This document shows positions 1 through 64,000 of a stretch of 64,000 bases of DNA, one piece after another. The notes under the pieces are model-generated. The model was not told the origin of the DNA. It ran no database searches and was given only the letters and a program-made list of their open reading frames with translations. Origin of the DNA: Streptomyces nigrescens (GTDB lineage: Bacteria > Actinomycetota > Actinomycetes > Streptomycetales > Streptomycetaceae). The stretch spans positions 6,820,001-6,884,000 of the forward strand of contig AP026073.1 in assembly GCA_024349765.1 (NCBI GenBank). Reading direction: 5' to 3'. Every line of letters starts with the position of its first letter. The stretch's first letter is position 1. Made by a program: the position numbers and the translations under genes.

Positions 1-108
1 GTAGGGGCGCAGCGAGTCGTCCGGGTAGCGGGTGAGCGGGTAGATCAGGCCCTGCGCCTCGACGGTCTGCTGCCAGCCGGGGCGGGGCTCGATGGTGTGG
101 CGTTCCAT
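1..108 (-). CDS. Glutathionylspermidine synthase-like protein, N-terminal fragment
   Basis: Partial gene: the first 36 codons are present, starting with ATG at 108, and the rest lies beyond the left edge. The N-terminus (MERHTIEPRPGWQ..., then GLIYPLTRYPD) resembles the start of YgiC/glutathionylspermidine-synthase-family proteins, ATP-grasp ligases that join an acid to an amine. It follows a small lipoprotein gene by 17 bp, the same pairing as ygiB–ygiC in enterobacteria, which supports the call. The ATP-grasp catalytic part is not visible, so the assignment rests on the N-terminal pattern and the neighbour. Confidence 0.65.
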   Translation of the reverse strand, partial: MERHTIEPRPGWQQTVEAQGLIYPLTRYPDDSLRPY

Positions 109-125
109 GGCCGTACGGTGTCCGT

Positions 126-521
126 TCAGCCGCCGAAGGAGCCGTGCCCGCCGTGCGAGCCGGAGCAGCCGAAGCCGCCGCGGTTGACGGCCGTGGTCCG
201 GCTGAAGGTGCCGTTGTCGGCGTACTTGCCGCCGCCGCTGTCCGGGTCGTAGTACCACTGGGCGTCGGCCGGGCGCTTGCCGCGGCCCGACGTACCGGAT
301 CCGGCGCCGCCGGTCCCCGAGCCGCCGGTGGACGAGCCGCCGCCCGCCGAGCAGTTCTTGGCGTCGACGACGCGGTAGCCCTTGACGACGTCGTAGCTGT
401 TGCGGTCCACGCAGCGCTTGTCCGGGTCCGAGCCGCAGGACGTCAGGGCGGCGGCCAGGGCGCCCATACCGCCCAGGATCACCGTGCTCGACCGCAGTCG
501 GCGGCGTGCTTTCTCGGCCAT
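126..521 (-). CDS. Small Gly/Ser-rich lipoprotein (YgiB/DUF1190-like)
   Basis: 131 aa. It has a basic N-terminus, a hydrophobic stretch and a lipobox-like LTSC near residue 29, so it is probably lipidated and exported. The middle is a low-complexity GGSGTGGAGSGTSG linker and the C-terminus ends in an aromatic/glycine segment (RGGFGCSGSHGGHG). This resembles the RGGFG-type end of DUF1190 lipoproteins. The ATG at 521 is preceded by a purine-rich GGGGGAGACGG. The glutathionylspermidine-synthase-like gene starts 17 bp downstream, so the two probably form an operon. The biochemical role of such pairs is not established. Confidence 0.6.
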   Translation of the reverse strand: MAEKARRRLRSSTVILGGMGALAAALTSCGSDPDKRCVDRNSYDVVKGYRVVDAKNCSAGGGSSTGGSGTGGAGSGTSGRGKRPADAQWYYDPDSGGGKYADNGTFSRTTAVNRGGFGCSGSHGGHGSFGG

Positions 522-673
522 TTTCCGTCTCCCCCGTGATCCCCCGTGGACGGACTCGGGTGAGCGCGTCGACGGGAACGAACTTGGTGTGCGCCCGTCA
601 GCCTAGAAGGGGCCCGCCCGCTGTCCGGGAGGGCCCCCGTCCGGTTCCCGGCTTGGCCCCCTACAGTCGCTTC

Positions 674-1546
674 ATGCTCCTTGGGATGGTCTGTGCCCTC
701 GCCTCCGCGGTGTGCTTCGGCACCGCCTCCGTCTTCCAGGCCGTCGCCGCGCGCTCCACCGCGCCGGGTACGGACTCCGGCGTCGATCCGCGGCTGCTGC
801 TGCGGGTGCTCGGGCAGTGGCGGTATCTGGCCGGTCTGGCCCTGGACGGGCTGGGCTTCGTGCTGGAGCTGGTCGCGCTGCGGGCGCTGCCGATCTACAC
901 GGTCGGGGCGGCGCTCGCGGCGACCCTCGCGGTGACGGCCGTGGTCGCCGCGCCGGTGCTGCACACCCGGCTGCGCCCCGGCGAGTGGGCCGCGGTGGCG
1001 GTGGTCTGCGGCGGGCTGGCGATGCTGGCGCTGGCCTCCGGCGAGGAGGGCCATCTGCGGGGCACCCCGGGCCTGCGGATCGCGACGCTGGTGTTCGCGG
1101 TGGCGCTGCTGCCGGCCGGCGCGCTGGCGGGGCGGCTGCCGGAACGGTCCCGGGCCGCGGCGCTCGGCCTGGGCGCCGGTTTCGGCTTCGGCGTGGTGGA
1201 GGTCGCGGTCCGCCTGCTGGACGACTTCGCGCCGCTCGCCCTGCTCACCAACCCCGCCGCGTACGCCCTGCTGATCGGCGGCGGCGCGGCGTTCCTGCTG
1301 CTGACCACCGCCTTCCAGCGCGGCTCGGTGACCACCGCCACCGCGGGCATGGTGATCGGCGAGACCATCGGCCCGGCCCTGGTCGGCGTCGCCTGGCTCG
1401 GCGACCGCACCCGCGAGGGCCTGGCCCCGCTGGCGGTACTGGGTTTCGCCCTGGCCATCACCGGCGCACTCCTCCTGACCCGCTTCGGGGAGGCACCGGC
1501 GGAACGGGAACAGACCCCGGACGCGGTGCCGGCGGTCGACGGGTAG
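674..1546 (+). CDS. DMT/EamA-like integral membrane protein
   Basis: 290 aa counted from the ATG at 674; in-frame codons further upstream lack transmembrane character and are excluded. The protein is almost entirely hydrophobic, with roughly nine to ten membrane segments beginning MLLGMVCALASAVCFG. It has the small-residue and proline pattern of drug/metabolite transporters (for example ALPIYTVGAALAATLAVTAV) and a second half repeating the first in outline. Probably a transporter or a related permease-like protein. The substrate cannot be read from the sequence. It diverges from the lipoprotein gene across about 150 bp. Confidence 0.7.
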   Translation: MLLGMVCALASAVCFGTASVFQAVAARSTAPGTDSGVDPRLLLRVLGQWRYLAGLALDGLGFVLELVALRALPIYTVGAALAATLAVTAVVAAPVLHTRLRPGEWAAVAVVCGGLAMLALASGEEGHLRGTPGLRIATLVFAVALLPAGALAGRLPERSRAAALGLGAGFGFGVVEVAVRLLDDFAPLALLTNPAAYALLIGGGAAFLLLTTAFQRGSVTTATAGMVIGETIGPALVGVAWLGDRTREGLAPLAVLGFALAITGALLLTRFGEAPAEREQTPDAVPAVDG

Positions 1547-1614
1547 GGCGCCACAACCGCGGCGTGCCTAGGGTGAGTTCACCGCCTCCGCTCCGCTCGA
1601 AGGATGACGCACCC

Positions 1615-2157
1615 ATGACGCACGCCGGCCGCCCCTCCCCCGCCCCGCTCCCCGGGGACCTGTCGCTGCGCCACCCCGTACCGTCGGACCACCCCCGCCT
1701 CCAGACGGCACTCGCCGACTGGTGGGGCGGCCTGGGCGGCGAAGCCGGCGCACTGCAACGGAAGTTGCTCGTCCCCCGCCTCTTCCTTCAGCACTTCGCC
1801 GACACCAGCTTCCTCGTCGAGCGCCCCGACGGCACCCTGCACGCCTTCCTGATCGGCTTCCTCTCCCGGACCGACCCGGCGACGGCGTACATCCACTTCG
1901 TCGGCGTCTGCCCGGACGGCAAGCGGGGCGGCGTGGGCAGGGCCCTGTACGAACGCTTCTTCACCCTCGCGCACGAGGCCGGCCGCACCCGGGTCCGCTG
2001 CATCACCAGCCCCGACAACCGCGCCTCCATCGCGTACCACACCCGCATGGGCTTCCACCTGGAGCCGGGCGACCACACCGACGAACACGGCACACCGGTG
2101 CACACGGACTACGACGGACCGGGACTGGACCGGGTCTCGTTCGTGCGGGAGCTGTGA
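1615..2157 (+). CDS. GNAT-family N-acetyltransferase
   Basis: 180 aa. It shows the GNAT fold order: an N-terminal substrate lobe, then FLIGFLSRTDPATAYIHFVGV, the acetyl-CoA loop segment KRGGVGRALYERFF (Q/R-x-x-G-x-G/A signature), and the C-terminal DNRASIAYHTRMGF block typical of motif B. It would transfer an acetyl group from acetyl-CoA to an amine; the acceptor is unknown. The start is the ATG at 1615, preceded by GAAGGA. An overlapping ATG at 1604 is out of frame and stops at once. A TAGGGT hexamer near 1569 could be a -10 box. Confidence 0.8.
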   Translation: MTHAGRPSPAPLPGDLSLRHPVPSDHPRLQTALADWWGGLGGEAGALQRKLLVPRLFLQHFADTSFLVERPDGTLHAFLIGFLSRTDPATAYIHFVGVCPDGKRGGVGRALYERFFTLAHEAGRTRVRCITSPDNRASIAYHTRMGFHLEPGDHTDEHGTPVHTDYDGPGLDRVSFVREL

Positions 2158-2200
2158 CCCGGCCCCCCAGCCCCTTTCGGGAACCCGGGCGCCGGCGCCA

Positions 2201-2746
2201 TCAAGGGCGAGGTACTTCGAGAAGCTCCAGGCTCTCGATGACGATGTCGGCGGTGTCCCTTTCTCCTACGCTGAGCAGCCAGTCGACGAACCGCCAGCCG
2301 TGCTCCTCCATGGGACTCCGGTCGTATGCGGGCGGTGTGGGACCGAAGTTCCGCTCCAGCCAGGTGTGATACGCCTGCCGGGTGGCGCGGTACTCCTCGC
2401 GGGGAGGAGCGGGTTCGCCGGAATCTTCGTCGAGGAGATCCCAGAACAGCTCCCGCAGGTCGTGTGCGGTGATGTAGAGGTCCCCCTCGTCACCGAGAAA
2501 GAGGACGGGCAGGGTGGCGAGGTCGGCGCGGTCGTCGCAACGCCACAGCGCGTAAAGGGATCCGGACGAAGTGGCCTGGGCGAAGGGGATCACCCGGTCC
2601 TCGAAATCCGGATTGTCCGGCTCGGTCCACCCCACGCCGTGGTTGTACGCGCGCAGTTCGAAGCCTGGCGAGTAGAAGTCCGTGCACGTGTCGTCGAATG
2701 CCTTGAGCAGGTTCAGCTCGGGTATCGGGGAGTACGCGTCGCTCAT
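2201..2746 (-). CDS. Acidic SMI1/KNR4 (SUKH)-like protein
   Basis: 181 aa, acidic and rich in Trp and Tyr. The block VIPFAQATSSGSLYALWRCDD followed by LPVLFLGDEGD and a WDLLDEDSG helix resembles the compact SUKH (SMI1/KNR4) fold used by many polymorphic-toxin immunity proteins. No toxin gene is adjacent, so an immunity role is only a possibility. Codon use is less GC-biased than in the flanking genes, which hints at later acquisition. The ATG is at 2746. It lies tail-to-tail with the GNAT gene, with 43 bp between stops and no obvious terminator. Confidence 0.45.
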   Translation of the reverse strand: MSDAYSPIPELNLLKAFDDTCTDFYSPGFELRAYNHGVGWTEPDNPDFEDRVIPFAQATSSGSLYALWRCDDRADLATLPVLFLGDEGDLYITAHDLRELFWDLLDEDSGEPAPPREEYRATRQAYHTWLERNFGPTPPAYDRSPMEEHGWRFVDWLLSVGERDTADIVIESLELLEVPRP

Positions 2747-2807
2747 GGGATCGGGTCACCTGGGAGAGAAGTCGTCGGTGGCGGAAGTGAGTTGGGGTGA
2801 AGTGAGC

Positions 2808-4241
2808 TCAGGCCTGACCGCGGCCCGCTCCCGACCCCGGCGGCAAAGCCCTGGTCAGTGCGTCCAGGGCGCCGTTGAACGCATGCTCCGGTGGCGTGCC
2901 GTAAGCGACGACCAGGCCGTCGCGTGGGGCGTCGGGGGCGGTGGGGTCGTGGAAGCGGGTGAGGCCTTCGAGGGCGAGGGCCTGCCAGCGGGCGGCCTGG
3001 ATGATGGACTGCTCGGTGCCGGGCGGGAGTTCGAGGACGGCGTGCAGGCCGGCGGCGATGCCGGAGACGTGGACGTGGGGCGCCCGTTCGGCGAGAGCCG
3101 CGACGAGCTGGTCGCGGCGGCGGCGGTAGCGCAGCCGCATCCCGCGCAGATGCCGGTCGTAGGCGCCGGAGGAGAGGAACTCGGCGAGGGTGAGCTGTTC
3201 CAGCTGGCCGGACTGCCATTCGCCGGTGCGTTTGACGGCCAGCAGCGGGTCGACGAGGTGGTCCGGCAGCACCATCCAGGCCAGCCGCAGGGCGGGGGCC
3301 AGGCTCTTGCTGGCGGTGCCCAGGTAGACGACGTGGTCCGGGTCGAGACCCTGGAGGGCGCCGACGGGCTGCCGGTCGTAGCGGAACTCGCCGTCGTAGT
3401 CGTCCTCCAGGACGTAACCACCGGTGGCCCGCGCCCAGTTGACGGCGGCGGCGCGCCGGTCGGGGTGCAGCGGGACGCCGGTGGGGAACTGGTGGGCGGG
3501 GGTGAGCAGGGCCGCGCGGACGTCGTCGAGCCCGGCCAGGTCCTCGGTGCGGGCGCCGCGTTCGTCGACGACGAGCGGGACGGTGCGCAGTCCCGCGCGG
3601 GTGATGACGTCGCGGTGGAAGTCCAGCCCGTACGACTCGACGGCCAGCCGGCCGGTGCCCAGGGTGCGGGCGAGCAACGCCAGGCCCTGCATGAAGCCGG
3701 TGCAGACGACGATCCGCTCGGGGTCGGCGCGGACCCCGCGGGCCCGGGCGAGGTAGTCGGCGAGGACGGTGCGCAGTTCGGGGCGGCCGGCCGGGTCGCC
3801 GTAGCCGAACGCCTCGCTGGGCGCGGCGGTCAGCGCGCGGCGGGCGGCGGCGAGCCAGGCGGTGCGGGGGAAGGCGGAGACGTCCGGGGTGCCCGGGGTG
3901 AGGTCGAAGCGCGGCCGGCCGGGGCGGGCGGCCGGGCCGTGCGGGCGGCGCACGGCGGGGGCGGTGCGCGGCAGTACCCGGTCGGCGACCCGGGTGCCGG
4001 AGCCCTGGCGGGCGCTCAGCCAGCCCTCCGCGACGAGTTCGGCGTAGGCGTCGGCGACGGTGTTGCGGGCGATGCCGAGGTCCACGGCGAGCGAGCGGGA
4101 GGAGGGCAGCCGGGTGCCGGGGGTCAGCCGTCCGGTCCGTACCGCGTCCCGCAGCGCGCGGATCAGGGCGGCCCGCAGCCCGCCGGGGCCGGTGAGGTCC
4201 AGATGCAGGTCACGGCCGAAAGTGGCCCATGAATTCCCCAT
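2808..4241 (-). CDS. MocR/PdxR-type regulator (GntR HTH plus aminotransferase domain)
   Basis: 477 aa. Residues ~15–85 form a GntR winged helix (PGTRLPSSRSLAVDLGIARN, then AYAELVAEGW). Residues ~110–460 form a fold-type-I aminotransferase-like domain with EDDYDGEFRYDR at 279–290 and the PLP lysine in GTASKSL, Lys312. MocR proteins bind PLP and regulate an adjacent gene. This one diverges from an AhpD-like gene across 47 bp. I chose ATG 4241 because the N-terminus then aligns with the paralogue starting at 6637 and because TATGGT lies eight bases upstream, giving a near-leaderless transcript. Confidence 0.85.
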   Translation of the reverse strand: MGNSWATFGRDLHLDLTGPGGLRAALIRALRDAVRTGRLTPGTRLPSSRSLAVDLGIARNTVADAYAELVAEGWLSARQGSGTRVADRVLPRTAPAVRRPHGPAARPGRPRFDLTPGTPDVSAFPRTAWLAAARRALTAAPSEAFGYGDPAGRPELRTVLADYLARARGVRADPERIVVCTGFMQGLALLARTLGTGRLAVESYGLDFHRDVITRAGLRTVPLVVDERGARTEDLAGLDDVRAALLTPAHQFPTGVPLHPDRRAAAVNWARATGGYVLEDDYDGEFRYDRQPVGALQGLDPDHVVYLGTASKSLAPALRLAWMVLPDHLVDPLLAVKRTGEWQSGQLEQLTLAEFLSSGAYDRHLRGMRLRYRRRRDQLVAALAERAPHVHVSGIAAGLHAVLELPPGTEQSIIQAARWQALALEGLTRFHDPTAPDAPRDGLVVAYGTPPEHAFNGALDALTRALPPGSGAGRGQA

Positions 4242-4288
4242 GGAAGTGGACCATACCGCTGCGCCATTGCGGCCGTAGCGTCGTAGCC
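4242..4288. promoter_or_regulatory. Divergent promoter of the first MocR/AhpD pair
   Basis: 47-bp spacer between the MocR start (minus) and the AhpD-like start (plus). On the minus strand GTATGGTCCACTTCCATG places a TATGGT hexamer eight bases before the ATG. The paralogous locus has GTAGGGTGCATTTCCATG at the same place, 14 of 18 positions identical. On the plus strand TAGCGT lies seven bases before the AhpD ATG. Both transcripts would be nearly leaderless. The conservation suggests a regulator-binding site. The -10 assignments are inferred. Confidence 0.45.
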
Positions 4289-4747
4289 ATGACGACGACA
4301 TCAACCGGCCCCCGGATGCACTGGGCCAAGCTCGCGCCCGAGGTCTACAAGGCCATGATCGCGCTGGACGCGGCGGCGAAGAAGGACCTGGACCCGGTGC
4401 TGGTCGAGCTGGTCAAGATCCGGGCGTCCCAGCTCAACAAGTGCGCCTTCTGCCTCGACATGCACATCAGGGACGCCCGCGAGGCCGGGGAGACCGAGGA
4501 GCGGATCTATCTGCTCGGCGCCTGGGCGGAGGCCGAGGAGTACTACACCGGCAAGGAGCGGGCGGCGCTGGAGCTGACCGAGGCCGTCACCGTCCTCACG
4601 GAGGGCTTCGTCCCGGACGAGGTGTACGAGCGGGCCGCGGCCCACTTCGAGGAGTCCGAGCTCGCCCAGCTCATCGCCCTGATCACCACCATCAACGCCT
4701 GGAACCGCTTCGGCGTGACCACCCGCATGACCCCGGGGAGGGCCTGA
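4289..4747 (+). CDS. Carboxymuconolactone decarboxylase / AhpD-like protein
   Basis: 152 aa. It carries the AhpD active-site pattern: Glu40 in LVEL, then CAFC with Cys52 and Cys55 and His59 (CxxCxxxH). AhpD-type proteins are small helical thiol-disulphide reductases that relay electrons to peroxiredoxins or act on alkylhydroperoxides. The C-terminal half (DEVYERAAAHFEESELAQLI and an INAWNR tail) is typical. It is divergent from the MocR gene and the next AhpD-like gene starts four bases after its stop, so it begins a three-gene operon. The ATG at 4289 follows TAGCGT closely, giving a very short leader. Confidence 0.85.
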   Translation: MTTTSTGPRMHWAKLAPEVYKAMIALDAAAKKDLDPVLVELVKIRASQLNKCAFCLDMHIRDAREAGETEERIYLLGAWAEAEEYYTGKERAALELTEAVTVLTEGFVPDEVYERAAAHFEESELAQLIALITTINAWNRFGVTTRMTPGRA

Positions 4748-4751
4748 ACCG

Positions 4752-5201
4752 ATGTCCGCCCGTATGAAGTTCTGGGGCCGGCAGCCCGCGTTCTACCAGG
4801 CGCAGCTGGCACTGACCACGGCCGCCAAGAAGGGCCTGGACGACCCGGTCCTGGCCGAGCTGGTGGTGCTGCGCGCCTCGCAGCTCAACCGGTGCGCGTT
4901 CTGCATCGACATGCATGTGAAGAACCTGCGTCAGGCCGGGGTGGGCCGGCAGCGGATCGATCTGCTGCCGGCGTGGGAGGAGGCGGGTGATCTCTACTCG
5001 GCGCGGGAGCGGGCCGCGCTGGCGTTCACCGAGGCCGTCACCGTCCTGACCGAGGGCCACGTCCCGGACGAGGTCTACGAGCGGGCCGCGGCCCATTTCG
5101 ACGAGCGCGAACTGGCCCATCTGCTCGCGGTGGTCGTCGCGATCAACAACTGGAACCGGGTCAACGTCACGGTCCGCCAGCCGCCGGGGCTGGAGCTGTG
5201 A
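4752..5201 (+). CDS. Carboxymuconolactone decarboxylase / AhpD-like protein
   Basis: 149 aa paralogue of the preceding gene, with CAFC at Cys48/Cys51 and His55. The shared segments include DEVYERAAAHFDERELAHLL. The catalytic glutamate in LAELVVLRASQLN is present. Its start is four bases after the upstream stop, with a GGGGAGGG Shine–Dalgarno inside the upstream gene, and its stop overlaps the following GTG start. This is therefore translationally coupled on both sides. Tandem AhpD-like genes could form a heteromer or use different partners; the sequence does not say which. Confidence 0.85.
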   Translation: MSARMKFWGRQPAFYQAQLALTTAAKKGLDDPVLAELVVLRASQLNRCAFCIDMHVKNLRQAGVGRQRIDLLPAWEEAGDLYSARERAALAFTEAVTVLTEGHVPDEVYERAAAHFDERELAHLLAVVVAINNWNRVNVTVRQPPGLEL

Positions 5202-5941
5202 GCGCCGCCGCGACGCTGCGCGCGCTGCACCACGGCCCGCGGCTGCCGCTGGTCCTGCCCGGCCCGTGGGACGCGGCCGCCGCCCGGGTCTTCGCGGACG
5301 CCGGCTTCCCGGCGCTGGCCACGCCCAGCGCGGGCATCGCCGCCTCCCTCGGCCACGAGGACGGCCGGACGCCGCCGGCGGAGATGTTCGCCGCGATCGC
5401 CCGGATCGTGCGGGCGGTGGACGTCCCCGTCACGGCGGACGTGGAGGCCGGGTACGGGCTGTCCGCGAAGGAACTGGTGGGCCGGCTGCTGGACGCCGGG
5501 GCGGCCGGCTGCAATCTGGAGGACAGCGACCACGCCGCCGGCGCCCTGCGCGACGCCGAGGAGCAGGCCGCCTGGCTGGCGGAGGTACGGGCCGAGGCCG
5601 GTGACGCGCTGGTGATCAATGCGCGGATCGACACGTATCTGCGGGGCGTCGAGGGCGAGCGGGAGACGGCGGAGACGGTGCGCCGCGGTCTGCTCTACGC
5701 GGCGGCGGGTGCCGACTGCGTCTACCCGATCCTCGCCCCGCCCGCGCTGCTGTCCCCGCTGGCCGCCGCCATCGGCCGCCCGGTGAACGCCCTCGCGGTG
5801 CCCGGCGGGCCCGACCCGGAGGAGCTGGGCGCGCTGGGCGCGGCCCGGATCACCTTCGGCGGCGGTCTGCAGCACGCCGCGATGGCGACGCTGGCGGAGG
5901 TGGCCGAACGGCTGCGGGGCGGGCGGCCCGCGGAGGGCTAG
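5198..5941 (+). CDS. Isocitrate lyase/PEP mutase-family protein
   Basis: 247 aa TIM-barrel protein. It starts at a GTG that overlaps the previous stop (GTGA), so coupling is tight. Family landmarks are ALATPSAGIAASLGHEDG, the metal-binding TADVEAGYG, NLEDSDH and INARIDTYL. It lacks the KKCGH catalytic loop of true isocitrate lyases, so it belongs to the broad PEP mutase / 2-methylisocitrate-lyase-like subgroup that makes or breaks C–C or C–P bonds next to a carboxylate. The substrate is unknown. Its place in an operon with two AhpD-like genes under a MocR regulator is the main functional clue. Confidence 0.75.
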   Translation: MSAAATLRALHHGPRLPLVLPGPWDAAAARVFADAGFPALATPSAGIAASLGHEDGRTPPAEMFAAIARIVRAVDVPVTADVEAGYGLSAKELVGRLLDAGAAGCNLEDSDHAAGALRDAEEQAAWLAEVRAEAGDALVINARIDTYLRGVEGERETAETVRRGLLYAAAGADCVYPILAPPALLSPLAAAIGRPVNALAVPGGPDPEELGALGAARITFGGGLQHAAMATLAEVAERLRGGRPAEG

Positions 5942-5967
5942 CCACCACGGACGGGACGCGGTGGGGC

Positions 5968-6050
5968 GGGCGTACAGGGGTCGCCCGCTCCGCCCGGGCG
6001 TACAGGGTCGCCCGCTCCGCCCGGGCGTACAGGGGTCGCCCGCCCCGCCC
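5968..6050. repeat. Three tandem 27–28-bp hairpin repeats, probable bidirectional terminator
   Basis: Three near-identical units at 5968–5995, 5996–6022 and 6023–6050 differ by one missing G in the middle copy and one base in the last. Each begins GGGCG and has CGCCC about 14 bases later, so every unit can fold a short GC hairpin. The array fills the gap between two convergent genes, where it probably acts as a transcription terminator in both directions. A recent slippage origin is likely from the near identity. Confidence 0.6.
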
Positions 6051-6059
6051 GGCCCCGCG

Positions 6060-6590
6060 TCAGCGTTCGTCGGTCCCGGCGACCTTGCCGGTGCTGAGCG
6101 CGATCCGGTTCCAGGTGTTGATGGTGAAGATCAGCGCCAGCAGCCGGGCCAGTTCGTCCTCCGCGAAGTGCCGGGCGGCCCGCTCGTACACCGCGTCCGG
6201 CACCCCGCCGTGCGCGACCAGCGTGACAGCCTCGGTGAGCGCCAGCGCCGCCCGCTCCCGGTCGGTGAAGAAGTGCGCCGCCTCCTCCCAGACGGCGACC
6301 ATGTGCAGCCGCTCCTCGCTCTCCCCCGCCTTGCGGGCGTCGCTGGTGTGCATGTGCAGGCAGTAGGCGCACTTGTTGAGCTGCGAGGACCGGATCTGGA
6401 CCAGTTCGACCAGGGCCGGGTCCAGCCCCTCACGGGCCGCGGCGTCGAAGCCGATCAGCGCCCGGAAGGCCTTGGGGGCGGCCTTGGCGAAATTGACCCG
6501 GGGGACGCGGACTTCGATGGTTCCGGCGGCCTCGGCGGCTTCGTGGGTGGGTGCGTTGTTCGTCATCTCATGCCCTGCGGTGTTCGTCAT
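6060..6590 (-). CDS. Carboxymuconolactone decarboxylase / AhpD-like protein
   Basis: 176 aa, longer at the N-terminus than the two copies upstream. The active site CAYCLHMH has Cys74, Cys77 and His81. The helical C-terminus ends in INTWNRIAL as in the paralogues. It is divergent from the second MocR gene across 46 bp, mirroring the first locus. ATG 6590 is used; a second ATG at 6566 is possible because the first eight residues are not conserved. Expected role: thiol-dependent redox or peroxide detoxification under control of the neighbouring MocR protein (inference from context). Confidence 0.85.
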   Translation of the reverse strand: MTNTAGHEMTNNAPTHEAAEAAGTIEVRVPRVNFAKAAPKAFRALIGFDAAAREGLDPALVELVQIRSSQLNKCAYCLHMHTSDARKAGESEERLHMVAVWEEAAHFFTDRERAALALTEAVTLVAHGGVPDAVYERAARHFAEDELARLLALIFTINTWNRIALSTGKVAGTDER

Positions 6591-6636
6591 GCCTTGAATC
6601 TATGAGTCCGGGCGACCGGCTGTAGGGTGCATTTCC
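6591..6636. promoter_or_regulatory. Divergent promoter of the second MocR/AhpD pair
   Basis: 46-bp spacer. On the plus strand GTAGGGTGCATTTCCATG puts TAGGGT eight bases before the MocR ATG, the same geometry and mostly the same bases as the other MocR promoter. On the minus strand TAGATT lies six bases before the AhpD ATG. Near-leaderless transcription both ways is inferred from the spacing. Confidence 0.45.
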
Positions 6637-8064
6637 ATGTCGGAATCATGGGTCAATTCCGCCGCGGGCCTGGGCGCCGATCTGCATCTGGAACTGACCG
6701 GTCCGGGCGGCCACCGCGCCGCCCTGCTCGGCGCGCTCCGCGAGGCCGTACGGTCCGGGCGGCTGGCCCCCGGCACCCGCCTGCCGCCGTACCGCTCGCT
6801 CGCCGCCGACCTCGGCCTCGCCCGCAACACCGTCGCCGACGCCTACGCCGAACTCGTCGCGGAGGGCTGGCTCACCGCCCGCCAGGGCTCCGGCACCCGC
6901 GTGGCACACCGGGCGCAGCCGCTGACGCCCACCCGGGCCCCGGCCCACCGCGCCCCGGCGGCCCGCCCCCGGCACAACCTCCTCCAGGGGCAGCCGGACG
7001 CCGCCGCGTTCCCCCGCACGGCCTGGGTCGCCGCCGCCCGCCGGGCGCTGACCGCCGCCCCCGACGACGCGTTCGGGCCCGGTGATCCGCGCGGCCGCCC
7101 GGAACTGCGCCGCGCGCTGACCGACTATCTGGCGCGCACCCGCGGTGTCCGCACCGACCCCGGCCGGATCGTCGTCTGCTCCGGTTTCGCGCACGCCCTG
7201 CGGCTGCTGTTCCCGGCCGTCCTGCCCGGTCCGCTCGCCGTCGAGTCGTACGGCCTGCCCTTCCACCGGCAGCTCCTGGCCGCGGCCGGCACCGTCACCC
7301 GCCCCCTGGCGGTCGACGAAATCGGCGCGGACACCGGGCAGTTGACGGATCTGGACGAGGTGCGGGCGGTGCTGCTCACCCCGGCCCACCAGTTCCCCAC
7401 CGGCGTCCCGCTGCACCCCGACCGCCGGGCCGCCGCCATCAACTGGGCGCGGTCCGGCGGTGGTTACGTCATCGAGGACGACTACGACGGTGAGTTCCGC
7501 TACGACCGCCGGCCGGTCGGCGCCCTGCAGGGACTGGACCCGGAGCGGGTGATCCACCTCGGATCGGTCAGCAAGAGCCTGTCGCCCGCGGTGCGGCTGG
7601 GCTGGATGGTGCTGCCCGGCCGGCTGGTCGACGCGGTCCTCGCGGCGAAGGGCGAACGGGAGGCGTGGGCCGGGGTCACCGACCAGCTCACCCTCGCGGA
7701 GTTCCTGACGTCCGGCGCCTACGACCGGCACGTCCGCCGGATGCGGCAGCGCTACCGGCGGCGCCGGGACCAGCTGGTCGCCGCGGTGGCCGGCCATGCG
7801 CCGGGGCTGCGCGTCACCGGCATCGCCGCCGGGCTGCACGCCGTCCTCCAACTCCCGGACAACTCGGGCGAGTCGGACGAGCGGGCCGCGCTGCGGGCCG
7901 CCCGCTGGCAGGGCCTGGCCCTCGACGGACTGTCGGAGTACCGCCATCCGGAGGCGCCGACGCCGCCCCGGCACGGCCTGGTCGTCGGCTATGCCACCCC
8001 GTCCGAGAGTGCCTTCCCGGCGGCCCTGGCGGCGCTGTGCCGGGCGCTGCCGCCGGGGCCGTAG
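6637..8064 (+). CDS. MocR/PdxR-type regulator (GntR HTH plus aminotransferase domain)
   Basis: 475 aa paralogue of the regulator at 2808–4241. The winged helix (PGTRLPPYRSLAADLGLARN) spans ~18–90 and the aminotransferase-like domain spans ~115–465. It has EDDYDGEFRYDR at 280–291 and the PLP lysine in GSVSKSL, Lys313. The two MocR proteins match almost residue for residue in the HTH and around the PLP site, so they arose by duplication. It diverges from the third AhpD-like gene, its presumed target. Confidence 0.85.
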   Translation: MSESWVNSAAGLGADLHLELTGPGGHRAALLGALREAVRSGRLAPGTRLPPYRSLAADLGLARNTVADAYAELVAEGWLTARQGSGTRVAHRAQPLTPTRAPAHRAPAARPRHNLLQGQPDAAAFPRTAWVAAARRALTAAPDDAFGPGDPRGRPELRRALTDYLARTRGVRTDPGRIVVCSGFAHALRLLFPAVLPGPLAVESYGLPFHRQLLAAAGTVTRPLAVDEIGADTGQLTDLDEVRAVLLTPAHQFPTGVPLHPDRRAAAINWARSGGGYVIEDDYDGEFRYDRRPVGALQGLDPERVIHLGSVSKSLSPAVRLGWMVLPGRLVDAVLAAKGEREAWAGVTDQLTLAEFLTSGAYDRHVRRMRQRYRRRRDQLVAAVAGHAPGLRVTGIAAGLHAVLQLPDNSGESDERAALRAARWQGLALDGLSEYRHPEAPTPPRHGLVVGYATPSESAFPAALAALCRALPPGP

Positions 8065-8097
8065 GAGGACGTTCCTCCGCAGGGAGCGGGGCGCCGG

Positions 8098-9264
8098 CTA
8101 CTGGCCGGCGAACTTGCGGCTGATGCCGTCGAAGACCCGCTGCGCCTCGGGGCCGAGGTGCGGGCCGGCCAGCCAGGTGTGGGCGTTGGAGCTGATGGAG
8201 GTGTTGGAGACCAGGGTCAGCTTGCCGCCGCGGTTGACGAACCAGCCGCCGCCGGAGGTGCCGCCGGTCATCGTGCAGCCGATGCGGTGCATGGCGGGCG
8301 TGCCCTGCTGCATGACCAGCCGGCCGGGGCGGGCCGGGCAGTTCATCATCCGCGCGCCGTCGTACGGGGGCGCGGCCGGGTAGCCGAACGCGTCGAGGGA
8401 GCTGATGCCGTCGGCGGAGGGGGCGTTGAACCACACCTGTGCGGCGGCGCCGACGGTCTCCTGGAGCGACTTGCCGCTGCCGTTCTCCGGCTTCACGTGC
8501 AGCACCGCGAAGTCGTAGGCCGAGCCGCCGTTGCCGGTCTCCTCGCTGCCCATGTTGATCCACTCACCGGAGGTGGTGATCCAGTCCGCCCAGAAGCGGC
8601 CGTAGGGGGTGACCTGCTGGGCGGGGGTGGCGCCGACCTGGTTCATCGGGACGCCGTTGTCGTTGTACGACGGCACGAAGACGATGTTGCGCATCCAGCC
8701 GCCCTGCTTGCCGGAGTGCACGCAGTGGCCGGCGGTCCACACCAGGTTGGACTTGCCCGGGTGTGCCGGGTCCTCGACGATCGTGCCGGAGCAGACCATC
8801 GGGCCCTTGGGGCTGTCGAAGAAGATCTTGCCGACCGGCGCCATGTGCTGGTGGTACGGGCGGGCGACCTGCTCGGCGGTGACCGGCCGCGGCTCGGGGT
8901 CGGAGGCGGAGCCGCTGCCCACGCCGGTGGCGTTCACCCCGATCTCCGGGGCGGCCTTGGCCTTGGCCAGCCGGTCCGCCTTCCAGTGGTCCTTGATGAT
9001 CGGGTTGGCGAAGTCCGAGGCCTTGCGGGCCCAGTCGCCCCAGTCGTTCCAGCCGCCGTCCTTCCACTTCTTCAGGCCGTCGATGCTGGTCGGCATGCCC
9101 TTGGGCAGCTTCAGGCCCCCGTCGCCCGGGCCCTTCTGGTCGGCGGCGGCCGAACTGCCGGGCGCGGCGGCCTTGTCGTCGCTGGGGCCGCAGCCGGTGG
9201 CGGTGACCGCGAGCAGCGCGGCCACGGCGGCGGCCGCGGCGGTGGAACGGCGGATGGCAGGCAT
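8098..9264 (-). CDS. Secreted trypsin-like serine protease lipoprotein
   Basis: 388 aa from ATG 9264; an upstream in-frame start adds only a non-hydrophobic tail. A signal peptide with a lipobox-like TATGC (Cys25) indicates lipidation and surface anchoring. The chymotrypsin-fold triad is visible: His180 in WTAGHC, Asp251 in AYDFAVL and Ser337 in GGTSGGGW. Cysteines at ~158/181 and ~309/330 could form the usual disulphides. An ~130-residue pro-region precedes the catalytic domain. It would hydrolyse peptide bonds outside the cell; specificity cannot be read. Related actinobacterial proteins are annotated as trypsin-like or V8-like peptidases. Confidence 0.8.
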   Translation of the reverse strand: MPAIRRSTAAAAAVAALLAVTATGCGPSDDKAAAPGSSAAADQKGPGDGGLKLPKGMPTSIDGLKKWKDGGWNDWGDWARKASDFANPIIKDHWKADRLAKAKAAPEIGVNATGVGSGSASDPEPRPVTAEQVARPYHQHMAPVGKIFFDSPKGPMVCSGTIVEDPAHPGKSNLVWTAGHCVHSGKQGGWMRNIVFVPSYNDNGVPMNQVGATPAQQVTPYGRFWADWITTSGEWINMGSEETGNGGSAYDFAVLHVKPENGSGKSLQETVGAAAQVWFNAPSADGISSLDAFGYPAAPPYDGARMMNCPARPGRLVMQQGTPAMHRIGCTMTGGTSGGGWFVNRGGKLTLVSNTSISSNAHTWLAGPHLGPEAQRVFDGISRKFAGQ

Positions 9265-9520
9265 GGAAGCGGAAGTCCCCCCGGTGCGTGGCGGCCGCGG
9301 CACGCGGCGCCATGGTGTGGTGTGTCATGTCCCGTCTCGGACTGCGCCCTACTATGCCGCCCCTCAGGGCTCGCGGGACGGCCAGGGCCGGAAGGCCGGG
9401 GGACATAACAGGAGGGATCGCCGCACGTCGGACGGCCCCGCACCGGCGGCAGCGGTGCGGGGCCGAGTGCCGCCCGCGCTCCCCCCACAGGAGGCAGGCA
9501 GCGGCCGGGGGGCGGAAGAC
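9265..9520. other. Intergenic region upstream of the protease gene
   Basis: About 256 bp separate the protease start from the terminator at 9521. It must carry the protease promoter, read leftward. I see no conserved operator, repeat or convincing small gene in it. Confidence 0.3.
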
Positions 9521-9560
9521 GGAGAGGCCCAGGACCTCGGGGGTGGTCCTGAGCCTCTCC
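9521..9560 (-). terminator. Rho-independent-type hairpin
   Basis: Arms 9521–9536 and 9545–9560 pair over 16 bases with one mismatch around an 8-base loop. It sits 25 bp beyond the stop of the minus-strand gene at 9585–10010. There is no U-tract, as is common in Streptomyces. Confidence 0.75.
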
Positions 9561-9584
9561 TGGAGGTGGGCCTGTGGCGGGTGG

Positions 9585-10010
9585 TTACCGCAGGAGCTTG
9601 ACGATCAGCTCCAGCACGTACTTGTCGACCTTCTCCAGGACGATCCGGACCGGGCTCGACGGCTTGAGGGTCTTCACCCACTTCCGGAAGGCGGCGACGC
9701 CCTTCTTCGCAGCGGCCTTGGCCTCCTTGTAGTGCTTGCCGAGCACCTTCTTGAGGAACTTCACGATCGCCTTGGCGCGGTCCTTGGCGTCCTTGCCCGA
9801 AATGCCCGGCACCTGGGCCTTGTCGAGGCCGGCCGCGTAGGTCACCGCGGTGAGGGTGTTCACGTCACCGGCCGAGCGGACCGCGCCCACCTGGACCGAG
9901 GAGACGACCGGCGTCCGGGAGTGCTGGGCCGCGCTGGCCATGGGTGCCGCGACACCCAGCGTGACCGCGGCGGCGAGGGCGGTGGCGGCCATCCGCATCG
10001 TCTTGCGCAT
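9585..10010 (-). CDS. Secreted Lys-rich amphipathic protein, unknown function
   Basis: 141 aa from the ATG at 10010, preceded by AGAGGAGTTCC. A clear signal peptide (RMAATALAAAVTLGVAAP, then a SAAQ cleavage-like site) is followed by a mature chain whose second half is strongly basic and amphipathic (KAIVKFLKKVLGKHYKEAK, AAAKKGVAAFRKWVKTL). It contains no cysteine and no domain I recognise. The helix pattern resembles membrane-active or nucleic-acid-binding peptides, but this is only a compositional impression. It is flanked by two good terminators, so it is probably monocistronic. Confidence 0.65.
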   Translation of the reverse strand: MRKTMRMAATALAAAVTLGVAAPMASAAQHSRTPVVSSVQVGAVRSAGDVNTLTAVTYAAGLDKAQVPGISGKDAKDRAKAIVKFLKKVLGKHYKEAKAAAKKGVAAFRKWVKTLKPSSPVRIVLEKVDKYVLELIVKLLR

Positions 10011-10195
10011 GGAACTCCTCTTCTCTCTTTCGCGGCGCACCGGTTGTCGGTGATCGCCGGAAGGAGTCTTCCGCCGCCGTCCGGCATTCCGCTATTGCCT
10101 CTTCGGGCATCGGACGGATGGCCAACGGACTTCCGGTCATTGACCGAAAGGGACGCCCGCGGAGGGGAATTGAGGATTTCGACCGAAGGTAAAGG

Positions 10196-10228
10196 AACCT
10201 CCTCGCCCGTCCCCAGGGCGAGGAGGTT
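10196..10228 (-). terminator. Hairpin terminator after the LuxR-type gene
   Basis: AACCTCCTCGCCC (10196–10208) pairs perfectly with 10216–10228 over 13 bases around a 7-base loop. Flanking GGAA/TTCC extends the stem past a one-base bulge. It lies 18 bp beyond the stop of the gene ending at 10247. Confidence 0.75.
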
Positions 10229-10246
10229 TCCGGCGGCCTGCCGGGA

Positions 10247-10582
10247 TTACGAACGGTCCACCGGGAGACTGCCGTCCGGCGGGCTGATGTCGTGATGGTG
10301 GGCGTAGGCGAAGATGGCCGCCTCGATACGGGTGGCCACCTCAATCTTGGTCATGAGATTGGCCAGGTGAGCCTTGACGGTGCGTTCGGTGATGCCGAGT
10401 TGCTGCCCGATCTCCCGGTTGGACGCGGCCTTTCCGATGAGGATGAGCACTTGGCGTTCGCGCGGCGTCAGATGAGGGATTCTGGAGGGGTCTCCCGGTG
10501 TCGGGCGCGGGCTCGTGGGGTACGCCACGGTTATCCGCGCAGCCGATAGGTCGCTTTTGTTGCACGTATGACTCTGAGGCAA
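10247..10582 (-). CDS. Solo LuxR-type HTH protein
   Basis: 111 aa with only a GerE/LuxR DNA-binding domain (residues ~40–95: LTPRERQVLILIGKAASNRE, then ITERTVKAHLANLMTKI). There is no receiver or ligand-binding domain, so it is either an orphan DNA-binding protein or needs a partner. The recognised start is a TTG at 10582 with GGAAGG upstream; a GTG at 10528 would give 93 aa. It is flanked by a gene for a secreted basic protein and, divergently, by a secreted protein gene. The 430-bp upstream region may hold its targets, but no operator is evident. Confidence 0.65.
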   Translation of the reverse strand: MPQSHTCNKSDLSAARITVAYPTSPRPTPGDPSRIPHLTPRERQVLILIGKAASNREIGQQLGITERTVKAHLANLMTKIEVATRIEAAIFAYAHHHDISPPDGSLPVDRS

Positions 10583-11014
10583 AGCAGTTCTACCTTCCCC
10601 GTATTCTGCTTATGAGTCCTGCTGGGCACGGTCGACCCGCTTTCTCCCCGGTTGGTCGAGTCGGGGTTCCGGCGGACGAACATGGGCGTGCGGTCATCGT
10701 GCGCTGCGGTCCGCGGTCCGCCCCGGCTGTGACTCCGGGAGGCGGGCGCGGTGACCGCCCGACGCGGCCTCGGCCCGGCATGAGCGGCGTCACGGTCGGT
10801 AACTGCCCAGCAAAGCGAGGCCACATGGCCGGAAAGAGCACTTACCGCAGATCTTAAAGGGTTCCTAAACCGCCGGTACGAGTTTGCGAAGTGGATCTCC
10901 CCGACCCCGGCCTGTCCCGAGGGGCACCGGCCAAAGGGTCAATACCGCCCGCGCGGCCCCGTTCGTACGCTCGGTCTCCCCTCCGTACCCCGGAACAGAG
11001 CAAGAGGAGATTTC
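10583..11014. other. 432-bp divergent intergenic region
   Basis: It separates the LuxR-type gene from the secreted-protein gene at 11015. The part around 10550–10620 is unusually AT-rich for this genome (for example TCGCTTTTGTTGCACGTATG) and likely holds the leftward promoter. A second AT-rich patch, CAGATCTTAAAGGGTTCC, lies at ~10848–10865. An open frame at 10498–10857 lacks coding character. I see no RNA gene. Confidence 0.35.
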
Positions 11015-11752
11015 ATGAGCAGCGGTTCCACCATGCGCCGGATCGGGTCGGCCGCCGTGGCCGGCGCGGCGGCGCTCACGGCGCTGGCACCCGCGGCCTC
11101 GGCCGCCGGCCGGCCGGCGGCGCCGGCCCCCGTGGGCGCCGCGGAGCAGTCGCTCACGAGCAAGCTGACGGTCACGGGCTACCTGCAGTACCTGGCGTCC
11201 CGGCACACCCCCGAGGCGAAGCGGACCCTCAAGGCGTTCCGCGCGCTGCCGAAGGCCAAGCAGCAGAAGTTCGTCGGCTACCTGCAGAACCGCAAGGTCT
11301 ACCAGGCGCTCACCGCGTCGCTGAAGGGCACCACCCGGCCCGGGGGCCTGCGCAGGGCCGCTCCGTACAACCCGGACGTGTCGTTCGTGAAGGAGGTGCG
11401 GGTCGAGACCAAGGGGAAGGTCGCCGGTGCGGTGAACACCCGGGTCGGCTTCGCCATGTCGGAGGAGATCTTCGGCATCCCGGTCACCACCGAGAAGGTG
11501 TGGGTGCAGTACCTGGCCAAGGGCGGCCGGGCCACCCAGCTCAAGGGCGGCGGCGCGACGGTGACCAACGTCAACGCGGCGGTGGACATCAAGGGCGGCG
11601 GCACGCCGCGCCTGTTCCGTGGGGCGGCCACCCTCTCGGCCACCTGGAAGGCCACCCCGCGCTACGCCTCCTTCGGCAAGGGGCTCGACAAGCTCCAGGC
11701 CCTCGACGCCGGTGTGCAGGGCTACTGGCGGGCGAGCCTGCACAACGCCTGA
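11015..11752 (+). CDS. Secreted protein of unknown function
   Basis: 245 aa. A twin-domain export signal starts MSSGSTMRRIGSAAVAGAAA and ends at a probable ASAAG cleavage site. The mature N-terminus is helical (LTVTGYLQYLASRHTPEAKR, ALPKAKQQKFVGYLQN), followed by a β-rich half with valine/threonine alternation (VSFVKEVRVETKGKVAGAVN, VWVQYLAKGGRATQLKGG). No catalytic motif or cysteine is seen. The ATG is well supported by AGAGGAGA at 11001–11008. It may interact with the cell surface; nothing in the neighbourhood defines the role. Confidence 0.65.
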   Translation: MSSGSTMRRIGSAAVAGAAALTALAPAASAAGRPAAPAPVGAAEQSLTSKLTVTGYLQYLASRHTPEAKRTLKAFRALPKAKQQKFVGYLQNRKVYQALTASLKGTTRPGGLRRAAPYNPDVSFVKEVRVETKGKVAGAVNTRVGFAMSEEIFGIPVTTEKVWVQYLAKGGRATQLKGGGATVTNVNAAVDIKGGGTPRLFRGAATLSATWKATPRYASFGKGLDKLQALDAGVQGYWRASLHNA

Positions 11753-11773
11753 GCCGGTGCGGACCGCCGCGCG

Positions 11774-12019
11774 TCAGGGACGGGCGGCGGCCACCCTCGG
11801 GTCCCGGTACGCGGCGGCGCGCGGCTGCCGTCCCGCGCCGCCCGGTCCTCCTGATGCCCCATGGCGGAACTCCCCGAGTTGTTCCGCCGTGGGGTACCAC
11901 TGTTTCTGGCAACGGCAGCACCACCAGCGCCAGTTGTCCCAGTCGGTACTGGTCTGGGTGGTGTCCTTCCACAACCAGTCGTCACAGTCGGTCGTGGGGC
12001 ATTTCGGAGGAAGCGGCAT
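11774..12019 (-). CDS. Small Cys/Trp-rich protein, putative zinc ribbon
   Basis: 81 aa. The first half contains CPTTDC and later WWCCRCQKQW, giving a C-x4-C ... C-C-x-C arrangement that could bind one zinc ion, with six tryptophans in about 30 residues. The second half is a low-complexity tail that overlaps the direction of the convergent neighbour. The start at 12019 has GAGGA nine bases upstream. The coding part is less GC-biased than usual here. Function unknown. The gene could be a short DNA- or RNA-binding adaptor, but only the metal-ligand pattern supports this. Confidence 0.45.
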   Translation of the reverse strand: MPLPPKCPTTDCDDWLWKDTTQTSTDWDNWRWWCCRCQKQWYPTAEQLGEFRHGASGGPGGAGRQPRAAAYRDPRVAAARP

Positions 12020-12176
12020 GGTGGCATCCTCGGGCGTCCCGGCCCGTGCGCCGGGCGGAACTCCCCGGCCGCCATCCGAACGGGTGAGCCCCCACCCGGC
12101 TCACCAGGACCTGACCGACGGGTCCTAGGCTCCTTTCGGACAACACCCCGCCACGCGCCATCCGATGAGGAGACCC

Positions 12177-13142
12177 ATGTCCCCACCCGGCCCCGGACCC
12201 GGGCCCGCGGCCCCGTCGTTCACCGAGCCGCCGCCTCCGCCGCGGCCCGGGCCCGGTGCCGGGCCGGCGCCGCGGCGGTCCCGGACCGGGCTGGTGGCGC
12301 AGTTCGTGCTGCAGTTCGTCTACCTCCCGCTGTGGGTCCTGGTCGCGGTCGGGCTGGTCGTCCTCGCGATCTGGCTCGACGGCGCCGGCAACGCCAACGT
12401 CGGCCCGCCGCCCGGGGTGTTCAGCTTCTCGAAGGCCGCGCTCTCCTGGCGGCGGCTGCGCATCGAGTGGCGCGGACGGGCCGAGGACTGGGCGCCGTTC
12501 ACCGAGGAACTGCTGCGGGGACGGTTCGCCAAGGCGGAGGAGAACAGCGGCTGGGCGCCGGCCCTGCTCCCGCCGAGCGGCGTCCGGCGGGCCACCACAC
12601 AGCTGCCGCTGCGCCACTACCGCGGTCTGGGCGCGGGCGGCGTCGAGCAACTGGCCCGGCGCCACGGCTGGTCGGTGGACTGGACCCGGCACCGCGCCGG
12701 CACGGAGAAGGTGCACCTCTTCCGGCTGCTGCCGCCCCCGGTGCACACCGGGGTGCCCGACCCCTGCGGCCCGCCGGTGCCGCCCGGCGCACCCTGGGGA
12801 CCGCTGCCCGCCCGGCTCGCGATGCCGCTGCTGACGTTCGTCTTCCTGCCGCGGCTGCGCACGCTGGAGCTGCGCCGCGACCCGGAGGCGTACGCGGCCC
12901 ATCTGCGGAGGTACCTGGCCAAGCGGTTCGCCACGGAGCTGGCCCGCGACCGGCGCGCCCACTACACCGCCGACGACGACGGCCGGATCCTGCGCCGGGT
13001 CGCCGTCAGCAGCCGGCACTACCGCGCGGCCGGCGCCCAGGCGGTGCTGCGGGTGGCCGCCGAGCAGGGGTGGCGGCTCGACCACTCGTACCGGACCGAG
13101 CCGGAACGCACCGTGCGGCTGTGCCGCCCGGACGGCCCGTAG
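12177..13142 (+). CDS. Membrane protein with an internal repeat, unknown function
   Basis: 321 aa from ATG 12177, preceded by GATGAGGAGA. A Pro-rich cytoplasmic start is followed by one strong membrane segment (~40–65: FVLQFVYLPLWVLVAVGLVV) and then a soluble domain. A second, weaker hydrophobic segment occurs near 215. Two similar ~40-residue modules are visible: HYRGLGAGGVEQLARRHGW and, near the C-terminus, HYRAAGAQAVLRVAAEQGW. Each continues with a Glu/Arg-rich strand ending in HLFR or RLCR. This suggests a duplicated domain. Homologues are common in Streptomyces but have no known role, as far as I recall. Confidence 0.6.
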   Translation: MSPPGPGPGPAAPSFTEPPPPPRPGPGAGPAPRRSRTGLVAQFVLQFVYLPLWVLVAVGLVVLAIWLDGAGNANVGPPPGVFSFSKAALSWRRLRIEWRGRAEDWAPFTEELLRGRFAKAEENSGWAPALLPPSGVRRATTQLPLRHYRGLGAGGVEQLARRHGWSVDWTRHRAGTEKVHLFRLLPPPVHTGVPDPCGPPVPPGAPWGPLPARLAMPLLTFVFLPRLRTLELRRDPEAYAAHLRRYLAKRFATELARDRRAHYTADDDGRILRRVAVSSRHYRAAGAQAVLRVAAEQGWRLDHSYRTEPERTVRLCRPDGP

Positions 13143-13164
13143 CCGAGGGTTCGCCCGGCGCACG

Positions 13165-13202
13165 CGAAGGGGGTGCGGGCCCACGGGCCCGCACCCCCTT
13201 CG
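13165..13202. terminator. Bidirectional hairpin terminator
   Basis: An 18-base perfect inverted repeat (13165–13182 / 13185–13202) with only two bases between the arms lies between the convergent genes ending at 13142 (+) and 13226 (−). It should stop transcription both ways. Confidence 0.85.
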
Positions 13203-13225
13203 TCCGACGTCCGGCCGGCGACCGC

Positions 13226-14221
13226 CTACTTCTTCTTCGGCAGCCAGCTCTTCCAGACGTCCGGGTGCTTGTCCACCCACCGCTTGGCCGCCTCATCGGC
13301 GGACAGGCCGCCCGAGGCGATGGATTCGGAGACCTCGTTCTGGTCGTCCTTGGTCCACTTGAAGTTCTTCAGGAACGCCGCGGCACTACCGCCGCTCTTG
13401 GCGAAGTTGGTGTTGAAGTACTTCTGGAGCGGGGTGGTGGGGTACGCGCAGTCGATGGACTGCGGGTCCTTGGTGCCCTTCTCCGCACAGGCGTCGGTGT
13501 ACTTGGGGAGCTTGACCTCCACCATCGGCACCTGGTTGAAGAGCCACTGCGGCTCGTACCAGTACGTGAGGAAGGACTTCTTCGCCTTGGCGAACTGCTG
13601 GATCTGGGTGATCTGGGCCGCCTCGGAGCCGGCGAACACCACCTCGTAGTTGAGGTGGAGGTTCTTCACCAGCGCCTTGTCGTTGGTGACGTAGGACGGC
13701 GAACCGTCCATCAGCTGGCCCTTGTTGCCGCTCTCGGACGTGCGCAGCTGCTTGGCGAACTTGTTGAGGTTCTTCCAGTTGGTGACCTCGGGGTGCTTGT
13801 CGGCCCAGTACTTGGGCACCCACCAGCCGATGTGGCCGGTGACGCCGTTGCCGCCGCCCGCGGTGATCGTCTTCTTGTCCTTGACGTACCGCTTCTCCTG
13901 GTCCGGGTGGCCCCAGTCCTCCAGGATCGCGTCGACCCGGCCCTGGCTGAGGGCGTCCCAGGCGGGGATCTCGTCCACCTGGACGGTGTCGACGTGGTAG
14001 CCCAGCTGGTGTTCCAGCAGGTACTTGGCGACGGCCACGTTGGACTGCGCGCCGACCCAGGTCTGCACGGACAGCGTGACCGACTTCGAGCCCTTGGCCG
14101 CGGCGAACGGCGAGGTCTGCTTGGTCATGTCGGCCTTGCCGCAGGCGGACAGGGACAGCGAGAGCGCCACCGTGCCGGCGAGCACGGTCGTACCGAGGAA
14201 GGCTTTGCGCGTACGGGACAT
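13226..14221 (-). CDS. Glycine betaine ABC transporter substrate-binding lipoprotein
   Basis: 331 aa from ATG 14221. The lipobox LSLSAC (Cys ~26) marks it as a surface lipoprotein. The body matches OpuAC/ProX-type binding proteins: VTLSVQTWVGAQSNVAVAKY, DEIPAWDALSQGRVDAILED, YEPQWLF and the C-terminal GLSADEAAKRWVDKHPDVWK. Several tryptophans and tyrosines could form the quaternary-amine cage. It starts two bases after the permease stop and is the last gene of the choline/betaine locus. It would deliver glycine betaine or a related osmoprotectant to the permease. Confidence 0.88.
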   Translation of the reverse strand: MSRTRKAFLGTTVLAGTVALSLSLSACGKADMTKQTSPFAAAKGSKSVTLSVQTWVGAQSNVAVAKYLLEHQLGYHVDTVQVDEIPAWDALSQGRVDAILEDWGHPDQEKRYVKDKKTITAGGGNGVTGHIGWWVPKYWADKHPEVTNWKNLNKFAKQLRTSESGNKGQLMDGSPSYVTNDKALVKNLHLNYEVVFAGSEAAQITQIQQFAKAKKSFLTYWYEPQWLFNQVPMVEVKLPKYTDACAEKGTKDPQSIDCAYPTTPLQKYFNTNFAKSGGSAAAFLKNFKWTKDDQNEVSESIASGGLSADEAAKRWVDKHPDVWKSWLPKKK

Positions 14222-14223
14222 GA

Positions 14224-16233
14224 TCAGGCTCCCTTCCCCGTCGTACGGCGTTCCGTGGGCTGGGTGACCCGGTCGAGCATCAGGCCCAGGCACACGATGG
14301 CCACACCCGCGACCAGGCCGAGGGCCAGGTCTCCGGTGGCCAGGCCGGTGACCACGTCGTAGCCGAGGGCACCGCCGCCGACCAGGCCGCCGATGATGAC
14401 GACGGCGAGGACCAGGACCACGCCCTGGTTGACGGCGAGCAGCAGGGCCGGCCGGGCCAGCGGCAGCTGCACCTGGCGGAGCATCTGCCAGCGGGTGGCG
14501 CCCAGCGAGCGGGCCGACTCCATCGCGGCGGGGTCGACCTGGCGCAGGCCCTGGGTGGTGATGCGGATGACCGCGGGCAGCGCGTAGACGACCGCGGCCG
14601 CGGCGGCCGGGGCGCGGCCCACGGCGAACAGCGCGACGACCGGGATCAGGTACACGAACTGCGGCATGGTCTGCATGACATCCAGGACCGGGCGGAGGAT
14701 CGCCTCGAACCGCTTGCTGCCGGCCGCCAGGACACCGGTGCCGAAGCCCAGCACCAGCGTCACGACCAGGGCGGCGAGCACCTGGGAGAGGGTGTTCATG
14801 GACGGCTTCCACACGCCCAGCACACCGATGGCGGCCATCGCGAGGACGGCGGTCAGGGCGGTGCGCCAGGTGCCGATGAGCCAGGCCAGCGCGGCGACGA
14901 TGAGCAGCGTGCCGTACCAGGGCAGCGCGGTCAGGCCGTCGCGCAGCGGGTTGAGCACCCAGTTGGTGAAGTGCGCGGCCCAGTCGGCGGTGCCGCCGAT
15001 GACCGGGACGCCGGAGTAGAGGTGGTCGACCATCCACTCCTTGAAGTCGTTGACCGGGTGGGCGATGTCCACGAACCAGGCGCCGGGCCAGACCGCGGAG
15101 CCGGTCAGCCGGCCGGCCAGGGCCAGCAGGGCGGTGAGGGCGGCCACGCCGGTCCAGACCTGCCAGCCGCGCAGCCACGCCGGGCCGGCGGTGGCGGTGT
15201 TGCCGGCCGCGCCGATCCGGGCGCCGGCCGCGGCGGTGGTGCGGTCCATGACGATGGCCAGCAGCACGATCGGGATGGCGGCGGAGAGCGCGGCGCCGAC
15301 GTCGACGGAGGCGAGCGCCTGGTAGACGCGGTCACCGAGGCCGGCCGCGCCGATCATCGAGGCGATCACGACCATGGACAGCGCCATCATGATCGTCTGG
15401 TTGACGCCGAGCAGCAGTTCCTTGCGGGCCAGCGGGAGGCGGGCGGTCAGCAGCCGCTGCCGTCCGGTGGCGCCGAGCGAGGAGACCGCCTCCAGTACGC
15501 CGGGGTCGGCGCCGCGCAGTCCGAGCGCGGTGAGCCGGGCCATCGGCGGGGCCGCGTAGATGACGGTGGCCAGCAGCGCGGCCGGCACGCCGATGCCGAA
15601 GATCAGCACGACGGGCAGCAGATAGGCGAAGGCCGGCAGCACCTGCATGGTGTCGAGGACCGGGCGGAGGATCCGGAACAGCCGCTCGGAGAGGCCGGCG
15701 GCCAGTCCGAGCAGTGCGCCGACGACGACCGAGACGGCGACCGCCACGACCATCAGCGCCAGCGTCTGCATGGTCGGGACCCACATCCCGAGCGCCCCGC
15801 TGACGAGGAGGGAGACCAGCGCGGTGGCGGCGATCCGCCAGCCGGCCACCCGCCAGGCGATCAGCGTGACGCCGGTGGTCACGCCGGCCCAGCCGAGGGC
15901 GAGCAGCAGCAGGTAGACCGCGCGGACGGAGATGACCACGGCGTTGGAGAGGTGGCCGAGGAAGTAGACGAACAGCCAGTGGTTGTCACGGTTGTCGATG
16001 ATCCAGTCGCTGGTCTTCCCGAGCGGTCCGGACAGGTCGACGGTGAGCGCGGAGGGCCAGGCGGCGCCGGGCCAGGCGGCGTGCACCACGGGGACCAGGA
16101 CGGCCGCGGCGACGGCGAGCAGCAGGAGCTTGGCGACGCCGCGGCGGCCCAGCAGGGCGCGGGCCGGATTGGCCTTGGGGGCGTCGGCGCCGAGGCCGCG
16201 CTGAGTGGCGGGGGGTGCGGATGCGGTGCTCAT
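14224..16233 (-). CDS. Glycine betaine ABC transporter permease, duplicated in one chain
   Basis: 669 aa, about twice the usual ProW length. Two homologous permease halves are fused. Each carries the same sequence blocks: WVPTMQTLALMVVAVAVS versus WKPSMNTLSQVLAALVVT, then RPVLDTMQVLPAFAYLLPVV versus RPVLDVMQTMPQFVYLIPVV. Each also has an EAA-type cytoplasmic loop, SLGATGRQRLLTARLPLAR and SLGATRWQMLRQVQLPLAR. One polypeptide could thus replace the permease dimer. The start MSTASAPP at 16233 is chosen over an upstream ATG that would translate a repeat-rich spacer. Confidence 0.88.
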   Translation of the reverse strand: MSTASAPPATQRGLGADAPKANPARALLGRRGVAKLLLLAVAAAVLVPVVHAAWPGAAWPSALTVDLSGPLGKTSDWIIDNRDNHWLFVYFLGHLSNAVVISVRAVYLLLLALGWAGVTTGVTLIAWRVAGWRIAATALVSLLVSGALGMWVPTMQTLALMVVAVAVSVVVGALLGLAAGLSERLFRILRPVLDTMQVLPAFAYLLPVVLIFGIGVPAALLATVIYAAPPMARLTALGLRGADPGVLEAVSSLGATGRQRLLTARLPLARKELLLGVNQTIMMALSMVVIASMIGAAGLGDRVYQALASVDVGAALSAAIPIVLLAIVMDRTTAAAGARIGAAGNTATAGPAWLRGWQVWTGVAALTALLALAGRLTGSAVWPGAWFVDIAHPVNDFKEWMVDHLYSGVPVIGGTADWAAHFTNWVLNPLRDGLTALPWYGTLLIVAALAWLIGTWRTALTAVLAMAAIGVLGVWKPSMNTLSQVLAALVVTLVLGFGTGVLAAGSKRFEAILRPVLDVMQTMPQFVYLIPVVALFAVGRAPAAAAAVVYALPAVIRITTQGLRQVDPAAMESARSLGATRWQMLRQVQLPLARPALLLAVNQGVVLVLAVVIIGGLVGGGALGYDVVTGLATGDLALGLVAGVAIVCLGLMLDRVTQPTERRTTGKGA

Positions 16234-16306
16234 GCTGAAACCTCGCTTCGCTCGGCCCTGCATTCGCACGGCACGCACCTCTGCATGATTCGCTCGCTAC
16301 GCTCGC
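16234..16306 (-). repeat. Intergenic mosaic of GCGAGCG-type short repeats
   Basis: The 73-bp gap upstream of the permease contains, on the minus strand, GAGCGAGCGTAGCGAGCGA followed by CGAGCGAAGCGAGG. Such GAGCGNAGCGAG tracts recur between Streptomyces genes in my experience. Here the last piece may serve as the permease ribosome-binding region. Function unknown. Confidence 0.4.
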
Positions 16307-16479
16307 TCATGCGCGCCCCCGCTTCACGGTGCCGGTCGGCACGCCCAGGGCGGCGGCGCGCTGGGCCTCGCGCCAGCGGCGCAGCAGCGCGGCACGCAGC
16401 CGGGAGCGGCGGGAGGCGACGGGGGCTCTGGAGCCGACGGCGCGGACGGCGCCGTGGCGGGGGGTGGCGGCGTACATCA

Positions 16480-16480
<1 letters not shown>
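16307..16480 (-). CDS. 57-aa Arg-rich ORF between ABC ATPase and permease
   Basis: 57 aa, strongly basic (RRSRLRAALLRRWREAQRAA), no membrane segment. Its ATG overlaps the stop of the ABC ATPase in a TGATGATG run, the arrangement expected for translational coupling. The ATPase ends in a shortened regulatory domain just before it. It may be a real small protein, a linker that keeps ribosomes moving to the permease, or a relic of a longer ATPase C-terminus. Codon bias is compatible with coding but the sequence is short. Confidence 0.4.
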
Positions 16481-17600
<1,120 letters not shown>

Positions 17601-17601
<1 letters not shown>

Positions 17602-19142
17602 CACGCATCACCTCCCTTGGTAGGAGCCTTGTGAAGCAGTTCGGCGCACTTCTCCCCCACCATGAGCACGCCCAGCATCGGGTTGACCGCCGGCATCGTC
17701 GGGAAGACCGAGGCGTCGGCGATCCGGATGCCGTGCAGACCGCGGATCTTCAACTCCGGGTCGACGACGGCGAGTTCATCGTTGGTGGCGCCCATCTTGC
17801 AGGTGCCGGCGGGGTGGTAGACGGTGTGCGCGGCCTTGCGCACCAGCTCGCTGATCTCCGCGTCGTCGGTCACGTGGGGACCGGGGAAGACCTCGCGCTT
17901 GAGCCACTTCTTGAACGGCTCGGCCCGGGCGATCTCGCGGGCCAGCTTGATGCCGTCGACGAGGGTCTGCCCGTCGTAGTCGTCCTCGTCCTCGAAGTAC
18001 TTGAAGTCGAGGGCGGGCTTGACCTCGGGGTCCGCGGAGGTGAGGTAGAGGCGGCCGCGGGAGCGGGACTTGGGGATGTTCGGGGTCATCGAGACGCCGT
18101 GTTCGGGGCGCTCGTAGCCCAGCCGCTCGGGGTTGTCGGTGAACGGGATCTGGTAGAAGTGGAACATCAGGTCGGGGCCCTTGTGCTCCGGGTCCCGCTT
18201 GACGAACAGACCCGCGTCCGAGTCCATCGCGGAGTTGCCCGGGATCGGCCCGTTGGTCTCCCAGACGATCACCGACTCGGGGTGGTCGATCAGGTTCTCG
18301 CCGACGCCCGGCAGGTCGTGCACGACGGGGATGCCGAGCGCCTCCAGGTCCTTCCTCGGCCCGATGCCGGAGTGCATCAGCAGCCGCGGGGTGTCGACGG
18401 CGCCGGCGCACACCAGCACCTCGCGGGCGGCCTCGACGTAGACCTCCGCACCGTCCTTCGTGCGGACGTGGACGCCCTTGGCGGTGGTGCCGTCCAGCTC
18501 CAGCTTGTGCGCCCAGGTCTCCAGCATCAGCGTGAGGTTCGGCCGGTCGCCGGCCTCGATGTGCGGGTGCAGGTAGGCGACCGAGGCGGACGACCGCTTG
18601 TTGTTCTCGGGGTGGTACGAGAGGTCGAAGAAGCCGACGCCCTCGTCGAAGGGCTTGTCGTTGAACCCGACGACCTCCGGCACGCCGAGGGCGGTCTTGG
18701 TCGCCTCGATCCAGTCGGTGGCGATCTGGTTCTGGTCCTTCTTCGCCACCCGCACGATGTTGTTGCGCAGCTTGCCGAAGTAGGGGTCCATCTCCTTCGC
18801 GCCCCAGCCGGTGGCGCCGGCCGCCTCCCACTCGTCCCAGTCGGACGGCAGCGGCTTGAAGGAGATCAGGGTGTTGTGCGACGAGCAGCCGCCGAGCACC
18901 TTGGCCCGGCTGTGCAGGATGTGCGAGTTGCCGCGCGGCTGCTCGGTGGTCGTGTACTCGTAGTCCAGCTCGCCGCCGAGGAGGCCGAGCCACTTGCGCA
19001 GCGTCAGCACGTCCTCGCGGTCGATGTCGGACGGGCCGCCCTCGATGACGGCGACGGTGACGTCCGGGTCCTCGGTGAGGCGGGAGGCGATGACGGAACC
19101 GGCGGTACCACCGCCGACCACGACGTAGTCGTACACGGGCAT
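17601..19142 (-). CDS. betA: GMC oxidoreductase, probable choline dehydrogenase
   Basis: 513 aa. The FAD-binding N-terminus reads [19 protein letters not shown], followed by the GMC signature [14 protein letters not shown]. The C-terminus holds the catalytic His region ([11 protein letters not shown]) and AVNPMLG. Choline dehydrogenases oxidise choline to betaine aldehyde. The next enzyme in that pathway is encoded immediately upstream and the betaine transporter downstream, so the substrate call rests on context. Length is slightly below that of typical BetA (~550 aa). The start MPVYDY at 19142 is preferred over one seven codons upstream. Confidence 0.78.
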
Positions 19143-19224
19143 GGAGGGTGCTCCTTCTTGCAACGTTCTCAGGTGGTGCGGGGGTTGAGGGGAGGCGGTC
19201 AGCCGCGGTCCGGTGAGGGACCGG

Positions 19225-20733
19225 TCAGCCCGCGAACCACCGCACCGGCTCGGGCCGGAGGTTTTCGTAAATGTGCTTGCTCTCGCGGTACTCGTCCAGA
19301 CCCGTGGGGCCGAGTTCCCGCCCGATGCCGGACTTTCCGAAGCCGCCCCACTCCGCCTGCGGGAGGTAGGGGTGGTAGTCGTTGATCCAGACCGTGCCGT
19401 GCCGCAGCCGCGCGGCGACCCGGCGGGCGCGCGCGGTGTCGGCGGAGAACACCGCGCCGGCCAGGCCGTACTCGGTGTCGTTGGCGAGCGCGACGGCCTC
19501 GTCCTCGGTGCCGAAGGTCTCCACCGTCAGGATCGGCCCGAAGGTCTCCTCGCGGACGACCTTCATCTCGCGGTGGCAGCCGTCCAGCACGGTCGGCGCG
19601 TAGAAGTAGCCGGTGGCCGGGCGGACGGCGGACGGCTCGGGCCGGGCCCCGCCGCACCGCAGCTGGGCACCCTCGGCCAGCGCGGAGGCGACGTACGCCT
19701 CGACCTTGTCGAGCTGCTGCTGGGAGACCAGGGGGCCGCACTCCACGCCGTCCTCGGTGCCCCGGCCGAGCTTGATCCTCTCGGCGCGGCGGGCGAGTTC
19801 GGCCACGAAGCGGTCGCGCACCGACTCCTCGATGATCAGCCGGGCGCCGGCGGAGCAGACCTGCCCGCTGTGGATGAACGCGGCGTTGAGCGCCTGGTCG
19901 ACGGCGGTGTCGAAGCCCTCCTCGGTGGCGCAGGCGTCGGCGAAGACCACGTTCGGGTTCTTGCCGCCGAGCTCCAGCGCGATCTTCTTGGCGCCGGAGA
20001 CCGCGGCCGCACCGGCCTTCGTGCCGCTGACCAGGCCACCGGTGAAGGAGAACAGGTCGACGTCCGGGTGCTCGGCCAGCCGCTGGCCGACCGGCAGACC
20101 GGCGCCGGTGACGATGTTGGCGACCCCGGCCGGCAGCCCGGCCTCGACCAGCAGCTTGACCAGGTGCACGGTCGACAGCGGGGTGACCTCGCTGGGCTTG
20201 ATCACAAAAGTGTTGCCGGCCGCGAGGGCCGGCGCGATCTTCCAACTGGCCTGCAGCAGCGGGTAGTTCCACGGCGTGATCAGCGCACAGACGCCGACCG
20301 GCTCGTGCACGACCACGCTGTGCACATCGGCGGAACCGGCGTCGACGACCCGGCCGCCGCTCTCGTTCATCACCACGTCGGCGAAGTACCGGAAGGCGTT
20401 GGTGACGTCGTCGACGTCGACCCGGCCCTCCTCCAGGGTCTTGCCGGTGTCCCGGCTCTCGATGAGCGCGATCTCCTCGCGGTCGCGCTGCAGCAGGTCG
20501 GCGACCCGGCGCAGCAGCGCGGAACGCTCGGCGACCGGCGTACGGGGCCAGGCGCCCGCGCCGCCGTCGAAGGCCCGGGCGGCGGCCGCGACCGCGGCGT
20601 CCGCGTCCTCGGCACCGCCCTCGGCCACCACCTGGAGGGTCGTCGCGTCGGCGGGGTCGAGGACCTCTCGGGTGGCCCCGGACGCGGCGTCCCGCCACAC
20701 CCCGTCTACGTGAATGGTCTCGCTTGCCGACAC
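19225..20733 (-). CDS. betB: Aldehyde dehydrogenase, probable betaine-aldehyde dehydrogenase
   Basis: 502 aa from a GTG at 20733 preceded by a purine-rich GGAAGGCAGAAG. Catalytic residues are present: Asn157 in PWNYP, Glu254 in LELGGK and Cys293 in SGQVCSAG. The NAD-binding loop reads FTGGLVSG instead of the common FTGS. It would oxidise betaine aldehyde to glycine betaine using NAD(P)+. The GMC oxidoreductase follows after an 82-bp gap. Upstream lie two palindromes that may control the whole locus. Other aldehyde substrates cannot be excluded by sequence alone. Confidence 0.82.
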   Translation of the reverse strand: MSASETIHVDGVWRDAASGATREVLDPADATTLQVVAEGGAEDADAAVAAAARAFDGGAGAWPRTPVAERSALLRRVADLLQRDREEIALIESRDTGKTLEEGRVDVDDVTNAFRYFADVVMNESGGRVVDAGSADVHSVVVHEPVGVCALITPWNYPLLQASWKIAPALAAGNTFVIKPSEVTPLSTVHLVKLLVEAGLPAGVANIVTGAGLPVGQRLAEHPDVDLFSFTGGLVSGTKAGAAAVSGAKKIALELGGKNPNVVFADACATEEGFDTAVDQALNAAFIHSGQVCSAGARLIIEESVRDRFVAELARRAERIKLGRGTEDGVECGPLVSQQQLDKVEAYVASALAEGAQLRCGGARPEPSAVRPATGYFYAPTVLDGCHREMKVVREETFGPILTVETFGTEDEAVALANDTEYGLAGAVFSADTARARRVAARLRHGTVWINDYHPYLPQAEWGGFGKSGIGRELGPTGLDEYRESKHIYENLRPEPVRWFAG

Positions 20734-20765
20734 GTTTCTTCTGCCTTCCGGTCTTCGTTGTGTTC

Positions 20766-20784
20766 CCACTGGTTCAACCAGTGG
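20766..20784. promoter_or_regulatory. Palindrome with TGGT-N3-ACCA core, candidate GntR/FadR-type operator
   Basis: CCACTGGTTCAACCAGTGG is a perfect 7-5-7 inverted repeat located 33–51 bases before the aldehyde dehydrogenase start. The inner TGGTTCAACCA fits the TGGT-N3-ACCA form known for FadR-subfamily GntR regulators. No regulator gene is adjacent in the window. Confidence 0.55.
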
Positions 20785-20846
20785 CGTCACCAGCAACGGG
20801 GACCCCTCCCCGGAAGCGCCCCACCTATGCCCAAACATTCAGGGAA

Positions 20847-20862
20847 AGTGAGCCGACTCACT
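20847..20862. promoter_or_regulatory. 16-bp palindrome upstream of the betaine locus
   Basis: AGTGAGCCGACTCACT is a perfect 6-4-6 inverted repeat 114–129 bases before the aldehyde dehydrogenase start and ~150 bases before the divergent lipoprotein gene. Such spacing and symmetry would suit a TetR-like repressor (BetI belongs to that family), but the binding protein is unknown. Confidence 0.45.
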
Positions 20863-21008
20863 CGGTGTGCAGAGAAATGTCCCGGAACGTACCCTGAATA
20901 GCCGTATGTCCAAGCGGGAAGATCGCGCCGTACGCCCCGCCGGCAGCAGGTGGCCCGTGCGGCCGCCCCTCATACACCCCTCCGCCCCCACCGCCCGGAG
21001 GTATCGAG

Positions 21009-21809
21009 ATGACCACCAGACGGCGTGCCGCCACCGCCACCGCCCTGGGCTGCGGAGCGGCCCTGCTCGCCGGGGCCGCCTGTACGGGCGCCGCGGCGGC
21101 CGGCGATCCCGACGGTGAGGGCGACCTCGCGGGGAAATCGGCCCAGCAGATCTCCGACGACGCCCTGCACCAGCTCGTGACCGCGAAGTCCCTGCGACTG
21201 CGTACCGAGACCACCGCCGACCCCACCAAGCTCGACATCACCCTCGACAAGGCCGGTAACTGCGCCGGCGCGATCAGCAAGGGCTCGCTCGGCCGCGTGG
21301 AGATCATCAAGCGCGGCAACCAGGTGTGGATGAAGCCGGACGCGGCGTTCTGGAAGAGCCAGCTGCCCGGTGAGGAGGGCGCCCGGGCGGCCGCCAAGTA
21401 CCGCAACACGTTCCTGCACGGCACCGCCGACCACGACGCCTTCCTGAAGAACCTCGCCACGGCCTGCGACCTCAGCGCCTTCCAGAAGTCCGCCGCCGGC
21501 CCCGGCGAGCCGCCCCCGTCCGGCGAGCCCACCCCCACCGCCAAGCTCACCAAGGGCCACCCCACGACCCACGAGGGCGCCCCCGTCCTCCCCGTCGTCA
21601 AACACACCGACGGCGTCACCGAGACCCTCTACGTCGCGATCAAGGGCACCCACTACCCCCTCAAGCTCACCGCCGAGGCCGACGACCAGAAGGGCACCGT
21701 CCTCCTGAGCAACTACGGCACCCCCGTCCCCACCACGACCCCGGCCCCCGGCGACACCGTCGACATCTCGGCACTGGAGGACCTGTTCCAGGGGACACAC
21801 ACCGCGTGA
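21009..21809 (+). CDS. Secreted lipoprotein of the LppX/LprG-like type
   Basis: 266 aa. The signal sequence ALGCGAALLAGAACTG contains a poor but possible lipobox (AGAAC). The body alternates strands and has the pattern LVTAKSLRLRTETTADPTKL, then GNQVWMKPDAAFW and CDLSAF, as in the half-barrel lipoproteins of actinobacteria that bind lipids. A long Pro/Thr-rich insert (GEPPPSGEPTPTAK) lies mid-chain and the end returns to strands (YVAIKGTHYPLKL). The ATG at 21009 has GGAGG at 20997–21001. Divergent from the betaine locus. Confidence 0.6.
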   Translation: MTTRRRAATATALGCGAALLAGAACTGAAAAGDPDGEGDLAGKSAQQISDDALHQLVTAKSLRLRTETTADPTKLDITLDKAGNCAGAISKGSLGRVEIIKRGNQVWMKPDAAFWKSQLPGEEGARAAAKYRNTFLHGTADHDAFLKNLATACDLSAFQKSAAGPGEPPPSGEPTPTAKLTKGHPTTHEGAPVLPVVKHTDGVTETLYVAIKGTHYPLKLTAEADDQKGTVLLSNYGTPVPTTTPAPGDTVDISALEDLFQGTHTA

Positions 21810-21904
21810 TCGGCATATGCCGCTACAGCGAGTAACCGGCTCCGGTGCCTATCGTTGAACCGTGCGGCTGCCCGTACGACGTGGCAGCGGGGAGGAGCGG
21901 CACG

Positions 21905-22519
21905 ATGACCATCAGCCTTGAGCGGACCGAAACGATCGCGACCGACGGGATGGAGATGGCTGAGCCCACCGAGAACCAACAGCGCTTGGACGGCCTGTTC
22001 GCGCGGCTGGAGGGAGCCTCCCCCGAGGGCTACAAGACCGAGATCGTCGGGGGGACAATCTTCATGTCGCCGCAGCGGGACGCGCATTGGCTGACCATCC
22101 GCCAGCTCTTGCGGGCGCTGGAGGACCGCTTCGGGGTGGACGTCCTGGTGCTGTCGGACGTCCGGATCGATTTCCCCGGCAAGGAGAACGGCTTCTGCCC
22201 GGACATCGCCAAATTCGCCGACGGCGCCAAGAAGAACGCACTGGGACGCTGGCGCTATCAGGACATCGAGCTCATCGCCGAGGTCATCTCCCAGGGGACC
22301 GCCGTGAACGACTACGGCCCGAAGAAGGCGATCTACGCCGAAGCCGGTATTCCGGTCTATGTCATCGCCGATCCCTATCTCGGCCGCTGCCGGGTCTTCA
22401 CGCACCCCCAGGACGGCGAGTACCTGCGCGATCTCACCCTCAAGTACGGCGAGCCGCTCGACCTCACACACGCATTCCCCGGTTTCAGCATCTCCACGGA
22501 GAATTTCCCCCGCGACTGA
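21905..22519 (+). CDS. Uma2 (DUF820)-family putative endonuclease
   Basis: 204 aa from ATG 21905, after GGGGAGGAG. It fits the Uma2 fold, a PD-(D/E)xK nuclease-like family: EGYKTEIVGGTIFMSPQ at the start, the metal-site Asp in FCPDIAKFADG, and ELIAEVISQGTAVNDYGPKK, where the Glu and Lys complete the motif. The end has YGEPLDLTHAFPGF, typical of the family. Such genes are abundant in Streptomyces and cyanobacteria, and their substrate is not known. Base composition is less GC-rich than the neighbours. Confidence 0.8.
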   Translation: MTISLERTETIATDGMEMAEPTENQQRLDGLFARLEGASPEGYKTEIVGGTIFMSPQRDAHWLTIRQLLRALEDRFGVDVLVLSDVRIDFPGKENGFCPDIAKFADGAKKNALGRWRYQDIELIAEVISQGTAVNDYGPKKAIYAEAGIPVYVIADPYLGRCRVFTHPQDGEYLRDLTLKYGEPLDLTHAFPGFSISTENFPRD

Positions 22520-22562
22520 TCCGCGGCGCGCGCGACGCACCCCGCGGAGTGAGAATGCAGAC

Positions 22563-22772
22563 ATGGTGCAGACAGCGGCGAAAGCAGTGCTTGAGGGCGG
22601 TCCCGCGGAACTTCCCGAGCGGATCGTGCCGGCCGATCCGCACGGCAGCGAGCTGAAGATCCCCTTCCGCGGCGGCTACGAACACTTCCGGCCCACCACC
22701 CGCCAGCAGTACACCCCCGAGGGGGCGCTGCCGGTGTACGAGTGGTGGGAGCGCACCGAGATCGCCGAGTAG
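22563..22772 (+). CDS. DUF5988-like small protein
   Basis: 69 aa. The pattern VLEGGPAELPERIVPADPH, then ELKIPFRGGYEHFRPT and a C-terminal PVYEWWERTEIAE matches what I recall of the small DUF5988 proteins of Streptomyces (GGP... KI...GYEHF...V-EW). These are often found beside secondary-metabolite or regulatory genes and have no known function. It starts 43 bp after the Uma2-like gene on the same strand and may be cotranscribed with it. Confidence 0.55.
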   Translation: MVQTAAKAVLEGGPAELPERIVPADPHGSELKIPFRGGYEHFRPTTRQQYTPEGALPVYEWWERTEIAE

Positions 22773-22806
22773 GCGGGGCGGGCGAGCAGGCGGGGCGGGC
22801 GCGCCG

Positions 22807-23700
22807 TCAGCCTTCCGGGACGAACGCCTGGAGGGCGATCCGCTGGGTCTCCTGCTGGAGCGGCCAGTCGGCCTCGGTGCCCAGGACCAGGACGGCGAAC
22901 TGCCGGCCGTCGTCGGTGGTGAAGGCGCAGTCGACGACCTTCACGCGCGTCCCGAGCCGCTCGCTGTCATAGGCGTAGACCAGCTGGGCGGCGTCCGAGC
23001 CCGGCGCCGGGCCGTCGAACGCGCCGAGGCTGATCTGCTCGAAGCCGGGATTGCCGGCCAGCCCCTTCGACGCCTGTTCCAGCGCCTCCCGCGGCGCGAT
23101 GTCCGGTTCGGTGATCTCGAAGATCTGCAGCAGCCCGCGGTCGTCCCGCGCGGTGTAGAACACCCCGGTCTTGCGCTCGCTGCGCTCCCAGCCGTCCGGC
23201 ACCGCGAGGGTGAAGCCCTTGGCGTCGTGGACGAGGCGGTAGCCGGCGGGCACGGCGGGCGACGGGGCCGCGTCCGTGGACGGCGTGCTGTCGGCGCCGG
23301 ACGGGGTGGTGGCGGCGGTCGGCGTGTGCGGGGCGGAGGCTCGGGTGCGGGCGGCGGGCGGCGCGTCGCCGTCGCGACTCCACAGCAGATAGCCGCCGCC
23401 GGCCCCGGCACCGATGACCGCCACGGCCACCCCGGCGATCAGGGCGGTACGGCGGCGGGGCCCGGGGCCCGGACCAGGAGCGGGTGCGGCACCGGGGACG
23501 CCGGCGAAGGGGTCGGGGGTGGCGCCGGGAGCGGTGCCCGGTAACGGGCCGGAGGGCGGCTGCGGTGGTGCGCCCGCGCTCGGGGCGAAGGTCGGCCGGG
23601 GCGGCATCGGGCCGCTGTACGGGGCGGGCGCCGGCCTGCCGTCCTCCCAGCTCTGCGTCTCGTCGTTCCAGCGGGCCGGCCCGCCGCGTCGCATCGTCAC
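22807..23700 (-). CDS. Single-pass membrane protein with extracellular sensor-like domain
   Basis: 297 aa. A cytoplasmic start (ARWNDETQSWEDG) and a Pro-rich linker of ~65 residues lead to one membrane helix (ALIAGVAVAVIGAGAGGGYL, ~86–105) and a Ser/Thr/Pro-rich stalk. An external domain begins YRLVHDAKGFTLAVPDGWER. This external fold is common at the C-terminus of actinobacterial Ser/Thr kinases and related membrane proteins. The gene starts with GTG overlapping the stop of the upstream gene (GTGA), with an ATG two codons later as an alternative. Third gene of a tightly overlapping operon. Confidence 0.6.
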   Translation of the reverse strand: MTMRRGGPARWNDETQSWEDGRPAPAPYSGPMPPRPTFAPSAGAPPQPPSGPLPGTAPGATPDPFAGVPGAAPAPGPGPGPRRRTALIAGVAVAVIGAGAGGGYLLWSRDGDAPPAARTRASAPHTPTAATTPSGADSTPSTDAAPSPAVPAGYRLVHDAKGFTLAVPDGWERSERKTGVFYTARDDRGLLQIFEITEPDIAPREALEQASKGLAGNPGFEQISLGAFDGPAPGSDAAQLVYAYDSERLGTRVKVVDCAFTTDDGRQFAVLVLGTEADWPLQQETQRIALQAFVPEG

Positions 23701-24071
23701 CCACCCACCAGGGCCGCGACCGCCTGGGTCACCGCGGCACCGGACGCCAGCAGCCCGACCACCGCGCCGGCGTCGGTCAGCGCCGTACGCAGCCGCGCCA
23801 GCCGCCCGGGCCCGGCCGCCCCGCTGTCGGCGATCTCGTCTTCCGTTCCGGCGAGTTCCTCGTCCAGGGCGGTCACCTCGGGACTGTGCACCGCCCGGGC
23901 CAGATCGCCCCGCAACTCCCGTACCGCACGCAGCAGTTCCTCCTGCGCCGGATCGGCGGCCGGTGCGGAGCCGCCTTCGTTCTGCGTCACGGTGTTGTGG
24001 TCGCCGATGGCGAAGGCGCCCCGGACGCTGCCGATGTGGATGCCGTTGCCGCGCGCGTCAGCCGTTGCCAC
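23697..24071 (-). CDS. 124-aa helical protein with N-terminal IGDHNT motif
   Basis: 124 aa. It begins at a GTG (24071) inside the upstream gene, 14 bases before that gene's stop, with GGAAGAAGA as Shine–Dalgarno. Residues 21–31 (AIGDHNTVTQN) match the C-terminal motif of the upstream membrane protein. Residues ~40–85 form an acidic/basic helical region (ELLRAVRELRGDLARAV, ALDEELAGTEDEIAD), and the C-terminus is a hydrophobic helix (LTDAGAVVGLLASGAAVTQA) that could insert into a membrane. This layout, a short amyloid-like motif plus a membrane-active helical domain, resembles effectors of bacterial amyloid-signalling pairs. That function is inferred. Confidence 0.6.
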   Translation of the reverse strand: MATADARGNGIHIGSVRGAFAIGDHNTVTQNEGGSAPAADPAQEELLRAVRELRGDLARAVHSPEVTALDEELAGTEDEIADSGAAGPGRLARLRTALTDAGAVVGLLASGAAVTQAVAALVGG

Positions 24072-25848
24072 TCTTCTTCCTTCCCTTCGGGGCGGTGCCA
24101 CCCGCGGTGGTGTTCTGCGTGATCGTGTTGTGGTCGCCGATGCCGACGGCCCCCTGGGCGGACTCCACGTAGACGCCGCCCTCGGCGACGTGCACGATGC
24201 GCTGCTCGAACTCGTCGGTCTGGTAACCGGCCTCGCGCAGCGCGGTGGTCACCCCGGCCGTCACCCGCTGCTGCACGGTCTTCAGGTACCGCGCCACGTC
24301 CATGTCCTGGAACAGCGACGCCTCGCCGTACGACCCCAGTTCGCGGACGGAGACGCCGGGGCCCTCCGGGAGCGCCGCGCCGTGCCCGGCGGTGGCCAGC
24401 CGCCACGCGGAGCGCAGCCCGCGCGCCAGGGTGAGCAGCGCGTTCCCGGCCGAGCGCGGCGTCTGGGCCAGCGCCCAGACCGCCTTGCCGAAGTGGTGAT
24501 GGTGCCGGTACTGGTGGGCGAGCCGGTCGGCGTCCTGGAAGAGCTGCCGCAGCGGCCACAGCACGTGCGGCGCGACCTCCAGCATCAGCATCCCGCCCTG
24601 GGTGTGGACCCGGACGAAGACCGTGGTGACGATGCCCTCGTTCCAGCCGCCGACCCGGATCCGCAGGAAGTGCCGCCGGGTCTCGCCGCCCTCCTCGACC
24701 GAGGCGGCCCGGTGCGCCTCGAACGCCTCCGGCGCGTACGGCGCCGCGGCCCGGTCGGGCAGGCCCTCGACCGGCAGGAAGACGCACTCGTCGAGTTCCA
24801 GGGCGCGCAGCCGGTCACGGACCGCGGCCGCCACCTGCGGCGAGCCGTGCGGCGACGGCTCCCGCAGCGCCTCCACCAGCGGCACGATCCGGGCCAGGAT
24901 CGCGCCGTTGTCCAGCGGCTCGGTCTCCCGGTCCGGATGCGGGACCAGCTCCACCGACAGCGACCAGGTCTTGTACGGGTACCCGGCGCCGCAGAACGGG
25001 TTGGCCGCGCGGTACATCACCAGCGGCCCGTGCTGCTCGATCCGCACCCGGTCCCGCAGCCGCCGGAACCGGAAGCCCTCGGCCCGCTCCGCCGGGTCGG
25101 CCATCACGTCGGGGAACCGCTCCTTGGACAGTTCCCGGGCCAGGGCACGGGCGAACTGCCCGCGCTGCAGCCCGACCAGGACGGCCAGCGCGACCGGCAG
25201 CAGCAGCGTGACCCAGAACGGGAAGGCCGCGAGGGCTGACGAAACGCCGGAGTCGCTGCCGCTGTCGTAGGAGGAACCGTACGAGGAACCGTCCCAGTCG
25301 CCGCCGTCGCTCCCGCCGCCGACCGGCACGACGAGGGACAGCAGGTTGGGGATCAGCCGGCCGATCAGCGGCGTCCAGAGGCTGACCGCGAACCCGGCGG
25401 CCAGCATCCCCAGCATGAAGAAGATCAGGGCGAGCCGGCCGTACCAGCGGAGCACGAAGGACGCCGAGCGGGCCAGCCACTGCGGCAGGGGCGCCCGGCG
25501 GACCAGGCGGGCCAGCCCGATGAGGATGACGGGGAGGATGTAGAACGTCACCATCCCGCCGGACAGCGGGATCGCCACGATCCATAAGCCGATGATCGCC
25601 GCAGCCCAGCCCAGCTCCAGACGCCGGGCGCGCAGCGCGTGGGCGAGCACCCGCGCCGCGTCGATCCCCAACGAGGGCGCGGCGAACCGCTCCTCGTGGA
25701 CGTAGAGTTCGTCGATGACCGCGTCCCGGAACCCGTCGTCCAGGTACGTCCCGGCGCACAGCAACCGGGTGGCCTCACTGGCACCGGGCGGGACGGGAGC
25801 GAGCGGTGCGGGCTTCGTGAACTGCGCGGGTACGTTCGTCCGGTCCAT
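24058..25848 (-). CDS. Polytopic membrane protein with large cytosolic domain and C-terminal IGDHNT motif
   Basis: 596 aa from ATG 25848. An N-terminal soluble stretch (GASEATRLLCAGTYLDDGFR) is followed by four or five membrane helices between ~75 and 225 (GWAAAIIGLWIVAIPLSGGM, RLALIFFMLGMLAAGFAVSL, FPFWVTLLLPVALAVLVGL). A ~330-residue cytosolic domain follows with WNEGIVTTVFVRVHTQGGML and HHHHFGKAVWALAQ. Residues 569–579 (GIGDHNTITQN) repeat in the next protein. No kinase or NTPase motif is seen. It heads an overlapping three-gene operon. I do not recognise the cytosolic domain. Confidence 0.6.
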   Translation of the reverse strand: MDRTNVPAQFTKPAPLAPVPPGASEATRLLCAGTYLDDGFRDAVIDELYVHEERFAAPSLGIDAARVLAHALRARRLELGWAAAIIGLWIVAIPLSGGMVTFYILPVILIGLARLVRRAPLPQWLARSASFVLRWYGRLALIFFMLGMLAAGFAVSLWTPLIGRLIPNLLSLVVPVGGGSDGGDWDGSSYGSSYDSGSDSGVSSALAAFPFWVTLLLPVALAVLVGLQRGQFARALARELSKERFPDVMADPAERAEGFRFRRLRDRVRIEQHGPLVMYRAANPFCGAGYPYKTWSLSVELVPHPDRETEPLDNGAILARIVPLVEALREPSPHGSPQVAAAVRDRLRALELDECVFLPVEGLPDRAAAPYAPEAFEAHRAASVEEGGETRRHFLRIRVGGWNEGIVTTVFVRVHTQGGMLMLEVAPHVLWPLRQLFQDADRLAHQYRHHHHFGKAVWALAQTPRSAGNALLTLARGLRSAWRLATAGHGAALPEGPGVSVRELGSYGEASLFQDMDVARYLKTVQQRVTAGVTTALREAGYQTDEFEQRIVHVAEGGVYVESAQGAVGIGDHNTITQNTTAGGTAPKGRKKSGNG

Positions 25849-25924
25849 CGGCCTCCCCCAACAGCCTCGCGGAAGCCGCAGCATAGGCCAGGGAAGCACT
25901 CCGTGTCAGGGAGTTAACGCAAGG

Positions 25925-26131
25925 TCACGACAGGGTCATTTTCTTGACGGCAGTCACAAAGGACGACCAGTCACCCACGGGGAAGAACAGCACGGGGCCG
26001 CGCGGGTCCTTGCTGTCACGGACGGGGACGACGCCGGGGATACCGGGGGCTACTTCGATGCAGTTGCCGCCGTTGTTGCCGCTGTAGCTGCTTTTGACCC
26101 AGGTCGCCGCGCTCAGATCGTGACTGTTCAT
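25925..26131 (-). CDS. DUF397 protein
   Basis: 68 aa with the full DUF397 pattern: WVKSSYSGNNGGNCIEVA, VPVRDSKDPRGPVLFF and a final WSSFVTAVKKM. DUF397 proteins pair with XRE/DUF5753 regulators such as the BldB/WhiJ-associated systems of Streptomyces and probably act as small partners or antagonists. It sits directly downstream of such a regulator, but its start lies 116 bases inside the apparent end of that gene rather than after it. AAGGGG is the best upstream ribosome-binding site. Confidence 0.85.
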   Translation of the reverse strand: MNSHDLSAATWVKSSYSGNNGGNCIEVAPGIPGVVPVRDSKDPRGPVLFFPVGDWSSFVTAVKKMTLS

Positions 26132-26960
26132 GCTGCTCGTACCCCTTCATCACGTCGCTGGTCAGAGCGGCGGACTCACGGGCTGACGGAACGTCCGCCC
26201 TCAGCACATCGTAAGCATGGCTGTGCCGCCTGAAGAGGGCCGGATCGTCGTTGAAATGGCCACGGTCCAACGACTCCGAGTACACCCATCGATGTCCGTC
26301 GGGAAGTTCGATCAGCGACATGGAGCCGTTGGGGCGCGCGACATCCGGTCGGTCCGAAGGGACCACCTGGATGCGGATGTTGGGGCGTCGGCCCGCCTCC
26401 AGCAAGTGCGCACACTGGTCCCGCATGACGGCCGCGCTTCCCACCATGTTGCGCAGACAGCTCTCATCCAGCAGGGCGACGTACAGTGGGCCGCCGTCGG
26501 CCAGGAAGCGTTGCTGTCGACTCAGTCGGGCTCGAACGCGCTCCTCGACCTCGGGCCCACTCATGACCTGCGAGAACAGGGCCGCCGCATAATCGGGCGT
26601 CTGCAAAAGGCCCGGGATGACCCGCTCTTGATATTCATGCAGGGCCACCGCCACCGCATCCATCTCAGCCCTGCGCTCGAACCAGTCCGGATGCTGCACC
26701 TCCGGATACCAGTCGATCCGCCCCCACAGCCGCATCAACACCCCGCCCGTACCCAGCAGTTCATCGCATGCCTTGGCGAAGGTCTCCTGGGGCACACGGG
26801 TTCCCGCCTCGACGCGCGCTACGTGCGAGCGGTCGCACGGAATCTTCCGCGCCAAGCCGGCCTGGGTAAGTCCCGCCGCCTCCCGATGGTGCTTCAGCAC
26901 CTCGCCGAACACGACAGCCGTCGTAGCAGCCGCTCCCCCCGCGCCATTGCGTCGACTCAC
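26016..26960 (-). CDS. XRE-family regulator with DUF5753 domain
   Basis: 314 aa from a GTG at 26960. Residues ~18–75 form an HTH (VLKHHREAAGLTQAGLARKI, SHVARVEAGTRVP). The rest is DUF5753 (YQERVIPGLLQTPDYAAALF, LSRQQRFLADGGPLYVALLD, VYSESLDRGHF). In this family the protein normally ends near ESAALTSDVMKGYEQ. Here it reads on for about 40 low-complexity residues, rich in Gln and Arg, antiparallel to nothing and overlapping the DUF397 gene by 116 bp. A one-base shift near the end would reach TGATGA just before the DUF397 start. A frameshift or a sequencing error is possible. Confidence 0.8.
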   Translation of the reverse strand: MSRRNGAGGAAATTAVVFGEVLKHHREAAGLTQAGLARKIPCDRSHVARVEAGTRVPQETFAKACDELLGTGGVLMRLWGRIDWYPEVQHPDWFERRAEMDAVAVALHEYQERVIPGLLQTPDYAAALFSQVMSGPEVEERVRARLSRQQRFLADGGPLYVALLDESCLRNMVGSAAVMRDQCAHLLEAGRRPNIRIQVVPSDRPDVARPNGSMSLIELPDGHRWVYSESLDRGHFNDDPALFRRHSHAYDVLRADVPSARESAALTSDVMKGYEQHEQSRSERGDLGQKQLQRQQRRQLHRSSPRYPRRRPRP

Positions 26961-26971
26961 GGCACCCCCTT

Positions 26972-26992
26972 GTGACAGTTGCTCACTGACAC
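26972..26992. promoter_or_regulatory. Imperfect palindrome upstream of the XRE gene
   Basis: GTGACAGT-TGCTC-ACTGACAC, an inverted repeat with one mismatch per arm, lies 12–32 bases before the XRE start and 130 bases before the divergent small gene. It is a plausible autoregulatory operator; no binding evidence. Confidence 0.4.
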
Positions 26993-27121
26993 GCGCTCAG
27001 CGTTGAAACCACCCACCCCGCTGAGCAACGATGAACACACCCAGAGTAACGAACGGCGAACCCCCGCGACGTTGGCAGACGTCCGGGGGCGTGGCCTTCA
27101 ACCCAGAGAAAGATTGATGAC

Positions 27122-27352
27122 ATGCACCACGTTATCCGGCTCTTCGAGCCGCTGCTACGGCTGTTACTGCCCGGCAGCGGGCGTCATCGGCCCGTGGAGG
27201 CGCCGCCGGTACGGCCCGTCGCTCCGCCCCGTTGGGTGCGCGTCCGGCACACGGAGGTGCTGCGGGGTGAGGACTCCGCGCTCGTGCGTCCGTATCTGAT
27301 CGCGCACGAGCGGCGGCAGTACGCGCGCCGCCTGCCGGAGGTGGTGTGGTGA
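27122..27352 (+). CDS. Small conserved actinobacterial protein, unknown function
   Basis: 76 aa. The body reads RWVRVRHTEVLRGEDSALVR and PYLIAHERRQYARR. Similar small basic proteins (LRGEDSPLVRPYVLAHE...) commonly lie opposite or beside XRE/DUF397 pairs in Streptomyces, from memory. It diverges from the XRE regulator and its stop overlaps the next gene's start, so the two small genes form a unit. No enzymatic motif. Confidence 0.65.
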   Translation: MHHVIRLFEPLLRLLLPGSGRHRPVEAPPVRPVAPPRWVRVRHTEVLRGEDSALVRPYLIAHERRQYARRLPEVVW

Positions 27353-27531
27353 AAGGGCGCGCAGGAGAGGCCGTTCAGCTGGGCGAGCCGGTGCGGGATC
27401 CGGCACCGATCGACGGCTGCGACGTGTGCGAGGCGCTGGCCCGGGAGCGGGTGGCGGCGGGTGCGGTCGGGGACCGGTCGAAGGTGTCCGACTGCAACGT
27501 CGAGATCCGGCGGCATCCGCACCGGACGTAG
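27349..27531 (+). CDS. Small CxxC protein, unknown function
   Basis: 60 aa starting at a GTG that overlaps the preceding stop (GTGA); a GTG one codon earlier is equivalent. The core DGCDVCEALARER has a CxxC pair, with another Cys in SDCNVEIRRHPH, so a metal- or redox-site is possible. Such proteins accompany the preceding one next to XRE/DUF397 loci. A strong terminator follows 12 bp downstream. Confidence 0.6.
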   Translation: MKGRAGEAVQLGEPVRDPAPIDGCDVCEALARERVAAGAVGDRSKVSDCNVEIRRHPHRT

Positions 27532-27542
27532 GCGCCCCGAAA

Positions 27543-27583
27543 CGCCGAGCCCGCACCGCCGTTGAGGCAGTGCGGGCTCGGCG
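27543..27583. terminator. Bidirectional hairpin terminator
   Basis: CGCCGAGCCCGCAC (27543–27556) pairs perfectly with 27570–27583 around a 13-base loop, between convergent genes (stop at 27531 plus, mdh stop at 27600 minus). Confidence 0.85.
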
Positions 27584-27599
27584 TGGGAAGGAGTCCGGC

Positions 27600-29036
<1,437 letters not shown>

Positions 29037-29627
29037 TCAGCGTCCGGGGACCAGCAGGAGGACCGCGGCGAGCGCCATCAGCAGGGCGCCGAGCACGCCG
29101 ACCGCCAGCATCAGCGCCCGCAGCCGACGGTCCCGCCGGCCGGCGACGGCACCGGGCCCGGCCGACGGCTCAGGGCCGGCCTCCGCCGCCCGGCCCGGCC
29201 CGTCGGCCTCCGCGGTCCGTTCCGCCCCGGGTTCCTCGCCCCGGGGCGGCAGCTGCGCGACCTGCGTACGGACCGCGCCCGGCGCCATCGCGGCCTCCCG
29301 CACGGCCCACGCCGGGGCCGCCCGTATCGCCTCCCTCGGCGCGTCGTGCCGCAGCTCGGCCCGGCTCCAGGCGCGTTCGGCCGGTTCCCATCGCATGACG
29401 AGGTGTCCCGGGTCGGTGCCGGTCGCCTCGGCGAGCGCGACGACGGCGCGGCGCGGCGGCAGCAACCGCCCGTCGAGATAGCGCTCCCACGACGTCTTGC
29501 TGTAGCCCGTGCGGTCCGCGACGGCGGCCACACTCAGCCGGCTGCGGTCCACCAGGCCGCGCAGCCGTTCCGTGAACTCCCCCACGGCCGGATCGAGTTC
29601 CTCCGGCAGTGCCTTCCAGCGAGGCAT
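29037..29627 (-). CDS. XRE-type HTH protein with C-terminal membrane anchor
   Basis: 196 aa from ATG 29627 (MPRWKALPEEL). Residues ~10–65 form an XRE-like HTH (RLSVAAVADRTGYSKTSWER, YLDGRLLPPRRAVVAL). A charged linker follows, and a terminal membrane helix (LMLAVGVLGALLMALAAVLL) ends the protein. It belongs to the same family as the next two genes, which share the MPRWKxLPE start and YSKSSWERYLNGKKLPP. With no external domain it may act as a membrane-tethered DNA-binding partner. Its targets are not evident. Confidence 0.75.
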   Translation of the reverse strand: MPRWKALPEELDPAVGEFTERLRGLVDRSRLSVAAVADRTGYSKTSWERYLDGRLLPPRRAVVALAEATGTDPGHLVMRWEPAERAWSRAELRHDAPREAIRAAPAWAVREAAMAPGAVRTQVAQLPPRGEEPGAERTAEADGPGRAAEAGPEPSAGPGAVAGRRDRRLRALMLAVGVLGALLMALAAVLLLVPGR

Positions 29628-29811
29628 GGCTCCCCCTGTTCGCCCACTCACGCGCCGAACGCGGCGCGACTCCCCCGGACCCGCCCTATTCACCCCCAGG
29701 AGGGACACCGCCAGCCAGGGGAACGTCCTCTTCCCGCTGGGCGCACGGGAGCATTCGGACCTGGGCAGCGCCTCCCGGGAGCGCCCCGCTCCGCCGTTCG
29801 CGCAGCACGTC

Positions 29812-30738
29812 TCAGTGCCGGAAGCACTCGCGGGGGCCGCCGCCCGCCGGGTAGAGGCAGAGCCGGACGCCCCGCGGGCCGCGGGCCGCCACCATCGGGG
29901 TGACCAGGTAGCCCTCGGCGTCGAACCGGTCCCTGACCCGCACCGACCGCGGCAGGGACCCCGGCACGGTCACCTCGATGCGGTCCCCGATCCGGCCGCC
30001 GCGGAGCCGCCCCCAGGCGGCCGCGCACGCCGTGCCGTACCGGACCTGGACGTGGGCGCCGCGGGCGGTGGTGGCCTCGACGACCGTGTCCACCATGCCC
30101 TCGCCGCCGCAGAACATCGACTGCGGGTCCTTGCCGTCGCAGGACCGCCCGCGGCAGCCGGTCACCGCCGAGGACGTGGGTGCGGCGCTCGCGGCCGGGC
30201 CGCCGCGGGCCTCCCCGGCCCGCTCCCCCGCCAGGAACGTCACCGCCACGGCCAGCGCCAGCCCGCCGGCACCGGCCCCGGCCGCCGCGGCCACCACCCG
30301 CCGGCGCGTCCTCCGGGGCGGCGGCGGTGGCGGCTGCCGCGGCGGTTCCGGCGGGACGGGGCGGGCCGGGGCACCCGGATCACCGACGGCGTCCCGCGGG
30401 GCCGCGGGCCCCGGCTCGACCGCGGCGTCCCGCGCGGCCGCGGCCTCCGCCCGGGCCGCGGCGGGCGCGGCCCGGCCGCTCCAGGCCGCGTCCGCCAGTT
30501 CCCACAGCGCCAGCAGCCGCCCGGCCGGTTCGCCCGCCAGCCGGCAGAGCGCCTCCACGGCGTCCCGCGGCGGCAGCTTCTTGCCGTTGAGATAGCGCTC
30601 CCAGGAGGACTTGCTGTACGGGGTGCGGGCCGCGAGCGCGGCCAGGCTCAGACCCGTACGGCCGCGCAACTCCCGCAATCCCGCGGCCAGTCGGGAGCTC
30701 TCGACGCCCTCGCACAGTTCGCTGTCCGGGCCGCTCAC
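29812..30738 (-). CDS. XRE-type HTH protein with membrane helix and external DUF2690 domain
   Basis: 308 aa from a GTG overlapping the upstream stop (GTGA). Its cytoplasmic HTH is at ~12–65 (TGLSLAALAARTPYSKSSWE), followed by an Ala/Pro/Arg-rich linker and a membrane helix near 155–175. An extracellular DUF2690 domain follows: CRGRSCDGKDPQSMFCGG, with TVVEATTARGAHVQVRYGTA, and two further cysteines. DUF2690 is found in many secreted or anchored actinobacterial proteins of unknown role. The layout suggests signalling from the wall to DNA, but regulated proteolysis or ligand binding has not been shown. Confidence 0.8.
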   Translation of the reverse strand: MSGPDSELCEGVESSRLAAGLRELRGRTGLSLAALAARTPYSKSSWERYLNGKKLPPRDAVEALCRLAGEPAGRLLALWELADAAWSGRAAPAAARAEAAAARDAAVEPGPAAPRDAVGDPGAPARPVPPEPPRQPPPPPPRRTRRRVVAAAAGAGAGGLALAVAVTFLAGERAGEARGGPAASAAPTSSAVTGCRGRSCDGKDPQSMFCGGEGMVDTVVEATTARGAHVQVRYGTACAAAWGRLRGGRIGDRIEVTVPGSLPRSVRVRDRFDAEGYLVTPMVAARGPRGVRLCLYPAGGGPRECFRH

Positions 30739-31583
30739 CGGCGCAGCACCTTCCAGGTGTCGGGGCCCACGATCCCGTCCGTGGGCAGCCCGGCGGCGGC
30801 CTGCAGCCGCTTGACGGCGCGCATGGTGTGCTCCCCGACGATGCCGTCCACCGGGCCCGGGTCGTAGCCCTGGTGGTTCAGCAGGCACTGCGCCTCGACG
30901 ACCTCCCAGCCGGTCACACCGCTGCCCAGGATCGCCGTGGTGGTGCGGCTGCGGTCGGCGGTCAACACGCCCGCGGTGCGCCGGACATGGCAGCGGAACG
31001 TCTCCCCCACGCGGTGGCTGAACGCCGGGGTGGCGGCGGTGGCCCGGCCGGCGGAGGCGGGACCGGTCCCGCGGCCGCCGCCACCGTCGTCCTGCCACGG
31101 CCGGACGGCCACCAGCACCACCGCGGCGACCGCGAGCACGACCAGCCCGCCGAGCAGGGCGAGCGGCCCGCGCCGCAGCCACGGACGGCCGGGCGCCGCA
31201 ACGGGCGCGGGGCCGGCCCCGGTTACGGTTGTGAGGGTGTCGGGTTCGTCCTCCTCGGGGGCGGCGGCCCCGGCCCGCTCCGAGGGGCCCGAGGCCCCGG
31301 GCGGCGCCGCCCGTTCCGCGCCCCACGCCTGTGCGGCGACCTCGTGCAGCGCCAGCAGCCGGGTCGCGTCGGCGCCGCAGATCCGCGCCAGCGCCTCCAC
31401 CGCCTCCCGCGGCGGCAGCTTCTTGCCGTTGAGATAGCGCTCCCACGACGACTTGCTGTAGGCGGTCTTGGCGGCGAGCGAGGCCAGGCTCAGCCCGCTG
31501 TGGTCCTTGAGCCTCCGCAGCTGTACGACGAGCTGCCGCACCCGATGGTCAAGCGTTTCGGGCAGCCCTTTCCAACGCGGCAT
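30735..31583 (-). CDS. XRE-type HTH protein with membrane helix and peptidoglycan-binding domain
   Basis: 282 aa from ATG 31583 (MPRWKGLPETL). Cytoplasmic HTH at ~15–75 (SGLSLASLAAKTAYSKSSWE, YLNGKKLPPREAVEAL), linker, and one membrane helix (LALLGGLVVLAVAAVVLVAV, ~135–155). The outside portion ends in a PG_binding_1 domain (VEAQCLLNHQGYDPGPVDGI, AVKRLQAAAGLPTDGIVGPD). It could bind the cell wall outside and DNA inside. It is the first gene of a pair with the DUF2690 protein (4-bp overlap). Confidence 0.82.
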   Translation of the reverse strand: MPRWKGLPETLDHRVRQLVVQLRRLKDHSGLSLASLAAKTAYSKSSWERYLNGKKLPPREAVEALARICGADATRLLALHEVAAQAWGAERAAPPGASGPSERAGAAAPEEDEPDTLTTVTGAGPAPVAAPGRPWLRRGPLALLGGLVVLAVAAVVLVAVRPWQDDGGGGRGTGPASAGRATAATPAFSHRVGETFRCHVRRTAGVLTADRSRTTTAILGSGVTGWEVVEAQCLLNHQGYDPGPVDGIVGEHTMRAVKRLQAAAGLPTDGIVGPDTWKVLRR

Positions 31584-31915
31584 GTTCCACCCCATACGCG
31601 TGTGCTTGTCCCCCGAGGCCAGCAGCCCCCTGTGGCGCCGATGATGGCGCGGACGCGCCCTCCGGTTTCCCTTTTTACTCTTTCCGCACGGTATCCGGAC
31701 ATGCGTACCGCCTCCTTCCCCTCGCCCGCCGTCCCACCGCGGCGTCCGCGGATCCGACGTCCCCGCAGGTCAGCGGCTGGGACGTCCCAGGGCATCCCCA
31801 TCGGTCCGGAGTCTGTGGCAGCCGCGCGAACCGGGGGCGCACAGTCGGTGACGCACCACGGCGGCGCGGTCCACCCCGCGCCGCCTCCTGACCACCTACG
31901 GGGAGGAACCCGACC
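31584..31915. other. 332-bp divergent intergenic region
   Basis: Separates the XRE-membrane pair (minus) from the I36 inhibitor gene (plus). AT-richer bases around 31665–31690 (TTTCCCTTTTTACTCTTTCC) mark the likely promoter zone. I see no strong palindrome or small gene. Confidence 0.3.
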
Positions 31916-32320
31916 ATGAACGCTCGCAAGCGCCTCGCCCTCACCGCGGCCGCCGCGGCCGTCTCCGGAGGGCTCGCGCTGGCACCGGCCGTCGCCAGCG
32001 CCGCCCCCGCTCCCGCGAAGCAGGGCTCGGCCACCGTCCTGCGGGCACCGAGCAACTGCCCCCGCGGCTACCTGTGCGTCTACCCCAGGCCCAACTACAA
32101 GGGGACGCCGAAGAAGGTCGCCGGCAACAACCGTGACCTGCGGCGCTACGGCGGTGCCTTCGACACCCCGTGGTCGGCGTACAACAACGGCACCCGCTGC
32201 AACGTGACGGTCTACGAGAAGCCCGGCTACCACGGCCGCCACTACAAGCTGAACCGCGGCACCGGCTGGAAGTACATCGGCTACAACCTCAACGACCTCT
32301 ACTCGAACAAGTGGTGCTGA
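31916..32320 (+). CDS. Secreted peptidase inhibitor family I36 protein
   Basis: 134 aa with a signal peptide (LALTAAAAAVSGGLALAPAV, then ASAAP). The mature part matches the SMPI/I36 βγ-crystallin-like fold: NCPRGYLCVYPRPNYKGTPK and TRCNVTVYEKPGYHGRHYKL, each a Greek-key half with Cys pairs, ending in SNKWC. SMPI-type proteins inhibit metalloproteases outside the cell; others are structural crystallin-like proteins, so inhibition is likely but not certain. A strong terminator follows. Confidence 0.8.
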   Translation: MNARKRLALTAAAAAVSGGLALAPAVASAAPAPAKQGSATVLRAPSNCPRGYLCVYPRPNYKGTPKKVAGNNRDLRRYGGAFDTPWSAYNNGTRCNVTVYEKPGYHGRHYKLNRGTGWKYIGYNLNDLYSNKWC

Positions 32321-32334
32321 GGCCCTGAGCACAC

Positions 32335-32380
32335 GGCGGCGGCCCGTCCTTCCACGGGGGAAGGGGCGGGCCGCCGCCGT
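32335..32380. terminator. Hairpin terminator
   Basis: CGGCGGCGGCCCG (32335–32347) pairs with 32368–32380 over 13 bases, with an inner CCTTCC/GGAAGG stem in the loop. Located between convergent genes ending at 32320 (+) and 32403 (−). Confidence 0.85.
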
Positions 32381-32402
32381 GCCGTGCGTCGCGGGTGCCG
32401 CG

Positions 32403-32831
32403 TCAGCGCACGGTGAAGTGCACGATGTCGTCCAGGAACGGGACGTGGATCCACGGCTTGGGCTGCACCATCATCGACAGCACCACGATCACGAAGCCGA
32501 GCCCGCCGTACGTCGCCAGGTCCGTGAAGCGGGAGCGCACCGCGAGCATGCCCACCGACGGCAGCGCCCAGCGCAGCGCGGCCCCGCCCAGCAGGGACAG
32601 CCCGACGATCAGCGTGCCGATGCGGAACGCGTCGAACGTGACCAGCAGCAGTCCGACGGCGACCCCGCCCATGACCGTGAGCAGCGGCCACTGCCGGGCG
32701 GGCGCGGAGTGCTCGCCGGAAGCGGCTCGTCCGCCGCCCTCCGGCCGGGCCGTGTCGCGGGTCAGCGTCGGGAAGCGGCGGGAGGAGCGCTGCGGCTCGG
32801 AGGCGCCGTCCGAATGCGCTTCGGCTGGCAT
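32403..32831 (-). CDS. DUF3017 membrane protein
   Basis: 142 aa. About 45 polar N-terminal residues are followed by three membrane helices (LLTVMGGVAVGLLLVTFDAF, RIGTLIVGLSLLGGAALRW, GGLGFVIVVLSMMVQ) and a short WIHVPFLDDIVHF tail. This matches DUF3017 proteins, which in Streptomyces lie immediately downstream of folD, as here (91-bp gap). Function unknown. Confidence 0.8.
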   Translation of the reverse strand: MPAEAHSDGASEPQRSSRRFPTLTRDTARPEGGGRAASGEHSAPARQWPLLTVMGGVAVGLLLVTFDAFRIGTLIVGLSLLGGAALRWALPSVGMLAVRSRFTDLATYGGLGFVIVVLSMMVQPKPWIHVPFLDDIVHFTVR

Positions 32832-32922
32832 GGCTGGCAGTCCCTTCGGTGTCCTGGTCCGGCGGTCCGCCCGGCCGTCCGCGGCCGGGCTGACCTCTTC
32901 GAGGGTACGGGCAACGCGCGGC

Positions 32923-33777
32923 TCAGCCGGCCGCGCGCTCGGCCGCCTCGACGACGTTGACCAGCAGCTGGGCGCGGGTCATCGGGCCGACGCCGCCGGG
33001 GTTGGGGGCGACCCAGCCGGCCACCTCGGCCACGCCCGGGTGCACATCGCCGACGATCTTGCCCTGCTCGTCCCGGCTCACGCCGACGTCCAGGACGGCC
33101 GCGCCGGGCTTGACGTCCTCCGGCTTGATGATGTGCGGCACACCGGCCGCGGCGACGATGATGTCGGCCTGCCGCAGGTGCGCGGACAGGTCGCGGGTGC
33201 CGGTGTGGCACTGGGTCACGGTCGCGTTCTCGGACTTGCGGGTGAGCACCAGCGGCATCGGGCGGCCGATGGTGATGCCCCGGCCGACCACGACGACGTG
33301 GGCGCCCTTGATCTCGACCTCGTGGCGGCGCAGCAGCTGGACGATGCCGTACGGGGTGCACGGCAGCGGGCCCTCGATGCCGAGCACCAGCCGGCCCAGG
33401 CTCATCGGGTGCAGACCGTCGGCGTCCTTGGCCGGGTCCATCAGCTCCAGCACGCGGTTGGCGTCGATGCCCTTGGGGAGCGGGAGTTGGACGATGTAGC
33501 CGGTGCAGGCCGGGTCCTCGTTCAGCTCGCGGACGACCGCCTCGATCTCCTCCTGGGTGGCGGTCTCCGGCAGTTCGCGCTGGATCGAGGCGATGCCGAC
33601 CTGTGCGCAGTCGCGGTGCTTGCCGTTGACGTACCAGCGGCTGCCGGGGTCGTCGCCGACCAGGAGGGTGCCCAGGCCGGGCTGGACGCCCTTGGCCTTC
33701 AGGGCCTCGACGCGGGCGGCGAGCTCGGACTTGATAGCGGCTGCGGTGGCCTTGCCATCCAGAATCTGGGCAGTCAT
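32923..33777 (-). CDS. folD: Bifunctional methylenetetrahydrofolate dehydrogenase/cyclohydrolase
   Basis: 284 aa from ATG 33777 with GGGAGGAT upstream. It interconverts 5,10-methylene-THF, 5,10-methenyl-THF and 10-formyl-THF in the cytosol, supplying formyl groups to the PurN and PurH enzymes encoded nearby. Key elements: YxxxK active site (Tyr49, Lys53), [13 protein letters not shown], the NADP-binding [18 protein letters not shown] and the C-terminal [15 protein letters not shown]. Full length. Confidence 0.97.
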
Positions 33778-34083
33778 GTCTCCATCCTCCCGGATGAGGG
33801 CGGTCACGTTCCAATCAGGGCGCGCGCGGAGCCCGCGCGCCCGGTCGTTCGGCGGCCCGCGCCGGGCCCCATCCGCCCCTGCAGAAACCGGACATGATAT
33901 GGCCGGAAGTGATCATTGCACTTGGACAACGGCTCCGCTATCTGACTGGACAGAGTCAAGGCCCACCTAGAAGGATTGACGCCGCAGTGCCGCAGGCATC
34001 GTCGGGGGCGGGCCAGTGAAACCTGTTTTTCCTCCGAGTCACGCTGCGTCGTCCCCCACTGACCCAACGGAGGAAAACACCAC
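33778..34083. other. 306-bp divergent region between folD and the RDD gene
   Basis: Carries promoters in both directions. AT-rich GATCATTGCACTTGGACAAC lies at ~33909–33928. The last 60 bases form the hairpin leader described separately. No coding region seen. Confidence 0.35.
34027..34077 (+). promoter_or_regulatory. Hairpin that pairs with the RDD gene's Shine–Dalgarno
   Basis: TTTTCCTCCG (34027–34036) is perfectly complementary to CGGAGGAAAA (34068–34077), which contains the GGAGGA ribosome-binding site of the gene starting at 34084. The loop is 31 bases. If the leader is transcribed, the structure would hide the ribosome-binding site. Confidence 0.5.
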
Positions 34084-34815
34084 ATGAGTTTCGGCGACCC
34101 GAACAACCCGTACGGCCAGCCGCCGCAGGCCCCGCAGGCGCCCTACGGGCAGCAGCCCCCGGTGCCCCCGCAGGGCGGCCCCGGCTACGGCTACCCGCAG
34201 CAGCCGCAGGCCCCGCAGCAGCCGTACGGCTACCCCCAGCAGGGTCAGGTCCCGCCGCAGCAGCCCTACGGCGGCTACCCGCAGCAGGCGGGCTACGCCA
34301 TGCCGGGCATGCCGCAGGGTTACGCGAGCTGGGGCGCGCGCGTGGGCGCCTACCTCATCGACTACCTGATCGTGGGTCTGCTCCCGACGATCCTGTACTT
34401 CGTCGCCCTGGCCATGTCCGCCAGCGCCGCGACGATCACGCCGGACACCTCGTCCTGCCCGCCCGGTGACATCCAGTGCATCAGCGACGCCTACGACAAG
34501 GCCGCGGACAGCGCCACTCCGGTCGGCTCGTTCGTGCTCATCGCGATCGCCGGTCTGATCGCCCTGGCCGCCGGTCTGTTCGTGCTCGCCAAGGAAGGCA
34601 GCACCGGCCAGACCCCGGGCAAGAAGGCCCTGGGCATCCGCCTCGTCAAGGAGGCGACCGGCCAGCCGATCGGCTTCGGCATGGCCTTCGTCCGCAAGCT
34701 GTGCCACATCCTCGACGGGTTCTGCTGCCTGGGCTACCTGTGGCCGCTGTGGGACGAGAAGTCGCAGACGTTCGCCGACAAGATCGCCGGCACGGTGGTC
34801 GTCAAGTCCCAGTAA
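34084..34815 (+). CDS. RDD-family membrane protein with Pro/Gln/Tyr-rich N-terminus
   Basis: 243 aa. Residues 1–75 consist of GYPQQ/PYGQ-type repeats. The RDD domain follows: ASWGARVGAYLIDYLIVGLL, a second helix pair (VGSFVLIAIAGLIALAAGLF), and the conserved GQTPGKKALGIRLVKEATG, then FADKIAGTVVV. A loop between helices has two cysteines (CPPGDIQC) that may pair outside. RDD proteins are presumed ion or small-molecule transporters. The ATG has GGAGGA eight bases upstream, within a hairpin. Two hairpins follow the gene. Confidence 0.82.
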   Translation: MSFGDPNNPYGQPPQAPQAPYGQQPPVPPQGGPGYGYPQQPQAPQQPYGYPQQGQVPPQQPYGGYPQQAGYAMPGMPQGYASWGARVGAYLIDYLIVGLLPTILYFVALAMSASAATITPDTSSCPPGDIQCISDAYDKAADSATPVGSFVLIAIAGLIALAAGLFVLAKEGSTGQTPGKKALGIRLVKEATGQPIGFGMAFVRKLCHILDGFCCLGYLWPLWDEKSQTFADKIAGTVVVKSQ

Positions 34816-34827
34816 CACACCGGCATT

Positions 34828-34852
34828 CCGGCCGGGGCCCCGCCCCGGCCGG
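34828..34852 (+). terminator. Short GC hairpin after the RDD gene
   Basis: CCGGCCGGGGC (34828–34838) pairs with 34842–34852 over 11 bases with a 3-base loop, 13 bp after the stop. Confidence 0.65.
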
Positions 34853-34868
34853 GACCTGCGCCACTCCC

Positions 34869-34905
34869 CGAAGGCCCCCTCGCAACAGCGCGATCGGGGC
34901 CTTCG
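34869..34905 (+). terminator. Second hairpin between the two Pro/Tyr-rich genes
   Basis: CGAAGGCCCC (34869–34878) pairs with GGGGCCTTCG (34896–34905) around a 17-base loop. Together with the preceding hairpin it probably ends transcription of the RDD gene, although it could also be a leader element of the next gene 36 bp downstream. Confidence 0.55.
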
Positions 34906-34940
34906 CGGGCTCCGTTCAAGTCGCTTGAAGGACACCGCCC

Positions 34941-35501
34941 GTGAGCTACCCCAACCAGAACCCCTACGGCCCGCCTCCGGGCCAGCAGCCCGGCTACGGC
35001 TACCCCCAACAGCCGCCGCAGCCCTCGCCGTACGGCCCGTACCCGGGCGGCCCGATGCCCGCCATGCAGCCGCAGTACCCGACGGTGATGCCCGGCGGCG
35101 TCAAGGCCGCGCGGGTGATGCTGTTCGTGCTGGCCGGACTGAACCTCATCGGCCTGGTCCTCGCCGTCATGGGGCTGGGCGGCGTCAGCAAGGCGTCGCA
35201 CAACACCTCGGCGTACACCACCAGTGACGACATCACGGCGATGAACATCGGCAAGGGCCTGCTGATCGCGGTCATCGTGGTCATCGTGATCTTCACCGTG
35301 TCGGCGATCACCCTGGCCCTGCAGTTCGCCAACGGCGGTTCCGGCGTCCGCACCGGCTCCATCGTCTTCGGCGTGGGCAACATCATCCTGAGCCTGCTCA
35401 CCTTCCCGCTCGGCCTGGTCCACACGGTCCTGGGCATCCTGGTGCTGGTCTTCGTCTCGAAGGACGAGGGCAACGCCTGGTTCAGCCGGCCGCGTTACTG
35501 A
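34941..35501 (+). CDS. Pro/Tyr-rich membrane protein, unknown function
   Basis: 186 aa from GTG 34941 with GAAGGA upstream. The first ~50 residues have the same YGPPPGQQPGYGYPQQ composition as the RDD neighbour. Four membrane helices follow (RVMLFVLAGLNLIGLVLAVM, GLLIAVIVVIVIFTVSAITL, GVGNIILSLLTFPLGLVHTV and VLGILVLVFV). It resembles the many DUF4190-like actinobacterial proteins. Probably related by N-terminal exchange to its neighbour. Function unknown. Confidence 0.65.
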   Translation: MSYPNQNPYGPPPGQQPGYGYPQQPPQPSPYGPYPGGPMPAMQPQYPTVMPGGVKAARVMLFVLAGLNLIGLVLAVMGLGGVSKASHNTSAYTTSDDITAMNIGKGLLIAVIVVIVIFTVSAITLALQFANGGSGVRTGSIVFGVGNIILSLLTFPLGLVHTVLGILVLVFVSKDEGNAWFSRPRY

Positions 35502-35519
35502 CCGCGCCGCACACACGGC

Positions 35520-35553
35520 GGAGGGCCGCACCCCGGACGGGGTGCGGCCCTCC
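35520..35553. terminator. Bidirectional hairpin terminator
   Basis: GGAGGGCCGCACCCC (35520–35534) pairs perfectly with 35539–35553 over 15 bases with a 4-base loop, between convergent genes ending at 35501 (+) and 35568 (−). Confidence 0.9.
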
Positions 35554-35567
35554 GGCCGTTTCGGCGC

Positions 35568-37130
35568 TCAGTGGAAGAAGTGCCGGGCGCCGGTGAAGTA
35601 CATCGTCACGCCGGCCTTCTTGGCGGCCTCGACGACCAGCTCGTCGCGGATCGAACCGCCCGGCTGGACGATCGCCCGGACGCCGGCCGCGATGAGGATC
35701 TCCGGGCCGTCGGGGAACGGGAAGAAGGCGTCGGAGGCCGCGTACGAGCCCCGGGCGCGCTCCTCGCCGGCCCGCTCGACGGCCAGCTTGCAGGAGTCGA
35801 CGCGGTTGACCTGGCCCATACCGACGCCCACCGAGGCGCCGTCCTTGGCGAGCAGGATCGCGTTGGACTTCACCGCACGGCAGGCCTTCCAGGCGAACGC
35901 CAGCTCGGCCAGCTGCTCCGGCGCCAGCGCCTCGCCGGCCGCCAGCGTCCAGTTGGCCGGGTCGTCGCCGTCGGCCTGGAGGCGGTCGGTGACCTGCAGC
36001 AGCGCACCGCCGTCGATCTGCTTGACCTCGACCGGGGCGGCCGGGGCGCCCTCGGCGCGGAGCACCCGGATGTTCTTCTTCCGGGCGAGGATCTCGACCG
36101 CGCCGTCCTCGTAGCCGGGCGCCACGATGACCTCGGTGAAGATCTCGGCGACCTGCTCGGCCAGCGCCACCGTCACCGGGCGGTTGACGGCGATCACGCC
36201 GCCGTACGCGGAGACCGGGTCGCAGGCGTGCGCCCTGCGGTGCGCCTCGGCGACGTCCGCGCCGATCGCGATGCCGCACGGGTTGGCGTGCTTGATGATG
36301 GCCACGCAGGGCTCGGCGTGGTCGTACGCGGCCCGGCGCGCGGCGTCGGTGTCCGTGTAGTTGTTGTACGACATCTCCTTGCCGTGCAGCTGCTCGGCCT
36401 CGGCCAGCCCGCCCTCGCCGGTCACGTACAGCGCGGCGCCCTGGTGCGGGTTCTCGCCGTAGCGCAGCACGTTCTTGCGCGCGTAGGTCGCACCGAGGAA
36501 GTCGGGGAAGCCGCTGTCGTCGGCGGCCGCGTAGTCGTCGGCGAACCAGGAGGCGACCGCCACGTCGTAGGCGGCGGTGTGCTGGAACGCCTCCGCGGCC
36601 AGCCGCTTGCGGGCGGTCAGGTCGAAGCCGCCGTCACGGACCGCGGCGAGCACGTCGGCGTACCGGGCCGGGCTGGTGACGACCGCGACCGAGGGGTGGT
36701 TCTTGGCGGCGGCCCGGACCATCGAGGGGCCGCCGATGTCGATCTGCTCGACGCACTCGTCGGGGGTGGCGCCGGAGGCGACGGTCTCCCGGAACGGGTA
36801 GAGGTTCACGACGACCAGGTCGAACGGCTCCACGCCCAGCTCCGCCAGCTGCTGCCGGTGGGCCTCCAGGCGCAGGTCGGCCAGGATGCCGGCGTGCACC
36901 TTCGGGTGCAGGGTCTTGACCCGGCCGTCGAGGCACTCGGGGAAGCCCGTCAGCTCCTCGACCTTGGTGACCGGCACCCCGGCGGCGGCGATCTTCCCGG
37001 CCGTCGAACCGGTGGAGACGAGCTCGACGCCCGCCGCGTGCAGGCCCTGCGCCAGCTCCTCCAGCCCGGACTTGTCGTAGACGCTGACCAGCGCGCGGCG
37101 GATGGGCCGCTTCGTACCTTCGGCGGTCAC
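35568..37130 (-). CDS. purH: Bifunctional AICAR formyltransferase/IMP cyclohydrolase
   Basis: 520 aa, full length. It performs the last two steps of IMP synthesis in the cytosol. The N-terminal MGS-like cyclohydrolase contains [16 protein letters not shown] and [12 protein letters not shown]. The C-terminal formyltransferase has KHANPCG (Lys-His catalytic pair), [11 protein letters not shown], and [12 protein letters not shown]. It starts with a GTG whose GTGA overlaps the purN stop, so purN–purH are coupled. The formyl donor 10-formyl-THF is made by the folD product encoded nearby. Confidence 0.97.
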
Positions 37131-37792
37131 GAGATACGTACCTTTCGTCCCTCAATGCGGTAGCCGTGCCGGGCCAGGTGCCCCACGACCTCGACGAGCA
37201 GCGATCGCTCGACTTCCTTGATGCGCTCATGCAGCGCGGCTTCATCGTCCTCGTCCCGGATCTCGACCACGCTCTGCGCGATGATCGGGCCGGTGTCGAC
37301 CCCGTCGTCGACGAAGTGGACGGTGCATCCGGTGACCTTCGCGCCGTACGCGAGCGCGTCGCGCACGCCGTGGGCACCGGGAAAACTCGGCAGCAGCGCC
37401 GGGTGGGTGTTGACGATCCGGCCGCCGAAACGGGCCAGGAACTCCTTGCCCAGGATCTTCATGAAGCCGGCCGACACCACCAGGTCCGGCTCGTACGCGG
37501 CGGTCGCCGCGGTCAGCGCGGCATCCCACTCCGCGCGGCTGCCGTGGTCCTTGACCCGGCAGACGAAGGTCGGCAGGCCCGCCTTCTCGGCCCGCTCCAG
37601 GCCCGCGATGGCACCGCGGTCCGCGCCCACCGCCACGATCTCGGCGCCGTACTCCTCGGCTCCGCGGGCGGCGATGGCGTCCAGCAGGGCCTGCAGGTTC
37701 GTGCCGGAACCGGAGACGAGCACGACGATGCGCGCCGGACGGGCGGGCCCGGCGGGTCGGGCGGACGGGGCGGGGGGCGGGGACGAAGCCAC
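37127..37792 (-). CDS. purN: Phosphoribosylglycinamide formyltransferase
   Basis: 221 aa from GTG 37792 with GAGAAAGAG upstream. It formylates GAR in purine synthesis, using 10-formyl-THF. The family blocks are [19 protein letters not shown], the catalytic Asn-His in [17 protein letters not shown], and [16 protein letters not shown] with the third catalytic residue Asp. Around 18 extra Pro/Ala residues at the N-terminus precede the core. The upstream in-frame extension is not supported as coding. Overlaps purH by four bases. Confidence 0.95.
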
Positions 37793-38163
37793 GGCGGGGC
37801 TCTTTCTCGATCTCGCGTGCGGTGAGCTCACATGCTTTGTGTGGTCGCACAAGGCCGCGGGTACCGCAGATCCGGGGAACCCTACGAAGGCGCCGACCGT
37901 CAGCAACGATACCGGCACACCGAGCGGCCCCCGCGGGACGGGGGCGGGGACGGGAGGTAGCGTCGGGCGTGAGACCGCACGCAGTTCGTGGTATCCGGCC
38001 GCCGGTCGCGAAGACCCGCGTACGGACGAGACAAGGGGAAGACACACTCCAGATGACGGACCGACGCCGCCGCGCGGCCCTCCTGCTCCCTCCCCCGGCC
38101 ACCGCCGGGAGGTACCCCCGGCCCACCACCGCCCCCGGGATGGTGGTGCTGCCGCGCGGCCGC
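37793..38163. other. 371-bp divergent region upstream of purN
   Basis: Contains the purN promoter and the leader of the plus-strand membrane-protein gene. A short hairpin (CCCGGC 38094–38099 with GCCGGG 38104–38109), followed by AGGTACCCCC, resembles a small intergenic repeat that I recall as common in Streptomyces. An in-frame ATG at 38053 would make this part of the downstream protein. Confidence 0.35.
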
Positions 38164-38952
38164 ATGGCGTCGTCCTCCGGTCCGTCCTCGCCGGACCCCG
38201 ACCGCGACAACCCCTTCGCACCGCCGCCGGCCGGCGCCCCCGACCAGGAATGGCGGCCCCGGCACCCGGCCCCGTACGCCAACGGCCAGGGACAGGGACA
38301 GGATCAGGGAGAGGGGCAGGGGCAGGACGGCGGCGACCGGCCACAGCCGGGACCGGACGAGCCGGCGCCCAGCTGGGGCAGCCAGTGGAGCCCCCGGCAG
38401 CCGGGCCGGCAGAGCGGTGGCTTCGGCACCCGCCCGGGCCGCAACGGCCAGCCCGGCGGCGGCCCCGGCGGCCCCGGCAACCTCCGCTGGGACCCCACCG
38501 ACCCGGCCCAGCGCCGGGCCCGGTACGCCCTGCTGGCCGGCATGTGGGCGTTCTTCTTCGTGCTCTTCAGCCTCTCCGAGGTCGCCCTGCTGCTCGGCGC
38601 GCTGGCGATCTACTGGGGCATCAGCGCGCTGCGCGCCAAGCCGGACCCGGCGAAGGCCACCGCCTCGGCGACCACCGCCGCCATGGAGGGCCGCCCGGCC
38701 CCGCACCAGCCGCCCGCCCAGGGCCCGCGCCCCGGCGCGCCGGGCAGCACCCGGCCGCAGGTCACCGCGGCCGTCGGGGGCCTGGTCACCGCCTCGCTCG
38801 CGCTGATGCTGGTGGCCGCGACGTTCACCGTCCAGATCGTCTACCGCGACTACTTCACCTGCGTGAACGACGCCCTGACGCAGTCGTCCGGCAAGTCCTG
38901 CGAGAAGCTGCTGCCGAAGGAACTGCGGCCGCTGCTGAGCGTGGAGCAGTAA
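38164..38952 (+). CDS. Membrane protein with Pro/Gln/Gly-rich N-terminus, unknown function
   Basis: 262 aa if started at ATG 38164; an in-frame ATG at 38053 with AAGGGGAAG upstream would add 37 residues, but that stretch contains an intergenic-type hairpin repeat. A low-complexity cytoplasmic region (GQGQGQDQGEGQGQDGG) leads to a double membrane helix (ARYALLAGMWAFFFVLFSLS, EVALLLGALAIYWGI) and then a third helix near the C-terminus. A short external tail with two cysteines follows (YFTCVNDALTQSSGKSCEK). This matches a DUF4190-like plan. Function unknown. Confidence 0.6.
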   Translation: MASSSGPSSPDPDRDNPFAPPPAGAPDQEWRPRHPAPYANGQGQGQDQGEGQGQDGGDRPQPGPDEPAPSWGSQWSPRQPGRQSGGFGTRPGRNGQPGGGPGGPGNLRWDPTDPAQRRARYALLAGMWAFFFVLFSLSEVALLLGALAIYWGISALRAKPDPAKATASATTAAMEGRPAPHQPPAQGPRPGAPGSTRPQVTAAVGGLVTASLALMLVAATFTVQIVYRDYFTCVNDALTQSSGKSCEKLLPKELRPLLSVEQ

Positions 38953-38981
38953 CCGCGGCACACGGCGATCGACCCGGTCGC

Positions 38982-40505
38982 TCAGCCCTTGGGAGCCGCG
39001 GCGGCCGCCGTCTTGCCGTCGGCCGCCGGCTTCCCGTCGGCCGCCTCCTGGCCGTCGGCCGCCGTTTCTCCTTCTGTTGCTGTTGATGCTGCTGTTACTG
39101 CCGTCCCGTCCGTTGTCGCCGCCCCGTCGGTCGTCGCCTCCGCAGCGTCCGCCGGTGCCGTCCCCCGGGCGCGCCGGAGCTGCCAGAAGCGCAGGACGAG
39201 GGCGCCGGGGACACCGGTGAGGGCGGTCCAGGCGGCCGCCGCGAGGCCGGTGCGCCAGCCGCTCGGGCCGAACGCGGCGAGCGCGCCGTGCCCCAGCGCC
39301 CCGCCGGCCAGGCCCGCCAGCACCGCCGCGCCGACGCCGCACAGCAGGGCCGCGTACGCCGCGACACCGGCCGTCCGCCGCCACGGCCAGGGCCCCGGCC
39401 AGGACTTCGACCAGGACGTCGGCCAGGCCCCGTCCGCGGAGCCGGAGTCGGTCGCCATACGGGCCACCGAACGGGCGAGCCAGATCCCGGCGGCCACCGG
39501 AAGGACGGCCACCGCCCAGGTCAACGGCGTCCCCGGGCCCACCTCCGGCACCCCGCCGAGCAGCGGCAGCCGCGGCACCGGGGGGTGCGCCGAGGCGCCC
39601 AGCGGGCCGATCGTGCTGCCCGCGCCCAGCGTGAAGCCCGGGCCCAGCCCGTAGGCGGCGCCCCAGATCGCCGCGTTCGGGAGCAGCAGCAGGCACAGCA
39701 GCAGCACCGTGGCGCGGCTCGCCCAGTCCGGTGCGAGCGTCAGGAGGTCGTGGCGCACCCGGCCGCCGTGCACCGCGAGCCCGACGAGGGTGAGCAGGGC
39801 GCCGCCCGCCAGCAGCGCCACGAGGCCCGCGCCGGCGGCCCGGCGGGCGGCGGCGAGGCGGTTGCCGCCGAGGGCGCCGCGCAGTCGGCGCGGCACCTTC
39901 GCAACGGCCCGCCGGACGCCCGCGGGCAGCAGGGCGGCACCGCCGTGCCCCAGGACCCGCCAGGTGGTGACGGCCATCGTGGCGACGGCGGTGCCCGGGA
40001 CGTACAGCAGCGCACTGAGCGGGTCGGCGGCCAGCCGGCCGGCCGAGGCGTAGCCCAGGGCAGCGCCCGCGACCAGCAGGTATCCGGCGAGCAGCGCGCC
40101 GAGCAGGGTGCGTGGCGCGGTCGGGCCGGTCGCCGGGCCGGGGTCGTCCGCGGTGGCCAGGGTGTGCCGGGCGGCCCGGTGCAGCAGCCACACCGGCAGG
40201 ACGGCGAGCAGCAGCGGGGTGACCGCGGCCGGTGCCGGCACGGCCGAGTGCGGCACGTCCCGTACGAGGTCCCCGCCGTGCGCCAGCAGCCACAGGTCCG
40301 CGGCGAGGTGCAGCGCCCGGGACAGGCTGGTGTCGGGGTAGGGGGCGGCGACCCACAGCAGCAGCACCGCGACCGTCAGCGCGCCGAGGCCGAGGCCGGC
40401 GGCGGTCACCCCGCCGAGGAAGGCGGCGCCGAGCGCGGAGGAGCGCCGGGTCGCGGTCCGGCCGGACGGGGACCATGCGGGGCCGCTGCCGAGGTACTCG
40501 CTCAC
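38982..40505 (-). CDS. DUF6350 polytopic membrane protein (PerM-type annotation)
   Basis: 507 aa from GTG 40505. About ten to twelve membrane helices ([59 protein letters not shown]). The conserved [20 protein letters not shown] segment lies between helices. The C-terminus is a low-complexity Ala/Asp/Thr/Lys tail. In Streptomyces this family sits between sucCD and purNH, as here, and is sometimes annotated as cell-division protein PerM. I keep that as a family label, since no function can be read directly. Confidence 0.75.
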
Positions 40506-40613
40506 GCCGCCATGCTGCCAAGAAAGCGAAATTCCACCACGTACCGGCGAAATGATCGTCGTGTCGCACGTGTCGCGACTGATGGGGGTTCGCGGCTTTC
40601 CACACTGCTGTGC

Positions 40614-41465
40614 ATGACCGCGTACGCCTCCCCGCCCACTGCCGGGCGGTCCCCCGCCGCCACCGCCTTCGACGCGCTGCACACCCGGCACGCCGCCGCG
40701 CTGACCCGGCAGGCACATCTGCTCACCGGGCAGCCGCGGCTCGCCCGGCGGGCCGTGGAGCACGGCTTCCACCTGGCCTGGCAGCGGTGGCCGGAGGTGG
40801 CGGTGGCCCCGGATCCGGCGGGCTGGGTGCGGGCCGCGGTGTACGACCACGCGCTGCGGCCGTGGCACCGCCTGGCGCCGGGAGGACGGACGGGCGGCCG
40901 GGTGGAGCGCCCGGACGACGCGGACCGGGCGCTGCGGGAGGCGATCACCGCGCTGCCCGCCCCGTACCGGCGGGTGCTGCTGCTGCACGACGGCCTCGGG
41001 CTCGGTCTGTACGCGACCGCGGCGGAGGTCGAGGCCAGCACCCGGGCCGCGGCCGGCCGGCTCACCCACGCCCGGGACCTGCTCGCCGCCCGGCTGCCCG
41101 GGCTGTGCCTCGCCGGGCAGCCGCCGGCGCGGCAGGGCGAGATCCTGCGGGACCGGCTGGCCGCGCTCCTGACCGGCCCGGCGGACGACGGGCCCTCCAC
41201 CGGGGAGCCGCCGCCGACCGGTGCGCAGGTACGGGCCGGAGGCGAGCGCAGCGCCCGCCGGACGACCCGGGCCGTGTTCGGGTCGACCGGACTGTTCGCG
41301 CTGCTCACCCTGTCCGTCGCGGTCGCCGCGCCGGACCACTGCACCGCGCCTCCGGTGCCGCCCGTCGCCAAGGCACCGGCCACCCGTCAGCCCGGGTCCG
41401 GCACGTCCCGGGCGGTGCACCGCACCCCGCCGGACCAGGCCCGGCTGCTGCCCGAGGTGCGCTGA
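40614..41465 (+). CDS. Sigma-70-family (ECF-like) factor with C-terminal membrane helix
   Basis: 283 aa from ATG 40614. Region 2-like helices: [20 protein letters not shown] and [20 protein letters not shown]. Region 4-like: [20 protein letters not shown], then a shortened HTH ([20 protein letters not shown]). After ~215 residues comes a membrane helix ([19 protein letters not shown]) and a Pro-rich end. The HTH is atypical, so it may be a degenerate or specialised sigma factor. It would be membrane-tethered, as in some anti-sigma fusions. It diverges from the DUF6350 gene and converges with sucD. Confidence 0.65.
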
Positions 41466-41484
41466 CCCCCGCCGGGAGAACGGG

Positions 41485-41519
41485 CGCGGGCCCGCACCCA
41501 CCAGGGGTACGGGCCCGCG
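41485..41519. terminator. Hairpin terminator
   Basis: CGCGGGCCCG (41485–41494) pairs with CGGGCCCGCG (41510–41519) around a 15-base loop, between convergent genes ending at 41465 (+) and 41612 (−). Confidence 0.75.
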
Positions 41520-41611
41520 TCCGGTTGCACGGCGAGCACTGCGCCGCAGGACGGGTCCGGCGGTGCCGACGCCGCGAGGACCGGCAGTGCGTCTGCCGGG
41601 CTCGGCCGAGG

Positions 41612-42496
41612 TCAGCCGACGAGGATCTCGCGGGCCAGCCGCGCGGTCTCCGACGGGGTCTTGCCGACCTTGACGCCGGCGGCCTCCAGGGCCTCCTTCT
41701 TCGCCTGGGCGGTGCCGGAGGAGCCGGAGACGATGGCGCCGGCGTGGCCCATGGTCTTGCCCTCGGGCGCGGTGAAGCCCGCGACGTAGCCGACGACCGG
41801 CTTGGTGACGTTGGCCTTGATGAAGTCGGCCGCACGCTCCTCGGCGTCGCCGCCGATCTCGCCGATCATCACGATCAGGTCGGTCTCCGGGTCGGCCTCG
41901 AACGCGGCGAGCGCGTCGATGTGCGTGGTGCCGATGACCGGGTCACCGCCGATGCCGACGGCCGACGAGAAGCCGATGTCGCGCAGCTCGTACATCATCT
42001 GGTAGGTCAGCGTGCCGGACTTCGACACCAGGCCGATGCGGCCGGGCTTGGTGATGTCGCCCGGGATGATGCCGGCGTTGGACTGGCCGGGGGTGATCAG
42101 GCCGGGGCAGTTCGGGCCGATGATGCGGGTCTTGTTGCCCTTGGACTTCGCGTACGCCCAGAAGGCGGCGGAGTCGTGGACCGCGATGCCCTCGGTGATC
42201 ACGACGGCCAGCGGGATCTCGGCGTCGATCGCCTCGACGACGGCGGCCTTGGCGAAGGCCGGCGGGACGAAGAGCACGGAGACGTTGGCGCCCGTCTTCT
42301 CCATCGCCTCGGCGACGGAGCCGAAGACCGGGACCTCGGTGCCGTCGAAGTCGACGGAGGTACCGGCCTTGCGCGGGTTGACACCGCCGACGATGTTGGT
42401 GCCGTCACCCAGCATCAGCTTGGTGTGCTTCATGCCCGTGGCACCGGTCATGCCCTGGACGATGACCTTGCTTTCCTTGGTGAGGAAGATAGCCAT
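41612..42496 (-). CDS. sucD: Succinyl-CoA synthetase alpha subunit
   Basis: 294 aa, full length. Its CoA-binding N-terminal domain begins [20 protein letters not shown]. The ligase part has [20 protein letters not shown] and [20 protein letters not shown], and the phospho-histidine site is in [12 protein letters not shown]. With SucC it makes ATP or GTP from succinyl-CoA in the TCA cycle. It lies 23 bp after sucC, so the two are an operon. Confidence 0.97.
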
Positions 42497-42519
42497 GGTT
42501 GTTAGTGTCCTCGTCCCTC

Positions 42520-43695
42520 TTACTTAGCGGCCAGCTCGGCGGCCTTGTCGGCCGCGCCGTCCATGGTGTCCACGCGCTGCACCAGCGGGTGGTTGGCCTC
42601 CGACAGGATCTGGCGACCCAGCTCCGCGTTGTTGCCGTCGAGGCGGACGACCAGGGGCTTGGAGACCTCTTCGCCCTTGGACTTGAGCAGCTCCAGGGCC
42701 TGCACGATGCCCTTGGCGACCTCGTCACAGGCGGTGATGCCGCCGAAGACGTTGACGAACACGGACTTCACGTCCGGGTCGCCGAGGATGATCTCCAGGC
42801 CGTTCGCCATGACCTCGGCGGAGGCGCCGCCACCGATGTCGAGGAAGTTGGCGGGCTTGACGTTGTTGTGGTTCTCGCCGGCGTAGGCGACGACGTCCAG
42901 GGTGCTCATGACGAGACCCGCGCCGTTGCCGATGATGCCGACCTGGCCGTCGAGCTTGACGTAGTTCAGACCCTTGGCCTTGGCCGCAGCCTCGAGCGGG
43001 TTGGCTGCGTCCTTGTCCTCCAGCGCCTCGTGCTCCGGCTGGCGGAACTCGGCGTTGGCGTCCAGCGACACCTTGCCGTCGAGGGCGAGGACGTCACCGC
43101 TGGCGACCTTGGCGAGCGGGTTGACCTCGACGAGGAGCGCGTCCTCGGCGACGAAGGTCTTCCACAGGGTGACGAGGACCTCGGCGACCTTCTCGGCGAC
43201 CTCGGCCGGGAACTGCGCCTGGGCGACGATCTCGCGGGCCTTCTCGATGGAGACGCCCTCGTTGGCGTCGACCGGGACCTTGGCGAGCTTCTCGGGGGTC
43301 GTCGCGGCGACCTCCTCGATGTCCATGCCGCCCGCCACCGAGGCCATGGCCAGGAAGGTGCGGTTGGTGCGGTCGAGGAGGTACGAGACGTAGTACTCCT
43401 CGGCGATCTCCGGCGCGGTCTCGGCGATCATCACCTTGTGGACCGTGTGGCCCTTGATGTCCATGCCGAGGATGTCCGTCGCGCGGGCGACGGCCTCGTC
43501 CGGGGTCGCGGCCAGCTTGACGCCACCGGCCTTGCCGCGGCCGCCGACCTTCACCTGCGCCTTGACGACGGACTTGCCGCCCAGCCGCTCGGTCGCCTCG
43601 CGGGCCGCCTCAGGCGTGTCGATGACTTCACCGGCCAGCACCGGTACACCGTGCTTGGCGAAGAGGTCCCTCGCCTGGTACTCGAACAGGTCCAC
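42520..43695 (-). CDS. sucC: Succinyl-CoA synthetase beta subunit
   Basis: 391 aa starting with a GTG at 43695 ([20 protein letters not shown]). The ATP-grasp domain includes [19 protein letters not shown] and [20 protein letters not shown]. The C-terminal ligase domain includes [23 protein letters not shown] and [16 protein letters not shown]. It provides the nucleotide-binding subunit of the TCA-cycle enzyme together with SucD. The promoter must lie in the 590-bp region upstream. Confidence 0.97.
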
Positions 43696-44285
43696 GCGCG
43701 TCCGTCCCTTGTCTTCTCAGAATCGCCGTAGTGATCGCGGAAGGTTGTCTGCGATGGGCGTGCCGCGAAGGGCAACGTGACGGCGCTGTCACAGGGGAGG
43801 CGTATACACGGTGTCCGGATACGCGGCATGTCCGTCTCGCAGGTTATCGCCGCAGGACCTGAGGCCCTAAATCGCAGATCACACTCCAGCGGTGATTACG
43901 GTCACAGATCCCTTGGCCACGCTCGGTCTCCGCCCGGTTTTCGGCAGGTCGGCCGAGGGATTGATCCGTACCGGGGCCGAACTGCCCCGGCCTCTCAACC
44001 CTCCCTGCCGGTACATGAGTTGATCACTCGCGCGGGAGGGAGGTGAGACCGGCGTCCGGGTGGCCGCGACTTCGTGGCACTCGCGGCTCTCCTCCCCTTT
44101 TTCTCGATTTTTTCTCGATTTCACGGTGTGCTCACCCGCCGGTCCCGGCGTTTGTGCCGAAACTTCCCGGCCCCGAACACACCGAGGCCGGGCGGCCCTC
44201 CCCCACAGAGGACCGCCCGGCTGTTCGGGGGTTCCGGTGCCCGGCCGCCGCCGCGGCCGGAACCGGTGAGATCGGCCTGCCGGCC
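43696..44285. other. 590-bp region upstream of sucC
   Basis: Contains the sucC promoter, read leftward, and at its far end the terminator of the next gene (44187–44221). The sequence around 44098–44122 is AT-rich, with TTTCTCGATT repeated. An open frame at 43777–44046 has no coding character (Arg/Ser-rich, no homology pattern). I see no RNA gene or repeat family. Confidence 0.35.
44187..44221 (-). terminator. Hairpin terminator
   Basis: GCCGGGCGG (44187–44195) pairs with CCGCCCGGC (44213–44221), and an inner CCTC/GAGG stem narrows the loop. It is 65 bp beyond the stop of the gene at 44286. Confidence 0.75.
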
Positions 44286-44843
44286 TCAGACGCCCTGGAC
44301 CGGGAGGGCCGGCAGGACCGGCAGCGCCGGGATGCCGGCGGCGTCGGTCAGGTCACCGGGCACGGCCGGGACGGCCTGCGCCGGGGCCACGCTCCGCACA
44401 CCGGTGACGGCCTTCGTGACCGTCTTGGCCGTCTTGGCGTGCTTCACGTCGGTGGCGCCGGGCAGCGCTCCGGTACCGGGCAGGCCCGCGCCGCCGGTCA
44501 GCCGCTGGACGCCGCCCACGGCACCGGTGACGTCACCGAGCCGCGGCAGCGTGCCGGTGGGCAGACCCTGGGTGGACACCCCGCCGCCGAGAACGCCGGT
44601 GGCCTTGCCCGCCACGTCGCCCACGGTCTTCTGCGCGGTGCCGGTGGCGGTGCCCGCGGCCTTGGTCGCCGTACCGGTCAGCGCACCGGTGGGCAGCTGC
44701 TGGGTGGCGCCGGTCACCGCGCCGGTGGCGGGCAGCTCCGGGGTGCCGACGGGCAGTTCGGCCGCGTTGGCGGCGACCGAGCCCAGGGCCCATAGGCCGG
44801 TGGCGGCAGCGACGACGACGGCGCGACGGATGTTCGTACGCAT
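44286..44843 (-). CDS. Secreted Gly/Ala/Thr/Val-rich low-complexity protein
   Basis: 185 aa from ATG 44843 with GGAGG? only weakly placed upstream; the start gives a clean signal peptide (IRRAVVVAAATGLWALGSVA, then ANAAE). The mature chain is low-complexity: TGAVTGATQQLPTGALTGTA, then GVSTQGLPTGTLPRLGDV and PALPVLPALPVQGV, with no cysteine. Proteins of this kind are frequent in Streptomyces and have unknown roles, possibly at the surface. Part of a pair with the secreted protein upstream. Confidence 0.65.
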   Translation of the reverse strand: MRTNIRRAVVVAAATGLWALGSVAANAAELPVGTPELPATGAVTGATQQLPTGALTGTATKAAGTATGTAQKTVGDVAGKATGVLGGGVSTQGLPTGTLPRLGDVTGAVGGVQRLTGGAGLPGTGALPGATDVKHAKTAKTVTKAVTGVRSVAPAQAVPAVPGDLTDAAGIPALPVLPALPVQGV

Positions 44844-44937
44844 GGAGGTGAAGTCCTTTGAATTCAGGAGGGTGTGAAGGGCAGACCTGTCCCGCCCCCG
44901 CGCGGCAGGTCCAGTCGGAGACGCGGAGCGGTCTGCC

Positions 44938-45969
44938 CTAGCCCGGGAATTCGAGGATTTCTTCGGCCCGGCGACGCGTCGGGGCGCCGTCGGCCGTACG
45001 GACGCCACCGGGCAGCAGCCGGAAGCGCGGTGCGTCCGCCGGTGCGGCGGCGTGCTGGTCCCCGCCACGGGGACCGTGCTGGTCGCCGGCGGAGTGCGGC
45101 TGCGGCGCGGGCGCCGTCGGGCCCTGCGGAAGCTGCCGCTCCGGCAGGCCGTGGCGGTCCGCGTCGCGCTGACCGGACACGGCGGACGGCAGCTGCGGGG
45201 CGGCCTGCCGGGCCTTCCCCTGGACGCAGTGCGCCGGCGGGACGACGGCCAGGCCGTCGGCCGGAGCGGCGGTGGGCGCACCGGCCGGGCGGTCGCCGCC
45301 GGTCACGCCACCGTCGTGCGGCGAGCCGCCGCCGTGGCCGGGTCGGCCCGGGCGCTCGACGGACGGCAGCTGCACGGGCAGCGCACCGCCGAACGCGTCA
45401 CCGATCTCCCCCACGGCGCCGGTCACCGGGCGGGTGACCGTGCCGGCGATGGGCCCGGCCTGCTCGGCGGCGGGCCGTACGGCGTCGGTGAGTTCGGTGG
45501 TGGCGGTGTCCGCGTGCGCGGTGATCCGGGCGCCGGCCGCGGCGCCCTCCTGCCCGCCGGCGGTGCCGGAGCCGGCCGAGCGGTGCGCCCAGGATTCGTG
45601 GTGCGCGCGCTCGGCCGACCCGTACCGGGTGGCGGCCCGGTACGGGGTGGCCCGGTCCGCGGGCGACCGGTCCGTGCTGGTCCGGTCTGCGGCGGTCCGG
45701 TCCATGACGCCCGCGCTCCGGTCCGTGTCGGTCCGGTCCGCGGTGGTGCGGTCCGCGGGGGTGCGGTCACCGGCGGCCGGTGCCTGCGCCGGGGAGGTGG
45801 CCCCGGACGGCGCCGGCGAGCCCGCCCGGTCGTCGGCACGGGCGCCGGGACCGAGGGCGAAGCCGAGAACGGCGAAGCCCACCAGGAAGAGCCCCGTCAG
45901 CAGCGCGCGCCGCACGGCCACCGTGCGCGACAGGCGCACGGGTCCGGGCAGAGCGAACGCAGCAGACAA
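44938..45969 (-). CDS. Secreted or anchored low-complexity protein with ADRT repeats
   Basis: 343 aa if begun at TTG 45969, which has GGAAGG six to seven bases upstream; an ATG at 46017 would add 16 unlikely residues. A signal-anchor (RRALLTGLFLVGFAVLGFAL) is followed by a tandem run of DRTPADRTTADRTDTDRS type at ~55–95. Then come a helical valine-rich stretch (TELTDAVRPAAEQAGPIAGT) and a Pro/Gln/His-rich end. The region has reduced complexity over most of its length. No known domain. Confidence 0.5.
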   Translation of the reverse strand: MSAAFALPGPVRLSRTVAVRRALLTGLFLVGFAVLGFALGPGARADDRAGSPAPSGATSPAQAPAAGDRTPADRTTADRTDTDRSAGVMDRTAADRTSTDRSPADRATPYRAATRYGSAERAHHESWAHRSAGSGTAGGQEGAAAGARITAHADTATTELTDAVRPAAEQAGPIAGTVTRPVTGAVGEIGDAFGGALPVQLPSVERPGRPGHGGGSPHDGGVTGGDRPAGAPTAAPADGLAVVPPAHCVQGKARQAAPQLPSAVSGQRDADRHGLPERQLPQGPTAPAPQPHSAGDQHGPRGGDQHAAAPADAPRFRLLPGGVRTADGAPTRRRAEEILEFPG

Positions 45970-46112
45970 GGAGGGGCCTTCCCATACGGGTGCCGACAGA
46001 CGGGGACACCCGGGCACAATGCCTCGGTGTCACACACATCGCGGGCGATCGAGCGATGTCCTGATCCTTGCACGAATGGCCAGGTGCCCTGCAACTCCTT
46101 CCGGCGCGCCTG

Positions 46113-47387
46113 TCACCGATGCTCCGTCATGTCCGGTATGGGCAACGGGCGTTTCTCCAGTGCCGCCGCCATCACGTCCGGAAACCGATCAGGCGTACAG
46201 GCGAACGCCGGGGCACCCAGGGCCGCGAGGGCCGCGGCGTGCTCCCGGTCGTAGGCCGGCGCGCCCTCGTCGGACAGCGCGAGCAGCGTCACGAACTGCA
46301 CCCCGGACGCCTTCATCGCGGCGACCCGCTTCAGCATCTCGTCCCGGATGCCGCCCTCGTAGAGGTCGCTGATGAGCACGACGACGGTCTCGGCGGGGCG
46401 GGTGATGCGGGACTGGCAGTAGGCGAGCGCGCGGTTGATGTCCGTACCGCCGCCGAGCTGGGTGCCGAAGAGGACGTCGACCGGGTCGTCCAGCTGGTCC
46501 GTCAGGTCGACCACCGCGGTGTCGAAGACGACCAGCCGGGTGTCCAGCGCCCGCATCGAGGCCAGCACCGCCCCGAACACCGAGGCGTAGACGACCGAGG
46601 CGGCCATCGAACCGGACTGGTCGATGCAGAGCACCACGTCCTTCTTCACGGACTGCGCGGCCCGGCCGTAGCCGATCAGCCGCTCGGGGACGACCGTGCG
46701 GTACTCGGGGAGGTAGTTCTTGAGGTTGGCGCGGATCGTGCGGTCCCAGTCGATGTCGCGGTGGCGCGGGCGGGCGATCCGGGCGGAGCGGTCCAGCGCG
46801 CCGGTGAGCGTGGCGCGGGTGCGGGTCGCGAGCTTCTTCTCCAGCTGCTCGACGACCTTGCGGACCACGGCCCGTGCGGTCTCCCTGGTCGTCTCCGGCA
46901 TGACCCTGTTGAGGGAGAGCAGGGTGCCCACCAGATGGACGTCCGCCTCGACCGCCTCCAGCATCTCCGGCTCCAGGAGGAGCGCGGAGAGCCCCAGCCG
47001 GTCGATGGCGTCCCGCTGCATCACCTGCACCACGGAGGACGGGAAGTACGTCCGGATGTCGCCGAGCCAGCGCGCCACCCCGGGCGCCGAGGCGCCGAGG
47101 CCGGCCGTGCGCCGGCTGCCGTCCGCGGCCCGGCCGCCGGGTTCCTTCGTACGGCCGTAGAGCGAGGCCAGCGCCCCGTCCATCGCGGCGTCCCGCCCGC
47201 GCAGCTCATGTCCCGTACCGTCCGCCCCGCCGCCCCCGAGCACCAGCCGCCAGCGGCGGAGGCGTTCGGCTTCGGGGGTGGGGGTGGGGGCGGGGGTCGA
47301 AGGTGAGACCGCGGGGGCTGCCGGGGTGGCCGCCGCGGTGGGGGCTGCTGTCGTTCCGGCCTGGGGGCCGGGAAGTCGGCTGGTCAA
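46113..47387 (-). CDS. VWA-domain protein of a MoxR–DUF5682–VWA cluster
   Basis: 424 aa from a TTG at 47387, which overlaps the upstream stop and has AGGAG nine bases before it. Residues ~250–420 form a von Willebrand A domain with a complete MIDAS: DQSGS (256–260), a Thr in LGGGTDINRALAYC, and Asp in LISDLYEGG. The N-terminal half is helical (LRGRDAAMDGALASLYG, SVVQVMQRDAIDRLGLSALL), as in YehP-like proteins. VWA proteins of this type are thought to bind metal-dependent ligands for a MoxR ATPase. Third gene of the operon. Confidence 0.85.
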   Translation of the reverse strand: MTSRLPGPQAGTTAAPTAAATPAAPAVSPSTPAPTPTPEAERLRRWRLVLGGGGADGTGHELRGRDAAMDGALASLYGRTKEPGGRAADGSRRTAGLGASAPGVARWLGDIRTYFPSSVVQVMQRDAIDRLGLSALLLEPEMLEAVEADVHLVGTLLSLNRVMPETTRETARAVVRKVVEQLEKKLATRTRATLTGALDRSARIARPRHRDIDWDRTIRANLKNYLPEYRTVVPERLIGYGRAAQSVKKDVVLCIDQSGSMAASVVYASVFGAVLASMRALDTRLVVFDTAVVDLTDQLDDPVDVLFGTQLGGGTDINRALAYCQSRITRPAETVVVLISDLYEGGIRDEMLKRVAAMKASGVQFVTLLALSDEGAPAYDREHAAALAALGAPAFACTPDRFPDVMAAALEKRPLPIPDMTEHR

Positions 47388-50110
47388 CTCATGGCTCCTG
47401 TCAGGTCGTTGACGGCGTTGTTCGTGCCGGAGCGCTCCTCGTCGAAGCCGTGTTGTCCGATGCCGAGCAGCAGGCGGAGGGTGGGCAGGACGGCGGCGGC
47501 GCGGTCGCGGTCCAGGCCGGGGCCGAAGCCGGGTGCGGCCGCGGTCACGGCGTCGGTGGCGGGCCCGGCATGGCCGGAGGTGGCCGCCGAGGGGCCGCGG
47601 CGGATCAGTTCGCCGAGCGTGCGCCGCACGCCGGGCTCGTACTCCGTGAACGTCCGGCGCAGCAGCGGGAGGACGTCCGTGAACGCGGTGTCCGGCACGC
47701 CGGTCAGCCAGTGGTCGATCAGGGCGAGCAGCCGTTCGTCGTGGACCAGCAGCATGCCGCCGTCCCCGCCGGACCCGCTGCCCAGGAACCCCTCGATCCA
47801 GCCGGCGGCGTCGGTGGGCGCGGTGCCGGGCGAGAGGGCGAGCCCCATCAGCTGCTCGGCTCCGTCTGCGTCCAACTGCCCGTCGTCCAGCAGGAGTCGG
47901 GCCGCCCGCCCGCGGAGCAACCCGGGAACCGCCTCCCGGCCGCTGAGCGCCCGCAACACCTTGGCCCAGCGGGCCCGCAGGCCGGCATCCGCCCCACGCG
48001 GGGGTTCCGAACTCGGCCGCTCCGGCGCGGAACGCGACCCAGCTGCGGGGCTCGGCTCGGACACGGAGGGCGCCCCGGGCGCGGAGCGCGACCCAGGCGC
48101 GGGGCTCGGCTCGGACGCGGAGGGCGGCTCGGACGCGGAGTGCGGCTCGGACGCGGAGTGCGGCTCGGACGCGGAGTGCGGCTCGGACGCGGAGTGCGGC
48201 TGGGCGAGCAGGGCGACGGCGTGGTGCGTGGCGTCGAGGTGGGCGCGCATCTCCGCGGCGCCGTCGGCGTCCAGGCCGAGGCAGGCCGGTGGCAGACCGA
48301 CGAACACCCGCTCGGCCAGGCCGAGGGCGACCTCGCGGAGCGCCCCGGCGTCCGTGCCGCGCACGTCGCCGTAGCGCACCGACCGGACGAGGGCGGGCAG
48401 CGCCTGGGCGAGATGGCCCACGTCCGCGTCGAGCGCCGCGCGGTCCGACAGCGCCCGCATCACCACGGGCAGGGCGTCCGGGAGCCCGGCGAGCAGACAG
48501 CGCTCGGCGAGCGCGGTCACCTCGGCGAGCGCGGCCGCCCCGGACGCCTCGGAGGCGGCCTTGGCAGTGGCCGCGGTGAGCACGGTCGTGCCCCAGATGC
48601 CGGCCTCGGCGACCCGTACGGCCAGTTCCGGTTCCCAACGCAGCCGCCAGGTCTCCCGGAAGGTGCCGGCGCTGCCCCGGGAGCGGACCGGCTCGCCCCA
48701 GGGGATGCCGAGCAGCCCCAGCCGGTGCAGCAGCCGGCTGCGGCCGCCGTCGGTGGCCTTGCGCAGGTCCAGCTCCAGCTCCCGTTCCAGCGCTTCCGGT
48801 TTGAGCCGCAGGGTCCGCTGGCTGCGGGCCAGGTCCCGCTGGAGAGGGACCGCGGGTGCGTCCTCCGGGACCTCGCCCAGCACCTCGCCGACCACCAGCC
48901 GGTCGTGGATCAGCGCGGAGGGCGCGTCGGAGCCGTCGCCCATCACGGCCCGGACCGCGTCGTCCAGTTCGGTCAGCCCGGCCAGCGGCCGGCCGCGCAC
49001 CGTGGCCAGCCCCTCCGCGAGCCGCACCGCCTCGATGACGTGCGCGGACGAGACCGCGTAGTCCTCCTCTCGGAGCAGCCCGGCGACCTTGGTCAGCCAG
49101 CGTTCGACGGGGCGGTCGGGGGCGCTGAAGAGGTGGCCGTACCAGCCGGGCGAGGCGATGCCGGCGCCGTAGCCGCTGCGCCGGGCCAGCCGCCGGTGCG
49201 TCCAGGGCACCCAGGTCACCGCGGTCTTCACCTTGGGCAGGCCCTTGAGCAGACGGCGGTCGGCGGTCACGGTGGTGCGGCGGCGCAGCGCCGGGACGTG
49301 CCAGGCCCCGCACACCACGGCGACCGCGTCGCCGAACTCCCGTCGGGCGGTGTGCAGTTGGAGCCGCATATGGGCCTCGCGGACCGGGTCGCGGTCATGG
49401 CCGGCGTCGCCGTACGTCTCGCGCAGCGCGCCCATCGCCTCGGCCAGCGCCGCGAACGGCGCCAGCGCGTCCGCGTCCGGGCCTCCCGGGCGGGCGGCAC
49501 CGGTCCCGGCGCGATGCTCGACCACGTCCTCCCACCAACGCTCGGGGTCGTCGTACCCGGCGGCCTCGGCGAGCACCCGGATCGGATCGACCCGCACGCC
49601 GTCCTCGTCGCGGTCCGCCTCTCCCGGCTGGGTCTGCTCCTGCCCCCGGCCCCGTCCGGCGACCTCCTCCCCTGCTGGGCCGCGATCTCCGCCCCGCTCG
49701 CCTTCGCCGTGCCGCTCGCCTTCCCCGTCCTGTTCGTTTTCGTCGCCCGCCTCGTCCGTCATGGCGAGGGTGTGCGCCGCGGGCAGGTCGATGAACCGGA
49801 CCGGGACGCCGTGCTCCAGCGCCCAGCGCATCGCGACCCACTCCGGGGAGAACTCGGCCAGCGGCCAGAACGCCGCACGGCCGGGATCGTCCTGCACATG
49901 GGCGAGCAGGGCGACCGGTGGCCGCATGCCGTCCTGCGCGGCCAGCGGCACCAGGCCGTCGGCCTCCGGCGGGCCCTCGATCAGCACCGCGGCCGGCGCG
50001 CACTGCTCCAGGGCGGCCCGCACCGCGCGCGCCGATCCGGGACCGTGGTGCCGTACCCCCAGCAGGAACGGGCCGCCGCCCGGCGGGGCTCCCGTGTCGT
50101 GCGTGCTCAT
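47384..50110 (-). CDS. DUF5682 protein
   Basis: 908 aa. The N-terminus GVRHHGPGSARAVRAALEQ with AVLIEGPPEADGLVPL recalls the HH/GxxH pattern of TraB/ChaN-like proteins. Further blocks include PVREAHMRLQLHTARREFGD and VVCGAWHVPALRRRTTVTA. The family (E. coli YehM is, from memory, a member) is found next to MoxR AAA and VWA genes. A charged insert (EDGEGERHGEGERGGDRG) lies near residue 130. A PHSASE repeat near residue 645 is encoded by an 18-bp tandem repeat. The ATG overlaps the MoxR stop (ATGA). Confidence 0.8.
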   Translation of the reverse strand: MSTHDTGAPPGGGPFLLGVRHHGPGSARAVRAALEQCAPAAVLIEGPPEADGLVPLAAQDGMRPPVALLAHVQDDPGRAAFWPLAEFSPEWVAMRWALEHGVPVRFIDLPAAHTLAMTDEAGDENEQDGEGERHGEGERGGDRGPAGEEVAGRGRGQEQTQPGEADRDEDGVRVDPIRVLAEAAGYDDPERWWEDVVEHRAGTGAARPGGPDADALAPFAALAEAMGALRETYGDAGHDRDPVREAHMRLQLHTARREFGDAVAVVCGAWHVPALRRRTTVTADRRLLKGLPKVKTAVTWVPWTHRRLARRSGYGAGIASPGWYGHLFSAPDRPVERWLTKVAGLLREEDYAVSSAHVIEAVRLAEGLATVRGRPLAGLTELDDAVRAVMGDGSDAPSALIHDRLVVGEVLGEVPEDAPAVPLQRDLARSQRTLRLKPEALERELELDLRKATDGGRSRLLHRLGLLGIPWGEPVRSRGSAGTFRETWRLRWEPELAVRVAEAGIWGTTVLTAATAKAASEASGAAALAEVTALAERCLLAGLPDALPVVMRALSDRAALDADVGHLAQALPALVRSVRYGDVRGTDAGALREVALGLAERVFVGLPPACLGLDADGAAEMRAHLDATHHAVALLAQPHSASEPHSASEPHSASEPHSASEPPSASEPSPAPGSRSAPGAPSVSEPSPAAGSRSAPERPSSEPPRGADAGLRARWAKVLRALSGREAVPGLLRGRAARLLLDDGQLDADGAEQLMGLALSPGTAPTDAAGWIEGFLGSGSGGDGGMLLVHDERLLALIDHWLTGVPDTAFTDVLPLLRRTFTEYEPGVRRTLGELIRRGPSAATSGHAGPATDAVTAAAPGFGPGLDRDRAAAVLPTLRLLLGIGQHGFDEERSGTNNAVNDLTGAMS
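48108..48197 (-). repeat. Five tandem copies of an 18-bp unit inside the DUF5682 gene
   Basis: Perfect or nearly perfect 18-bp units at 48108, 48126, 48144, 48162 and 48180 (GGCTCGGACGCGGAGTGC on the plus strand) encode PHSASE hexapeptides. The reading frame is preserved and the copies differ by two bases at most, so expansion by replication slippage is recent. Confidence 0.85.
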
Positions 50111-51249
50111 GCGCTCACCTCACGGCAGGCGCGGTAGAAGTCCTTCCAGCCGTCGCGCTCGCGCACGACCGTTTCGAGGTACTCCTGCCAGACGACCCGG
50201 TCGGCGGCCGGATCGCGGACCACCGCACCCAGGATGCCCGCGGCCACGTCGCCAGCGCGCAGCACGCCGTCACCGAAGTGGGTGGCGAGCGCCAGGCCGT
50301 TGGTCACCACCGAGATGGCCTCGGCCGTGGAGAGCGTGCCGGACGGGGACTTGAGCTTGGTCCGGCCGTCGGTGGTGAGGCCGTCGCGCAGCTCGCGGAA
50401 GACCGTGACGACCCGGCGGATCTCCTCCAGACCCTCCGGCGCGGGCGGCAGCTCCAGCGAACGCCCTATCTGGCCGACCCGGCGCGAGACGATGTCCACC
50501 TCGTCCTCCGGCGTCGCGGGCAGCGGCAGGACGACGGTGTTGAAGCGGCGGCGCAGCGCGCTGGAGAGTTCGTTGACCCCGCGGTCGCGGTCGTTGGCCG
50601 TGGCGATCAGGTTGAAACCGCGGACGGCCTGCACCTCCTGGCCCAGCTCGGGGATGGGCAGGGTCTTCTCCGACAGGACCGTGATGAGCGTGTCCTGGAC
50701 GTCGGCGGGGATCCGGGTGAGCTCCTCCACCCGCGCCGTCATGCCCTGCGCCATCGCGCGCATCACCGGGCTGGGCACCAGCGCCTCCCGGCTGGGACCG
50801 TGGGCGAGCAACTGGGCGTAGTTCCAGCCGTAGCGGATCGCCTCTTCCGGGGTGCCGGCGGTGCCCTGCACCAGCAGGGTGGAGTCGCCGCTGACCGCCG
50901 CGGCCAGATGCTCCGACACCCAGGTCTTGGCGGTGCCGGGCACACCGAGCAGGAGCAGCGCGCGGTCGGTCGCGAGGGTCGTCACGGCGACCTCGACGAT
51001 CCGGCGCGGGCCGACGTATTTGGGTGTGATGACCGTGCCGTCGGCGAGCGTGCCGCCGAGCAGGTACGTGGCGACCGCCCACGGCGAGAGCCGCCAGCGC
51101 GCCGGCCGCGGCCGGTCGTCGGCCGCGGCGAGGGCCTTGAGTTCGCCGGCGAAACTGTCCTCGGCGTGCGGGCGCAGCGCCTGGCCGTCCGCGGCCCCCT
51201 CCGCCGTCGCCTGCGTGCCGTCCGTCGTGTCGTTGATGAGCTCGGGCAT
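50107..51249 (-). CDS. MoxR-type AAA ATPase
   Basis: 380 aa from ATG 51249. Walker A GVPGTAKT lies at 102–109. The MoxR insert VPSPVMRAMAQGMTARVEEL precedes helix 2, and the sensor segment GFNLIATANDRDRGVNELSS and arginine finger region SALRRRFNTVVLPLP are present. MoxR ATPases act as chaperones that activate or assemble partners through VWA proteins. Here the VWA and DUF5682 genes follow with ATGA and TTGA overlaps, so all three are translationally coupled. A damage-type promoter lies ~70–90 bases upstream. Confidence 0.88.
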   Translation of the reverse strand: MPELINDTTDGTQATAEGAADGQALRPHAEDSFAGELKALAAADDRPRPARWRLSPWAVATYLLGGTLADGTVITPKYVGPRRIVEVAVTTLATDRALLLLGVPGTAKTWVSEHLAAAVSGDSTLLVQGTAGTPEEAIRYGWNYAQLLAHGPSREALVPSPVMRAMAQGMTARVEELTRIPADVQDTLITVLSEKTLPIPELGQEVQAVRGFNLIATANDRDRGVNELSSALRRRFNTVVLPLPATPEDEVDIVSRRVGQIGRSLELPPAPEGLEEIRRVVTVFRELRDGLTTDGRTKLKSPSGTLSTAEAISVVTNGLALATHFGDGVLRAGDVAAGILGAVVRDPAADRVVWQEYLETVVRERDGWKDFYRACREVSA

Positions 51250-51318
51250 GGGTCCCCCTCGTCGCACATATCCGCGGCCGGCGCCCGGGAAAAATCCCTT
51301 CGGCCGCTTGCTGGATCC

Positions 51319-51413
51319 AGCCTGCACCACGCCACTGACAACGCCCCGAAAACCCTCTCTGACCTGCGAGTTCGCCGCTCGGGAAGGGCGTTGTCAGTGG
51401 GCCGTCGTAGCGT
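51319..51413. promoter_or_regulatory. Bidirectional PafBC/RecA-NDp-type promoter in a perfect inverted repeat
   Basis: CCACTGACAACGCCC (51332–51346) and its perfect complement (51386–51400) face outward. On the plus strand TTGTCAGTG (51391–51399), eight bases, then TAGCGT (51408–51413) fits TTGTCRGTG-N8-TAnnnT exactly. The ATG of the SWIM gene follows seven bases later, so the transcript is leaderless. On the minus strand TTGTCAGTG (51341–51333), eight bases, then CAGGCT (51324–51319) differs by one base from TAnnnT and serves the MoxR operon. Confidence 0.8.
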
Positions 51414-51420
51414 CGGGGAC

Positions 51421-52806
51421 ATGAATCCGCAGGGGGAACGCTGGACGACGGATCAGGTGCTGGCACTGGCGCCTGACGAGGCATCACGCAAGGCGAGCGG
51501 CCGGCTCGCGGCGCCCGGCCCGTGGTCGGAGACCGGCGCGGACGGCAGCGCGGTGTGGGGGCTGTGCAAGGGCAGCGGGAAGAAGCCGTATCAGGCGGTC
51601 GTGGACTTCAAGGGGCCTGCTTTCACATGTAGTTGCCCGAGCTTCAAGTTCCCGTGCAAGCACGCGCTGGGACTGCTGCTGCTCTGGGCGGGGGACGAGG
51701 GCGCGGTGGCGGCCGGCGAGCCGCCGCAGTGGGCCGGCGAGTGGCTGGCCGCGCGCCGGGAGCGCGCGGAGCGGTCGGCGGCCGGGCCGTCCGGTGCCGC
51801 CGCCACGCGCGCGCCGGCCGATCCGGAGGCCGCCCGGCGCCGGGCGGAGCGCCGGATGCAGCGGATCGGCGCGGGCGCCATGGAGCTGGAGCAGCGGCTG
51901 GCGGATCTGCTGCAGTCCGGCCTGGCCACCGCCGGCCGGGAGGGTGGCGGTAGCCAGGCCGACGGCGGCGGGGGACGCTCGTGGGACGAGACGGCCGCGC
52001 GGATGGTCGACGCCCAGGCGCCCGGTCTCGCCTCCCGGGTGCGGGAGTTGGGCTCGGTGGTGGCCTCCGGTGCCGACTGGCCGGCCCGCCTGCTGGAGGA
52101 GTGCGCGCTGCTGCACCTCCTCGAGCAGGGCTTCCTCGGTATCGACCGGCTGCCGGCCCCGCTGGCGGCCACGGTCCGCGCCCGGGTCGGGCTGACCACG
52201 GACGCCGCGGACCTGCTGACCGGCCCCGATGCGGCGCCGGTGCGGGACCGCTGGCTGGTGCTGGCCCAGCAGGACGGCGACGACGGCAGGCTGACCACCC
52301 GCCGGATCTTCCTGCGCGGCGAGCGCACCGGCCGGATGGCGCTGCACCTGTCCTTCGCCGGAGCCAACCGCCCGCTGGAGCTGGCGCTGCCCACCGGTCT
52401 GGTCATCGATGCGGACCTCGCCTACTACCCCGGCGCCCGTCCGCTGCGCGCCACCCTGGGCGAGCGGTACGCCCCGGCCACCCCGGGCCCGGTCCCGCCG
52501 GGCTGCGGTATCGACGCCGCCCTGGCCGCGTACGGCGATGCGCTGCGCGACGACCCCTGGCTGGACTCCTGGCCGGTGGTGCTCGCCGATGTCACCCCGA
52601 TACCGGGCCGCGACGGCCGGGGCTGGCAACTGGCCGACGCGGACGGGGAGTCGGCGCTGCCGCTGGACCCGCGTTGCCTGGGCGGTACGGGCGTCTGGCA
52701 GCTGGCCGCCATCTCGGGCGGCGCGCCGATCACGGTCTTCGGCGAGTGCGGCCACCGCGGCTTCCTTCCGCTGACCGCCTGGGACCCGTCCCCGGTGTCC
52801 CTGTGA
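51421..52806 (+). CDS. SWIM zinc-finger protein (YehQ-like)
   Basis: 461 aa. The SWIM motif FTCSCPSFKFPCKH gives CxCx6CxH with Cys70, Cys72, Cys79 and His81. The N-terminal RWTTDQVLALAPDEASRKAS is typical of family members. The remainder is α/β with no enzyme motif I recognise (LLHLLEQGFLGIDRLPAPL, RWLVLAQQDGDDGR). SWIM domains bind DNA or proteins. The ATG at 51421 lies directly behind a damage-type promoter. The DUF5691 gene follows 72 bp later, and the MoxR–DUF5682–VWA operon is divergent. Confidence 0.87.
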   Translation: MNPQGERWTTDQVLALAPDEASRKASGRLAAPGPWSETGADGSAVWGLCKGSGKKPYQAVVDFKGPAFTCSCPSFKFPCKHALGLLLLWAGDEGAVAAGEPPQWAGEWLAARRERAERSAAGPSGAAATRAPADPEAARRRAERRMQRIGAGAMELEQRLADLLQSGLATAGREGGGSQADGGGGRSWDETAARMVDAQAPGLASRVRELGSVVASGADWPARLLEECALLHLLEQGFLGIDRLPAPLAATVRARVGLTTDAADLLTGPDAAPVRDRWLVLAQQDGDDGRLTTRRIFLRGERTGRMALHLSFAGANRPLELALPTGLVIDADLAYYPGARPLRATLGERYAPATPGPVPPGCGIDAALAAYGDALRDDPWLDSWPVVLADVTPIPGRDGRGWQLADADGESALPLDPRCLGGTGVWQLAAISGGAPITVFGECGHRGFLPLTAWDPSPVSL

Positions 52807-52878
52807 CCCCGATTCCCGGCCGCGCCGGAGCGCGCGCTCCCGAGGATCCCTTCCACCACCGATGCCTGGAGGACGGGC

Positions 52879-54666
52879 ATGACGACCACCACCAGCCCTG
52901 AGACGAACCCGACACCCCCGGCGACCGCCCCGGCCCCCTGGCCCGACCTGGTGAGCGCGGCGCTCCTGGGCACCGAGCGGCGGCGGCCGCCGGTGGCCGT
53001 ACGGCCCGGGCAGAGTGCGGCGGCGGCCCTGCTGGACGCGGCCGCGGTGAGCACGGTGCGGCGCCGGGCCGCGCTGCGCCCCGCCCCGGCCGGTGAGCGG
53101 CCGGCCCCGGCCCCGGACGACCCGCGGCCGCCGCTGCCGCTCCCGGCGCGCCGCAGGCTCGCCCTGCTGCTCGCCGACCGCGGCGATACGGGAGGCGGCA
53201 GCCGCCGCGGCGCGGCCCCCGACCTGACGGAGCTGCTGCCCCAGTGGCTGGCCGCCGCCGGCGCGTACGGCTACCGCGCCCCGGAGGCCCTGCTGCCCGC
53301 CCTGCTCGACGCCGCCCGGGCCCGTACGGACCTGCGGCCGGCCGCGCTGGCGCTGGCCGGGCCCCGGGCGCTGTGGCTGGCGCGGCTCAACGACGCCTGG
53401 AAGTTCGCGCTCCGCGGGACCGGCGGCGCGGCCGTCCTGCCCGAGGGCGAGGCACCCGAGGAGATCGCACGGCGGTGGGAGGAGGGGCTGTTCGCGGAGC
53501 GGGTGGCCCTGTTGACGGCGGTGCGCCGCCGCGATCCGGAGGCGGGCCGGGACCTGCTGGCAACGACCTGGTCCACGGAGCGCGCCGAGGACCGGCTGAT
53601 GTTCCTCGACTCGCTGCGCGAGGAGCTCACGGCGGGCGACGAGCCCTTCCTGGAGCAGGCGCTGTCCGACCGCAGCCGCACGGTCCGGGCCACCGCCGCC
53701 GAGCTGCTCTCCGCGCTGCCCGGTTCGGCCCTCGCGGCCCGGATGGCGCAGCGGGCACAGGTCTGCGTGGGCCTGGATCCCGCGGCGGGCCCGGAGGCGG
53801 TGATCCGGGTCGAGCCGCCCCGGGAGTGCGATGCGGGGATGCAGCGGGACGGCGTGGTCTCCAAGCCGCCCTCCGGGCGGGGCGAACGGTCCTGGTGGCT
53901 GGGCCAGTTGGTGGAGGCGACGCCGCTCGGCGGATGGGAGGCGCGGTTCGGCGGCCGCGCTCCGGAGGAGATCGTCGCGCTCCCGGTGGCGGACAACTGG
54001 CGGACCGAACTGCACGACGCCTGGTGCCGGGCCGCCGTGCGCCAGCGGGACGCCGCCTGGGCGCGGGCCCTGCTGGGCGTGCCCGGCGCGCCGTCCCGGA
54101 CCGGCGAGGTCGCACCGGCCGGTTCCTCACGGGACCTGACCAAGCTGCTGACCGTGCTCCCGGACGGCGAACGGGCCGGCTGGGTGGCGGAGTTCATCGC
54201 CGCGCACGGCCTGTCGGACGCGTTCCGGATGCTCGGGGTGTGCGCGGTCCCGTGGGCCGAGCCGCTGGGCCGGTCCGTCGTCGACGCCCTGGACATCGCC
54301 CGGGACGCCGGCAGCTATCCGTGGAGCTTCAGCGGGGTGATGGGCCTGGCCGAGCGCTGTCTGGACCCGGCGGCGGCGGACCGGCTCGCGATGCTCACCG
54401 CGGTCACGGACGAGCCCGAGGGCGCCTCGCCCGGCTCCGGCGGCTACTGGTCCGAGGCGTTCCAGCGGCTGGTCGGCACGCTCCGGCTGCGCGCCACGAT
54501 GCGCGCCGAGCTCCTCCCGCCGCCGGATGCCGGGACCACCGGCGGCAGCGACCCGACCGCCGATGCCGCCGCTTCCCGTGCTGTCGCCGATGCCGATACG
54601 GCCGCCGGTGCCGGCACGGCTGGCTGTGCCACTACGGCCGCCCCGGACGACGGGTCCGCGCCATGA
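52879..54666 (+). CDS. DUF5691 protein (helical-repeat-like)
   Basis: 595 aa. It begins with a Pro/Thr-rich stretch, then WPDLVSAALLGTERRRPPVA, the conserved start of the family. The middle consists of regular helix pairs (ARRWEEGLFAERVALLTAVR, FLEQALSDRSRTVRATAAEL) suggestive of HEAT/armadillo-type repeats. It ends in an Ala/Asp/Thr-rich tail. It is encoded directly downstream of the SWIM gene, as in other clusters of this type that I recall. A scaffold role in the MoxR–VWA machinery is an inference. Confidence 0.78.
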   Translation: MTTTTSPETNPTPPATAPAPWPDLVSAALLGTERRRPPVAVRPGQSAAAALLDAAAVSTVRRRAALRPAPAGERPAPAPDDPRPPLPLPARRRLALLLADRGDTGGGSRRGAAPDLTELLPQWLAAAGAYGYRAPEALLPALLDAARARTDLRPAALALAGPRALWLARLNDAWKFALRGTGGAAVLPEGEAPEEIARRWEEGLFAERVALLTAVRRRDPEAGRDLLATTWSTERAEDRLMFLDSLREELTAGDEPFLEQALSDRSRTVRATAAELLSALPGSALAARMAQRAQVCVGLDPAAGPEAVIRVEPPRECDAGMQRDGVVSKPPSGRGERSWWLGQLVEATPLGGWEARFGGRAPEEIVALPVADNWRTELHDAWCRAAVRQRDAAWARALLGVPGAPSRTGEVAPAGSSRDLTKLLTVLPDGERAGWVAEFIAAHGLSDAFRMLGVCAVPWAEPLGRSVVDALDIARDAGSYPWSFSGVMGLAERCLDPAAADRLAMLTAVTDEPEGASPGSGGYWSEAFQRLVGTLRLRATMRAELLPPPDAGTTGGSDPTADAAASRAVADADTAAGAGTAGCATTAAPDDGSAP

Positions 54667-54689
54667 TCATGCTCGTCGCCCCCCGGGCC

Positions 54690-55148
54690 TCAGACCGCCA
54701 GCGAGCGCACGTTCGCGTTGACCCACTCCACGATCGAGGCGGTGGTCGCGCCGGGCGTGAAGATCTCGGCGACGCCCTGGGCCTTCAGCGGGGGGATGTC
54801 GGCCTCGGGGATGATGCCGCCGCCGAAGACCTTGATGTCCGCCGCGTCGCGCTCCGCCAGCAGCGCGATGACCTTCGCGAAGAGGGTGTTGTGCGCGCCG
54901 GAGAGGATGGACAGCCCGATCGCGTCGGCGTCCTCCTGGATCGCGGTGTCGACGATCTGCTCCGGGGTCTGGTGCAGCCCGGTGTAGATGACCTCCATAC
55001 CGGCGTCGCGCAGCGCCCGGGCGATGACCTTGGCGCCCCGGTCGTGCCCGTCCAGCCCCGGCTTGGCCACCACGACACGGATCGGCCCCGACCGGCCCGC
55101 CGCGCCAGGGGTCCCCGCCTGCGCTCCGTCCTGCCGAGCCACACTCAT
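54690..55148 (-). CDS. icmB: Cobalamin-binding small subunit of isobutyryl-CoA mutase type
   Basis: 152 aa from ATG 55148. It is a stand-alone B12-binding domain: [20 protein letters not shown] contains DxHxxG with the cobalt-ligand His35. It is followed by [17 protein letters not shown] and the dimethylbenzimidazole-loop [11 protein letters not shown]. The C-terminus [20 protein letters not shown] is very close to IcmB of streptomycetes, which with IcmA interconverts isobutyryl-CoA and n-butyryl-CoA and supplies polyketide precursors. The large subunit is not in the window. The stop is 24 bp from the DUF5691 stop. Confidence 0.82.
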
Positions 55149-55517
55149 CACTGCCTCCAAGCCCTGCACGGCACGGTGGTGCCGCCAAGCCGACAATCGG
55201 GCGCGCGACCGCGATCCGGCGGCCACGACGTGAACGAACGTTATCGCCAGCATCCAGTATCCAGCCGTTTCGTGACATCCGGCGAGGGGGAAATCACACC
55301 TGGGACACGTTCGCTACGCGCCGCGTTCCGTGCGTCGTACCGCCAGGGCCGGGCGGAGTGCGCGCGGGCCGGGCGCTCGGGGAGCCGCAGCCGGGCCGCC
55401 GCACCATCGATCGTCACGCGTATCGGGGCGAGTGCGCCCGTGCGCCGCCGCTCATGGCTTCCCACGAGGGCATCGGGGGTCAGCGCCGCCTGCCGCATGC
55501 CGTTCGGGAGGTCGGTC
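55149..55517. other. 369-bp divergent region between icmB and the lipase gene
   Basis: Holds promoters for both genes. GCATCCAGTATCCAG near 55250 is a short direct repeat (ATCCAG), and the 55300–55450 stretch is Arg-codon rich but has no sustained frame with family similarity. Nothing else stands out. Confidence 0.3.
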
Positions 55518-56318
55518 ATGCAGACCCTGCCCTGTCTTCGCACCACCCTCGTGGACCTCGCGGTCCTCGCCGGGCATCTGCTCCTCTATCCCACCGGCAT
55601 GTCCCGGGAGCGCCCCGTGCCAGGGCCGTCCCGCTCGGCGGAGGGCACCGTTCCGCTCCTCCCGACCGAGGGCCGGGCACATCCGCCCGTCCTGCTGCTG
55701 CACGGCTTCATCGACAACCGCTCCGTCTTCGTACTGCTGCGCCGTTCACTGCACCGCCACGGCTGGTGCCACGTCGAGGCGCTCAACTACTCCCCGCTGA
55801 CCTGCGACCTGAGGAAGGCGGCGGAGTTGCTGGGCCGGCATGTGGCGGACGTCTGCGCGCGGACCGGCCACCGGCGGGTGGACATCGTCGGGCACAGCCT
55901 GGGCGGTCTGATCGCCCGCTACTACGTCCAGCGGCTCGGCGGCGACGCCCGGGTCCGCAGGGTCGTCACCCTCGGCACCCCGCACGCCGGCACCCGCATC
56001 GCCCCTTTGATGTCGGCGCACCCGATCGTCCGCCAGATGCGCCCCGATTCCGAGGTGATAGCGGAGTTGTCGCTGCCGGCGCCGAATTGCCGGACGCAAT
56101 TTGTCGCTTTCTGGAGTGAGGCGGATCAGGTGATGATTCCAGCCACCGCGGCCAGAATCGATCACCCCGATTTGCTCGCCCACAACGTCCATGTCGCCGG
56201 TGTCGGACATCTCGCCCTCCCGGTGAACGGCACCGTGGCGGCCGGCATACGCGAGGCACTGGCCGCGGCGGCCCCGGCGGCCGGAGAGGGGGCAAACGGA
56301 GCCATATCCGTGGCCTGA
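55518..56318 (+). CDS. Alpha/beta-hydrolase lipase or esterase
   Basis: 266 aa from ATG 55518 with GGGAGG six bases upstream. It has the oxyanion loop LLLHGF, the nucleophile elbow GHSLGG with Ser127, Asp203 in SEADQVMIP and His231 in VGHLALP. The overall plan matches the EstA/lipase class 2 triacylglycerol lipases of actinobacteria (LGTPHAGTRIAPL). The N-terminus has a hydrophobic segment (LVDLAVLAGHLLLYP) that may anchor it in the membrane or act as an uncleaved signal. Substrate unknown. Confidence 0.82.
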   Translation: MQTLPCLRTTLVDLAVLAGHLLLYPTGMSRERPVPGPSRSAEGTVPLLPTEGRAHPPVLLLHGFIDNRSVFVLLRRSLHRHGWCHVEALNYSPLTCDLRKAAELLGRHVADVCARTGHRRVDIVGHSLGGLIARYYVQRLGGDARVRRVVTLGTPHAGTRIAPLMSAHPIVRQMRPDSEVIAELSLPAPNCRTQFVAFWSEADQVMIPATAARIDHPDLLAHNVHVAGVGHLALPVNGTVAAGIREALAAAAPAAGEGANGAISVA

Positions 56319-56380
56319 GGCCGCTTCGTACGGTGACGAGCGATCGAACAGACATCGAACGGGTCGCCAAGAACTCGCAT

Positions 56381-56467
56381 GGGCTCTGCCGAAAGGCGGC
56401 CAAATGCCCGGTCTCGGCGAGCCCAAAACCTGTGGAAGATTGTCGCCGTCGTGTACCGCCGGGTACA
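56381..56467 (+). promoter_or_regulatory. Structured leader upstream of the M23 peptidase gene
   Basis: Two hairpins lie 43–129 bases before the GTG. The first pairs GGGCTC (56381–56386) and GCCGA (56388–56392) with 56414–56424, an 11-bp stem with one bulge and a 21-base loop. The second is TGTACC/GGTACA (56452–56457/56462–56467) with a 4-base loop. It does not match the ydaO motif. Leader function is inferred. Confidence 0.4.
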
Positions 56468-56509
56468 GTCGCCGCTAATTCTCCTGCTGCCGAGGCGAAA
56501 GAGAAGTTG

Positions 56510-58243
56510 GTGAACGACCGTCACCCATCGGAGGCCACGCTTCCGACCGGCTCCGCTTCCGACGCCTCGTATGCGCACTATCCGGCCTACGAGTCCTACG
56601 GGCAGCAGCATTCCCCGGCAGGTGGCGCCGAATACGGCGACGGCGACCCCCTCTTCGGCTCGCTCCCCGGCGCGTACGACACCGGTGCCCACGCCACGGG
56701 CGGTTACGACACCGGCGGCTATCCCGGCGGGACGTACGACACCGGCGCCTACGACACGAGCACGTACGGCACGGGCAGCTACGGCACCACCGACTACGGC
56801 ACCGGGACCTACCCGGCGGCGGGCGACGGCTACGCCACCGGCGGGTACGACACCGGCAGCTACCCCACGGCGCAGTGGGACAGCGGCGCCTACGACCCGT
56901 ACGCGCACACCGCGTACGAGACCCCGGCGCAGGACCCGAGCGGCTACGACACCCACGGCGCCACGGTCTACGGCGTCGGCGGGTACGACACCGGCAGCTA
57001 CCCCACCACCGGCTACGACACCGGCAGTTACCCCGCCGGCGCGTACGACGCGTACGGGACGACCGGCGGCTACGAGACGGTGGGTACGCACGAGGCGTAC
57101 GGGACGACGGCCGGCTATGACGCCCTCGGGCAGCAGGCCACCGCGGTCGAGGAGACCGCGGCCTTCGAGACGGCGGCCTTCGAGACCGCGACCTTCGACG
57201 CCGTCGGCGTCGACGCGATGAGCACGGACCAGCTCGACACCGCGAGCTACGAAGCCACCGCGATCTGGTCCACCACCGACCAGCCGTTGATGGCCGGCAT
57301 CCCCGCCCAGCCCGGCCCGCCCCCGGCCGACTCCGCCACCTGGGACGACCGCGACGACACCGGCGGCCTGACCGATGAAGCCCACGACGGCGACGCCGCC
57401 GCCGTGGCCGAGGCCCCGACCCAGGCGATGCCGGTGACCTCCCCGGCCCCCGCCCCCGCTTCCCGGCGGGTCGCCGGGCCCGCCGCCGGGAAGCCGGTCC
57501 GCGGCCGCGGCCGGCGCCGCCCGGCGAAGCGTTCGGCGCTGCTGACCGTCGCCGTGCCGTCGGTCGCCGCCATGGGCGTCTGCGGGGTCGCCGCCGCGTC
57601 CGTCGCCGGTCTCGGCGGCAACGACAAGGACGACACCACCACCCAGGCCAGCGCGCCGGACCCGGGCGGCGTCCAGCGGACCGCGGCCAACAAGAAGCTC
57701 GACACCCAGCTCGCCGGACTCAGCGCCGGCGCCGACGACTTCCGCGACCGGGCCAGCCGCACCCAGGAACGGATCGACCTCAAGGAACGCCAGGCGCTGG
57801 AACGCAAGCGCAAGGAGCAGGAGGCCGCCCGCAAAGAGGCGCTGCGGCCGAAGTACGTCCTGCCGGTGACCCAGCACGGGCTCAGCGCGCTCTTCGGCCA
57901 GGCCGGCGTGAACTGGATGTCCGTGCACACCGGCATCGACTTCCCGGTCAGCTACGGCACCCCGGTCATGTCCGCCACCGACGGCACCATCCGCACCCAG
58001 TGGAACTCCGCCTACGGCAACATGGCGATCGTGACCGCGCCGGACGGCACGGAGACCTGGTACTGCCATCTGAGCAGCACCAAGATCCGGTCGGGTTCGG
58101 TCAAGGCCGGTGAGCAGATTGCCTATTCGGGCAACTCCGGCAATTCCACCGGTCCGCATCTGCACTTCGAGGTGCGTCCCGGGGGCGGCGCGGCGGTCGA
58201 CCCGATCCCGTGGCTGCGCAGCCACGGCCTCAACCCGAACTGA
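56510..58243 (+). CDS. M23-family metallopeptidase with long Tyr/Gly/Thr repeat region
   Basis: 577 aa from GTG 56510, with AAAGAGAAG upstream. Residues ~40–250 form a degenerate repeat of YDTGSYP/GGYDTG type. A basic stretch precedes a membrane helix (~345–370: LLTVAVPSVAAMGVCGVAAA), then a short coiled coil (QERIDLKERQALERKRKEQE). The LytM/M23 catalytic domain follows, with HTGIDFPV (HxxxD zinc ligands) and HLHFEV (HxH). It would cut peptidoglycan cross-links. It is convergent with pcrA. Confidence 0.88.
   Translation: MNDRHPSEATLPTGSASDASYAHYPAYESYGQQHSPAGGAEYGDGDPLFGSLPGAYDTGAHATGGYDTGGYPGGTYDTGAYDTSTYGTGSYGTTDYGTGTYPAAGDGYATGGYDTGSYPTAQWDSGAYDPYAHTAYETPAQDPSGYDTHGATVYGVGGYDTGSYPTTGYDTGSYPAGAYDAYGTTGGYETVGTHEAYGTTAGYDALGQQATAVEETAAFETAAFETATFDAVGVDAMSTDQLDTASYEATAIWSTTDQPLMAGIPAQPGPPPADSATWDDRDDTGGLTDEAHDGDAAAVAEAPTQAMPVTSPAPAPASRRVAGPAAGKPVRGRGRRRPAKRSALLTVAVPSVAAMGVCGVAAASVAGLGGNDKDDTTTQASAPDPGGVQRTAANKKLDTQLAGLSAGADDFRDRASRTQERIDLKERQALERKRKEQEAARKEALRPKYVLPVTQHGLSALFGQAGVNWMSVHTGIDFPVSYGTPVMSATDGTIRTQWNSAYGNMAIVTAPDGTETWYCHLSSTKIRSGSVKAGEQIAYSGNSGNSTGPHLHFEVRPGGGAAVDPIPWLRSHGLNPN
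56690..57120 (+). repeat. YDTGxYP-coding repeat region
   Basis: Multiple near copies of TACGACACCGGCAGCTACCC-like units occur, for example at ~56848, ~56985 and ~57015, encoding Y-D-T-G-S/A-Y-P motifs. Copies vary in spacing and third-position bases, so the array is older and partly diverged. It lies in the extended region before the membrane helix. Confidence 0.6.
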
Positions 58244-58265
58244 CCCCCGCCGTACCGTTCCTGCA

Positions 58266-58286
58266 GCGCCGGCCACCGGCCGGCGC
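58266..58286. terminator. Hairpin between convergent genes
   Basis: GCGCCGGCC (58266–58274) pairs with GGCCGGCGC (58278–58286) with a 3-base loop, between the M23 peptidase and pcrA stops. Confidence 0.7.
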
Positions 58287-58297
58287 CCGGAACTCCG

Positions 58298-60775
58298 TCA
58301 GAGCTTCTCCACCGGTGCGTACCGCAGCAGCAGCCGCTTGGGCTTCTCGCCGCCGAAGTCGATCGTCGCCTCGGCGTTGTCCCCGCTGCCCTTGACGGCG
58401 ACGACCGTGCCCAGCCCGAAGCTGTCGTGGGTGACGCGGTCGCCGACGGCCAGCGAGACCACCTGGCGGTCTCCGGTCCGGCGGGTGGCGAACCCGCTCG
58501 GTCCCTTGGCGCGGGACGAGGACAGCGAGGAGCCGATGCCCCCGCCGAAGCCGCCACCGCCGCCGCCCCGGGACGAGAGCCCGCCCATCGACGCGGACGG
58601 GGTCGCCGGGCCGGTCCGCTTCCACTCGACGTAGTCGTCCGGGATCTCCTCCAGGAACCGCGACGGCGGGTTGTACGAGGGCTGGCCCCAGGCGCTGCGC
58701 ATCGTCGAGCGGGTGACGTACAGCCGCTCGCGGGCGCGGGTGATGCCGACGTACGCCAGCCGGCGCTCCTCCTCCAGCTCCTTGGTCTGGCCCAGCGCGC
58801 GCATGTGCGGGAAGACGCCGTCCTCCATGCCGGTCAGGAAGACGACGGGGAATTCCAGGCCCTTGGCGGTGTGCAGCGTCATGAGGGTGACCACGCCGCT
58901 GCCCTCCTCGTCCTCGTCGGGGATCTGGTCGGAGTCGGCGACCAGCGCGACCTGTTCGAGGAAGTCGGAGAGGGTGCCGGGGTTCTCCTCGCCGCGGTCC
59001 TGCTCGAATTCCAGGGCGACCGCGGCGAGTTCCTGGAGGTTCTCGATCCGGGTCTCGTCCTGCGGGTCGGTGGACGCCTGGAGCTCGGCGAGGTAGCCCG
59101 TGCGCTCCAGGACGGCCTCCAGGATCGTGGCGGGCCCGGCGCCGGACTCCACGATCGTCCGCAGCTCCTCCATCAGGACGTTGAAGCGCTTGACGGCGTT
59201 GGCGGAGCGGGCCGCCATGCCGTACGCCTCGTCGACCCGGCGCAGGGCCTGCGGGAAGGTGATCTTCTCGCGGAGCGACAGGGCGTCGATCATCGCCTCG
59301 GCGCGCTCGCCGATGCCGCGCTTGGGGACGTTCAGGATGCGGCGCAGCGGGACGCTGTCCTCGGGGTTGGCGAGCACGCGCAGGTACGCGAGGACGTCGC
59401 GGACCTCCTTGCGCTCGTAGAAGCGCACTCCGCCGACGACCTTGTAGGGCAGCCCGACCCGGATGAGGATCTCCTCGAAGACGCGGGACTGGGCGTTGGT
59501 GCGGTAGAAGACGGCGACGTCGCCGGCCTTGGCGTCGCCGGCGTCGGTCAGCCGGTCGATCTCGTCGGCGACGAACTGCGCCTCGTCGTGCTCGGTGTCG
59601 GCGACATAGCCGTTGATCTTGGGGCCGGCGCCGGCGTCGGTCCAGAGGTTCTTGGGGCGGCGGTTCTCGTTGCGCTCGATGACCGCGTTGGCGGCCGACA
59701 GGATGGTCTGCGAGGAGCGGTAGTTCTGCTCCAGCAGGATCGTGGTCGCGTCCGGGTAGTCCTCCTCGAACTGGAGGATGTTGCGGATCGTGGCGCCGCG
59801 GAAGGCGTAGATCGACTGGTCGGCGTCGCCGACGACGCACAGCTCGGCGGCGGGGATGTCGGCGGTGCCGGTCCCCACGAGCTCGCGGACGAGGGTGTAC
59901 TGGGCGTGGTTGGTGTCCTGGTACTCGTCGACGAGGACGTGCCGGAAGCGGCGGCGGTAGTGCTCGGCGACGTCCGGGAAGGCCTGGAGGAGGTTGACCG
60001 TCGTCATGATGATGTCGTCGAAGTCCAGGGCGTTGGCCTCGCGCAGCCGCGCCTGGTACATCGCGTACGCCTCGGCCAGGGTCTTCTCGAAGCCGTCGGC
60101 GGCCGTCCCCGCGAAGGTCTCCTCGTCGATGAGCTCGTTCTTGAGGTTGGAGATCTTCGCGCTGAAGGACTTGGGCGGGAAGCGCTTGGGGTCGAGGTCC
60201 AGATCGCGGCAGACCAGGGACATCAGGCGCTTGGAGTCGGCGGCGTCGTAGATCGAGAACGAGGACGTGAAGCCGAGCTTCTTGGACTCGCGACGCAGGA
60301 TCCGCACGCAGGCGCTGTGGAAGGTGGAGACCCACATGGCGTTGGCGCGCGGGCCGACCAGCTGCTCGACGCGCTCCTTCATCTCGCCGGCGGCCTTGTT
60401 CGTGAAGGTGATCGCGAGTATCTGGCCGGGGTGGACGTGCCGCTCGGCGAGGAGGTGCGCGATGCGGTGGGTGAGCACCCGGGTCTTGCCGGAGCCGGCG
60501 CCGGCGACGATCAGCAGCGGGCCGCCGGTGTGCACCACGGCGGCCTTCTGCTGGTCGTTGAGCCCCTCGAGCAGCGCGGCGGGGTCGATGGCCGGGCGGG
60601 CGGCGCCGTCGCGGTAGTACGCGTCCCTGGGCACGGGCGCGTCGAACCGCCCGCCGAACAGGTCGGCGGGGATCTCCTCGGGGACCGGCCCGTGCTCGTC
60701 CTCGGGAGGCGGCGGGGGCTCCTCGTCCTTGTGGCCGAGGTCCGCCAGGAAGCTGTCGTCAAAGAGGCTGCTCAT
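58298..60775 (-). CDS. pcrA: ATP-dependent DNA helicase PcrA/UvrD
   Basis: 825 aa from ATG 60775. It is a superfamily 1 3'–5' helicase acting in nucleotide-excision repair, replication restart and removal of RecA or RNA polymerase. Motifs: Q-motif LNDQQKAAVVHTGGPLLIVA, Walker A GAGSGKT (92–98), motif Ia ITFTNKAAGEMKERV, Walker B VDEYQDTN, motif III VVGDADQSIYAFRGA, motif IV QNYRSSQTIL, motif V MTLHTAKGLEFPVVF, motif VI RRLAYVGITRARERL. The C-terminus has a Gly/Ser linker and a KOW/tudor-like end (GDRVTHDSFGLGTVVAVKG). The -10 of a damage-type promoter lies ten bases before the ATG. Confidence 0.96.
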   Translation of the reverse strand: MSSLFDDSFLADLGHKDEEPPPPPEDEHGPVPEEIPADLFGGRFDAPVPRDAYYRDGAARPAIDPAALLEGLNDQQKAAVVHTGGPLLIVAGAGSGKTRVLTHRIAHLLAERHVHPGQILAITFTNKAAGEMKERVEQLVGPRANAMWVSTFHSACVRILRRESKKLGFTSSFSIYDAADSKRLMSLVCRDLDLDPKRFPPKSFSAKISNLKNELIDEETFAGTAADGFEKTLAEAYAMYQARLREANALDFDDIIMTTVNLLQAFPDVAEHYRRRFRHVLVDEYQDTNHAQYTLVRELVGTGTADIPAAELCVVGDADQSIYAFRGATIRNILQFEEDYPDATTILLEQNYRSSQTILSAANAVIERNENRRPKNLWTDAGAGPKINGYVADTEHDEAQFVADEIDRLTDAGDAKAGDVAVFYRTNAQSRVFEEILIRVGLPYKVVGGVRFYERKEVRDVLAYLRVLANPEDSVPLRRILNVPKRGIGERAEAMIDALSLREKITFPQALRRVDEAYGMAARSANAVKRFNVLMEELRTIVESGAGPATILEAVLERTGYLAELQASTDPQDETRIENLQELAAVALEFEQDRGEENPGTLSDFLEQVALVADSDQIPDEDEEGSGVVTLMTLHTAKGLEFPVVFLTGMEDGVFPHMRALGQTKELEEERRLAYVGITRARERLYVTRSTMRSAWGQPSYNPPSRFLEEIPDDYVEWKRTGPATPSASMGGLSSRGGGGGGFGGGIGSSLSSSRAKGPSGFATRRTGDRQVVSLAVGDRVTHDSFGLGTVVAVKGSGDNAEATIDFGGEKPKRLLLRYAPVEKL

Positions 60776-60784
60776 CGCCCACCG

Positions 60785-60807
60785 AGTCTAGGCCGCCGCA
60801 CCGACAG
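60785..60807 (-). promoter_or_regulatory. PafBC/RecA-NDp-type promoter of pcrA
   Basis: On the minus strand CTGTCGGTG (60807–60799), eight bases, then TAGACT (60790–60785). This fits TTGTCRGTG-N8-TAnnnT except for the first base. The ATG at 60775 lies nine bases after the -10, so the leader is only a few bases. The site is expected to respond to DNA damage through PafBC in actinobacteria. Confidence 0.7.
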
Positions 60808-61019
60808 CGTGCCGGGGACTGTGGACAAGTGGCCGGGACGGCCACAAAGCGGAACGGCATCACTCAGGTCACGAAAAGGTTTCGGGCATATCGAACATCA
60901 GCCTTCACAGGAGCCACACGAGTTGGCTAACGTCCTCGCTCAGGCAGCCCGCCTCCCCGCGGACGACAGCGTTCGCACGGGCCGCCCACGCCGAGTCCGG
61001 CCCTGCCCGCGACGTGTCC
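60808..61019. other. Region between the pcrA promoter and the riboswitch
   Basis: Should contain the promoter for the riboswitch leader. TTCGGGCATATCGAACATCAG near 60882 is AT-richer than its surroundings. There is no coding frame with family similarity and no further repeat. Confidence 0.3.
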
Positions 61020-61175
61020 CTCCGGTCACGCCCGGGTCACCCGGAGCCGGGGACCCACCAGCAACACCGGGGTGAATCGATCCGTCCGACCGACGCCAGC
61101 GGACGTACGGACCGTAGGGCACGGCCTTCCGTCAGCGACACCGCCCGAACCCGACAGCTAACCCGGTAGGCGGTC
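61020..61175 (+). promoter_or_regulatory. ydaO-yuaA (c-di-AMP) riboswitch
   Basis: The leader of the NlpC/P60 gene contains the conserved blocks of the ydaO motif in order: GGAGCCGGGGACCCA near 61043–61057, GGGGTGAATC near 61069–61078, GTAGGGCACGGCC near 61113, and CCGAACCCGACAGCTAACCC near 61145–61164, then GTAGGCGG. The final two blocks are near identical to the consensus CCGAAUCCGACAGCUAACC–GUAAGCG. Binding of c-di-AMP to such leaders usually shuts off expression, as in known cell-wall hydrolase genes of Streptomyces. Boundaries are approximate. Confidence 0.9.
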
Positions 61176-61195
61176 CACGGAAGGAGTTGCCGGCC

Positions 61196-62338
61196 TTGGC
61201 GTCCCATCGCAAGCCGCGCACCAGCGTTCTCACCTCGCCCGGGAGCCGCCGTACGGCGGCCGGGCTCACCACCGCCGCACTCGCCTCGGTCACCCTGCTC
61301 TCGCAGACCGCCGACGCCGCCCCCAGGGCCCCCAAGCCCACCATCGAAGAGGTCAAGCAGAAGGTCGACGGCCTCTACCGGCAGGCCGAGGTGGCCACCC
61401 AGAAGTACAACGCCGCCAAGGAGCGCGCCGACCACCAGCGCGAGACCGTGGACGGGCTGCTCAACGCCGCGGCCAAGCGGGCGGAGAAGATGAACGCGTC
61501 CCGGCGGGAGCTCGGGACGTTCGCCTCGGCGCAGTACCGCACCGGCGGCATGAACCCGACCGCGCAGCTGATGCTCGCCAAGGACCCGCAGCAGTTCTTC
61601 GACCGCAGCCACCTGATGGAGCGGCTGACCGGGCGGCAGCAGCAGGCCGTCACCGACTACCAGCAGCAGGCCGCGGCCGCCGCCCGCCAGCGGGCCGAGG
61701 CGAGCCGCAGCCTGGATCAGCTGCAGAGCACGCAGGCCGCGCTGAAGGAGTCCAAGCGCTCCGTGCAGCAGAAGCTCGCCGAGGCCCGGCAGCTGCTGTC
61801 CCGGCTGACCGCCCAGGAGAAGGCGCGGCTGGCCGAACTGGAGCGCCAGAAGGAGGCGGCGGCCAAGCGCCGGGCCGCGGAGGAGGCGCGCAAGCAGCAG
61901 GAGCGCGAGCGGCAGCGGCAGCAGGACGGCGGCTCGACCGGCGGCCAGACCGGCGGGGACACCGGCGGCTCCACCGGGGGCTCGCAGTCCACCAAGGCCG
62001 AGAAGGCCCTGGCGTTCGCCCGCGCCCAGATCGGCAAGCCGTACGTCTGGGGCGCCACCGGGCCCTCGTCCTACGACTGCTCGGGGCTGACCCAGGCGGC
62101 GTGGAAGGCGGCCGGGGTCGATCTGCCGCGCACCACCTGGGAACAGGTCAAGGTCGGCCAGCGGGTGGCGACCAAGGACCTGCAACCCGGTGACCTGGTC
62201 TTCTTCTTCGACGACATCAGCCACGTCGGCATGTACATAGGCGGCGGCAAGATGATCCACGCCCCGCACCCGGGCGCCAACGTCCGGGAGGAGTCGATCT
62301 ACTACATGCCGATCTACGGGAGCGTCCGCCTGGGCTGA
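61196..62338 (+). CDS. NlpC/P60 peptidoglycan hydrolase with coiled coil
   Basis: 380 aa from a TTG at 61196 with AGGAG nine bases upstream; a TTG at 61187 has no space for a ribosome-binding site. A twin-arginine-like or Sec signal (GSRRTAAGLTTAALASVTLL) is followed by an Ala/Gln/Lys/Arg coiled-coil region (~50–245), a Gly-rich linker and the NlpC/P60 domain with Cys295 (YDCSGL), His343 (ISHVGMYIG) and His355. It would cut stem peptides of peptidoglycan, as RipA-like hydrolases do. Controlled by the upstream ydaO riboswitch. Confidence 0.92.
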   Translation: MASHRKPRTSVLTSPGSRRTAAGLTTAALASVTLLSQTADAAPRAPKPTIEEVKQKVDGLYRQAEVATQKYNAAKERADHQRETVDGLLNAAAKRAEKMNASRRELGTFASAQYRTGGMNPTAQLMLAKDPQQFFDRSHLMERLTGRQQQAVTDYQQQAAAAARQRAEASRSLDQLQSTQAALKESKRSVQQKLAEARQLLSRLTAQEKARLAELERQKEAAAKRRAAEEARKQQERERQRQQDGGSTGGQTGGDTGGSTGGSQSTKAEKALAFARAQIGKPYVWGATGPSSYDCSGLTQAAWKAAGVDLPRTTWEQVKVGQRVATKDLQPGDLVFFFDDISHVGMYIGGGKMIHAPHPGANVREESIYYMPIYGSVRLG

Positions 62339-62389
62339 CGCCCGGCCCCGCTCCCCACGGCCCACCCCCCACGGCCACCCCCCACACGC

Positions 62390-62439
62390 CACCGCGCGGC
62401 CCTCGCCTCCGGATCCCGGAGCGCGACGGCCGCGCGGTG
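62390..62439. terminator. Hairpin terminator
   Basis: CACCGCGCGGCC (62390–62401) pairs with 62428–62439 over 12 bases, with an inner CTCCGG/CCGGAG stem in the loop, between convergent genes ending at 62338 (+) and 62507 (−). Confidence 0.8.
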
Positions 62440-62506
62440 TGCTGCTGTGGGTGCGCCGTTGCCGGGTCCCGGGCACTACGGGCCCGGGACCGTACGGCCG
62501 GCGCTC

Positions 62507-62860
62507 TCAGGTCCAGAGGACGGCGATGAAGATGTTGGCCATCGTGAGGCCGCCGACCGCGCCGAACAGCGCCTTGTCGATCTGCTCCTCGTCCCGCTTG
62601 ACGTAGACCAGCGCCAGGATCACCACCAGGACGGCCATCTTGATGCCGATCTTGATGGTGTTGACCGGGTGGTCCTGCGCCTGGTTGAGGCCGACCAGCA
62701 CGATGCCGGTGACCAGCATCGTCAGCGCGCCGTGCAGCATGGCCGGAACGAACCGGGCGGTGCCCGCACCCATCGCCTTCATCTGCGTCAGGAAGCCGCC
62801 CAGCAGGGCGGCGATGCCGATGATGTGCAGGCCGACGAAGATATTGATGACTACGTCCAT
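62507..62860 (-). CDS. Small four-helix membrane protein, unknown function
   Basis: 117 aa from ATG 62860 (MDVVINIFVGLHIIGIAALL). Four hydrophobic segments are visible: the start, FVPAMLHGALTMLVTGIVLV, IGIKMAVLVVILALVYV and the C-terminal GAVGGLTMANIFIAVLWT. The loops carry a few Lys, His and Asp residues, as in the many small actinobacterial membrane proteins. Upstream in-frame codons are Arg-rich and not part of the gene. No function recognised. Confidence 0.7.
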   Translation of the reverse strand: MDVVINIFVGLHIIGIAALLGGFLTQMKAMGAGTARFVPAMLHGALTMLVTGIVLVGLNQAQDHPVNTIKIGIKMAVLVVILALVYVKRDEEQIDKALFGAVGGLTMANIFIAVLWT

Positions 62861-63193
62861 GGGGCCGGATCGTATCCGCCGCATAGCACGCCCTTTCCGG
62901 CAGGGCGTCCACATTCGCCGCTTCGGTCAGCGCGGAGCGGCCACGGCGACCGGGCGATGGCGCTCCGGTCAGCCGCGTTCCGGCAGCGGTCGAAACCGAA
63001 CAATGCCGCGCAAGCGAGCCCACCCCCGTGACGCCCGGGCTTAGCGTCCTCCTCCAGGCGGCCGACTCCCCGCCGCGCCGGACCCCGCACCGGCGTTCCG
63101 TCGGCCGCCCCGCCGAGAGGTACGGCGGCGGCCGCCCCGTCTCACGGGCCGCCGCCGGACCCACGGCCCGAAGGGAAGGAAGTGACGGCCACC
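62861..63193. other. 333-bp divergent region before the second NlpC/P60-like gene
   Basis: Unlike the first hydrolase gene, this region lacks the GGGGACCCA, GGTGAATC and CAGCTAACC blocks of the ydaO riboswitch. A CCGGGCTTAGCGTCCTC segment near 63034 could contain a -10 (TAGCGT). I see no other regulatory RNA. Confidence 0.35.
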
Positions 63194-64000
63194 GTGGCCT
63201 CGCACCGCAAGCCCAGGCAGCATCCGCTCGCCTCGCTCACCGGCGGCTCGCGCACCGCGCGCACCGCCCGCACGGCCGCCACTCTGGCCCTCGCCGGCGC
63301 CGCCACCGCCACCGCCTTCGACGGCACCGGCCAGGCGGCGAACCTGCCCACCCCCGCCCAGGTCAAGGGCCGGGTCGACGCGCTGTACCAGGAGGCAGAG
63401 GTGGCCACACAGAAGTACGACGGCGCGAAGGAAGCCGCCGAGACCGCACGCGAGGAGCTGAGCAGGCTGCAGGACGAGGCCGCCCGCAGGACCCAGAAGC
63501 TGAACACCGCGCGGGCCGGGCTGGGCGCCCTGGCCGCCTCCCAGTACCGCTCCGGCGGCGTGGACCCCACCGTACGGCTGCTGCTGTCCGCCGATCCGCA
63601 GCGCTATCTGGACGGCGCCGCGGTGCTGGAGCGGACGGGCAGCCACCAGGCGAGCGCGGTGGCCGGGTACGCGCGCCGGCTCGGCAGCGTGCGGCAGGTC
63701 CGGCAGCGGGCCGAGGAGACCGCGGAACGGCTGACCCGGAACGAGACCACGCTGAAGAAGCACCGGGTCACCGTCGTGCGGAAACTGGACGCCGCGGAGC
63801 AGCTGCTGGCCCGGCTGACGGCGGAGCAGCGGGGCCGGATGGCCGGACGGGACGGCTCGCGGGCCGGGACGGCGGGCGGCCGGGCGGACCGCGGGGACGG
63901 CGGGCGCGACGGCGGTCTGCTCGGCGGGATCCCCACCGGCTCGGCGGCCGCGGCCACCGCCTCGGCGCAGCAGGCGCCCAACGCGCGGGCCGCCCGGGCG
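63194..64000 (+). CDS. Second NlpC/P60-type secreted hydrolase, N-terminal part
   Basis: At least 269 codons, cut by the right edge before the expected catalytic domain. It begins ASHRKPRQH, matching ASHRKPRTS of the previous hydrolase, then a signal region (RTAATLALAGAATATAFDG) and a parallel coiled coil (VDALYQEAEVATQKYDGAKE), including the shared YRSGGVDPTVRLLLSADPQR segment. So it is a paralogue of the gene at 61196, and an NlpC/P60 domain probably follows outside. Start: GTG 63194 by homology; GTG 63182 is also possible. Confidence 0.75.
   Translation, partial: MASHRKPRQHPLASLTGGSRTARTARTAATLALAGAATATAFDGTGQAANLPTPAQVKGRVDALYQEAEVATQKYDGAKEAAETAREELSRLQDEAARRTQKLNTARAGLGALAASQYRSGGVDPTVRLLLSADPQRYLDGAAVLERTGSHQASAVAGYARRLGSVRQVRQRAEETAERLTRNETTLKKHRVTVVRKLDAAEQLLARLTAEQRGRMAGRDGSRAGTAGGRADRGDGGRDGGLLGGIPTGSAAAATASAQQAPNARAARA

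Follow-up and report, generated by a model that had tools for sequence, protein, structure and literature searches.

Two operons point away from each other out of a common intergenic region of the window, by which we mean the whole 64-kb stretch of DNA analysed. Genes for a SWIM zinc-finger protein and a DUF5691 protein lie on the plus strand, and genes for MoxR, DUF5682 and VWA proteins on the minus strand (Table 1). In the minus-strand operon the MoxR stop and the DUF5682 start overlap by 4 nt, and the VWA gene most likely starts at the TTG at 47387, whose overlap with the DUF5682 stop codon reads TTGA. The MoxR gene starts at the ATG at 51249, with GAGGGGG upstream, and the relatives of its product in the PDB are, by sequence, NorQ and Midasin.

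Table 1. Genes and promoter features at the SWIM/MoxR locus (positions within the window)
Feature	Position	Strand	Basis
VWA (CoxE-like) protein	46113..47387	-	Pfam VWA_CoxE; start codons
DUF5682 protein, 908 aa	47384..50110	-	Pfam PF18934, E 3.2e-294
MoxR-type AAA+ ATPase, 380 aa	50107..51249	-	Pfam AAA_5
Intergenic region between the divergent operons	51250-51420		
Candidate MoxR-DUF5682-VWA-arm promoter, PafBC type, non-canonical -10: TTGTCAGTG-GCGTGGTG-CAGGCT	51319..51341	-	motif scan, conservation
Inverted repeat, left arm, 15 bp, perfect	51332..51346		
Putative accessory element GCAGGTCAG, helically phased; its start lies 26 nt upstream of that of the minus core	51359..51367	-	
Inverted repeat, right arm, 15 bp, perfect	51386..51400		
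Candidate SWIM-DUF5691-arm promoter, PafBC/RecA-NDp type: TTGTCAGTG-N8-TAGCGT	51391..51413	+	motif scan, conservation
SWIM zinc-finger protein, 461 aa	51421..52806	+	Pfam SWIM; start position conserved
DUF5691 protein, 595 aa	52879..54666	+	Pfam PF18944, E 8.5e-174

The original prediction described a perfect 15-bp inverted repeat in this region that presents one and the same motif outward on both strands, and these letters were verified. The arms are separated by 39 nt; the plus strand reads TTGTCAGTG-GGCCGTCG-TAGCGT, followed after 7 nt by the ATG of the SWIM gene, and the minus strand reads TTGTCAGTG-GCGTGGTG-CAGGCT. The pattern TTGTCRGTG-N8-TAnnnT is the RecA-NDp/PafBC motif. The SWIM arm carries an exact TTGTCRGTG core at the -26 position (51391-51399), together with the N8 spacing and a TAnnnT hexamer. 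The core of the MoxR arm (51341-51333) is likewise exact and the N8 spacing is kept, but CAGGCT stands where TAnnnT would be expected. Among the 77 further motif sites analysed elsewhere in the genome (see below), GGGCG are the commonest bases at the five positions before the core and a G often follows it, so that the repeat extends over 15 bp and not 9.

The SWIM ATG lies 7 nt past the -10 box, which fits the expectation for a leaderless mRNA; we predict such a transcript with its start at 51421, and the conserved 7-nt distance agrees with it. The predicted moxR mRNA would carry a 5' leader of about 60 nt. Back-to-back pairs of the form CACYGACAA-N20-50-TTGTCRGTG occur at a single place in the genome, namely the SWIM/MoxR locus; in five other Streptomyces genomes such a pair was found once and at the SWIM locus in four, and not at all in one.

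With up to two mismatches, TTGTCRGTG-N8-TAnnnT was matched four times across the 64 kb of the window; shuffling gave 1.04 matches on average and 3 at most. A one-mismatch copy, CTGTCGGTG-CGGCGGCC-TAGACT, is found on the minus strand at 60785-60807, 9 nt before an ATG at 60775; the gene behind it encodes a PcrA/UvrD-type helicase (58298-60775), and the scan gave no second motif beside it.

Conservation of the twin motifs in Streptomyces

A search for the motif at the same place in other Streptomyces genomes had been proposed as a check of the original prediction, and it showed both cores to be conserved upstream of the SWIM and MoxR orthologues. From 110 Streptomyces loci, 12 were dropped (five without SWIM and seven without an aligned SWIM start), and five of the remaining 98 were identical over 120 nt to another locus, leaving 93 non-redundant ones. 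The plus core with TAnnnT was present in 98/98 readable loci with at most one core mismatch, and thus in all 93 non-redundant loci. Both cores, the minus one with NAnnnT, were found in 93/93 under the same limit of one mismatch each. At positions 8-10 after the plus hexamer the bases A, T and G were found in 89, 87 and 90 of the 93 loci, respectively. The plus spacer is far less conserved than the minus spacer.

The distance between the cores varies widely, being 25-95 in 69 of the 93 loci and 164-742 bp in the other 24, and each wide-gap promoter remains with its own gene. In the six wide gaps inspected (L045, L053, L067, L069, L082, L104), a small lipoprotein-like gene, which we take to resemble MmpS, lies inside and reads toward moxR. 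The prediction of a bidirectional promoter is supported in that a conserved motif is present on each strand, with two refinements: the two motifs are separate promoters around a third element and not one palindrome, and the MoxR arm departs from TAnnnT.

This departure is itself conserved. The minus hexamer is CAnnnT in 93/93 loci and TAnnnT in none, and ahead of it T, G, G, T and G occupy the five preceding positions in 91, 92, 92, 92 and 93 of the 93 loci, respectively. Among A-core sites of the genome without T at -12, TGn occurs just upstream of the hexamer in 19/36, against 0/34 canonical A-core sites (Fisher p 1.6e-7); TG directly adjoining the hexamer, as at moxR and lhr, was found in 5/36 against 0/34 (p 0.054). 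GGTG-CAnnnT, the form seen in the MoxR arm, recurs at the lhr site. Since TGn is enriched where the T at -12 is absent, the MoxR arm would seem to be a variant compensated by TG and not a promoter in decay. It may be able to act like a RecA-NDp/PafBC promoter, and, as it fails TAnnnT, we class it as a variant and not as a canonical member.

The genome also holds a second class of PafBC-type sites (L217-L251), which have no T at -12 and often TGn upstream; they precede, among others, polA, lhr and the genes for a Y-family polymerase and for pol III delta.

The motif across the genome and its presumed reader

The exact pattern TTGTCRGTG-N8-TAnnnT has 43 copies in the 9.33-Mb genome, and the reversed pattern has none. 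Our pool comprised these 43 canonical sites and 36 A-core variant sites, the latter having a base other than T at -12. With the SWIM/MoxR locus left out of each, 42 and 35 of them made up the 77 other sites analysed; 19 variant sites with a G core are not part of this set. With up to six starts kept per site, the start codon of the chosen downstream frame lay 5-9 nt after the hexamer in 39/77 sites, while the other 5-nt bins up to 59 held 3-8 each. Of these 39 start codons, 36 sit 6 or 7 nt past the hexamer. Such a pile-up is the pattern that leaderless mRNAs would give.

Proteins were scanned for 44 of the 77 sites (33 canonical, 11 variant). Behind canonical sites, 12 of the 33 resemble proteins of DNA replication or repair: RecA, UvrB, UvrC, RuvC, a MgsA/RarA-like ATPase, DnaX, uracil-DNA glycosylase, O6-methylguanine methyltransferase, an AlkZ-like protein, an Exo_endo_phos (exonuclease III-like) protein, a UvrD-like helicase and a RecD2-HHH protein. 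The recA gene of this genome (site L206) bears the same motif as the SWIM arm. Four of the 11 scanned variant-site proteins are repair- or replication-like as well, being DNA polymerase I, an Lhr-type helicase, a Y-family polymerase and the pol III delta subunit. The claim that the motif is a damage-type promoter is supported in that it precedes damage genes of this genome, in which pafBC is present.

Six canonical sites (L181-L186) are gathered within 34 kb at C1:1746461-1779780, and their genes encode a WGR/beta-propeller protein, O6-methylguanine methyltransferase, UvrB, a TetR-type regulator, UvrC and one further product. In E. coli, a WGR gene (yehF) is likewise found near yehLMPQ.

Both PafB and PafC are encoded in the genome (HTH_PafC E 7e-31). 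Two Pup-ligase-family genes precede them, the second at a distance of about 1.8 kb; the two frames between that gene and pafBC are presumably FKBP-like. Altogether, the genome has eight WYL-domain matches. One WYL-domain regulator gene (L244, C1:1482271-1484593) begins 6 nt past a motif TTGTCAGTG-N8-CATCAT.

In mycobacteria, single-stranded DNA activates PafBC, after which the SigA polymerase uses promoters with a -26 element (PMC11804915); PafBC reads the RecA-NDp motif there, and the motif is known beyond mycobacteria (PMC8223512). For Streptomyces, RecA-NDp promoters are known for recA and for the UV-inducible SCO6735 (PMC5087735). In a 2022 paper on LexA of S. venezuelae, an initial search suggested that the PafBC motif of M. 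smegmatis is not conserved, and the question was left open (PMC9380542). In contrast, we found the A-core motif in 61/61 Streptomyces genomes, a set not known to include S. venezuelae, with 3-40 copies each and three control matches across all 61.

A third element and loci outside Streptomyces

Between the two cores, a third element, GCAGGTCAG, was found in 90 of the 93 Streptomyces loci with one mismatch allowed and W and R at two positions; at this limit it was not found in three. Its best match always lies 14-15 or 25-27 nt upstream of one of the cores, start to start and on the same strand, facing the plus core in 48 loci and the minus core in 42. The core spacings of the close pairs fall into the classes 25-27, 36-38, 47-51 and 60-61 in 66 of 69 cases (the others being 84, 92 and 95), with about 11.75 bp from class to class; both these classes and the distance windows were set after the data were seen. 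The class changed at least 13 times among the 65 close-spaced rows of a SWIM tree, a quick tree of 92 loci with long branches, and it is on these changes that the phasing argument rests.

Elsewhere in the genome, the 77 other sites gave nine same-strand matches to GCAGGTCAG in phased windows (seven at 14-15 or 25-27 nt and two at 37-38), whereas 1000 shuffles gave 0.55 on average and never more than 4; of the opposite-strand matches, 0/12 were in phase. At most of these 77 sites the element was not found. We infer that GCAGGTCAG would be bound by a factor that must face the polymerase complex. It is tempting to go one step further and to suppose a type of two-site PafBC promoter, in which GCAGGTCAG, read by another factor or by a second PafBC, occupies a fixed helix face one to three turns upstream of the core; here, a single shared GCAGGTCAG would couple two diverging, PafBC-loaded polymerases and both halves of the damage machine would fire together. 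This idea is tentative, and we regard it as possible rather than probable.

SWIM is present in 15 of 17 Streptomycetaceae genera. In 20 loci from 14 genera of the family other than Streptomyces, the plus motif with up to two core mismatches was found in 20/20 (in L261 by a separate check), and a minus core in all 14 loci with a divergent MoxR. A first scan gave the full minus motif in 12 of these 14, with the hexamer CAnnnT in 11 and GAAGGT in L266; it was recovered in L276 by a second scan, and L261 shows 8/9 core letters upstream. In the four loci of genera g115 and g118, the SWIM-DUF5691 and MoxR-DUF5682 pairs are collinear, with about 0.8-5.6 kb between them. There, a one-mismatch core (L277) and a two-mismatch core (L278) lie upstream of MoxR, and no convincing core was found upstream of MoxR in L279 and L280. 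As for the third element, the family genera other than Streptomyces have 11 close pairs, seven with GCAGGTCAG (two of them with one mismatch) at in-phase core spacings of 25, 37, 38, 38, 38, 49 and 49, and four without it at spacings of 29, 29, 44 and 52; it was not found in 13 of the 20 loci.

Within the class, DUF5691 occurs in 63/296 genomes and 18/114 genera. Outside the genus it was matched in 36 class genomes, of which 34 were fetched (two matches being fragments or lying at a contig end); a SWIM stretch was missing from one locus, so that 33 were counted. Outside the family, loci showing all four genes have the order SWIM-DUF5691-MoxR-DUF5682 on one strand. A core with at most two mismatches, N8 and TAnnnT 6-8 nt before the SWIM start was found in 18/33 of these loci (three exact cores, seven with one mismatch and eight with two), several of the 18 being close relatives of one another; the shuffle expectation was printed as 0.0, and as 0.003 for one locus. 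The SWIM N-terminus was unaligned in seven of the 33, four of which are among the 18. The element GCAGGTCAG at 14-15 or 25-27 nt was found in none of the 18. By the same definition the other 15 of the 33 loci are without the motif, and five of them have a weaker version 6-7 nt before the ATG. A PafB-like protein is encoded in 34/34 of the outside genomes, including those without the motif. The simplest reading of these arrangements would be that the ancestor was a single operon behind one damage-type promoter, which in Streptomycetaceae broke up into two diverging halves, each of which came to have a promoter of this type.

At seven loci (L149, L160-L162 and L164-L166; six of f18 and one of f4), the SWIM frame is 953-1104 codons long and runs through the DUF5691 stretch. 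Such long frames suggest a fusion, with SWIM and DUF5691 working as a unit.

A proposed damage switch and related machines

Twin motifs between both halves of the system make their joint switch-on after DNA damage likely. With a probability of roughly 0.8, two outward motifs of PafBC/RecA-NDp type, one per strand, switch on both operons when damage activates PafBC. In such a scenario, single-stranded DNA would activate PafBC, and active PafBC, by analogy with mycobacteria, would enable the polymerase carrying the housekeeping sigma factor to initiate at both sites. The SWIM mRNA would be leaderless and begin at its own ATG, the MoxR promoter with its CAnnnT and upstream TG would act as an extended -10 variant, and a factor at GCAGGTCAG would assist from the same helix face. 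Together, the genes are predicted to encode a YehLMPQ-type machine for ATP-driven remodelling, which the SWIM protein, speculatively, might bring to damaged DNA.

The same letters could be taken as one palindromic operator, or as an RNA hairpin, with a symmetric dimer controlling both genes. Perfect 15-bp arms and the phased spacing of the close pairs would suit this, but it becomes very improbable once the arms are seen 164-742 bp apart in 24 of the 93 loci, each with its own gene, and with the lipoprotein-like gene between them in the six wide gaps inspected. A single motif, moreover, precedes recA and dozens of other genes, and the PafBC motif is termed non-palindromic in PMC6789036. It is also conceivable that of the two arms the SWIM one alone is a PafBC promoter; the minus core would then be a relic or serve as an activator site, and moxR would be transcribed from another promoter. 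The invariable CAnnnT, never TAnnnT, in 93/93 loci speaks for such a division; we nevertheless consider it quite unlikely, given that the moxR-side core, the TGGTG spacer and the A and T of the hexamer are conserved, also where the promoters lie far apart, and that other repair genes use TG-compensated variants.

A further question is which protein reads the motif. With eight WYL matches in the genome, a different WYL regulator could be the main reader, and the WYL gene at L244 itself has such a motif; alternatively, as GCAGGTCAG is phase-locked, a second factor bound there could be the real sensor beside PafBC. We see either version as unlikely, though not far-fetched: the motif marks the recA-uvr-ruv set, pafBC is present, and it is PafBC that reads the RecA-NDp motif in mycobacteria (PMC8223512). 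That LexA, through the SOS response, controls both operons in place of PafBC is hardly credible, even in a context of DNA repair. The LexA box is GAAC-N4-GTTC, and this exact pattern does not occur in the 64-kb window.

Several points go against the reading of two PafBC-type promoters that we prefer: the MoxR arm lacks TAnnnT, 15 of the 33 outside loci lack the motif although a PafB-like protein is encoded there, the MoxR cores in g115 and g118 are weak, the eight WYL matches leave room for another reader, and the initial search in S. venezuelae suggested that the motif is not conserved (PMC9380542). Overall, the original observation is confirmed, and its interpretation, by which DNA damage switches on both operons together, is supported on sequence grounds; to be added are the phased element, which is new, and the non-canonical form of the MoxR promoter.

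The regulator and the promoter class are known already. We know of no bidirectional RecA-NDp/PafBC promoter described before. To our knowledge, and within the open-access literature searched, neither a bidirectional form with three elements nor the assignment of this machine to the regulon has been described. If our reading is true, a predicted ATP-driven machine belongs to the DNA-damage response, and this stress context provides an entry point to a little-studied ATPase system of five proteins (MoxR, VWA, DUF5682, DUF5691 and SWIM). It also bears on whether Streptomyces has a LexA-independent, PafBC-type damage response, a question raised in PMC9380542, and the conserved CAnnnT class and GCAGGTCAG with its phasing would add testable rules to the PafBC promoter grammar.

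Like the RecA-NDp promoters of mycobacteria and other actinobacteria, the SWIM arm has the core TTGTCRGTG, N8 and TAnnnT, and the motif stands before recA and excision-repair genes in a genome with pafBC. Unlike them, two motifs are placed here back to back around a third phased element, one of them with a conserved CAnnnT, and many genes of this genome are predicted to be leaderless. The S. coelicolor macrodomain gene SCO6735 (PMC5087735) is another case of a RecA-NDp promoter in Streptomyces, UV-inducible and kept in several species of the genus, but with a single promoter and an unrelated product.

As for the proteins, three known systems did not match at their cut-offs: RavA-ViaA (19.1 bits for the ViaA equivalog against a cut-off of 500), the bpMoxR ternary conflict system PF20030 (22.8 bits against 27) and known anti-phage defence (PADLOC models at E <= 0.001, with 0 families for 5/5 proteins). 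In the open-access literature we found nothing on a SWIM zinc finger with MoxR and VWA, nor on DUF5682 or DUF5691; what was found for yehL/M/P/Q seems to be the announcement of a genome and a resource of strains. The MoxR-VWA chaperones of the NorQ-NorD and CoxE type resemble our pair, in that MoxR matches NorQ by sequence and the VWA protein is CoxE-like; here, in contrast, the partners are DUF5682, SWIM and DUF5691. By its domains, the predicted machine is of the E. coli YehLMPQ type with DUF5691 added, as genes for an AAA_5 MoxR, DUF5682, VWA_CoxE and SWIM stand together at this locus just as they lie side by side in yehLMPQ. The E. coli genes are expected to be regulated otherwise, and they differ in that SWIM comes last, all lie on one strand and none of the four proteins matches DUF5691.
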